This document shows, one piece after another, positions 1 to 32,765 of a stretch of 32,765 bases of DNA (the stretch's first letter is position 1; the number at the start of each line of letters is the position of its first letter). The position numbers and the translations under genes were made by a program. The stretch comes from Candidatus Doudnabacteria bacterium (GTDB lineage Bacteria; Patescibacteriota; Doudnabacteria; UBA920), in assembly GCA_031291995.1 (NCBI GenBank), contig JARLHZ010000008.1, positions 1-32,765 of the forward strand. Reading direction: 5' to 3'. The notes beneath the pieces are model-generated. The model did no database searches. It was not told where the DNA came from and was given only the letters and a program-made list of their open reading frames with translations.

Positions 1-145
1 ATCGCATAAATCGTTATCTATCGATAGGTTACTACTTGTAGCCTACCGCTTCTTGGCCAGTACTTAAAAACAAAAGCGTTAATAATTAATTCTGAAAACC
101 CAGCTAACTTATCCACTTGATTTAATTTATAGGTAAATTTACTTC

Positions 146-179
146 ATTGCTTAAATTCACGTCCGTGAAATTAGGCAAT
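146..179. repeat. Imperfect 34-bp inverted repeat beyond the HAD gene
   Basis: Two 16-base arms beginning ATTGC and ending GCAAT, with three mismatches, meet at a TTCACG-TC-CGTGAA core. It lies just past the stop codon of the minus-strand HAD gene. A T-run follows on the plus side, not on the minus side, so it is not a classic terminator for that gene. The rest of 1-181 shows only a weak palindrome around 27-47. Confidence 0.4.
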
Positions 180-181
180 GA

Positions 182-904
182 TTACTTTTTTTTCAAAATT
201 AATAAATCAAATTGTTTTACTTTGTAAATAACATCTTTTCTTTCCGCCACCACCGACCAATGGTTTTTCCTGGCGTATTTTGCCAAGCCGAGGTTTGGAT
301 TAAAAGCTATCGGATTGCCCACTAATTTTAGCATGGGAATGTCGCTTTCGGTATCGCCAATGGCAACGGATAATTTTAGGCTGGCATTATGTTTAACTGC
401 CAAGTCTTTAACGATTTTGGCTTTATTAAACGCGCTGTCCAGGCTTTTAACTTTGCCGGTAAATTTTCCGGCCGCGATTTCCAGCTCGGTGCCGAAAAAT
501 AAATTAAAACCGATAGCTTTGGCGTATTTTTCCACAATGTAAGATGGCGATCCGGAAATGGCGACTAAAATGTAACCGTCGGATTTTAATTTGCCGATTA
601 AATCCCGGGTAAACCTGTAAACCCGGTCTTTTTGTTCACGAATAACCTTTTCGGCCACGCGTTTTACATTAGTATAGCGCTGGCCTGTAATATGCTTTAC
701 GTATATTTTTACCACTTTATCAATATATGCCTCGTAACTCCCCTTGCGGTCCAGCCACGCCAAATATTCCCTGCTGATTTCCTTGCGCGCCGCCGCCGGA
801 AATATTTTAGCATCCACCAAAGCATGGCTCAGCTCAATAACCAAAGACGACCGGAATATAGTTCCATCAATGTCAAATATAGCAAGTTTTACGGGTTTGG
901 ACAT
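182..904 (-). CDS. HAD-superfamily phosphatase (HAD-IB, SerB-like)
   Basis: A 240-residue soluble hydrolase of the haloacid dehalogenase fold, subfamily IB, which includes phosphoserine phosphatases. Motif I is FDIDGT near residues 10-15, with the nucleophile Asp and the +2 Asp. A helical cap spans about 20-95. Motif II is the Ser in VAISGSPS, motif III the Lys near 165, and motif IV is GDTESD, which binds Mg2+. Length is normal for HAD-IB. The ATG at 904 directly precedes the FDIDGT strand. A possible -10 (TATATT) lies only about 10 bp upstream of the start, which would give a nearly leaderless mRNA. The substrate cannot be read from sequence; phosphoserine or another small phosphomonoester is plausible. 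The gene stands alone. Confidence 0.85.
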   Translation of the reverse strand: MSKPVKLAIFDIDGTIFRSSLVIELSHALVDAKIFPAAARKEISREYLAWLDRKGSYEAYIDKVVKIYVKHITGQRYTNVKRVAEKVIREQKDRVYRFTRDLIGKLKSDGYILVAISGSPSYIVEKYAKAIGFNLFFGTELEIAAGKFTGKVKSLDSAFNKAKIVKDLAVKHNASLKLSVAIGDTESDIPMLKLVGNPIAFNPNLGLAKYARKNHWSVVAERKDVIYKVKQFDLLILKKK

Positions 905-984
905 ATGGATAATATAAGACTTATAAGTTATTTAGGACCTATTATTCTTATACTCATATTTTACCCTGTTAGACCTTTTTGGGC

Positions 985-1019
985 AAAAAGAATGCGGGTC
1001 GGTGATGAAACCGACCCGC
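985..1019 (-). terminator. Rho-independent terminator of the small membrane protein gene
   Basis: A perfect 9-bp stem, GCGGGTCGG at 994-1002 with CCGACCCGC at 1011-1019, is followed on the minus strand by ATTCTTTTT (985-993). It lies 25 bp past the stop of the gene ending at 1044. Confidence 0.8.
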
Positions 1020-1043
1020 TTGTGTAAGATGATCATTTCTTAA

Positions 1044-1379
1044 CTAGGAGCCAAATCTAGAAGTGAACCCCGCCAGAGCGTCCTTACGCACTCCTTCTGC
1101 GTATTCATCGCGTTTATCGACGGTTTCTGACACCTGAAAAGCTTCCGGTTTGTCGGCCGTTTCCGATCCATGGAAAACATAACCGAACTGGTAAGCTAGC
1201 AACAAGGCCGCCATTAACGCTGCCGTGCCGCCGCCAAACAGCAGCCAAAAATACAAAGTTGGCCCGTGATTGGTCCCCCAGATGGCCGTCATTATCGGGA
1301 TTGCAAATACCCCTCCCGCGAAAACCGCAATACAGACCATTACAAACACAACAGCTCGGACATTCCTATTCTTGATCAT
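1044..1379 (-). CDS. Small membrane protein, two transmembrane segments
   Basis: An unrecognised 111-residue protein. Residues about 8-30 form a hydrophobic helix rich in V, A and I, and residues about 41-64 a second one (FWLLFGGGTAALMAALLLAY). A charged cytoplasm-like tail of about 45 residues follows, with two similar units, ETADKPEAFQ and ETVDKRDEYA. The start is supported by GGGAG about 10 bases upstream and by a promoter placed 50-80 bases upstream. The gene is a single transcription unit with its own promoter, a palindromic operator in the promoter spacer and a strong terminator, so it is probably regulated. Function unknown; a stress-induced inner-membrane protein is one possibility. 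Confidence 0.65.
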   Translation of the reverse strand: MIKNRNVRAVVFVMVCIAVFAGGVFAIPIMTAIWGTNHGPTLYFWLLFGGGTAALMAALLLAYQFGYVFHGSETADKPEAFQVSETVDKRDEYAEGVRKDALAGFTSRFGS

Positions 1380-1436
1380 CTATGTGATTCTCCCTCTCTT
1401 TTGTGCGTGGATTGCAGTTTGTTAGGCTGCGCATTA

Positions 1437-1466
1437 ATTTTAGTTAGATTATCTAACAATTGTCAA
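1437..1466 (-). promoter_or_regulatory. Promoter with palindromic operator in its spacer
   Basis: On the minus strand a perfect -35 TTGACA (1466-1461) is separated by 18 bp from TAAAAT (1442-1437). The spacer contains the perfect palindrome GTTAGAT-T-ATCTAAC (1443-1457). A repressor bound there would block RNA polymerase. It reads toward the small membrane protein starting at 1379. Confidence 0.7.
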
Positions 1467-1506
1467 GACCCGTTTTTTTGGAAAGTCTTGACAATAAATG
1501 GATTGT

Positions 1507-1795
1507 TTAATTTAGAGGGAACGACTTTAAAATCTCATAGTCTGATCCAGAAGGTAACAATCGCGACCGGTAGAGCGCGAAAGAATTTACCGCTTGCCTC
1601 CAGTCTACCGCTTCGTTAAATTCCAGAGCTCCAACACAGACAAAATCCTGCTTCTTAAATCTCGCCAGAGTCACATGTGGTAGATAAAACGTGCGGCCGC
1701 ACGTTTTGTCTACCAACAGCCAAAAGCCGCTCTCTCAAGCCCAAAACAGCCTGCTGAATTTCCGGCGATATAGGAATGCCGACAAATACTCTCAT
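1507..1795 (-). pseudogene. Broken 2'-5' RNA ligase / ThpR-type phosphodiesterase
   Basis: The minus strand from 1795 encodes a typical N-terminus of the 2H phosphoesterase family (begins MRVFVGIPISPE). From 1716 down, in another frame, it encodes the typical C-terminal half with the second catalytic HxT motif (LPHVTLARFKK) and the usual end (LLPSGSDYEILKSFPL). The first HxT motif and roughly 80-90 middle residues are missing, compared with a normal length near 180. The junction is a 34-bp palindrome at 1679-1712. Intact family members hydrolyse 2',3'-cyclic phosphates or ligate RNA ends. Only one HxT remains and the frames do not match, so the product should be inactive. The C-terminal part alone could start at ATG 1716. 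Confidence 0.7.
1679..1712. repeat. 34-bp palindrome with GTAG/CTAC ends at the gene break
   Basis: GTAG and CTAC close the element. Between them AAAACGTGC and GCACGTTTT flank a GGCC centre. Only one base pair is mismatched. The right arm (minus-strand reading) also encodes native family residues just before PHVTLAR, so the left arm looks like its inverted copy. Confidence 0.75.
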
Positions 1796-1862
1796 ACCCT
1801 TATTATACTCCCCCCACCACCTTTTTTCCGACCCAATATTGTACTAGTCCACAGATACAAAT

Positions 1863-1892
1863 TTGACAATATATATATAGCCGTAGTAAACT
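1863..1892 (+). promoter_or_regulatory. Near-consensus sigma-70-type promoter
   Basis: TTGACA (1863-1868), 18-bp spacer of alternating AT, TAAACT (1887-1892). It drives plus-strand transcription from about 1899 into the region of small ORFs and hairpins that ends at the terminators at 2226-2276. A strong GGAGG (1913-1917) follows, in front of an 11-codon ORF (1921-1956). Confidence 0.6.
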
Positions 1893-1939
1893 CTTTTTAA
1901 TTGCAGACAAACGGAGGAATATGAAACGAGTAGTCCGGT

Positions 1940-2245
1940 CTACGGACTGGTCATAGATAGACGCACTTTTGCGTCACTCGTCCCTCTTCGCCTCACGCGT
2001 CTGTGCTTCATCTTTGGATTGAACAACATACCGCCCCGCAACCCGGGGCAATAGGAGCAACAAACGATGATGAAAAAAAACACGGCGGCCATCCCGGCCG
2101 CCAATAACAACAACGCGAAGAACAGCGCCAATAATCCAGCGCAACCGTAAAGAAGCTGGCGCGTTGAGCGCCGAACCCCCAAGTTTAAGTGTAATAGCGA
2201 GCCTTCGGGCAATCGAATTTCACGAGGAACCACTGGGGGTTCCAT
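1940..2245 (-). CDS. Possible small hydrophobic protein (antisense to transcript)
   Basis: A 101-codon ORF whose product has one long hydrophobic segment (residues about 34-62, rich in L, A, F, V, I), followed by Cys pairs and a basic tail. A TATAAT lies at 2303-2298 on the minus strand with a weak -35 (TTGTAT, 18-bp spacer). No clear ribosome site is seen. It runs against the well-supported plus-strand promoter and terminators. Its Leu/Val-rich stretch is the complement of an Asn-rich plus-strand ORF, so it may be only a shadow. No family recognised. Confidence 0.33.
   Translation of the reverse strand: MEPPVVPREIRLPEGSLLHLNLGVRRSTRQLLYGCAGLLALFFALLLLAAGMAAVFFFIIVCCSYCPGLRGGMLFNPKMKHRRVRRRGTSDAKVRLSMTSP
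2067..2150 (+). CDS. Possible 27-residue Asn/Ala-rich peptide
   Basis: ATG-ATG start nine bases after AGGAG (2053-2057). The product begins MMKKNTAAIP, continues with an NNNN run and ends NNPAQP. It lies on the plus-strand transcript bounded by a promoter and terminators. Low complexity, no recognisable family. It competes with the antisense ORF 1940-2245; at most one of the two is likely to be a protein gene. Confidence 0.3.
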   Translation: MMKKNTAAIPAANNNNAKNSANNPAQP

Positions 2246-2276
2246 TTTTTATATACCACCGATGGGCGGTTTTTTA
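2226..2276 (+). terminator. Two consecutive terminator hairpins
   Basis: GGAACC-ACTGGG-GGTTCC (2226-2243) is followed by ATTTTTTATA. Next comes ACCACC-GATG-GGCGGT (2255-2270, one mismatch), followed by TTTTTATT. Both T-runs are on the plus strand, so they end rightward transcription. Confidence 0.5.
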
Positions 2277-2570
2277 TTGACTATGAAAGTTTTCAGGATT
2301 ATACTTGTTTACAATGTTGGCATACAAAAATAAAATTCTTTACTGCCATCCGGCAATAGTCAACGGGTGGAGTCCTCTTTGGAACCAAAGAGGGGCAATA
2401 GTTACCAACCAACTGCCGCGGGTACCAAATAAAAGGCACCCAAACCGGCAAGTTAAAAAAAGGCCATAATACATGGGGCCGGGCGACCTGGAGCCGGCTG
2501 ATTTGGACGGCCCGACCTAATCGGGCGATGCATTTGCCAGGAAATGCGAAACAAGAAAGGAGGCAGCTTT
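2277..2570. other. Hairpin-rich spacer before the small SD-led ORF
   Basis: No convincing gene. It holds a perfect CCTCTTTGG-AA-CCAAAGAGG hairpin (2374-2393) flanked by direct copies of GGCAATAGT (about 2352 and 2394). Further right are a GGGCCG...CGGCCC pairing (about 2476-2513), CCCGA/TCGGG (about 2512-2526) and GCATTT/AAATGC (about 2530-2547). The last three would be the leader of the small ORF at 2571. No known riboswitch consensus was recognised. Confidence 0.4.
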
Positions 2571-2654
2571 ATGAAGGAGCTCTGGGGACAAGCCCTGGAG
2601 AAACTGCAGGAATTGCTGTTAGGCCGTTGGCGAGATCTTCAAGCGCTCGCCTAA
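2571..2654 (+). CDS. 27-residue peptide with a strong ribosome site
   Basis: ATG at 2571 follows AAAGGAGG with ideal spacing. The product starts MKELWGQALEKLQELL and ends in RWRDLQALA, which would form an amphipathic helix. It has no Cys and no signal. A long terminator (2729-2800) follows, and the purine operon promoter lies beyond that, so this is a separate short transcription unit rather than a purL leader. No family recognised. The Shine-Dalgarno site is much stronger than those of the neighbouring purine genes. Confidence 0.45.
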   Translation: MKELWGQALEKLQELLLGRWRDLQALA

Positions 2655-2728
2655 ACATTTATCCGCTGCCGACTTCCCCGCCGGCACGTTACCCCGCCCG
2701 CAATTCCCGCCAACAACCCCACGCAGTG

Positions 2729-2800
2729 CCCGGAGCAGAGATCAATAGTCGCCAATGCTAATGAATCACATTTGAAACCTCTGCTCCGGGGTTTTTTTTT
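2729..2800 (+). terminator. Strong Rho-independent terminator
   Basis: Perfect 12-bp stem, CCCGGAGCAGAG (2729-2740) with CTCTGCTCCGGG (2779-2790), then G and nine T (2792-2800). It ends the small transcript before the purine operon. The 38-nt loop is unusually long. Confidence 0.75.
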
Positions 2801-2812
2801 AGGGAAGTTTTC

Positions 2813-2841
2813 TTGACGAATCGGCAATTTTCCCCTAAAAT
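2813..2841 (+). promoter_or_regulatory. Promoter of the purine operon
   Basis: TTGACG (2813-2818), 17-bp spacer, TAAAAT (2836-2841). Transcription would start near 2848, giving a leader of about 25 nt before the purL ATG at 2873. No PurR-type palindrome or purine riboswitch consensus was seen around it. Confidence 0.65.
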
Positions 2842-2872
2842 TGAGATGGAAACAACCGCATAATATAAGTAA

Positions 2873-5800
2873 ATGCATCGACTTTTCGTTAAATACACCA
2901 TTCCCGATTCCCGGTCCAAAGTTTACAAGAAACGATTTGACGCCCTGGGATTAAAGAACAAATTGGGAGCAGTGTATCTGGCCGAATGCTATACCATAGA
3001 CGCAAGCTTAAACCACAAGCAAATCCAGGCCGCCAAAAATCTTTTGGCCAACCCCCTGGCACAGTCCGCGGACACCGCATTGGCGGCACCGCGGCATTTT
3101 AATTATGCGCTGGAAATCGGCTACCTGCCCGGAGTTACGGACAACATCGGATCCTCCGCCAAGGAAACCTTAGCCGACGGGGCAAAAATAAAATTTAAGG
3201 ACGGGCAAAATGTGTATTTTAGCCAGATAATTTTTGTGACTTTTAACACTCCAACCACCCCGCCCCGCTCCTCGGGACACCTCTCCTTAAAAAGGAGGGG
3301 AGGCTCCACCGAGGCCCTAAAAATCGCGGCAAGTTTGTATAACCCGCTCATCCAGCGCGCGGCAATAAAATCGCGGGAAGAATTTCTGCGTGATGGAGGG
3401 ATGGATTTATTCGCGCCCGAAGTTAAACTTAAAGGCAACAACAAAGTTAGCCTGGTGGATTTAAATATTGCGGATGAGGAACTTATTAAATTAGGGAAAT
3501 TGGGCATACCGAATCGTGTCATTCCTGCGAAGGCAGGAATCTTAAAAAAAGATTCCGGCTCGGGGGCTGGAATGACACACAGACGAGGCTCCCTGGCTTT
3601 GGGATTGGATGAACTAAAAGTTATCCGCGACTATTTTAACAAACTCGGCCGCAAACCCACCGATATCGAGTTGGAAACTCTAGCCCAAACCTGGAGCGAG
3701 CACTGCAAGCACACCATTTTTGCCGACCCGTTGGACGAACTGGAAAAAGGATTGTATAAAACCTACATAAAAGGAGCCACCGAAAAAATCAGGAGGCAAA
3801 AAGGGCGCCATGATTTTTGCGTATCCGTTTTTACCGACAATGCCGGCGGCATAAGTTTTGATAAAGACTACATTGTTTGCCACAAAGTTGAAACGCATAA
3901 CACGCCTTCGGCACTGGATCCGTTTGGCGGCAGCATTACCGGAATTGTCGGCGTTAACCGCGACGTATTGGGTTTTGGCCTGGGCGCCAAACCCATTGCT
4001 AATTTTTACGGTTTTTGTTTGGCCGAACCCGGCGACAAAACCGAACTCTATCGCGATAAAAATTTAACCCAGCCAATGCTGTCCGCCCGGCGCATTTTGG
4101 ACGGCGTGGTCGCGGGCATAAACGCCGGCGGCAACCAGAGCGGCATTCCGACGCCCCTGGGATTTTTAAATTTTGACCCGAGATACCGCGGCAAGCCGCT
4201 GGTGTTTGCCGGCACCCTGGGGTTGATACCCAAAAAAATCGGCCGGCAAAATTCCTGGGAAAAACAGGCTAAAAGGGGCGACCTGATTGTTATGATTGGC
4301 GGACGGGTGGGCCAGGACGGTATACACGGCGCGACCTTTGCTTCCGAAGGCCTGGACAAAGACAGTCCGGCCACGGCCGTGCAGATTGGCGACCCGATAA
4401 CCCAAAAAAAGTTTTCCGACGCGATTGTTAAAGAAGCCCGGGGACAAAACTTATACCACAGCATTACCGACTGCGGGGCCGGCGGACTTTCCTCGGCGGT
4501 TGGGGAAATGGCGGGGCAATCGGGAGGCTGTGAAGTCTGGCTGGAAAAAGTCCCGTTAAAATATCCCGGACTCGCGCCGTGGCAAATCTGGATAAGCGAA
4601 TCCCAGGAACGCATGGTTTTGGCCGTGCCAAAAAATAAATGGCAAAAATTGGAAAAACTTATGGAGGCGCGCGGCGTAGAGGCAAGTGTTTTTGGAAAAT
4701 TTACCGGCAGCGGCAAATGCATCATCAAGTATGGCAAAAATATTGTGCTGGATATGGATATGGATTTTTTGCACAACGGGAGGCCGAGGCATAAACAAAT
4801 TAGCTCAAAACCGCGTGTAGGGACGGATACTATCCGTCCCCTACCGCATAAAAATGATTATTCCGACCAAATTCTTAGACTTCTCCAATCCCCCAACCTG
4901 GCCTCTACCGAGTTTGTCAGCCAGCAGTACGACCACGAGGTCCAGGCTTCAAGCGTCCTTAAACCCCTGCAGGGACGAGGGAAAATAAATTCCGAAGCGG
5001 CGGTTATAAAGCCCCTGCCCGATTCGAAAAAAGCGCTGGTACTGGCTTACGGTTTGCATCCGGCTTACGCCGAACTTAACCCTTACAACATGGCGGCCGC
5101 CGGCATTGATACCGCAATCCGCGCCGCAGTCGCGGCCGGGGCGGATATTGATTATTTGGCTCTTTTGGATAATTTTTGCTGGTGCAGCCCCCAGGAACCC
5201 GAAAGATTGTGGCAGCTGAAAGAATCGGTCCGCGCCTGCTTTGATGTGGCAACGGCCTACGGCACGCCGTTTATTTCCGGCAAGGACAGTATGTATAACG
5301 ATTTTAAGGGTTTTTCCCGGGACGGCCAGCCCGTAAAAATTTCCATTCCGCCGACACTTTTAATTTCGGCTGTGAGCGTTGTTCCCGACGCGGAGAAAAC
5401 CGTTTCATTAGATGCCAAACTATCCGGCGATGTTATTTACATTTTAGGAGAAACGAATGACGAAATGGGCGGCAGCGAATACATTGAAACGATTGTAAAT
5501 TCTAAAATTGGAATTCCTAAATTGCCGGTTCCATCCGTTAACTCGGAAAAAAATTATAAACTTTATAAAGCTCTGTTCGCGGCCAACCAAAAAAACCTGA
5601 TTGCGTCGGCCATTAGCGTCAACCGCGGCGGCCTGATAATCGCGCTAATAAAGAAACTGATGGGCGGCGGCCTGGGCGCGGAAATTAATCTTGCGGATTT
5701 TCCGGGAAACTGGACGGAAAATTACCAGGCCCTGTTTAGCGAAAGCCAGGGGAGAATTTTAGTTTCGGTGGATCCGAAAAAAGCCGGTCAATTTGAAAAA

Positions 5801-5947
5801 CTGATGTCAGAAAATATATTTGCCAAAATTGGTCAAATAATCCAAGCTCCTATTTTGAGTATTATTGACAAAAATGGAAAAACCATCGCTGATATTAAGA
5901 TTTCAGACTCGTTAAAAGCGTATCAATCAACCTTCAAAGAATTTTAA
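2873..5947 (+). CDS. purL: Phosphoribosylformylglycinamidine synthase, fused PurS-PurL
   Basis: Catalyses the ATP-dependent conversion of FGAR to FGAM with ammonia supplied by PurQ, fourth step of purine synthesis. The 1024-residue protein has a PurS-like N-terminal part (about 1-125), a linker domain, and two AIR-synthase-like halves. Visible motifs are TWSEHCKHT, ETHNTPSALDPFGG, GGNQSGIPTPLGF, GQDGIHGATFASEG, DCGAGGLSSAVGEM, QYDHEVQ and FISGKDSMYNDFKG. No separate purS is present and the glutaminase is the separate purQ next door, which fits a PurSL subunit. Three palindromic DNA elements interrupt it in frame at residues about 126-146, 215-235 and 649-657; each adds residues not expected in the family. 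ATG 2873 lies 25 nt after the predicted transcription start, with no clear ribosome site. Confidence 0.95.
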   Translation: MHRLFVKYTIPDSRSKVYKKRFDALGLKNKLGAVYLAECYTIDASLNHKQIQAAKNLLANPLAQSADTALAAPRHFNYALEIGYLPGVTDNIGSSAKETLADGAKIKFKDGQNVYFSQIIFVTFNTPTTPPRSSGHLSLKRRGGSTEALKIAASLYNPLIQRAAIKSREEFLRDGGMDLFAPEVKLKGNNKVSLVDLNIADEELIKLGKLGIPNRVIPAKAGILKKDSGSGAGMTHRRGSLALGLDELKVIRDYFNKLGRKPTDIELETLAQTWSEHCKHTIFADPLDELEKGLYKTYIKGATEKIRRQKGRHDFCVSVFTDNAGGISFDKDYIVCHKVETHNTPSALDPFGGSITGIVGVNRDVLGFGLGAKPIANFYGFCLAEPGDKTELYRDKNLTQPMLSARRILDGVVAGINAGGNQSGIPTPLGFLNFDPRYRGKPLVFAGTLGLIPKKIGRQNSWEKQAKRGDLIVMIGGRVGQDGIHGATFASEGLDKDSPATAVQIGDPITQKKFSDAIVKEARGQNLYHSITDCGAGGLSSAVGEMAGQSGGCEVWLEKVPLKYPGLAPWQIWISESQERMVLAVPKNKWQKLEKLMEARGVEASVFGKFTGSGKCIIKYGKNIVLDMDMDFLHNGRPRHKQISSKPRVGTDTIRPLPHKNDYSDQILRLLQSPNLASTEFVSQQYDHEVQASSVLKPLQGRGKINSEAAVIKPLPDSKKALVLAYGLHPAYAELNPYNMAAAGIDTAIRAAVAAGADIDYLALLDNFCWCSPQEPERLWQLKESVRACFDVATAYGTPFISGKDSMYNDFKGFSRDGQPVKISIPPTLLISAVSVVPDAEKTVSLDAKLSGDVIYILGETNDEMGGSEYIETIVNSKIGIPKLPVPSVNSEKNYKLYKALFAANQKNLIASAISVNRGGLIIALIKKLMGGGLGAEINLADFPGNWTENYQALFSESQGRILVSVDPKKAGQFEKLMSENIFAKIGQIIQAPILSIIDKNGKTIADIKISDSLKAYQSTFKEF
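3250..3312 (+). repeat. In-frame hairpin insertion in purL (first)
   Basis: Core CCTCTCCTT-AAA-AAGGAG with a bulged GGGAGG arm (3280-3303), preceded by a C-rich stretch. It encodes a Pro/Ser/Arg-rich segment (TPTTPPRSSGHLSLKRRGG) between the strand ending IIFV and the helix EALKIAASLYNP, where family members have a short loop. The type of hairpin (C-rich lead plus CTCCTT/AAGGAG stem) resembles dispersed repeats of CPR-type genomes. Confidence 0.6.
3516..3578 (+). repeat. In-frame 63-bp inverted-repeat insertion in purL (second)
   Basis: Perfect 10-bp ends GTGTCATTCC and GGAATGACAC, exactly 63 bp (21 codons) in total, with an inner CCTGCGAAGGCAGG hairpin. The ATTCC...GGAAT end style is a widespread dispersed-repeat signature. 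It encodes RVIPAKAGILKKDSGSGAG and flanking residues between GKLGIPN and RRGSLALGLDEL, a surface linker. Confidence 0.8.
4817..4844 (+). repeat. In-frame GTAG-headed hairpin in purL (third)
   Basis: GTAG, then GGACGGAT-ACT-ATCCGTCC, C, CTAC. Read in frame as GTA GGG ACG..., which avoids the TAG stop. It encodes VGTDTIRPLP in the loop before the second AIR-synthase-like half. Confidence 0.75.
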
Positions 5948-5948
5948 T

Positions 5949-6001
5949 GTAGTTGGCCGATTTATCGGCTGTTAATAATAGCCCATAAATGGGCTAACTA
6001 C
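5949..6001 (+). repeat. REP pair (REPIN-like) between purL and purQ
   Basis: GTAG at 5949-5952, TTG, hairpin GCCGAT-TT-ATCGGC (5956-5969), an 11-nt spacer, hairpin GCCCAT-AA-ATGGGC (5981-5994), then CTAC (5998-6001). The two REPs face each other with GTAG at the outer ends. The stem base pair at position 4 swaps G-C for C-G between the two, so pairing is kept. It fills nearly the whole 61-bp gap. Confidence 0.88.
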
Positions 6002-6008
6002 AAAGACT

Positions 6009-6797
6009 ATGACCAACATTCCAATTAAAATTATCGTACTGGCCGGTTACGGGCTAAACTGCGAGGAAGAAACCGCGCTCGCTTTTAATATTGCCGGAGG
6101 GCAGGCCGAGATTGTTCATATTAACGATTTCATTGACCGGCCAAATTTAATCAATAAATATCAAATCCTGGCCATACCGGGCGGTTTTTCCTACGGCGAT
6201 GATTTGGGCAGCGGCAAAGCTTACGCCAACAAGTTAAACAATCATTTAAAAAGCCGGTTGAACGAATTTGCATCCAAAGACAAACTCATTATGGGCATTT
6301 GTAACGGGTTCCAGATTCTGACCAACTTGGGACTACTGCCGGGCGTCCTGACTTTTAACGACAACAACCGCTACACCTGCCGCTGGGTCGATGTAGTGTC
6401 AAGGGTCGCCCTTGACACTAAGAGTCCGTGGCTTAGAGGCGTAAAATCTTTGTCTTTGCCAATTGCCCATGGGGAAGGCAAATTTACGGCGGATGACGAG
6501 ACGCTTAAATCCATCCAAAGCAAGAAAATGATAGGTGCGGTATACTATACGGGAGAGATGTGCGAGTACCAAAACTTGAAATCAAACCCCAACGGTTCCC
6601 TTTTGGATATTGCCATGATGACATCGGCGGACGGCAAAATTTTGGGCACTATGCCCCATCCCGAGCGGGCCATGTTCTTTACCCAGCTCCCCAACTGGCC
6701 GCTGATTAAGGAGCAACTTATAAGAGCCGGTAAACCATTGCCAAAATACGGGCAGGGTCTTAGGATATTCCGCAACGCGGTAGAGTATTTTAAATAG
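6009..6797 (+). CDS. purQ: FGAM synthase glutaminase subunit PurQ
   Basis: Class I glutamine amidotransferase that hydrolyses glutamine and passes ammonia to PurL. The 262-residue protein has the early GYGLNCEEETA segment, the oxyanion loop PGGFSYGDDLGSG (about 57-69), the catalytic Cys98 in MGICNGFQIL, and the catalytic His in MPHPERAMF near 218. It follows purL across a REP pair, in the same operon. A perfect 27-bp palindrome (6394-6420) encodes residues 129-137, after CRWVD and before KSPWLRG. This loop looks a few residues longer than in typical PurQ. No Shine-Dalgarno site is visible. Confidence 0.95.
   Translation: MTNIPIKIIVLAGYGLNCEEETALAFNIAGGQAEIVHINDFIDRPNLINKYQILAIPGGFSYGDDLGSGKAYANKLNNHLKSRLNEFASKDKLIMGICNGFQILTNLGLLPGVLTFNDNNRYTCRWVDVVSRVALDTKSPWLRGVKSLSLPIAHGEGKFTADDETLKSIQSKKMIGAVYYTGEMCEYQNLKSNPNGSLLDIAMMTSADGKILGTMPHPERAMFFTQLPNWPLIKEQLIRAGKPLPKYGQGLRIFRNAVEYFK
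6393..6420 (+). repeat. In-frame GTAG-headed perfect palindrome in purQ
   Basis: TAGTGTCAAGGG-TCG-CCCTTGACACTA (6394-6420), 12-bp arms without mismatch, preceded by G so that GTAG heads it. The frame is GTA GTG TCA..., free of stops. It encodes VVSRVALDT in a loop. Confidence 0.8.
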
Positions 6798-6831
6798 TAA
6801 AATATTTTATATACCATACAGAATACTAAAT

Positions 6832-8253
6832 ATGGACAATCTTAGTCACAAATGCGGGGTGTTCGGAATTTACGGCAAAGACCTGGACGTGAGCCGTTTG
6901 GCGTTTTACGGTTTGTTCGCGCTGCAACACCGCGGCCAGGAAAGCAGCGGCATTGCCACAGCCGATGGAAACCGCATAGATTGCTACAAAAATATGGGCT
7001 TGGTTACGCACGTCTATAATGAGGAAACCATCCAAAATTTGAAAGGCCATATTGCCATCGGCCATAACCGCTATTCCACCAGCGAAGGCTCCCACATTAA
7101 GCACGCCCAGCCCGTGGTGGTTAACGACCAGTTGGCGCTGGCTCACAATGGCAACCTGCCCTCCATAAAAAAACTTAAGGAATTTTTGGAAGGCAAGGAT
7201 ATTTCCACCGATGACTGTTCCGATAGCGAACTCATGGCCAAAACTTTGGGCTATTATTTGGAACATGGGCTATCAATTAAGGAAGCGGTAATGAAATCCT
7301 ACCCGATGTTCACCGGCGCGTTCTGCCTGACCATTTTAACCAAAGACTCGCTGGTCGCGGTTCGAGACACTTACGGCATCAGGCCGCTGTGCATGGGAAA
7401 AATTAACGGCGACGCGACCGTCTTTGCTTCCGAATCCTGCGCCTTCCACACCGTGGGCGCGGAATTTATCCGCGAGGTCAACCCCGGTGAAATGATTATT
7501 GTCACCAAGGACGGCGTTGAATCTGTTCAAATCGAGCCGAGCAAAACCAAAGTCGATATTTTTGAGTTTGTGTACTTTGCCCGCCCGGACAGCAACATTT
7601 TAGGCAAATCCATTTACGAAGTCCGCCGCAATTGCGGAATGCAGCTGGCCAAGGAATACCCGGTACAGGCCGACATTGTTGTGCCGGTTCCCGAAACCGC
7701 TTATCCCGTGGCCACCGGTTACAGCAAGGCCTCCGGTATTCCCATGGAAATGGCTTTGGTAAAAAACCGCTACATCCATCGCACGTTCATTCAACCCGAA
7801 CAGCACAGCCGCGATTTGGGAGTAAAGCTGAAACTTACTCCCCTAACCGAAGTTTTAAAAGGAAAAAAAATTGTGGTTATGGATGATTCCATAGTCCGCG
7901 GTACGACTTCCAGGCAGCTGGTAAAAATGCTGTTTGAAGCCGGCTGCGCCGAAGTGCATATGCTGGTAAGTTCCCCGCCCGTAAAATATCCGGATTTTTA
8001 CGGCATTGATACCCCCAAACAGGAAAAACTGATTGCCGCTCATAAAACCGTGGAAGAAATCCGGCAATATTTGGGCGCGACCTCGCTGTACTTTTTATCC
8101 TTGCCCGGTTTAATTGCCTCCACCGGACTGTCCGAAGATTTATTTTGCACCTCGTGTTTTACCGGTGTCTATCCTCTGGATATTGGGGAACGGAAGGGGG
8201 ATGTTAAGGAGCCGGAGTATCACCAGGTTAAAACAGAAGGCACTTTATTTTAG
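6832..8253 (+). CDS. purF: Amidophosphoribosyltransferase PurF
   Basis: First committed purine step: PRPP plus glutamine gives phosphoribosylamine. The 473-residue protein has an N-terminal Ntn glutaminase domain whose nucleophile is Cys8 (MDNLSHKCGVFGIYG), implying removal of a seven-residue propeptide. FALQHRGQESSG and the HNRYST loop follow. The type I phosphoribosyltransferase domain holds the PRPP loop VVMDDSIVRGTTS near 345-357. A C-terminal CTSC pair matches two Fe-S cluster ligands of the Bacillus-type enzyme. The usual Cys of the PCFYGID segment is Asp here (YPDFYGID), so a complete [4Fe-4S] cluster is doubtful. Normal length, operon position between purQ and purN. Confidence 0.95.
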   Translation: MDNLSHKCGVFGIYGKDLDVSRLAFYGLFALQHRGQESSGIATADGNRIDCYKNMGLVTHVYNEETIQNLKGHIAIGHNRYSTSEGSHIKHAQPVVVNDQLALAHNGNLPSIKKLKEFLEGKDISTDDCSDSELMAKTLGYYLEHGLSIKEAVMKSYPMFTGAFCLTILTKDSLVAVRDTYGIRPLCMGKINGDATVFASESCAFHTVGAEFIREVNPGEMIIVTKDGVESVQIEPSKTKVDIFEFVYFARPDSNILGKSIYEVRRNCGMQLAKEYPVQADIVVPVPETAYPVATGYSKASGIPMEMALVKNRYIHRTFIQPEQHSRDLGVKLKLTPLTEVLKGKKIVVMDDSIVRGTTSRQLVKMLFEAGCAEVHMLVSSPPVKYPDFYGIDTPKQEKLIAAHKTVEEIRQYLGATSLYFLSLPGLIASTGLSEDLFCTSCFTGVYPLDIGERKGDVKEPEYHQVKTEGTLF

Positions 8254-8275
8254 TAATTCGTTATTCGGCAGCGAA

Positions 8276-8339
8276 GCGCGTATCGGTTTACGGATTACGG
8301 CATACGGCCGAACACCGATAACCGTCAGACGCTACGCGC
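8276..8339. repeat. Decayed repeat in the purF-purN gap
   Basis: GCGCGTA (8276-8282) and TACGCGC (8333-8339) bracket a stretch with three near-direct units TTACGG, ATTACGG, CATACGG and a TATCGG/CCGATA pairing. The 116-bp gap (8254-8369) has no gene and no clear promoter. It is likely an old mobile palindrome. Confidence 0.4.
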
Positions 8340-8369
8340 GGCGCCACCGACCACCGCTTAACCCAAACT

Positions 8370-8975
8370 ATGAATCTCGTAATTCTCATTTCCAATGCCG
8401 GGATCGGCACGAACCTGCAGGCAATTATAGATGGGGTTGAGGCCGGTCAAATTAATGGCAGAATAGCGGCCGTGGTGTGCGACCAGCCGGACGCGCCGGG
8501 CCTGGAACGCGCCCGGAAATATAACCTGCCGGTTGAAATCTGCGCGAAAAAAGAAGACCTCCTTCCCCTGCTCAAAAAACTCAACCCCGATTATATTTGC
8601 CTGGCCGGATGGAAGCAAATTATTTTGGACGAAGTAATTTTGGCATTTCCGAATAAAATCTTAAATCTGCATCCGGGACTGATTCCAGACACCATCGACG
8701 GAATAATAAAAAACCCGGACGGTTCCCCCGCTCTTTGGAACAAAGGGATGCTGACCACCAAGGCAATCCAAAACTTCCTCGATAAACATTCAACCTACGC
8801 CGGTTCCTCCATTCATTTTTTAACCCTAACCTTTGACTTCGGTCCGGTGCTGGGCAGATGCTTTGAAAAAATAACTGTCGACGACACTATACAATCGCTT
8901 TATCAAAGATTAAAAAATAAAGAAAATAGATTATATTCCGGGGTATTAACAAAATTAACCCATCAAACAATATGA
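8370..8975 (+). CDS. purN: Phosphoribosylglycinamide formyltransferase PurN
   Basis: Transfers a formyl group from 10-formyltetrahydrofolate to GAR. The 201-residue protein shows the N-terminal Rossmann start MNLVILISNAGIGTNLQAII, LAGWKQI, and the catalytic Asn and His in ILNLHPGLIP (usually NIHPSLLP). The catalytic Asp is in TFDFGPVLGRC near 161. Between them is a longer, divergent segment (about 109-148) compared with E. coli PurN, so this is a divergent subtype. The stop overlaps the next start (ATGA). Confidence 0.88.
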   Translation: MNLVILISNAGIGTNLQAIIDGVEAGQINGRIAAVVCDQPDAPGLERARKYNLPVEICAKKEDLLPLLKKLNPDYICLAGWKQIILDEVILAFPNKILNLHPGLIPDTIDGIIKNPDGSPALWNKGMLTTKAIQNFLDKHSTYAGSSIHFLTLTFDFGPVLGRCFEKITVDDTIQSLYQRLKNKENRLYSGVLTKLTHQTI

Positions 8976-9307
8976 GCGAAACAAGAAGAGATTTTTTACG
9001 CGGTTTAGGGACAGGTATCGCCGCCGGAGCTGGGCTCGAAAGGGCCGCACGCCAAATGGTCGACCAAATACGTTTTGGATCGGAACTAACCCCGGACGAA
9101 CAAAAGAAAATTAAGGACAAGGCCAACGAGCACGGCATCGACCCGGAGCAATTAATTGAAGTGGTAGATCTATTCCAAAGAAGCGGACAGAAGTCATTAA
9201 AAAAAATTACCGAGACAGTATCTAGCACAAAACACAATAACGATGTACAAGTCTCAATTTTTTCAAAAGACGGAGAAATTTATGCGGAATTTGATTATCA
9301 ACCGTGA
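8972..9307 (+). CDS. Small protein with Tat-like N-terminus
   Basis: An unrecognised 111-residue protein. The start TRRDFLRGLGTGIAAGAG resembles a twin-arginine signal (RR-x-F-L) with a short hydrophobic stretch. A charged helical region follows (LTPDEQKKIKDKANEHG) and a C-terminal strand-like tail. It overlaps the purN stop by four bases (ATGA), so the two are translationally coupled. No purine enzyme resembles it. It may be a lineage-specific passenger of the operon. Whether the organism has a Tat system cannot be seen here. Confidence 0.6.
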   Translation: MSETRRDFLRGLGTGIAAGAGLERAARQMVDQIRFGSELTPDEQKKIKDKANEHGIDPEQLIEVVDLFQRSGQKSLKKITETVSSTKHNNDVQVSIFSKDGEIYAEFDYQP

Positions 9308-9340
9308 CTTTATCATTTTAAGAACCCGGAAATTCGCTTT

Positions 9341-10735
9341 ATGTCCAATGTTTTAATAATAGGTTCCGGCGGACGCGAACACGCGCTGGCCTGGAAACTT
9401 AAACAATCCCCTCGAATCGGGAAACTTTTTGTTGCGCCCGGCAATGCCGGTACGGCTCAAATCGGCGAAAATATCAACTTTGCCGCCACCGATATAATTG
9501 CCCTGGCAGATTGGGCGGAAAAAACTCAAATCGATTTTACTGTTGTCGGACCCGACGATTCCCTGGCTTTGGGCGTAGTGGATGAATTCCAAAAACGTGG
9601 GTTAAAAATTTGGGGGCCGAGCAAAGCCGCCGCGCAAATTGAGGCCAGCAAAGCTTTTGCCAAAGATTTGATGAAAAATAATAATATCCCGACCGCGCAA
9701 TTTGAGACGTTTACGGATTATGAAACCGCCCTGTCGTATCTGGAAAAATATTTTACGAATGTTGCGCAGGGCCCCGGCCTGCCTCAAAAGCAAGCCGAGG
9801 GCTTGCACTACAGCGCAAATAACCCCATAGTTATAAAAGCTTCAGGCTTAGCCTTGGGCAAAGGCGTGATGGTCTGCAAAACTTTGGACGAGGCTGAAAA
9901 ATTTTTGGAAGACGTGATGATTAATAAAATTTTTGGCAATGCCGGCGACCAGGTTGTAATTGAAGAATTCCTGCAGGGCCAGGAATTTTCCATTCACGCG
10001 TTTTCCGACGGCAACCATTTTCAGCTGCTCCCCTCCTCCCAGGACCACAAAGCGGCCCATGATGGCAACACCGGCCCCAATACCGGCGGTATGGGAACCA
10101 TTGCGCCGGTGCCGTGGATGGACGATTTGCTGATGGGTCAGGTCTCATCCGCAATTGTTAAACCGGCGCTGGACGGATTAAAAAAAATCGGCTCGCCGTT
10201 TGTTGGATTGTTGTATCCCGGATTAATGGCCATTACAGCCGATAAATCGGCTAACTACGCTATGGACGCGGGCAACCAATTTATGGGCTCTCCAAAAGTT
10301 ATTGAATTTAATTCCCGATTTGGCGACCCGGAAACGCAGAGTTATATGCGCCTGCTGAAAACCGATTTGTTGGATATTTTCGAAGCCTGCGTGGATGGAA
10401 CTTTGGATAAACTTAAAATTGAATGGTCCAATAAGTATGCCTGCTGTATTGTCCTTGCCAGCGGGGGCTATCCCGGCAAATACGAAAAAGGCAAAACTAT
10501 CACCGGCATTCAAAAAGCCGAAGCGCTTGATGATATAGTGGTCTTCCACGCCGGTACAATATTACGTGACAATAATATAGTAACAAACGGCGGGAGGGTT
10601 TTGGGCGTTACAGCTGTGGCGGATGATTTGCAAACCGCTCTGAATAAAGCTTATGCCGCGGTAAAGCTGATAAATTTTGACGGCAAGCAATATCGCACCG
10701 ACATAGGCCGTCAATCACTATTCACTAAGCACTAA
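9341..10735 (+). CDS. purD: Phosphoribosylamine-glycine ligase PurD
   Basis: ATP-grasp ligase that joins phosphoribosylamine and glycine to GAR. The N-domain starts MSNVLIIGSGGREHALAWKL. ATP-grasp motifs are VIKASGLALGKGV, VVIEEFLQGQEFS, DHKAAHDGNTGPNTGGMG and VIEFNSRFGDPETQ. At 464 residues it is about 35-40 longer than typical PurD. The excess falls in two places that are palindromic DNA elements: residues about 141-159 (before PIVIKASG) and about 299-316 (between GLMAIT and SPKVIEFN). Both lie in loops outside the catalytic motifs, so the enzyme is probably active. The stop lies within a CACTAAG direct repeat. Confidence 0.95.
   Translation: MSNVLIIGSGGREHALAWKLKQSPRIGKLFVAPGNAGTAQIGENINFAATDIIALADWAEKTQIDFTVVGPDDSLALGVVDEFQKRGLKIWGPSKAAAQIEASKAFAKDLMKNNNIPTAQFETFTDYETALSYLEKYFTNVAQGPGLPQKQAEGLHYSANNPIVIKASGLALGKGVMVCKTLDEAEKFLEDVMINKIFGNAGDQVVIEEFLQGQEFSIHAFSDGNHFQLLPSSQDHKAAHDGNTGPNTGGMGTIAPVPWMDDLLMGQVSSAIVKPALDGLKKIGSPFVGLLYPGLMAITADKSANYAMDAGNQFMGSPKVIEFNSRFGDPETQSYMRLLKTDLLDIFEACVDGTLDKLKIEWSNKYACCIVLASGGYPGKYEKGKTITGIQKAEALDDIVVFHAGTILRDNNIVTNGGRVLGVTAVADDLQTALNKAYAAVKLINFDGKQYRTDIGRQSLFTKH
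9762..9818 (-). repeat. In-frame 57-bp inserted element in purD (first)
   Basis: Ends TTGCGC and GCGCAA, 57 bp (19 codons). Inside, the minus strand reads GTAG, T, GCAAGCC-CTC-GGCTTGC (about 9811-9790), a GTAG-headed hairpin. A second GCAGG/CCTGC pairing lies at 9767-9782. It encodes AQGPGLPQKQAEGLHYSA, absent from the family's short loop here. Confidence 0.7.
10237..10289 (-). repeat. In-frame REP pair inserted in purD (second)
   Basis: On the minus strand GTAG (10258-10255), TTA, GCCGAT-TT-ATCGGC (10251-10238) is an exact copy of the operon-junction REP type. An opposite degenerate partner follows: 10275-10288 matches GCCCATTTATGGGC at 12 of 14 bases. GTAG heads face inward. The plus reading frame has no stop and encodes ADKSANYAMDAGNQFMG. 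Confidence 0.85.
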
Positions 10736-10746
10736 GCACTATTCAC
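10716..10746 (+). repeat. Short direct repeats across the purD stop codon
   Basis: CACTATTCAC occurs at 10716-10725 and 10737-10746, separated by TAAGCACTAAG. The purD stop is inside, so the repeat sets the last codons of PurD. Confidence 0.7.
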
Positions 10747-10752
10747 TGCCTT

Positions 10753-11430
10753 ATGATAAAACTTGTCGCATTTGATTGGAACGGGACGCTACTAGCGGAT
10801 ACACTGCCTTCAATTCAAGCTGAAAATTCATTGATGAAGGAACTTGGGGTAAACAAAAAAATTACCCTGCGTGAATACCAAAATTATTTTTGCATCCCCA
10901 TAAACGAATATTTTAAAGCTTTGGGATTCAGTGAAAAATTTTTTGCCCAAAATTCGACAACAATTTTTAACGGTTTTTATAAATATTACGAACCTCTGGA
11001 AAAAAAGTGCCGCACGAGGGGAGGAACCAAACAAATCCTTGCCTGGCTGAACAAATCCCAGGTTGCGGCGGTAATTTACAGCAATCATTTTTCGGATCAT
11101 ATTAAAAAACAAACGGCGCGGCTAAAAATAAGCGGACACTTTGCGGAAATCCTCGGGCGTCCATTAAATGATGACTCGCACATGCGCAGCCGGGGTAAAA
11201 TTGCCTTACTGAAAAACTGCATAAAAAAGCGTGGGCTCCGAAAAGAGGAAGTAATCACCCTGGGAGATACCGAGGAAGAAATAGATATCGGCAAGTCCCT
11301 GGGCATTATAACTGTTGCCATAACCGGCGGGTATAACTCCGAGACCCGGCTGAAAAAACGGCACCCTGATTTTTTAATCCATAATATGTTAGAATTAAAA
11401 AAGATAGTTAAAAAACTTAATTATAAATAG
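10753..11430 (+). CDS. HAD-family phosphatase in the purine operon
   Basis: A 225-residue HAD hydrolase, phosphoglycolate-phosphatase-like. Motif I is AFDWNGTLLADT (Asp8, Asn10 in place of the common second Asp). The helical cap lies at about 20-80. Motif II is the Ser of VIYSNHFSDH, motif III a Lys near 150, and motif IV GDTEEEIDIGKSLG. It is co-directional and tightly packed 17 bp after purD. Its role in the pathway is unknown; it may simply share the transcript. Asn in the second position of motif I occurs in some active HAD enzymes, so loss of function is not implied. Confidence 0.8.
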   Translation: MIKLVAFDWNGTLLADTLPSIQAENSLMKELGVNKKITLREYQNYFCIPINEYFKALGFSEKFFAQNSTTIFNGFYKYYEPLEKKCRTRGGTKQILAWLNKSQVAAVIYSNHFSDHIKKQTARLKISGHFAEILGRPLNDDSHMRSRGKIALLKNCIKKRGLRKEEVITLGDTEEEIDIGKSLGIITVAITGGYNSETRLKKRHPDFLIHNMLELKKIVKKLNYK

Positions 11431-11431
11431 C

Positions 11432-11487
11432 GCGGTTGGCCGATTTATCGGCTGCTCAATTTAACAGCCCATAAATGGGCTAACTAC
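11432..11487 (+). repeat. REP pair between the HAD gene and purE
   Basis: GCGG-TTG replaces the first GTAG head, then hairpin GCCGAT-TT-ATCGGC (11439-11452), a spacer, hairpin GCCCAT-AA-ATGGGC (11467-11480) and CTAC (11484-11487). Same order and orientation as the purL-purQ copy. Confidence 0.87.
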
Positions 11488-11496
11488 AAGGAACAT

Positions 11497-12009
11497 ATGA
11501 AACCACTTATTGGAATAATAATGGGCAGCGACAGCGACTTAAAGGTAATGCAGGAAACCGCCAAGGTTCTGGGGGAATTTGGCGTGGAGTTCGAAATAAC
11601 CGTGTGCTCGGCGCACCGTACGCCGGAGCGGGCCCATGAATTCGCGGCCGGTGCTATTAGCCGCGGACTAAAAGTAATCATTGCCAGCGCCGGCGGTGCC
11701 GCGCATTTGGCCGGAGTAATGGCGGCCAATACTACTTTACCGGTCATTGGCGTTCCCATAGACTGGAAATTAAACGGACTGGATGCCCTGCTCTCCACCG
11801 CGCAAATGCCTCCCGGAGTTCCGGTAGCCACGGTTGGAATTGACAACGGCAAAAATGCGGGACTGCTCGCGCTGCAGATTTTAGGAACCGCCGACCCGGA
11901 CATCGCCAATAAATTGGCACGCTACAAAACCACCATGGCCGACTCGGTAAACAAAAAAGCGGAAAAGCTGGAAAAGGAAGGGTATAAAAAATATTTGGAA
12001 AATAAATAA
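11497..12009 (+). CDS. purE: N5-carboxyaminoimidazole ribonucleotide mutase PurE
   Basis: Forms CAIR, from N5-CAIR in class I enzymes or from AIR plus CO2 in class II. The 170-residue protein shows the PurE hallmarks IIMGSDSDLKVM (about 6-17), SAHRTPERAHEF (about 41-52) and the ASAGGAAHLAGVMAANTTLP loop. AAGGAA lies upstream of the ATG. No purK is present in the window. Without PurK, the enzyme might act directly on AIR or rely on high bicarbonate; the sequence alone does not decide. The stop TAA overlaps the purM ATG. Confidence 0.95.
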   Translation: MKPLIGIIMGSDSDLKVMQETAKVLGEFGVEFEITVCSAHRTPERAHEFAAGAISRGLKVIIASAGGAAHLAGVMAANTTLPVIGVPIDWKLNGLDALLSTAQMPPGVPVATVGIDNGKNAGLLALQILGTADPDIANKLARYKTTMADSVNKKAEKLEKEGYKKYLENK

Positions 12010-13169
12010 TGAGCGAAACATCGAGAACAAAAATTTATTCCCGGGATGGGGTGGATGTGGAAGAAGAATCGGCTTTTAGCAGTTTTGCCGGATCTATTTG
12101 CAAAGCCAGTTATAATAATTCCCCTTACGTGGAAATCCACGATTTTTCCGGCGGAAGTTTTAGAGGACCCCGGCCGTTTACATTAAAAAATTTGCCGGAT
12201 GGCTGTTTTATAGAAGCCTCTACCGACGGGATTGGTACCAAGGGCGTATTAATCGACGCGGCCAAATCCCACAACCTGGCAGCCTACGATATTATTGCCA
12301 TGACCGCCAGCGACATTACGCGCTTTGGCGGCATCCCGTTGGTTTTTATTAATGTTCTGGATTTAGTCTCGGTTGGAGAGGCAGGCGACGAAGTAAGTGA
12401 AACTTACAAAAGCGCATTGCGGGGTCTGGGAGAAGTGGCCAAACAATCCAAGATTGTCGTCTTAAAAGGCGAAACCGCGCAAATGGGTCTTTGCGTTGGT
12501 TCGGAAATTACCGACTCCCCCACTAAAATTAATTGGTCCGGAACAATGATTGGCGCTTACCATAAAGACAAGATGATAACCGGTGACACACTTAAAGACG
12601 GCCAAGTAATTATTGCCTTAAAGGAAAACGGTTTTCGCTGCAACGGCATAAGCGCCGTGCGAAAATCTCTTCGGGTAAAATTCGGCAACGAATGGTGGGC
12701 GAATCCGGAAGCAGCGGAAAGTATTAAGCTGGCAGCAGCGCCATCGGTACTTTATGATGCCTATGTTAACACTCTTCACGGCTGGTTTAGTAAAGATTTT
12801 AAACCGGAAGCTATAATACACGCCGTAGTCCATTTATCCGGCGGCGCTCTAAAAGAAAAACTGGCCAAAGACATTTTATTTCCGCGAGGCCTTTCGGCAA
12901 CACTCGATAATTTATGGGAACCGCCGCAAATTATGAGGCAATGCGCCGAATGGCACAAAGTTACAGACGACGAATTTTATGAAGTGTGGAACGGCGGCCA
13001 GGGCATGCTTTTAATAGTTGATGAAAAAGACGCGCAGCACTGTCTAAGTCGGGCCAAAGAATTTTCCATACAGGCCAAAATTGCCGGACAAATAACTAAA
13101 GAAGATACCCCTAAAATTTCAATCGCTTCACAATTAACTAAAGGTAAAAAAAAAGTTTATAACATATGA
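12009..13169 (+). CDS. purM: Phosphoribosylformylglycinamidine cyclo-ligase PurM (divergent)
   Basis: AIR synthase: ATP-dependent ring closure of FGAM to AIR. The 386-residue protein has FIEASTDGIGTKGVL, AYDIIAMTASDITRFGG, VLKGETAQMG and the Gly-rich GFRCNGISAVRK and HLSGGALKEKL segments. It is longer and more divergent than the E. coli enzyme (about 345), for instance in FINVLDL where FLDY is usual. It belongs to the PurM/ThiL/SelD superfamily, and the operon context makes PurM clear. It overlaps purE by one base and purC by four (ATGA), implying translational coupling. Confidence 0.88.
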   Translation: MSETSRTKIYSRDGVDVEEESAFSSFAGSICKASYNNSPYVEIHDFSGGSFRGPRPFTLKNLPDGCFIEASTDGIGTKGVLIDAAKSHNLAAYDIIAMTASDITRFGGIPLVFINVLDLVSVGEAGDEVSETYKSALRGLGEVAKQSKIVVLKGETAQMGLCVGSEITDSPTKINWSGTMIGAYHKDKMITGDTLKDGQVIIALKENGFRCNGISAVRKSLRVKFGNEWWANPEAAESIKLAAAPSVLYDAYVNTLHGWFSKDFKPEAIIHAVVHLSGGALKEKLAKDILFPRGLSATLDNLWEPPQIMRQCAEWHKVTDDEFYEVWNGGQGMLLIVDEKDAQHCLSRAKEFSIQAKIAGQITKEDTPKISIASQLTKGKKKVYNI

Positions 13170-14134
13170 ACAAACAAACCATCGAAGAAAACATAGGCCG
13201 AGTCTTGGAAAAAACGGACTATAAAAATTTGGGGGCGCGAAGACAGGGAAAGGTTCGGGATATTTATACGCAGCCGGACAAGATTATTTTGGTGTCGACT
13301 GACAGGTATAGCGCGTTCGACAGGAATTTGGCGCTTATTCCGTTTAAGGGCCAGGTCTTGACCCAAACCAGCAAATTTTGGTTCGACCAGACTAAGGACA
13401 TTATCCAAAACCACATTATCAGCTCCCCCGACCCCAACGTCGTGGTGGTAAAAAAATGCTCGGTGATTCCAATTGAAATGGTCGTACGCGGCTATATAAC
13501 CGGGGTAACCGGAACTTCTTTGTGGACTTTATACAATGGCGGCCAGAGGGACTTTGGCGATTTTACCCTGCCGGACGGGATTAAAAAGAACCAAAAACTT
13601 GACCACCCGCTGCTCACGCCGACAACCAAAGCCGATGACCACGACCGGCCGCTGACGACCAAAGACATTGTTGAACAAAAAATCGTGCCGGAAGAGTTAT
13701 GGAAACAACTTGCCGACACGGCGACAAAACTTTTCAAGCGCGGACAGGAAGTCGCTCTGTCCCGCGGTTTGATTCTCGTCGACACTAAATATGAATTCGG
13801 CCTGGCGGAAGACGGCAAGCTGATGTTGATAGACGAAATCCACACGCCCGATTCGTCTCGCTATTGGCAGGCCGATTCGTATCAACGGCGCATTAATGCC
13901 GGGCAGGAGCCGCAAAACTTTGACAAGGAATTTTTAAGGCTGTGGTTTAAGCAAAACTCCGACCCGTATAACGACAAAACCCTGCCGCCGGCCCCGGCCG
14001 ACATGGTCGCCGAATTGTCGTCGCGATACATTCAAATATACGAGCAAATTACCGGGGAAAAATTTGAGACGGATTTAGAAACGCAGATTGGGGAAAGAAT
14101 AGCGGAAAATCTGAAGCAGTTCCAAATAAACTGA
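13166..14134 (+). CDS. purC: SAICAR synthase PurC (long form)
   Basis: ATP-dependent joining of CAIR and aspartate to SAICAR. The 322-residue protein is of the longer, yeast-like type rather than the 240-residue form. Motifs are GKVRDIY near 29-35, STDRYSAFDR, IPIEMVVRGYITG, LSRGLILVDTKYEFGL and IDEIHTPDSSRYW. It starts within the purM stop (ATGA). The following 109-bp gap is filled with REPs in front of the RAYT gene. Confidence 0.95.
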   Translation: MNKQTIEENIGRVLEKTDYKNLGARRQGKVRDIYTQPDKIILVSTDRYSAFDRNLALIPFKGQVLTQTSKFWFDQTKDIIQNHIISSPDPNVVVVKKCSVIPIEMVVRGYITGVTGTSLWTLYNGGQRDFGDFTLPDGIKKNQKLDHPLLTPTTKADDHDRPLTTKDIVEQKIVPEELWKQLADTATKLFKRGQEVALSRGLILVDTKYEFGLAEDGKLMLIDEIHTPDSSRYWQADSYQRRINAGQEPQNFDKEFLRLWFKQNSDPYNDKTLPPAPADMVAELSSRYIQIYEQITGEKFETDLETQIGERIAENLKQFQIN

Positions 14135-14136
14135 TC

Positions 14137-14228
14137 GCCGATAAATCGGCACGCTACATATCCGTAACGTACGAAAACACAGGCTGTAGCGTGCCCAAAT
14201 ACCAACTGTAGCGTGCCCATTTATGGGC
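14137..14228. repeat. REP cluster upstream of the RAYT gene
   Basis: Three units. 14137-14157 is minus-oriented: hairpin GCCGAT-AA-ATCGGC, then ACG, then CTAC. 14186-14200 is plus-oriented and truncated: GTAG, CGT, GCCCAAAT. 14208-14228 is plus-oriented and complete: GTAG, CGT, GCCCAT-TT-ATGGGC. All have the CGT linker instead of the TTA/TTG linker of the dispersed copies. Confidence 0.88.
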
Positions 14229-14243
14229 GTTTAAGAACACAAA

Positions 14244-14657
14244 ATGGACGCAAGAAAAAACATCAGGCTTAAACAATACGATTACAAATCTGACGGATAT
14301 TATTTTGTCACCGCGGTTTCCAAATTACGAGCAGACTTATTTTTGGGCAAAGAGGCTCAATTAGAAAAAGAATTGCGGGACTTGCAGGCCAAAACACCCG
14401 GGATTGAATTAGACTACTTTGTCACCATGCCAAACCATGTGCATATTATTTTTATCCTGCACAATTGCAAACTTCATTTGGGCGAAGTCGTCCGCAGATT
14501 TAAAGCCAAAGTCTCCCACACTTTTGGACAAAACATCTGGCAGGCAAATTATTATGAACATGTTATTAGAAATGAAACCGCACTTACAAAAATTAGGGAG
14601 TATATAAGCAATAATCCTCAAGAATTATTGCTCAAATTCGATCAATTTTATAAATAA
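14244..14657 (+). CDS. REP-associated tyrosine transposase (RAYT, IS200-like)
   Basis: A 137-residue single-domain Y1 HUH transposase (REP-associated transposase, COG1943 type). The metal-binding HUH motif is NHVHII (His65, His67). The candidate nucleophile is Tyr103 or Tyr104 in WQANYYEHVIRNE. The N-terminal strand is YYFVTAVS. RAYTs of other bacteria bind and cut single-stranded REP hairpins that carry a GTAG or GGAG tetranucleotide 5' of the stem. Here exactly such hairpins flank the gene on both sides. The gene is complete, without frameshift, and inserted between purC and purB in the same direction, so it may be co-transcribed with the operon. Confidence 0.88.
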   Translation: MDARKNIRLKQYDYKSDGYYFVTAVSKLRADLFLGKEAQLEKELRDLQAKTPGIELDYFVTMPNHVHIIFILHNCKLHLGEVVRRFKAKVSHTFGQNIWQANYYEHVIRNETALTKIREYISNNPQELLLKFDQFYK

Positions 14658-14664
14658 CTTTAAC

Positions 14665-14685
14665 GCCGATAAATCGGCACGCTAC
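14665..14685 (-). repeat. REP downstream of the RAYT gene
   Basis: On the minus strand GTAG, CGT, GCCGAT-TT-ATCGGC. It is an identical copy of 14137-14157, so the RAYT unit is bounded by 21-bp direct repeats. It is also inverted relative to the REP at 14208-14228. It ends four bases before the purB ATG. Confidence 0.88.
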
Positions 14686-14689
14686 ACAT

Positions 14690-16066
14690 ATGCTATCCTC
14701 CATTTCCCCCATTGACGGACGCTACCGCAAAACAACGGAACCGCTGGCTGAATTCTTTAGTGAATCGGCATTAATGAAATACCGCCTGGTTGTGGAAGGC
14801 GAATATTTAATTGCTTTATCGGAAGCAAAAATCATTAGAAAATTATCCGAAAAAGAAAAAAGTCTTATTCGCTCGTTATATGATTTACCCGAAAAAGACG
14901 CGCAAATAATTTCGGATATCGAGACCAAAGGTTATAAAAACATTAAGGCTACCGACCACGATGTTAAAGCCGTGGAGTATTTTATAAAGGAAAAACTCGG
15001 CGACTCATCTCTAAAAGATATTTTGGAATACACCCATTTCGCTTTAACGTCGTACGACACCAACACCCCCGCCCGCGCCATGATGTTAAGCGACGCTTTG
15101 GAACAAACTCTAATTCCGGCAATTAGTTCTATAGTAGCGACTATTGGACTTTTGTCCAAAAAATACGCGAAACTGCCGATGCTGTCGCGAACCCACGGTC
15201 AAAGCGCCTCCCCTACCACTTTTGGCAAGGAGTTTAATGTTTTCCATCAACGCTTGCAAATTCAACTTAGTGAACTAAAAACCAAGAAATTATCGGTAAA
15301 ATTCAGCGGCGCTACCGGCAACTTTAGCGCCCATATGGCCGCACATCCAAAAATTAATTGGATAAAATTTTCAAAGGACTTTATTAAAATTTTAAGCCGC
15401 AAACGGCTGATTGCCTTGGAGCCGAATTTAATCGCGACACAAATCGACCCGCATGACAGCGAGGCAGCTATTTTTGATAACCTCCGCCGTATTAACACAA
15501 TCCTCATCGGTTTAAACCAGGATGTGTGGCGTTACATTAGCGATGATTGGATAATCCAAAAACCGGCGGAAGGCACTATTGGCAGTTCCACAATGCCGCA
15601 CAAAATAAATCCAATAAAATTCGAAAACAGCGAAGGCAATTTGGGAATGGCCAACGCGCTGTTTGAATTTTTTTCCCGCAAACTCCCAATTTCCCGGCTG
15701 CAACGGGATTTGTCCGACTCCACAGTGGAGCGAAATTTTGGCTCCGCTTTCGGCTATTGCCTAATCGCTTATACCTACTTACTCAAAGGCTTATCTCGAA
15801 TAACAATCAACGAGCCTAAAGTCAAAGAAGCTTTGAACAGCCATCCCGAAGTAGTGGCCGAGGCAATCCAGACCATTCTGCGCCGCGAGGGCGTGAAAAT
15901 GCCATACGAACAATTAAAAGAACTTACCCGCGGCAAACAAATAAGTTTGGCGGATATTCATAGCTTCATTGACGGACTCGATGTCAGCCCCAAAGTAAAA
16001 ATGGAGTTAAAAGCCTTTACCCCGGAAAATTACATCGGCCTGGCGAGTAAATTAGCCAATTTGTAG
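14690..16066 (+). CDS. purB: Adenylosuccinate lyase PurB
   Basis: Cleaves SAICAR to AICAR, and adenylosuccinate to AMP, releasing fumarate. The 458-residue protein is like the E. coli form: it starts MLSSISPIDGRYRKTTEPL, then ATDHDVKAVEYF, EYTHFALTSYD, LSRTHGQSASPT and the signature GSSTMPHKINPIKFENSEGN (flexible loop with the catalytic Ser). Last gene of the operon. The REP downstream of the RAYT abuts its start, with no Shine-Dalgarno site visible, so its translation could be affected by that hairpin. Confidence 0.95.
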   Translation: MLSSISPIDGRYRKTTEPLAEFFSESALMKYRLVVEGEYLIALSEAKIIRKLSEKEKSLIRSLYDLPEKDAQIISDIETKGYKNIKATDHDVKAVEYFIKEKLGDSSLKDILEYTHFALTSYDTNTPARAMMLSDALEQTLIPAISSIVATIGLLSKKYAKLPMLSRTHGQSASPTTFGKEFNVFHQRLQIQLSELKTKKLSVKFSGATGNFSAHMAAHPKINWIKFSKDFIKILSRKRLIALEPNLIATQIDPHDSEAAIFDNLRRINTILIGLNQDVWRYISDDWIIQKPAEGTIGSSTMPHKINPIKFENSEGNLGMANALFEFFSRKLPISRLQRDLSDSTVERNFGSAFGYCLIAYTYLLKGLSRITINEPKVKEALNSHPEVVAEAIQTILRREGVKMPYEQLKELTRGKQISLADIHSFIDGLDVSPKVKMELKAFTPENYIGLASKLANL

Positions 16067-16073
16067 ACAAGTT

Positions 16074-16101
16074 AAAACCAGCCTTATCAGGCTGGTTTTT
16101 T
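16074..16101. terminator. Bidirectional terminator, purB / efflux operon
   Basis: AAAACCAGCC-TTATCA-GGCTGGTTTT (16074-16099) with T-runs on both strands. It separates the convergent purB and isochorismatase-like genes. Confidence 0.85.
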
Positions 16102-16111
16102 ACTTCCCGAG

Positions 16112-16690
16112 TTACTTTAATTCGGCAAGCACATCCTCAGTCTTGCGTACGCGGCCCATGCGCGGGAAGGTATTTTTAACGGTAAACTTATGTTCTTCTT
16201 CGCTGCGGCTGGACATAGCGTCTTCCACGAAAATTTGCTGATAGCCGTATTCAAAAGCGAAGCGCGCGGTGCTTTCTACGCCAATGTTGGTGGCAATACC
16301 GCACAAGACAATGTTGTCGATTTTTCTGCGGCGCAGCTGCAGGTCGAGCTCCGTGCCGTAAAACGCGCCCCACTGCTTTTTGGTAATAATAAAGTCATCT
16401 TTTTCCGGTCCGAGTTCCGGAACTATATCGCTCCAGTCCGGCGGCATTTGCCGGTTGGCCCACGGGTTCTCCCCGTCCACCACCGGATTTAACCGGTCCT
16501 TGCCGTCCGCCGACCCGGAAACCCTGACCAAAAACACGGGCATTTGGTTTTTCCTGAACGCCTGAGCCAATTTTGCGGCATTTTGAATAACGCTTTTCGC
16601 GTCATAAGGAACAGTTGGCATAGAAGCTATGCCCTTTTGCAGATCTATGACCACCAACGCGGTCCTGCTTTTGTCGAATAACGTCTCCAT
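16112..16690 (-). CDS. Isochorismatase-family hydrolase lacking the catalytic Cys
   Basis: A 192-residue protein of the isochorismatase-like fold. The Asp strand TALVVIDLQKGI (about 10-21), the Lys in FIITKKQWGAFYGTEL, and VLCGIATNIGVESTARFAFE are visible. In cysteine hydrolases of this family the residue after TN(I/M) is the nucleophilic Cys; here it is Gly. True isochorismatases also lack that Cys, and a GIATNIGVES subgroup is common in bacteria, so activity may be of the Cys-independent kind. Last gene of the MarR-headed efflux operon. The substrate is unknown. A link to detoxification is inferred from the neighbours. Confidence 0.8.
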   Translation of the reverse strand: METLFDKSRTALVVIDLQKGIASMPTVPYDAKSVIQNAAKLAQAFRKNQMPVFLVRVSGSADGKDRLNPVVDGENPWANRQMPPDWSDIVPELGPEKDDFIITKKQWGAFYGTELDLQLRRRKIDNIVLCGIATNIGVESTARFAFEYGYQQIFVEDAMSSRSEEEHKFTVKNTFPRMGRVRKTEDVLAELK

Positions 16691-16715
16691 ATATTTATGC
16701 TTAATAATTTTTAGT

Positions 16716-18005
16716 TTATTTCGGCATGCGATTTTCTTCTTCGCAGGATTCTTCTATTTCCATAGCCATTTCGTCGGAAACCGGCCGGGGTAAAACTTTT
16801 TTAATTAAGGTCGCGGATCCCAAAGCGGCGGCGGCTACCGCGGCCAGTCCGCCAACAGCCAATGCCCAGCGCGGGCCGATATGTTCGCCAATATAACCGT
16901 CTATGGGTCCGCCGATGGGCGTGGATCCCAAAAACGCCATGCTCCATAAAGACATTACCCGGCCGCGCATTTCCGGCGCGCTTTCCAGCTGTAAAATCGT
17001 GTTGCCAAGGGAAATAAAATTAATGGAAAATACGCCGGTGAAAACCAAGACAACTAGAGCCAAAATTAAATTGGGCATAAGGGCGGCAACCAGGAGGGAC
17101 AATCCGAACAGCAGGGCCGACGTGACCAACAGCCGCGCATCGGCTTTTTTTCGGCTGGCAATAAACAAGCCGCCGAGTACCGAACCCGCGCCCGTAGCCG
17201 CGACCAGCGCGGCATAAGTACCCGCTCCCCCATGGAAGGTAAATTGCGCCATAAGCGGCAAAACCACGGAAAATTCGTAGGACAGCGTGCCGATTATGGA
17301 CATCATTACCAAAGTATTCAATAAAACCGGTGAGTTCTTGACATAACGCAGACCCTGCATAAGCTGTCCCTTGGCCCGTGGCGCGGGAGCCATGCGGTGA
17401 AGCTGGCTGCCGTCCATCATGTAAAGTACCACCAGCACCGCGATATACGACACCCCGTTAAAAATAAAACACGGCCCCAAACCCGAAGTGGCAATTATGG
17501 CTCCGGCCAAAGCCGGACCAACGGCGCGTGCCAAGTTGACTTCGGTGGAATTTAAAGTTACGGCGTTGGGCAGGCTTTCTTTGCCCACCATTTCGAAAAC
17601 AAAAGTCAGCGCGGTCGGATTGTTGATGGTGTTAACAATGCCCAGGCATAACGCCAATATATAGACCATCCAAATTTGCACCGCTCCGGTTATGGTCAAA
17701 GCGCCCAAAACCAAAGCCAGCACCGCGGATACCGTTTGGGTAATGTACAAAACTTTTCGCTTGCTGTAACGGTCGGCAATGACGCCGCCCAAAGGTCCAA
17801 GAAGTAAAATCGGCAAAAATTGGAAAGCGGACACAATACCCAACTGGGTGCCGGAATTGGTAAGTTTTAACACCAGCCAGTCCTGGCCGATGGTTTGCAT
17901 CCAGGTACCGCACAATGAAACCGCCTGTCCGATAAAGTACAGGCGATAATTCCTGATTTTGAGGGACGCAAATGTATTGTGTCCGAATTTTTTTATGTTA
18001 TCCAT
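16716..18005 (-). CDS. MFS transporter (EntS-like exporter family)
   Basis: A 429-residue major facilitator protein with about 12 transmembrane segments. The start KIRNYRLYFIGQAVSLCGTW and the loop GGVIADRYSKRKVL (motif A) identify the MFS_3/EntS-type group, mostly exporters of siderophores, macrolides or other compounds. A hydrophilic Glu-rich tail ends it (EIEESCEEENR). It lies 2 bp after the ABC permease gene stop and upstream of the isochorismatase-like gene, in one operon. Substrate not predictable. Confidence 0.9.
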   Translation of the reverse strand: MDNIKKFGHNTFASLKIRNYRLYFIGQAVSLCGTWMQTIGQDWLVLKLTNSGTQLGIVSAFQFLPILLLGPLGGVIADRYSKRKVLYITQTVSAVLALVLGALTITGAVQIWMVYILALCLGIVNTINNPTALTFVFEMVGKESLPNAVTLNSTEVNLARAVGPALAGAIIATSGLGPCFIFNGVSYIAVLVVLYMMDGSQLHRMAPAPRAKGQLMQGLRYVKNSPVLLNTLVMMSIIGTLSYEFSVVLPLMAQFTFHGGAGTYAALVAATGAGSVLGGLFIASRKKADARLLVTSALLFGLSLLVAALMPNLILALVVLVFTGVFSINFISLGNTILQLESAPEMRGRVMSLWSMAFLGSTPIGGPIDGYIGEHIGPRWALAVGGLAAVAAAALGSATLIKKVLPRPVSDEMAMEIEESCEEENRMPK

Positions 18006-18007
18006 AT

Positions 18008-18784
18008 TTAAATTACAACTTTCGGATACATCCAGGCGCTGACTATGGAAATTATTAAAGTCGCGACGGCCAGGACTAAAATATCAAACGGCATTTTGGA
18101 CATATCTCCCGTGACAATCAATCCGCGCAGGCCGTCCACCATGTAGCTTAAGGGGTTAACGTTGGCCACGACCTGCAGCCAGCGCGGCATAATGGATACG
18201 GGATAAATCGCGTTTGAGGCAAAAAACAGCGGCTGTGTAATAACCTGGCCGATGCCCATAAACCGTTCGCGGGTTTTCACGATTGAGGCGATAATCATTG
18301 ACAAGCCGGTAAAAAATCCGGCGCCGAGCATAATTATTAGCACTACGCCGAGCAACGACCAAAAAGTTATGTGCAGCTGGATATGTAACACCAGGGCGAA
18401 TAAAAAGATGATAATCGCCTGCGATAAACCGCGCACGCCGGCCGAAATCATCCTCCCCCATACTAACGCCAGTCGAGGCGTGGGTGTTACCAAAAGTTTC
18501 TGCAAAATTCCGGTATCGCGGTCCATAATAATGTACAAGCCGTAAAAAATTGCCACAAACACCACGGACTGGGTTAAAATTCCCGGTGTGATGAATTGCA
18601 GATAAGTATACCCCTGAGTGGGAATGGCGCGGATTTTGCTTAAGGCCTCGCCAAAAATTCCCAGCCACAAAATCGGCTGCAGCGCGCGGGAAATAAGTTC
18701 CGTCGGGTCATGCAATAGCTTGCGAACCTCCATTTCCGCCAATATGTATGACTTGGTTATTGTTTTGTAAGCGTATGTGAACAT
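18008..18784 (-). CDS. ABC-2 type permease (DrrB-like)
   Basis: A 258-residue membrane protein with six predicted helices and the ABC-2 pattern. The N-terminal segment LLHDPTELISRALQPILWL precedes helix 1. The RDTGILQKLLVTPTPRLAL loop follows helix 2, and NAIYPVSIMPRWLQVVANVNPLSYMVDGLR is broken across the C-terminal helices. It is the partner of the ATPase encoded 137 bp upstream. The pair should form a two-subunit exporter of lipophilic drugs, lipids or antibiotics. Confidence 0.9.
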   Translation of the reverse strand: MFTYAYKTITKSYILAEMEVRKLLHDPTELISRALQPILWLGIFGEALSKIRAIPTQGYTYLQFITPGILTQSVVFVAIFYGLYIIMDRDTGILQKLLVTPTPRLALVWGRMISAGVRGLSQAIIIFLFALVLHIQLHITFWSLLGVVLIIMLGAGFFTGLSMIIASIVKTRERFMGIGQVITQPLFFASNAIYPVSIMPRWLQVVANVNPLSYMVDGLRGLIVTGDMSKMPFDILVLAVATLIISIVSAWMYPKVVI

Positions 18785-18807
18785 AGTTTTGTTGGGTTAT
18801 AGTTGTA

Positions 18808-18906
18808 GGTTATAGAAAGTGGTAGGGAAAATGGTTGTTGGGCTTAGGGTCTTTGGCGCTAATGGCCTAATTACTAAAACCTATGACCTTACTACCTTTC
18901 ATAACC
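18808..18906. repeat. Inverted-repeat element between ABC genes
   Basis: Imperfect 20-base arms, GGTTATAGAAAGTGGTAGGG (18808-18827) and the complement of GGTTATGAAAGGTAGTAAGG (18887-18906), enclose about 59 bp. It fills the unusually long gap between the ATPase and permease of an otherwise tight operon. It is probably a small mobile or decayed element. Possible effects on the mRNA are unknown. Confidence 0.6.
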
Positions 18907-18921
18907 AATAACTATTTCCAA

Positions 18922-19722
18922 TCACCCCAGCCTTCCTTCCGTCCGCCGGGCGCGGCGGATTTCCCGGAAGTTGCCGGCCGTTTCCAGCTGATTGCCGGTA
19001 AAATAAATAAACGCGTCTTCCAAGCTGGCTCCCGGCTTGCCGGTTTTGACCTTAAGTTCGCCGGCAGTCCCGATAACCGCCAACTTGCCCTGGTTCATTA
19101 TTGCCACGCGGTCGGCCGCGCTTTCGGCCTCTTCCATATAGTGGGTGGAAAAAAAGATGCTGACGCCGAAACTTTTCCGCAATTCCAACAAATGCTGCCA
19201 GACATTTTGCCTGGCTACCGGATCGAGCCCGGTTGTGGGCTCATCGAGGAATAAAACCCGAGGCCGGTGCAGCATGGCCTGGCCGATTTCCATTTTGCGG
19301 ATCATACCCCCGGAAAAGGTCCTGACCAGGGATTTTGCGTGCTCTTGCAAGTTCAAAAAATCCAAAACTTCCTGGACGCGCTGTTTGCGCTCGCTTCTTG
19401 GAACTTCGTACAGCCTGGCCATGAGCATCAAATTTTCGTAAGCCGTAAGCGTACCGTCCACGGAAATACTCTGGGGCACATAGCCGATAACATTGCGCAC
19501 GTCTCCGGGATGCGTACCGACATCTATGCCGTCCACGCTGGCATGGCCGCCTGTCGGTTTGAGCAGAGTAATGAGCATTTTAATGGTGGTGGATTTTCCG
19601 GCGCCATTGGGCCCCAAAAAAGCAAAAATTTCCCCCCGCTCCACGCTAAAAGAAATACTGTCTACGGCGGTAAAATCCCCGAAACGCTTGGTCAAATTTG
19701 TTACATCTATAATATTTGGCAT
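18922..19722 (-). CDS. ABC transporter ATPase (DrrA-like)
   Basis: A 266-residue nucleotide-binding subunit. Walker A is GPNGAGKST (37-45), the Q-loop is in GYVPQ, the signature is RTFSGGM (135-141), Walker B is RVLFLDEP (156-163), and the switch His is in FFSTHYMEEAE. The C-terminal part (LKVKTGKPGASLEDAFIYFTG) is of the DrrA/daunorubicin-resistance type. It starts 5 bp after the MarR gene stop, so it is expressed under MarR control and pairs with the downstream permease. Confidence 0.93.
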   Translation of the reverse strand: MPNIIDVTNLTKRFGDFTAVDSISFSVERGEIFAFLGPNGAGKSTTIKMLITLLKPTGGHASVDGIDVGTHPGDVRNVIGYVPQSISVDGTLTAYENLMLMARLYEVPRSERKQRVQEVLDFLNLQEHAKSLVRTFSGGMIRKMEIGQAMLHRPRVLFLDEPTTGLDPVARQNVWQHLLELRKSFGVSIFFSTHYMEEAESAADRVAIMNQGKLAVIGTAGELKVKTGKPGASLEDAFIYFTGNQLETAGNFREIRRARRTEGRLG

Positions 19723-19727
19723 AGCAG

Positions 19728-20153
19728 TTATGATAGCAATTTTTTTAGCAAACCCCGTAATTCCACCTGTTGCGCTTTGCTGAGCTTGCCGAAATCCAGG
19801 GCAAAAGCGTCCGCTTTAGCCACCTTGGGAACCCGTTTTAATACTCCGCGGCCGGAATCGGTAATTTTTAGCGGAGTCCGCCTGCGGTCACGGGCGTCCA
19901 AAGTGCGTTTTAAAAAATGTTTTCTTTCCAAAACATCCACGGCCGAAACCAGGGTTGGCGGATTTATTTCCATTTCCGCCGCGATTTCCCGCAAAGTCAA
20001 ATCCCGGTCGGCCAAAAGCGCGAGCAGGTTATAAGACAGCGGCATAATGCCGATTCCCGATACGGCCAGCCGCTTCTTTAAATCCCGCCGGCTTTTTCGC
20101 GACAAGCGGATAAGCATATCCCTTATATTTTCGGCATCTTCTATAAAGCCCAT
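19728..20153 (-). CDS. MarR-family transcriptional regulator
   Basis: A 141-residue winged-helix repressor. The helix-turn-helix is in ADRDLTLREIAAEMEINPPT (about 48-67), and the recognition helix continues LVSAVDVLERKHFL. The wing is RTLDARDRRRTPLKIT, the typical MarR DxRxxR motif. It is first gene of the efflux operon and has two direct operator-like boxes between its promoter and start, so autoregulation relieved by a toxic ligand is the likely logic. The ligand is unknown. Confidence 0.92.
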   Translation of the reverse strand: MGFIEDAENIRDMLIRLSRKSRRDLKKRLAVSGIGIMPLSYNLLALLADRDLTLREIAAEMEINPPTLVSAVDVLERKHFLKRTLDARDRRRTPLKITDSGRGVLKRVPKVAKADAFALDFGKLSKAQQVELRGLLKKLLS

Positions 20154-20160
20154 TAAATCA

Positions 20161-20217
20161 ATTAAGTAGATTAATCATTATGTAGCTTAATTATTGCAGA
20201 TACCAAATTTTTGTCAA
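20161..20217 (-). promoter_or_regulatory. MarR operon promoter and twin operator boxes
   Basis: On the minus strand TTGACA (20217-20212), 18-bp spacer, TAATTA (20193-20188). Downstream lie two 15-bp direct repeats with 13 identical positions: ATTAAGTAGATTAAT (20161-20175) and ATTATGTAGCTTAAT (20177-20191). Each has an ATTA(A)-N5-TTAAT dyad, and the second box overlaps the -10. They are spaced 16 bp apart. Confidence 0.75.
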
Positions 20218-20239
20218 GTTCTCCTTCTAATACGCGAGA

Positions 20240-20263
20240 ACACCCCGCAAACCTGCGGGGTGT
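20240..20263. terminator. GC-rich hairpin after the lipoprotein gene
   Basis: Perfect 9-bp stem ACACCCCGC/GCGGGGTGT with a 6-nt loop, 40 bp past the stop of the minus-strand lipoprotein gene. No T-run follows on either strand, so termination is uncertain. Confidence 0.4.
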
Positions 20264-20302
20264 CAGGAAAAAATAATAATCGCGTTTTAAATCGATGGAA
20301 GA

Positions 20303-20833
20303 CTATTGGATTGTGAAGACCAGCATATTGCTGGAACCGTTACTATTGGTGACGGAGACGTTATAATTTCCCGGCGTTCGCCTAATGGCGGCTACTGCCG
20401 CGCATTTATTGCCGGAGTCGCACAAAATCCCCGAAGGTCCGCTGGCGGGTACCATAAAGTTCAGCGTCGTGCCGTCGGTTGAACTCGCGGTCGCTATTAT
20501 ATTATCCGCCGTCCCGTCTTTACGGTAACGGCCGCCGAAATCGCCGAACGAAATTTGATTGCCGCCGGGCGTAAACCCATAACCGTTTATGGTGACTTTA
20601 GTTCCGACCGAGCCGCTTCCGGGAGCCATGGAAGCAAGGCTGACCGCGTTTTGCAGGGGCGGCGTTGAAGACGCGCTTTGAATGGTCGAGGTCGGTGAAG
20701 TTTCCGTCTGCGCGGGGGCGGGCGGAATATATGTTTGGGTTGACGGACTGTCGCAGCCGGCAGCCATAAGGGTAATAAAAACAGCCGGCAAAATATATTT
20801 AAATTTATCTGGCTTAAGTTTGATGGTTGGCAT
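20303..20833 (-). CDS. Lipoprotein with IPT/TIG domain
   Basis: A 176-residue secreted protein. The signal peptide is followed by the lipobox LMAAGC (Cys about 27). Next is a Thr/Ser/Pro-rich linker (about 28-65), then an immunoglobulin-like IPT/TIG domain with SMAPGSGSVGTKVTINGYGF, a typical TIG start, and a C-terminal strand NYNVSVTNSNGSSNMLVFTI. A CDSGNKC pair may form a disulfide. It is anchored to the outer face of the cytoplasmic membrane. The role is probably adhesive or structural. It stands alone. Confidence 0.82.
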   Translation of the reverse strand: MPTIKLKPDKFKYILPAVFITLMAAGCDSPSTQTYIPPAPAQTETSPTSTIQSASSTPPLQNAVSLASMAPGSGSVGTKVTINGYGFTPGGNQISFGDFGGRYRKDGTADNIIATASSTDGTTLNFMVPASGPSGILCDSGNKCAAVAAIRRTPGNYNVSVTNSNGSSNMLVFTIQ

Positions 20834-20920
20834 AAATTTAAGGATAATAATAAGCTCTCCCCTATTATATAACGCAATTATCCGAAAATTGTTCCCATTT
20901 AAAACCGGCCGGATATTTTT

Positions 20921-21277
20921 CTATCGAAAAAGGCGGTAACGGTCCACCACGAATAAGAAGCCCAGCGCCAAAATAAAAAATATGACCAGGCCCCAGGCAA
21001 TAGCGCGGTTGCTGCCTATTTTAGGAGCGAGAATCGCAATGGCCAGCATATATGGCACCCAGGAAACCAAAGTGCCGATAAGCACAAATTTGGAATGCTG
21101 GCTGACCGCCAGTCCCCCGCTGGAATTGCCGATAAAAAAATATGAGACAAGCGTAAAAACCGGAATTAACGTGGCCAATCCCGACCACAGCCTTAATCCG
21201 CTTTCTTCCAGCCCGACAATAATTACCGTCACAATTCCCCCGGTAAAAAAATACAGCAAAAACTCTTTTAATGTCAT
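20921..21277 (-). CDS. Small four-helix membrane protein
   Basis: A 118-residue protein with about four hydrophobic segments (approximately 5-22, 32-50, 63-84, 92-112). The spacing and the phrase GLATLIPVFTLVSYFFIG resemble the GlpM/DUF3147 group, but this is a weak recollection rather than a firm match. It ends in RYRLFR. No partner gene; the adjacent lipoprotein has its own start. Function unknown. Confidence 0.6.
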   Translation of the reverse strand: MTLKEFLLYFFTGGIVTVIIVGLEESGLRLWSGLATLIPVFTLVSYFFIGNSSGGLAVSQHSKFVLIGTLVSWVPYMLAIAILAPKIGSNRAIAWGLVIFFILALGFLFVVDRYRLFR

Positions 21278-21474
21278 GGATTAATTATAGCACGCCGGAA
21301 ATATGGCCTGTTGAAAAGCCGCGCCGAACTGGCTACGATTAATTAATAAGCTGCCCGCCCAGCACGTTGAGGAAACATACAATATTATGCAACAAAATGT
21401 CCGGTTTTTCGGCTGGCATCTTTTTATTTTTTATAAATCCTTTATACTTAATTCAGTCTAAAGGAGGACCCGGC

Positions 21475-21867
21475 ATGGAAACTGCCGTACAAAAAATCCA
21501 GCATGTCATAATGCTGGTTGACGATGAGGCGGCCATTAGAAATCTTGGGCATATGCTTTTAACCCAGGCCGGCTATAACGTGCTTCTTGCCAAAGACAGC
21601 AAGGAAGCACTGAGGATTTTTGCCGACGTTGCGGGACGCGTAGACATTGTGGTTTGTGATGTAGTTATGCCGGGCACATCCGGCATAGTACTCGCCAAAC
21701 AACTGCTGTCAGAAGTCCCCGGGTTGAAGGTCGTGATTATGTCCGGTTATTCGGACGAGGAGACGCATTTGCGCATCAAAGAGGTGGCGGACCATGCTGT
21801 CTTCCTCCGTAAGCCATTCAGGGCTGACGCGCTCTTGGGCGCCATCCAAACTCTCATAACCGCCTGA
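21475..21867 (+). CDS. Single-domain response regulator (CheY-like)
   Basis: A 130-residue stand-alone receiver. The acidic pair is Asp16-Asp17 (MLVDDEAA), the phospho-acceptor Asp62 (VVCDVVMPG), the switch Ser90 (IMSGYS) and the conserved Lys113 (LRKPF). All key residues are present. The start at 21475 is chosen over an in-frame upstream ATG at 21367, because AAGGAGG lies at 21461-21467 and a TATACT -10 at 21443-21448. There is no output domain and no histidine kinase nearby. A terminator follows, so it is expressed alone. Confidence 0.9.
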   Translation: METAVQKIQHVIMLVDDEAAIRNLGHMLLTQAGYNVLLAKDSKEALRIFADVAGRVDIVVCDVVMPGTSGIVLAKQLLSEVPGLKVVIMSGYSDEETHLRIKEVADHAVFLRKPFRADALLGAIQTLITA

Positions 21868-21886
21868 ATCGGCGGACAACCACTCA

Positions 21887-21915
21887 AAAAGCCACGCCGT
21901 ACGGGCCTGGCTTTT
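21887..21915 (+). terminator. Terminator of the response regulator gene
   Basis: AAAAGCCA (21887-21894) pairs with TGGCTTTT (21908-21915), ending in T-rich sequence, 20 bp after the stop. Confidence 0.65.
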
Positions 21916-22028
21916 CATTACGACTTAAGTTCGGGGAAAAAAGGAATTTCACTTATAATTTAAAGCTTATTCACGAACCGGCGGGTCCGGGACTGTAAAA
22001 AAAATATAAAGTTTGTTAGAGTTAATCC

Positions 22029-22799
22029 ATGAAGACAAAAAAAATTCACCTTTTTATTTTAGCCGCCGCATTTTTTTCCGCCGCGACGGCAAGGGCTCAG
22101 TTGGCCATGCCTACCAATGACGGCCTCCAGGCGCGGGTGGAAAATTATTTCGCGGACGCGCCGGCGATGGTTGCCATTGCCCGGTGCGAATCCGGCTTCC
22201 GTCAATACGGGATTAACGGCTCTCCCCTGGCCGGCGGCACCGCTGGGAACTACATAGGCATATTCCAAATAAGCGCCGGGCACGCCCCCGAGGCGCGGGC
22301 TTTAGGTCTGGATATTTACTCGATTGACGGCAACCTGGCCTACGCCAAATATTTGTTCCAAAAACAGGGAACGGAACCCTGGAGCGACTGTGCCTTATCC
22401 GCTCCGACGCCCGCAATCCCGGCGGTCGCCGCAAGTTCGACGCCGCCTTCCCAAACCGGCGCACAGGCTATAACCCAAGGCGCGTTACCTGCTCCCCAAA
22501 CCGCCATCACTTCCCAAATGGCGCCGGTTTTAACTTTAAATTTACAAATCGGAATGATTGACCAGCAAGTAACCGTCTTACAGCAGACGCTGAACACGGC
22601 GGGTTTTAGCGTCGCGGCATCAGGCCCGGGCTCGCCCGGAAACGAAACCAGCAAGTTCGGCGCTCTTACCAAAGCCGCGGTCCAGCGCTTCCAGTGCACG
22701 AAAAATATTACCTGTACCGGCAGCGAATCCACCACCGGCTACGGCCGGGTCGGCCCAAAAACCCGCGCCGCTCTTATAAACGCCTTGCCTAAACAATAG
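22029..22799 (+). CDS. Secreted lysozyme-like transglycosylase with C-terminal PG-binding domain
   Basis: A 256-residue exported protein with a signal peptide at 1-23 (ends ATARA-Q). The catalytic-like domain (about 35-125) has IARCESGFRQYG with the likely catalytic Glu54, then GNYIGIFQIS and GTEPWSDC, the pattern of small lysozyme-like lytic transglycosylases. A Pro/Ala/Thr linker (about 128-170) leads to a peptidoglycan-binding-like repeat (VTVLQQTLNTAGF...FGALTKAAVQRFQ). It probably trims or remodels the cell wall. A TATAAT lies at 21954-21959. The terminator at 22823-22847 closes it. Confidence 0.85.
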   Translation: MKTKKIHLFILAAAFFSAATARAQLAMPTNDGLQARVENYFADAPAMVAIARCESGFRQYGINGSPLAGGTAGNYIGIFQISAGHAPEARALGLDIYSIDGNLAYAKYLFQKQGTEPWSDCALSAPTPAIPAVAASSTPPSQTGAQAITQGALPAPQTAITSQMAPVLTLNLQIGMIDQQVTVLQQTLNTAGFSVAASGPGSPGNETSKFGALTKAAVQRFQCTKNITCTGSESTTGYGRVGPKTRAALINALPKQ

Positions 22800-22822
22800 C
22801 CAACCAAATTAAATTGCCAAAA

Positions 22823-22847
22823 CAAAACCCCCGGAATGGGGGTTTTG
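22823..22847. terminator. Terminator after the lysozyme-like gene
   Basis: CAAAACCCCC-GGAAT-GGGGGTTTTG, perfect 10-bp stem. It lies between convergent genes (22029 plus and 22921 minus) and could serve both. Confidence 0.75.
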
Positions 22848-22920
22848 ACGTTTTATATTATTGAGTTTTGCAACATGCACTATCTTCTAAGAATGATGCG
22901 GCCAAATTCATCAGCGACAA

Positions 22921-24288
22921 TTAGTGATCGTTTCGTCTGTTTTTTTCGGGAGCGTTTATCGGAGAGCCAATTTTAAACCGGTTGAACTGCTCGGGCAAAA
23001 CTGTCGAAATTTCGGAAAACTTTTTTCCAATAGCCGCGAAGGTGGACGAAGAGGTAAACGGCTGTAATTGCCCTCCGGAAATCAAGTAGACAGTCGGGTT
23101 GTTCGGTAATTTTATGACAGCACCGTCAGGCAAATTGGGCAGGCTCGGAAGGCTTGGCAGAGCCGGCAAGCCCGGCAGTGTGGAAGTGGAAAAAGAAATA
23201 GCGGGTGGAACAATTACGGTATCATCGTTGTCACTGCCGTCACCGATGTTGCGGCCGATGCCCAGATGCCTGAAGATATCGGACGTTATGGAAAAAATAT
23301 CCTGGAACTTTTTGCCTCTGGCGTGGAAAATTGCCGCGCTGGTAAACGGCCTGAGGACGCAGTTAACAACCATGTAAACCGTGCTTGAACCCTGGACTTT
23401 GGCCAGAACCCCGTTGCGCAAAGTGCAGGGCGTTGATGTTGGGGTTGGGGTTGGGGTGGAAGTTGCCGAAACCGCGATGTTGCCGCTTAAAGCGGAAACA
23501 AGCGGGGAAGAAGTCGCGGACAGCGCGATTGACCCAACTTGGTTAAACGATAATCCGCTGAAGCTTGCGACCCCGGCGACATCGTTTAAGATTTGAGTAC
23601 CGCTTAGCGTACCCGAAGTTGAGGTCGGGCTGACGGCGGAAACGGAAAGAGTTATGGCGCGGTTGTTGTCGGACGCGACAACATTGCCAAACTGGTCTTC
23701 CACGGAAACCGCGGCTCCAAAAGACTGTCCTAAGGCGACATTGACCGGAGGCTGTACGGTAAAGGCCAATTTATTCGCGGCGCCCGGCACCTGGCTGAAC
23801 AAACCGTAAGAAGTGGTGGTGCTAAGGCCGTTTATGATGCCCGCGCTTAATAGCACGGAGCCTGCTGAAGCCAGAGGCGTACCGCTGCTAACTTTAATTT
23901 TTAGGGGCGTAGTGGAACCAATTACCATTGTTCCGGCAACAGTAGAGCTGGAACTGACGGTGACGCTAAAATGAGCGGCGTCGGGAAAGGAAACCGCGGC
24001 CGAACCGGCCAGGCCGGTACCGGTATAAACGACATTGGCCGCCGAGGACGTGTCCAACATAAAACCGGCCGGCAAAGCCCAGGTCAACGTTCCAACCGGA
24101 ATGTCCCCTGCCGCGCTTTCGGTTAATGTAAGGGCCGGCAATGACATACTGGCGCCGGTGGCGGTATCGGAAGATACGCCGGCGCTTAACGGTACGGTTA
24201 CGGTTGCCGAAGCAAAGGCCGTACCGGAATAGCCGAGCAACAAAGCCGCGGCCATAAGCACAACTGACAACTTATGATTTTTCATCAT
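22921..24288 (-). CDS. Secreted surface protein with Ig-like part and duplicated C-terminal domain
   Basis: A 455-residue exported protein with a signal peptide at 1-27 (ends GTAFA). An N-terminal beta-rich region follows (about 28-165), then an Ig-like stretch with LAFTVQPPVNVALGQSF and VSVEDQFGNVVASDNNRAIT (about 172-275, Big_1-like). After a Pro/Thr-rich linker (TPTPTPTSTP, GGGGTT-type DNA repeats) come two copies of a domain of about 58 residues. The first has VLAKVQGSSTVYMV and RPFTSAAIF, the second AVIKLPNNPTVYLI and QPFTSSSTF. They are separated by a repetitive Leu-Pro segment (LPGLPALPSLPSLPNLP). It is probably exposed on the cell surface. Function unknown. Confidence 0.75.
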   Translation of the reverse strand: MMKNHKLSVVLMAAALLLGYSGTAFASATVTVPLSAGVSSDTATGASMSLPALTLTESAAGDIPVGTLTWALPAGFMLDTSSAANVVYTGTGLAGSAAVSFPDAAHFSVTVSSSSTVAGTMVIGSTTPLKIKVSSGTPLASAGSVLLSAGIINGLSTTTSYGLFSQVPGAANKLAFTVQPPVNVALGQSFGAAVSVEDQFGNVVASDNNRAITLSVSAVSPTSTSGTLSGTQILNDVAGVASFSGLSFNQVGSIALSATSSPLVSALSGNIAVSATSTPTPTPTSTPCTLRNGVLAKVQGSSTVYMVVNCVLRPFTSAAIFHARGKKFQDIFSITSDIFRHLGIGRNIGDGSDNDDTVIVPPAISFSTSTLPGLPALPSLPSLPNLPDGAVIKLPNNPTVYLISGGQLQPFTSSSTFAAIGKKFSEISTVLPEQFNRFKIGSPINAPEKNRRNDH

Positions 24289-24353
24289 GTTATTATCTTA
24301 ATTGTTATATTACCCATTGAAACGCACTTTTGCGAAGTTTGTTTCACTTATTA

Positions 24354-24992
24354 TTAATTAGGATTTTCCAATTTTCCTATTGTCGGAACAAGCCGGTTAA
24401 AACTTGTAATATACGCGTCGGCGCCCGTAACTTTTTTCCGGCCATAGATTATAATTTTCATGCCAGCGGCCCGTGCGGCCTGCAAGTCGGTCGGGGCGTC
24501 GCCGACATAAACGCACTCGTTCGGTTTAACTATTAACTTTTTAGCGGCTAACAGCAAAGGCTCGGGATGAGGTTTGTGGTGTTTAACATGATGCAGCCCC
24601 ACGATAACCTTAAAATACTTTTTCGTTCCCGCAAATTTCAAATACCAATCAAGCCCCGGCTTGGTCCGGCTGCTGGCCAAACCAAGGCGATATTTTTTAT
24701 GCAGTTCCCGCAGAGCCCGATCACTGCCTTCATAAAGTTTATGATACGGCAAATGATCCGTTATTTTGCCGCGAATCTTCTTTAGCCGGCTTTCCAACTC
24801 GTCCACATTCTGAATTTTGTTGACTATCCGCAGAGTTTCATGAATAGGCTGGTAATAAAAATTTTTATGGAAACTGGCGTTGGAAGGAACTTTAAGTTTT
24901 AGCTGCGTGCCCAATTGCTTTAAGTATATCGTCGTGGCTTTATAAGAGTCGAGCAGAACCCCGTCAATATCAAAAATAACCGCTTTTATCAT
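24354..24992 (-). CDS. HAD-family hydrolase (phosphoglycolate phosphatase-like)
   Basis: A 212-residue HAD enzyme. Motif I is FDIDGVLLDS (Asp8, Asp10), the helical cap lies at about 18-90, motif II is the Ser of LASSRTK, motif III a Lys in HHKPHPEP, and motif IV VYVGDAPTDLQAARAAGM. Length and the HKPHPEPLLLAA phrase suit the Gph/beta-phosphoglucomutase-like group. It is third HAD phosphatase in the window. No operon partner; substrate unknown. Confidence 0.85.
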   Translation of the reverse strand: MIKAVIFDIDGVLLDSYKATTIYLKQLGTQLKLKVPSNASFHKNFYYQPIHETLRIVNKIQNVDELESRLKKIRGKITDHLPYHKLYEGSDRALRELHKKYRLGLASSRTKPGLDWYLKFAGTKKYFKVIVGLHHVKHHKPHPEPLLLAAKKLIVKPNECVYVGDAPTDLQAARAAGMKIIIYGRKKVTGADAYITSFNRLVPTIGKLENPN

Positions 24993-25019
24993 AACTTATA
25001 TTTTACCCTATCTGTTGGG

Positions 25020-25056
25020 TATTTGCCAAGCTTCCGAGGTAAACTTGTGGCAAATA
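25020..25056. repeat. Inverted repeat upstream of the orphan gene
   Basis: TATTTGCCA (25020-25028) and TGGCAAATA (25048-25056) are perfect 9-bp arms, extended inward by AAG/CTT. They lie in the 210-bp gap between divergently transcribed genes, so could be an operator or a small hairpin. The rest of the gap shows no clear gene or promoter. Confidence 0.5.
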
Positions 25057-25202
25057 ACTGGATCGTAACGAATTATTTGAAATACGCGGCCATGGCGCGC
25101 CGTTAATATATGTACGCGAATATACCTCCCCCGTACAGGGCGGCAACTCGCGATTGGCGGGACAACAAGCGTATACGCAACATCACTCTATAGGAGGGTG
25201 AA

Positions 25203-25637
25203 ATGAACCTTTCCGTTTTGACGTTGGTTAACAACAATCCGGCCAGAGATATCCGGCGGATTACATTTATCGGCCGCAGCCCCAGCGCAGAAGAAGCACT
25301 GCTTTTGGAAAAGGCTTTCCACGGAAGCAACATCCAAAAACAGAATGTGCTGGACGCGAACTACAACCACCGGGAGCAGGATCTGGCCGCGGATATTTTT
25401 CGCGACTTTGAAACGCATTCCGGCCACAATACGGCCTACGCGCTGTTCAGTACGGAAACCCGCAACTCCGGCTGCATTGTGGCGGCTAAAACATGCGATA
25501 ACCTGGGGGCGCCCCTAATCTTGATTCAGCACCACCACAACGGGACGCTCGATTGCGTCGAAATCTTCGTCCATAATGAGCGCTACGTAATTTCGAACGC
25601 TCATCTCATGGCCATGGGCGGAGGCAGCGCGGCTTAA
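25203..25637 (+). CDS. Orphan 144-residue protein
   Basis: Not recognised. Predicted soluble alpha/beta protein without signal peptide. Notable stretches are RRITFIGRSPSAEEALLLEK, the His-rich LILIQHHHNGTLDCVEIFVH, and the C-terminal LMAMGGGSAA. The start is well fixed by AGGAGG about 6 bases upstream of ATG 25203. Own terminator at 25681-25703. Like the receiver genes at 21475 and 30612, it is an isolated gene with a strong ribosome site. A metal-binding or regulatory role is only a guess from the His cluster. Confidence 0.7.
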   Translation: MNLSVLTLVNNNPARDIRRITFIGRSPSAEEALLLEKAFHGSNIQKQNVLDANYNHREQDLAADIFRDFETHSGHNTAYALFSTETRNSGCIVAAKTCDNLGAPLILIQHHHNGTLDCVEIFVHNERYVISNAHLMAMGGGSAA

Positions 25638-25680
25638 ACGGCAACGACGCCGAAGCGGTGCGATTGCCTCGCAAGCGCAA

Positions 25681-25703
25681 GGGGGTCCTTTTTTCGGACC
25701 CCC
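25681..25703 (+). terminator. Terminator of the orphan gene
   Basis: GGGGGTCC (25681-25688), T6C loop, GGACCCCC (25696-25703), then GATTTATTTT. Confidence 0.7.
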
Positions 25704-25723
25704 GATTTATTTTGATGAAAAAA

Positions 25724-27694
25724 TTACGGTGAATTAGCCGTGGTAAATGTGGTCCTTAGTATTACCGGATTGGGAGTTGTGTACGTGGAATAAAAAGATA
25801 ACCGATAAACCGTATTTGGCAAAAAAACATAATCGGACGTAGCGTTTCCAATACTTGATAAATTTAAAAACTTAGCCTTAATATAGTAAAGGCCATCCGA
25901 AGGATTTAACTGCGATACATAAATATAACCTTGTCTGGACGATTTCACCCGGTTCCAGGAAAAAGCGTACTTCCAAAAACCTTTTAAAAAATCGGCAGGA
26001 GTGGCGGTAAAGCCGCTGAAATTGGTTTTGGCGGTGGATGACTGCCGGAGATCCAGGCTCGGAAGCGTGGGTGCGGTGATTTGACTATTATTGGCGGCAA
26101 AAGTTAAAGTGTTGGCGGTTTGCCAGTCACTGTTTACCGAAGCCGTGGGAGCAATGTCAATCTGGTCAGCCACACTCTGCCCGTTATTTTGACAGGTATT
26201 ATTTTTTAAAATAATGCCGGTGGATTTTCCTAAAATTCTTATACCCCATTGCTGGGTTCCCGTGGAATCGGTATTTGAACAAGTATTACCGTCAATAATC
26301 CAATTTGTGCTTGGCGGGTTAACCCCGTCATCGGTTATTGCAATACTATCGTTTGCATTATTAACAATTGTATTATTGGAGATTGTGCCGTTGTTTGAGG
26401 AGGCAATACTTACAGTATCAAATCCGGCGGCGCCGTTTCCCGATAATGTGTTCCCGGAAATTGTAAATCCGCTGTTGTTCCCGGCGCCGTTCATAACGGT
26501 AAAGCCGCCAATGACAATGCCTTCTTGTGAGTTATTTTTAATAGTATTATTTTGTATTGTAACATTTTGGCTGCCGAAGGCGGACCACAAGCCGCTCGTA
26601 TTGTTTGTAAAAGTATTACCTCGGGCGATTGCCCTGGCGCCACCCGAAAAATCAAGGCCGCTGCCTCCGGCTTGCGGAATGCCGTTGTCGTGGCTGAAAC
26701 AATTTTGTACCGTTGCATCATCGCTTTTCCAAAAACCCATGCCGCTTTCTATTCCATTGCGCACTTCGCAGTTCTGGAATGTTATATGGTTGGCGACCTG
26801 GTCGCCGACAAGCAACCCGTCCACCACGTCGCCGTTCGGCCAGCCTACGCTGCCGTTGCGCTGAGATTTATTGCCATCGATAACTAAATTATCCACGGTA
26901 ACATTGCTGGCCGTCACATCAATGACCCGCATTTTAGTATGAGCCATTAATTCCAAAATCGTTGTTTTCCCCGCTCCTTTAAATATTACGTTTGGTTTGT
27001 TGATAATAATGGCATTTTGGATTGGCTGGCCGTTAGGATAATATTCCACCCCTCCGGCGCTGGTGCCAAGCATATATGTTCCGGCCGGAACGGTAACCGT
27101 TCCGCCAGATGTAGACAAAGCCACAATAGCTTTTTGGATGGCAGGGGCGTCATCGGTAATTCCATCTCCTTTGGCGCCATAGTCTTTAACGTTAACCGAT
27201 GTTGGCGCCGCCGGAGGCAGCGGGCAAGTGATAGTTTTTGGACTAAAATTTAAATCGGCATTTTGTCCCCCGGTGGCGCTTATGCCATATAGATATATTT
27301 GATGGGCATTGCCGTCATTCATTCCGGAATTCGCGTCAAAGGCATAAACAAAACCGTGGTTCTGATCCGCGTAAGGCAGGTCGGTCCTTAACAGATTAGC
27401 GGTAATGGATGTCACAAATGTTCCGGACCAAAAAGGCCCGTCTTTAAATATTTGTATTTGTATGGGAGCCGTAGTATTCGGATCCTTTGCCCAGCCGCTA
27501 ATTTGGCACAAGCTGTTATTTACATCGTCAAATGTACCAACCGGATAATTCGCCGCGGTGCTGTCCGCCAAAACTTTCCCGGTTTGCGCCGTAATTAGTT
27601 CTTGATAACTTAGCGCGTAACTTACCGACGGTATCAAACAAATAAATAACGACAAAAAAATCGGCGCGACAAGTTTGGGCTTTAAAAATGTCAT
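25724..27694 (-). CDS. Secreted right-handed beta-helix protein (pectate-lyase-3 type)
   Basis: A 656-residue exported protein with a signal peptide at 1-27 (ends SVSYA). The N-terminal module (about 35-160) has FDDVNNSLCQISGWAKDP. The beta-helix begins with VNVKDYGAKGDGITDDAPAI (about 168-190), the hallmark of the pectate lyase 3/glycosidase-like superfamily. Many NNT, SNN and GN turns follow up to about 540 (NTIKNNSQEGIVIGG, ISNNTIVNNANDS). The C-terminal beta domain is at about 560-656. A possible -10 (TATAAT, 27724-27719) lies upstream. It could bind or cut polysaccharide; catalytic residues cannot be assigned. Confidence 0.85.
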   Translation of the reverse strand: MTFLKPKLVAPIFLSLFICLIPSVSYALSYQELITAQTGKVLADSTAANYPVGTFDDVNNSLCQISGWAKDPNTTAPIQIQIFKDGPFWSGTFVTSITANLLRTDLPYADQNHGFVYAFDANSGMNDGNAHQIYLYGISATGGQNADLNFSPKTITCPLPPAAPTSVNVKDYGAKGDGITDDAPAIQKAIVALSTSGGTVTVPAGTYMLGTSAGGVEYYPNGQPIQNAIIINKPNVIFKGAGKTTILELMAHTKMRVIDVTASNVTVDNLVIDGNKSQRNGSVGWPNGDVVDGLLVGDQVANHITFQNCEVRNGIESGMGFWKSDDATVQNCFSHDNGIPQAGGSGLDFSGGARAIARGNTFTNNTSGLWSAFGSQNVTIQNNTIKNNSQEGIVIGGFTVMNGAGNNSGFTISGNTLSGNGAAGFDTVSIASSNNGTISNNTIVNNANDSIAITDDGVNPPSTNWIIDGNTCSNTDSTGTQQWGIRILGKSTGIILKNNTCQNNGQSVADQIDIAPTASVNSDWQTANTLTFAANNSQITAPTLPSLDLRQSSTAKTNFSGFTATPADFLKGFWKYAFSWNRVKSSRQGYIYVSQLNPSDGLYYIKAKFLNLSSIGNATSDYVFLPNTVYRLSFYSTYTTPNPVILRTTFTTANSP

Positions 27695-28024
27695 AAATAA
27701 TGGTTACTATTTGCTTTAATTATAGCACTTTTATTTTTGATAGTTTTCCACCCCAGCCGGGAAAATATAAAACGGCGGGGCTAAAATTCCACCCCGCAGC
27801 TTTTTGAGCTTATAGCCTACATATCCCATATCCGACATGCCGGTTGCGTCGGGAAGGATCTGCACCGGACTTAAGGCGTCCGTAAACACCCTTTCGGAAA
27901 AACACTTCTTTTTGTGGACAAACTATTTTTTCACCCGCGCCAAAATCGCCGGTCCGCCGTAGCCGTTGATGCCGATATAAAAGTGTTTTTTAGAAATTCA
28001 GGGAGCGAGGGTTTTTCCGTAAAA
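27695..28024. other. Gene-poor spacer, possible minus-strand coding remnant
   Basis: About 330 bp between the beta-helix gene start and the CDF gene stop. It contains the TATAAT of the beta-helix gene, the hairpin at 27775-27797, and two stop-separated minus-strand segments in one frame (one with FYIGINGYGGPAILARVKK, the next with ALSPVQILPDATGMSDMGYV). They read like protein but have no start or known family. No RNA gene was seen. Confidence 0.3.
27775..27797. terminator. Terminator of the metal-resistance operon
   Basis: GCGGGG (27775-27780) and CCCCGC (27792-27797) with an 11-nt loop. On the minus strand CGTTTTATATTTT follows, on the plus strand AGCTTTTT, so it could work in both directions. 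It is 230 bp past the CDF gene. Confidence 0.6.
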
Positions 28025-28936
28025 TCAGTTGCAATGCCGACAGGCCAAATCCAGCATTTCCGATTCGTGGGCGGAAACCATTTGCAAGGTAGCATGGCTA
28101 ATACGGTATTGCCTGTCCAAAAGGGATTGTATGTTGGCAATTAGTTCCATACGCGGTTTGGCATCCAGTTCGGCAATTTTAAGATGGGCGCTTAAAAAGA
28201 GGCTTTCGCTGCCGGTTTGCCAAATATGCAAATCCCCAACCTCGATTATCCCCGCCTGGGCCGACAGTTTGGCTTTAACTTCCTCAAAATTTACGTCTTT
28301 TGGCACGGAATCAAGCAGCATGTTTAAAGACTCGGCCGGTATTCCGTAGACTTCCTTGAGCAGGAACAGGGAAACGGCGATGGACACAACCGGGTCAATC
28401 CGGTTCCAACCGGTGAAATAAATAATGACCGCGGCAATAACAATGCCCAAAGAAAACAGGGCGTCCTGCATGGAATGCAGCCAGGCGCTTTTTAAGTTGA
28501 GATTCTTTTTGGCGTCTTTTTCCAGAATGTAAGCGGCAAGCCCGTTGCCTAACAGCGAAATAACTGCCACAATCAGCATGGTAAAGCCGGCCACCTGCTC
28601 TGGATGAAAAATCCTGATAACAGATGCCGCCAAGACCCAGCCACTGACACCCAATAAAATTCCGCCGTTGACGAAAGCGATAATTACTTCCACCCTTTTA
28701 TAACCATAAGTCTTTTGATTGGTATTCGGCCGCGCCGAAACTTGTTCTCCCCACCAGCTTAATGACATGGAGCCGATGTCCGTAAAATTATGAAGGGCTT
28801 CGGATATCAAAGCCATGCTTCCGGCAAGAATACCAAATGAAACCTCGGCTATGACAATAATTGAATTTATAAATATTGCCCAAACGAGATTTTTAGGGTT
28901 GCTTGGAACCGCGTGTTCATGGTTGCGCAAAGCCAT
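28025..28936 (-). CDS. Cation diffusion facilitator (CDF) metal exporter
   Basis: A 303-residue transporter that expels divalent metals (Zn, Cd, Co) in exchange for protons. Six transmembrane helices are predicted. The metal-site motifs are HNFTDIG in helix 2 (HxxxD) and HSMQDALFS in helix 5 (HxxxD). The cytoplasmic C-terminal domain (about 205-303) has DLHIWQTGSES and ends with a CRHCN tail that may bind metal. It starts 1 bp after the permease gene, last gene of the ArsR-headed operon. Confidence 0.92.
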   Translation of the reverse strand: MALRNHEHAVPSNPKNLVWAIFINSIIVIAEVSFGILAGSMALISEALHNFTDIGSMSLSWWGEQVSARPNTNQKTYGYKRVEVIIAFVNGGILLGVSGWVLAASVIRIFHPEQVAGFTMLIVAVISLLGNGLAAYILEKDAKKNLNLKSAWLHSMQDALFSLGIVIAAVIIYFTGWNRIDPVVSIAVSLFLLKEVYGIPAESLNMLLDSVPKDVNFEEVKAKLSAQAGIIEVGDLHIWQTGSESLFLSAHLKIAELDAKPRMELIANIQSLLDRQYRISHATLQMVSAHESEMLDLACRHCN

Positions 28937-28937
28937 A

Positions 28938-29906
28938 TTATTTTAAAATAAAGTTAAATAAATATCCGGTAAATATAATCCCAATGCCGACTATTCCGGC
29001 AAACAATAAAATGAGTTTTAGCTTCATTACCTTTTTCAGGATCATAAACTCCGGTAAAGACAGGGCGGTAACCGACATCATAAAAGCCAAAGTTGTCCCC
29101 ATACTGACACCTTTTTCGGTTAAGGCGGAAACCAGAGGAATAACTCCGGCCGCGTTGGAATAAAGCGGAATGCCGATTAGCACAGCCAGCGGCACGCCGT
29201 ACCATTTGCCGCTTCCGGCATATTTGGCCAAAAAGTCAGTTGGAATATAGCCGTGGATCCACGCGCCGATGCCGATGCCGATAAGAATATACGGCCAGAC
29301 TTTTTTTAATATATCCAGGGTATAAGTTTTGGCGTATTCAAAGCGCTCATGCCGGGTCATAGATGGCAATGGCGTTGCTGAATTTACAACAGTTTGGTAG
29401 ACAAACGGTTCAACCAAGCTCTCAACCTTTAATTTACCGATGATAATTCCGGAAACTACGGCAATTACGAGTCCGCTGAAAATATAAATCAGGGCGATTT
29501 TCCAGCCGAATAACCCCAGCAATAAAATTAACGCCACCTCGTTAATCATGGGGGAAGCCACCAAAAAAGAAAAAGTTGTGCCCAGCGGCACGCCTGCCTG
29601 CACAAAGCCCAAAAATAATGGAATCGCGGAACAGGAGCAAAACGGGGTGACTATGCCAAGCAACGAAGCCACGACATTGCCGGTGTATTTATTCTTGTGG
29701 GCCAGGATGTTTCGGATTTTTTCCGGCGGCAAGTAAGAACGGATAATCGACACCGCAAAAATAATTACCGCCAAAAGGATAAATATCTTTAAAGTATCAA
29801 AAATAAAAAAGTTAACCGCTCCGGCAAGCAAAGTCTTAGGCGCGATAGAAAATACGCTGTAGGTTAGCCAATCGGCAAACCATTGCAATGGGGCAAAGAT
29901 ATCCAT
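28938..29906 (-). CDS. Permease, ArsP/COG0701 type
   Basis: A 322-residue membrane protein with about eight to ten helices in two related halves. The signature loop TPFCSCSAIPLFLGFVQAG and SPMINEVALILL in the first half, and GIPLYSNAAGVIPLVSAL in the second, match the ArsP-like permease family (DUF318). Some members export methylated arsenicals, others metals. It lies between the thioredoxin-like and CDF genes behind an ArsR regulator, a known gene neighbourhood. Specificity for arsenic is inferred from context. Confidence 0.88.
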   Translation of the reverse strand: MDIFAPLQWFADWLTYSVFSIAPKTLLAGAVNFFIFDTLKIFILLAVIIFAVSIIRSYLPPEKIRNILAHKNKYTGNVVASLLGIVTPFCSCSAIPLFLGFVQAGVPLGTTFSFLVASPMINEVALILLLGLFGWKIALIYIFSGLVIAVVSGIIIGKLKVESLVEPFVYQTVVNSATPLPSMTRHERFEYAKTYTLDILKKVWPYILIGIGIGAWIHGYIPTDFLAKYAGSGKWYGVPLAVLIGIPLYSNAAGVIPLVSALTEKGVSMGTTLAFMMSVTALSLPEFMILKKVMKLKLILLFAGIVGIGIIFTGYLFNFILK

Positions 29907-29913
29907 AGAGTTG

Positions 29914-30159
29914 TTATTTTCCCGCGACTTTTAATATTGCTTTTTTTATTTCTTCCACATTAGGCACAAAACCCACAAAGGCAGGTTTGCCATCTACGGC
30001 CAAAACCGGGCTGGACATTAAACCCATATTTAAAATTTGTTGAATATCGGTAACGTATTCCACATCATCAGCCAATCCCATATCCCTGACCGCGGTTTTT
30101 GTAATTTCAAACAGCTTTTTGCAGGTCGGGCAACCCGATCCCAAAACTTGGATTTTCAT
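29914..30159 (-). CDS. Small thioredoxin-like protein (redox-active disulfide protein 2 type)
   Basis: An 81-residue glutaredoxin/thioredoxin-fold protein. The CxxC is Cys10-Pro-Thr-Cys13 in GSGCPTCKK, with the cis-Pro in MSSPVLAVDG near 54-56. The family commonly sits next to ArsP-like permeases and ArsR repressors, as here, and may deliver reducing power or hand over thiol-bound metal or arsenic. It starts 18 bp after the ArsR gene and ends 7 bp before the permease. Confidence 0.92.
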   Translation of the reverse strand: MKIQVLGSGCPTCKKLFEITKTAVRDMGLADDVEYVTDIQQILNMGLMSSPVLAVDGKPAFVGFVPNVEEIKKAILKVAGK

Positions 30160-30177
30160 GGTTTATGGATTAATTGT

Positions 30178-30501
30178 TTAAAAAAGTTTCACTAAATTGG
30201 CTACAATTTTTTTACCTTTGCCGGTTAAGCTGTATTCAATAAATTTACCGGCCTTTTCACCGGCTACCAGGCCGGCTTTCATAAGATCGGCCAAATGGTG
30301 GGAAATTAAGGTTTGCGATAATTTTGTATGCGATTGGATATCGCAAACGCAGTGCGGGGACTGCTTTAAAAGCAATAAAATGTTCAGCCGCGAAGGCACC
30401 GAAACCAGCTTTAACAAGCCCGCCACCGGCATTACCCTGCTGTCGGGGAAGTTTTTGGTTATTTTACATTCCTTGCAATCGCATCGTTGATATATGAACA
30501 T
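30178..30501 (-). CDS. ArsR/SmtB-family metal(loid)-sensing repressor
   Basis: A 107-residue winged-helix repressor. The inducer site HCVCDI (Cys51, Cys53) is in helix alpha-3, as in arsenite or lead/cadmium sensors. An N-terminal CDCKEC cluster (Cys7, 9, 12) could supply further ligands. The recognition helix is LSQTLISHHLADLMKAGLV. The start at 30501 lies within the operator and just at the predicted transcription start, so the mRNA would be leaderless. The next Met (about 24) would keep the DNA-binding domain but lose the Cys cluster. Confidence 0.9.
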   Translation of the reverse strand: MFIYQRCDCKECKITKNFPDSRVMPVAGLLKLVSVPSRLNILLLLKQSPHCVCDIQSHTKLSQTLISHHLADLMKAGLVAGEKAGKFIEYSLTGKGKKIVANLVKLF

Positions 30502-30538
30502 ATATTCATATAATAATCTTCTTTACGGCCTTTGTCAA
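30491..30538 (-). promoter_or_regulatory. ArsR operon promoter and operator
   Basis: On the minus strand TTGACA (30538-30533), 17-bp spacer, TATTAT (30515-30510). The operator TATATGAA-CATATA-TTCATATA (30491-30512) has perfect 8-bp arms and overlaps the -10 and the start codon. It fits the TGAAxA-type imperfect palindromes bound by ArsR/SmtB repressors. Confidence 0.85.
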
Positions 30539-30611
30539 CAGTACGAAACAACGCGGCCTTAAAACCGTATTAATTGATAGGGCTCAAGTATAGCAGGAGG
30601 AAACTAATAAG

Positions 30612-31019
30612 ATGAAAAAAAGCGACCCAATCAGCATATTGCTGGTCGGGCAAAGCGGAAACTGCCAGGACATAAGGCGGGCTCTCGGTGAGAGCCGGTT
30701 TAAACACAAGCTTATAGAGGCTTCCAACAGCGAGCAAGCCAAAGGGTTGCTGGCCGAAAACCAAGTCACGGTCATAGTATGCGACAAAGATGTTGCGGAC
30801 GGGACTTGGAAATCGATACTGGAACACGCGCATGGGACGGCGGAAAGGCCGCCCGTAGTTGTCTGTTGCCGGCACGCGGATGAGCGCCTATGGGCCGAAG
30901 TCCTGAATTTGGGAGGCTACGATGTTTTACAATCCGAACCGTTAGTTTACGACGAGCTGATCCGCGTGATTGAATCCGCGCACAATCACTGCCCCAAGAT
31001 TAAAACTCAGTCCGCCTGA
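30612..31019 (+). CDS. Degenerate receiver-domain protein
   Basis: A 135-residue protein with the layout of a CheY-like domain (ISILLVGQSGNCQDIRRAL, then VTVIVCDKDVADGTW, then PPVVVCCRHADERLWAEVL). The acidic pair at the end of strand 1 is replaced by Gly-Gln. The phospho-acceptor strand keeps Asp58, but the switch Thr/Ser is Cys and the conserved Lys is missing (YDVLQSEP). It is therefore a pseudo-receiver, unlikely to be phosphorylated in the usual way. The start is fixed by AGGAGG (30595-30600). It stands alone, with its own terminator. Base composition is similar to its neighbours. Confidence 0.75.
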   Translation: MKKSDPISILLVGQSGNCQDIRRALGESRFKHKLIEASNSEQAKGLLAENQVTVIVCDKDVADGTWKSILEHAHGTAERPPVVVCCRHADERLWAEVLNLGGYDVLQSEPLVYDELIRVIESAHNHCPKIKTQSA

Positions 31020-31120
31020 CACTTCCGTTTCTTTGAGCCTGCAGGGCAAGCAGACAACAAAAATTGGAGACGATCCCCTGCCGGTCAAAATTTAGCTCGA
31101 CGTTTCGCGACAAAAAATTA

Positions 31121-31150
31121 CCCCCCGCTTTTTGGACGGGGGGCATTTTT
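31121..31150. terminator. Bidirectional terminator
   Basis: CCCCCCG (31121-31127) and CGGGGGG (31137-31143), then CATTTTTTTAA. The minus side has TAATTTTTTG. It lies between the convergent pseudo-receiver and bactofilin-like genes. Confidence 0.85.
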
Positions 31151-32278
31151 TTAATTATTGCTCCGTTTAAGGAGTTTTACTCCCGCGCCGAGAATCATGA
31201 GGAACCATACCGTCATGGCCAGCCAGCCGAGAATGGGAATAAACGACAACAACATCCAAATTACCACACCGATTATAACGGCTTGCCAATCCGGCGAAAC
31301 CTCGCCCGGCTTTTTCATTTTATCCAACAGGAAATAACCCAAAACGATGGACGAGAGGAGCGCCGCGGCCGCCAAGGTTAATAAGTAAGCCAGCCCGAGT
31401 AAAAAGGCAAGGTAGTAGCCGACAAAGGTTATGAACAAAATTATTACAGCTGCCGGAACCGCCACCAGGGCCAAAAAACCTATGCCCAGGTTCTCCCAGG
31501 GTTTTAGGCGGAATTCCGCGTTGAGCCTGGTTACAAAATTTTTCCTAAAGTGAATAAATACCCAGGCCGCTATCATCCAGGCCAGCAGTTTTATCAAAAA
31601 CGCGAGGGTCAGCAGTCCGGCCGCGCTGGTGCCGAAATTTTTAACCGGTAGCCGGGTAAAATTAATCTGGGAAATTTTGGCCGCCGGATCCACAACCGCG
31701 GCGGTTTGGCCTTTATAAGATATATTGCCAGAAATTTGGGCGCCGGGCCCAAAAATTAACTGCTTGGCGGTAACCTGGACACTGCCGGATACGGGAGAAT
31801 TTATTGTCACGCTGCCGCCGGCAATTTTAATGTTGCCCATTACCGGCGCGTCAACAACAATATTGCCCCCGGCGAGCATTAAATCACCGGACACTTTTGA
31901 TTTGCCGGAAATATTTATACTGCCGCCGACCGACACTAAATCGCCGCCTACGGGGCCGTTTATGGTAATATTTCCTCCGGCAATGCGCATGGTGCCGCCA
32001 ATGCTGCCTGAGACGTTTAAATTACCGCCGGCCACCAGGGCTTCCTGCTCCACGTTGCCGGTAATATTCACCATGCCGCCGGCCGCGGTTAAATCCCCTT
32101 TAGTGTCGGAGTTTACCGTAACCTGGCCACCGGCCACATAGAGATTTTTATGGCTTTCCGAACCGCCAACTATTACATTGGGATTGCCGGGGCTCGGCTG
32201 GATAGTTTCCGCGGCATAAACCGGCGCCGCGATAAACGCCAAAACAAACAACAGCGAACCAAGTATTTTGAGTCTCAT
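31151..32278 (-). CDS. Exported bactofilin-like polymerising protein with membrane C-terminus
   Basis: A 375-residue protein. Signal peptide MRLKILGSLLFVLAFIAAPV... ends at about AYA (residue 23). Residues about 35-185 form a regular beta-solenoid of short Gly-rich rungs (NLYVAGGQVTVNSDTKGDL, MRIAGGNITINGPVGGDL), as in polymer-forming bactofilins. Four hydrophobic helices follow (about 215-370). The start is set at 32278, because the upstream in-frame extension overlaps the separate gene 32289-32516 and would bury the signal peptide. It is probably a cell-envelope scaffold. Confidence 0.82.
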   Translation of the reverse strand: MRLKILGSLLFVLAFIAAPVYAAETIQPSPGNPNVIVGGSESHKNLYVAGGQVTVNSDTKGDLTAAGGMVNITGNVEQEALVAGGNLNVSGSIGGTMRIAGGNITINGPVGGDLVSVGGSINISGKSKVSGDLMLAGGNIVVDAPVMGNIKIAGGSVTINSPVSGSVQVTAKQLIFGPGAQISGNISYKGQTAAVVDPAAKISQINFTRLPVKNFGTSAAGLLTLAFLIKLLAWMIAAWVFIHFRKNFVTRLNAEFRLKPWENLGIGFLALVAVPAAVIILFITFVGYYLAFLLGLAYLLTLAAAALLSSIVLGYFLLDKMKKPGEVSPDWQAVIIGVVIWMLLSFIPILGWLAMTVWFLMILGAGVKLLKRSNN

Positions 32279-32288
32279 AATCGTAAAT

Positions 32289-32516
32289 TTAATGATTATT
32301 GCGTGGTAATTTATTTGTTTTTTTCTTGGGTCTCGGACGTCCGTGCGTCGCGTAATAAAGCTCGTCCAATTCCTGTTCGGTCGGCCGTACCGATTGCCTG
32401 TTGAATCCCTGTTCGGCATAGGCGTCCTCGGAATCGGTATCTATTTCCGCCGGCAAAACCCGGTCATCGCCCGACTCGCCCTTATCAAACGGCAAACCTC
32501 TATTTTCAAAATTCAT
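32289..32516 (-). CDS. Small charged protein, partner of the bactofilin-like gene
   Basis: A 75-residue, very polar protein (FDKGESGDD, DTDSEDAYAEQG) ending in a basic tail (RPRPKKKTNKLPRNNH). AAGGGGA lies before the ATG at 32516. It stops 10 bp before the bactofilin-like start, so the two form an operon. Probably largely disordered; function unknown. It is preferred over the overlapping N-terminal extension of the downstream gene. Confidence 0.6.
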   Translation of the reverse strand: MNFENRGLPFDKGESGDDRVLPAEIDTDSEDAYAEQGFNRQSVRPTEQELDELYYATHGRPRPKKKTNKLPRNNH

Positions 32517-32538
32517 ACATATTTATCCCCTTATCTAT

Positions 32539-32568
32539 ATTATACCTATAAATTAACACAAGTACCAA
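32539..32568 (-). promoter_or_regulatory. Probable promoter of the bactofilin-like operon
   Basis: On the minus strand TTGGTA (32568-32563), 18-bp spacer, TATAAT (32544-32539). The predicted start is about 16 nt before the ATG at 32516. Confidence 0.45.
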
Positions 32569-32647
32569 CTATCCTAAGGTTCTTAAGGTTTTTGTAAGAT
32601 TATCCCCAGCCGCTTCCTTTTTTAGGTTTAATGGTAAATTTGGACTG

Positions 32648-32765
32648 CTACTTTCTTAGGATTTCCTGTATTAGTTTCCATCGGCGCTGACGTTTCAGTC
32701 CACGGTGGGTATTGAGTAGCTGCTTTAAATGACTAAATGTTCCGTCTAGGGAATTGGTAGTGTTG
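32648..32765 (-). mobile_element. Transposase C-terminus, cut by the window edge
   Basis: The minus strand from the edge encodes 38 residues ending at TAG (32650-32648). They start NTTNSLDGTFSHLKQLL, continue with NTHRGLKRQRRWKL and end RK. The TTNSLEGxFSxLK...HRGL pattern is typical of the C-terminal end of DDE transposases. The rest lies outside the window, so family (IS256- or IS1595-like) and integrity cannot be told. Confidence 0.7.

Follow-up and report, generated by a model that had tools for sequence, protein, structure and literature searches.

The window analyzed here, a 32,765-nucleotide stretch of a Candidatus Doudnabacteria bacterium contig (JARLHZ010000008.1), contains a purine operon in which purD carries two inserts derived from REPs. 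The features of purD are as follows.

9341-10735, forward strand: purD (phosphoribosylamine-glycine ligase), an uninterrupted open reading frame of 464 amino acids with two REP-derived inserts
About 9760-9811, both strands: second REP pair, in loop 1 of purD, of a GC-rich subfamily, reading NVAQGPGLPQKQAEGLHY
10237-10258, reverse strand: intact GTAG-REP in loop 2 of purD, GTAGTTAGCCGATTTATCGGC, with the core REP at 10238-10258
10268-10288, forward strand: decayed partner REP in loop 2 of purD, GCGGGCAACCAATTTATGGGC, identical to GTAGTTAGCCCATTTATGGGC at 15 of 21 positions

Two REP-derived inserts in the PurD reading frame

The initial annotation had placed a REP, together with a degenerate partner in the opposite orientation, in frame inside a purD gene whose core was intact, and all of these points held on closer analysis. 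PurD scores 500.8 bits against the purD equivalog family TIGR00877 (cutoff, 288) and matches the Pfam GARS N, A, and C domains. The loop-2 REP combines a GTAG tetranucleotide with an imperfect palindrome (GTAG-TTA-GCCGAT-TT-ATCGGC) and agrees with the REP family at 21 of 21 positions. As a single strand, it forms a stable hairpin (-5.9 kcal/mol; z = -5.6) whose stem reaches to about position 10236. Read in the purD frame, the element yields T-ADKSANY, and reverse REP copies in other genes likewise encode ADKSANY. Its exact twins lie at C11:40483, which is intergenic, and at C32:19834, inside the gene for LeuRS. The initial annotation had also equated it with the REPs at the operon junctions; these read GTAGTTGGCC... 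(5949), GCGGTTGGCC... (11432), or a ATTTATGGGC variant and are near matches only.

The decayed partner begins ten bases past the intact REP and is the sole 15/21 match when both strands of the window are scanned (65,490 positions); by our own estimate, the probability of such adjacency arising by chance is roughly 0.001 to 0.01. It encodes AGNQFMG, where intact copies in other genes give VVSPFMG. The two copies stand head to head, reverse and then forward, whereas the usual pair has its GTAG ends facing outward. This arrangement and the decay of one copy make a REP pair no more than the probable original unit of insertion.

The initial annotation had missed the loop-1 pair. Its forward copy is decayed and its reverse copy, at 9790-9811, is intact, and the insert includes the peptide segment GPGLPQKQAEGLHY. 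The GC-rich subfamily to which it belongs (GTAGTGCAAGCCCTCGGCTTGC) has 4 copies in the genome at up to 3 mismatches, compared with 0 for the control, and the pair recurs in the gene for RNase HII, where it encodes the nearly identical peptide VVQAHGLPQKKKQAEGLHY.

Mapping of the insert on a structure, as the initial annotation had proposed, was carried out with an AlphaFold2 model of PurD made from 18 PurD sequences. The model has a mean pLDDT of 90.9 and resembles solved GAR synthetases (2yw2; target-normalized TM score, 0.96). Only two segments of at least three residues have a pLDDT below 50, residues 145-157 and 301-314, and both lie within the two inserts; the rest of the model is confident. 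Loop 2 is modeled as the turn of a beta-hairpin joining strands 288-298 and 318-324. The model thus predicts that both inserts form flexible loops and do not alter the PurD core.

Empty and differently filled sites in related PurD proteins

PurD was found in five of eight genomes of the genus, and the congeneric proteins are 65 to 76% identical to that of the window. The closest of these, from genome G003 (76% identical), has GLMLTKDGPKVIEFN at the site where the window PurD has GLMAITADKSANYAMDAGNQFMGSPKVIEFN; its site is empty. The PurD of G017, which belongs to a different genus, also has a short turn and an empty site, as do nearly all PurD proteins of the order and three distant named PurDs. 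One further PurD (L100) has a modestly longer turn, with a sequence unrelated to the insert. Alignment of congeneric, order-level, and distant PurDs revealed the loop-2 residues in no relative that lacks a palindrome; the initial annotation had held that the same residues encoded by unrelated DNA in REP-free relatives would point to ordinary loop length, and no such relative appeared. Because the G003 and G017 sites are empty and the extra residues occur only where a palindrome exists, we regard the loop-2 segment as an insertion. The alignments confirm that a REP was inserted in frame in PurD, lengthening a short turn by about 16 residues. The earlier figure of about 15 extra residues was right as to their presence at this turn and slightly off as to length, the insert being 16 residues longer than the G003 turn.

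The same loops hold other palindromes in other congeners. In G005, loop 1 of PurD contains an intact pair of another REP subfamily (GTAGCGTGCCGATTCATCGGC...GCCCATAAATGGGCACGCTAC). A palindrome of the CCCCTC/GAGGGG type occupies loop 2 in the PurDs of G001 and G006 (L019 and L020), and the G006 protein has a third insert of this type near residue 410. Across these aligned genes, unrelated palindromes have repeatedly come to occupy two loops of the same enzyme. The gene for MetRS in G003 (L132) also has an in-frame CCCCTC/GAGGGG-type palindrome; like the REPs, and at the same loops as these, this family recurs in proteins of the genus.

A REP-flanked RAYT in the purine operon

In REPIN/RAYT systems, REP hairpins occur in pairs of opposite orientation together with a REP-flanked HUH transposase. 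The purine operon of the window contains the following further elements.

5949-6001, both strands: intergenic REP pair between purL and purQ, GTAG ends outward
11432-11487, both strands: intergenic REP pair upstream of purE, head of the forward copy decayed
11905-11925, reverse strand: REP look-alike inside purE, matching the pattern without mismatch and encoding native residues
14137-14157 (reverse strand) and 14208-14228 (forward strand): REPs upstream of the RAYT gene, within 14137-14228
14244-14657, forward strand: RAYT (REP-associated tyrosine transposase), 137 amino acids, Pfam Y1_Tnp
14665-14685, reverse strand: REP downstream of the RAYT gene

The RAYT gene sits 4 kb downstream of purD in the same operon and is flanked by the same REPs, as in a GTAG REP or BIME (REPIN) system with a linked RAYT. 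Its best NCBIfam match is NF047646 (REP_Tyr_transpos; E = 1.3e-18), with a score of 67.3 bits that nonetheless falls under the curated cutoff of 80. The protein, presumed to be catalytically active, has the HUH motif NHVH at residues 64-67 (NHIH in G005) and, from residue 103, a YYEHVIRNE region corresponding to the putative catalytic tyrosine region; both regions are kept in three RAYT orthologs. Orthologs were found in G005 (78% identity) and G002 (63% identity), and the gene is flanked by REPs in the window genome (G000), G005, and G002.

The GTAG REP class has 45 copies in the window genome at up to 1 mismatch, compared with 0 for a reversed-pattern control, and the loop-2 REP is therefore not a chance resemblance. 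Inverted REP pairs of about 51 to 70 nucleotides were present at many loci. At the same threshold, G005 has 59 REPs and G002 has 11; G003, G004, and G006 have 3, 1, and 2, respectively; and G001 and G007 are intermediate, with 17 and 22. No ortholog of the window RAYT was detected in G001, and G007 is without a close one, so the presence of REPs and that of RAYT match imperfectly across the genomes. In G017, from a related genus, 29 REPs were counted and several of them form head-to-head pairs, yet its PurD is empty.

Eight of the 45 genomic copies fall within 8.7 kb (5949-14685) around RAYT in the purine operon. With the flanks of RAYT itself and the purE look-alike removed, four further REPs remain in these 8.7 kb (binomial P = 1e-4). 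Clustering is also seen on contig C15 of G005, where 10 of 59 REPs lie in 16 kb around the RAYT gene (binomial P = 1.8e-8). REP clustering at RAYT suggests local hopping, and from the correlation and the clustering together we infer that the REPs are probably mobilized by the nearby RAYT.

The purE look-alike was considered as a further insertion and rejected, since PurE of G001 natively encodes LANKLTSYK in the same place. The segment encodes conserved native C-terminal residues, and either a chance resemblance or an ancestral relation to the REPs is possible.

REPs in coding sequences across the genus

The initial annotation had treated the in-frame REP of purD as an unusual one-off, a view that the genome-wide count does not support: about 10 other loci of this kind occur in the window genome and 13 in G005, and GTAG REPs inside genes are already on record (PMC3733652). 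For this count, stretches around REP hits were placed relative to open reading frames, neighboring REPs were merged into loci, and the loci were counted manually. In-frame intragenic loci made up 11 of about 34 in the window genome. In G005, where the sample comprised most, not all, of the hits, they accounted for 13 of about 36. Four loci that overlap gene edges (C34:1283, C39:2670, C37:4161, and C25:92603) were left out of the intragenic count, as were C7:32522, in an open reading frame without a Pfam match, and C32:14919, in one of 94 amino acids. Family searches identified the affected genes as those for RNase HII, PurH, GlpX, MurC, GuaA, LeuRS, MetRS, and PurD in the window genome and for AtpG, PurH, LeuRS, Pol I, SecA, PfkB, MnmA, and PurD in G005.

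All intragenic REPs found were in frame and free of stops. The commonest REP form has no stop in four of its six frames, and the TAG frame is never used by genuine forward copies inside genes. Among 21 reverse copies, 17 give the ADKSARY-type reading (which includes ADKSANY) and 4 the PINGHAT type; the underlying reading-frame table has 37 rows, two of which are secondary 2-mismatch hits overlapping other copies. To control for bias, 10 same-strand intergenic REP loci were tested for separated gene halves, and no split gene was found.

Not every site gives as clear a picture as PurD. The SecA insert of G005 is absent in G002 and G004, and SecA of the window genome has an apparent remnant of a GC-type REP (VAQSPGLP) in the same linker. 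The insertion sites in MetRS and SecA are linkers that vary in sequence and length in relatives, also in those without REPs; net insertion in these two proteins is less clean than in PurD.

Discussion

It is highly probable, in our judgment, that a mobile GTAG-REP, probably as a pair, landed in the coding sequence of purD, where it is most likely translated as a floppy loop, and that it belongs to a population probably mobilized by RAYT. In such a process, RAYT activity would spread REPs, often to nearby sites, and one of them (probably a REP pair) would have inserted into purD. Insertions in genes would survive only where they preserve the frame, introduce no stop, and fall in a loop or linker. 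On all of these grounds, the loop-2 REP, at the turn of a beta-hairpin, would have been kept in purD; its translation most likely extends the loop by 16 floppy residues that are presumably neutral for enzyme function. The REP population would invade coding sequences of the genus repeatedly, and the copies retained in genes would decay afterwards.

Other explanations have to account for the same observations. Ordinary variation in PurD loop length that resembles a REP by accident finds some encouragement in the look-alike within native purE and in the MetRS and SecA linkers that vary in length without REPs; it is nevertheless very unlikely, since PurD has extra residues only where a palindrome is present, the G003 and G017 sites are empty, and the 21/21 match is to a family with 45 copies and no control hits. 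The insert might instead have been domesticated: as a hairpin in the mRNA it could regulate the purine operon, for example, or as a loop it could modulate PurD. REPs at several junctions of the operon and the stability of the loop-2 hairpin would fit such a role, but sister species fill the same loops with unrelated palindromes or have none, each PurD pair has one decayed copy, and the very low confidence of the modeled loops points to probable disorder; we judge a function unlikely. It is extremely improbable that the insert is removed or skipped, by RNA processing or ribosomal bypassing, to leave a PurD protein without it. Nothing speaks directly for this, the intragenic REPs are all stop-free and in frame although skipping needs no preservation of frame, and the 10 intergenic REP loci that we tested split no genes. 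A broader proposal, which we offer tentatively and consider rather doubtful, is that the REP/RAYT population of this lineage regularly lives in coding sequence: REPs would have evolved to be readable, as the four stop-free frames of six and the preferred ADKSARY/ADKSANY reading of 17 of 21 reverse copies might indicate, insertions in essential enzymes would often be survivable, and REPs would keep supplying proteins with new loops.

The 2013 report of intragenic GTAG and CGTC REPs is reportedly the work of Di Nocera and colleagues. It describes GTAG- and CGTC-tagged REPs lying entirely inside open reading frames of several species, singly or as dimers, with dimers or groups encoding 20 to 30 amino acids, a site in recB where two Xanthomonas species have different REPs at roughly the same position, two insertions within one open reading frame, and an association with RAYT (PMC3733652). 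Our elements share with these the GTAG hairpins in open reading frames, the RAYT association, and the double insertion; they differ in that two REP subfamilies occupy two loops of one enzyme, congeners have empty sites, and roughly one REP locus in three lies inside a gene, in a lineage seemingly outside those covered by that report. Rickettsia palindromic elements, the classic example of in-frame insertion, are also selfish palindromes that lie in frame in many protein genes and encode compatible peptides, but they are about 150 bp long, with longer conserved peptides (PMC10969869); compared by description (size, peptide, and tag), the intragenic pairs found here are 51 to 70 bp long, carry the GTAG tag, and have a RAYT nearby. 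The REPIN/RAYT systems of Pseudomonas and enterobacteria likewise have opposite-orientation REP pairs and a REP-flanked HUH transposase, and are described as mainly extragenic (PMC3116915, PMC8266576); in the present genome, a large minority of REPs is coding. A literature search of incomplete coverage turned up no publication that connects REPs with genomes of the candidate phyla radiation. With PurD, in-frame REPs, a known phenomenon, gain a new and dense example, strengthened by the empty sites, the presence of two REP subfamilies in a single enzyme, and the nearby REP-flanked RAYT.

REPs are usually treated as extragenic, and here about ten genes of a small genome have them within the reading frame. 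Several of these genes are normally essential, and one enzyme sometimes has two insertions, which fits the known but little-studied tolerance of enzyme surface loops for selfish DNA. Congeners with empty and differently filled sites offer a natural experiment that may show by what route selfish DNA gets into proteins, which loops tolerate it, and whether the peptides ever gain a use. A practical caution is that domain models, alignments, and phylogenies drawn from such genomes contain recently inserted selfish peptides.

Other palindromic sequences

Three further sequences were noted. PurH of the window genome (L060:3780-3880) has tandem REPs, one of which is apparently interrupted by a small palindrome, CCCGACGCTTCGGTCGGGA, possibly a nested insertion within coding sequence. 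PfkB of G005 (L091:3570-4577) has a REP pair together with the peptide NPHPDPLPEGEG, whose sequence resembles the translation of a different palindromic repeat that is common in bacteria. The hairpin at 1680-1713 of the window (ATAAAACGTGCG-GC-CGCACGTTTTGT) is nearly perfect and bounded by GTAG, but it bears no relation to the REP families and is possibly a terminator.
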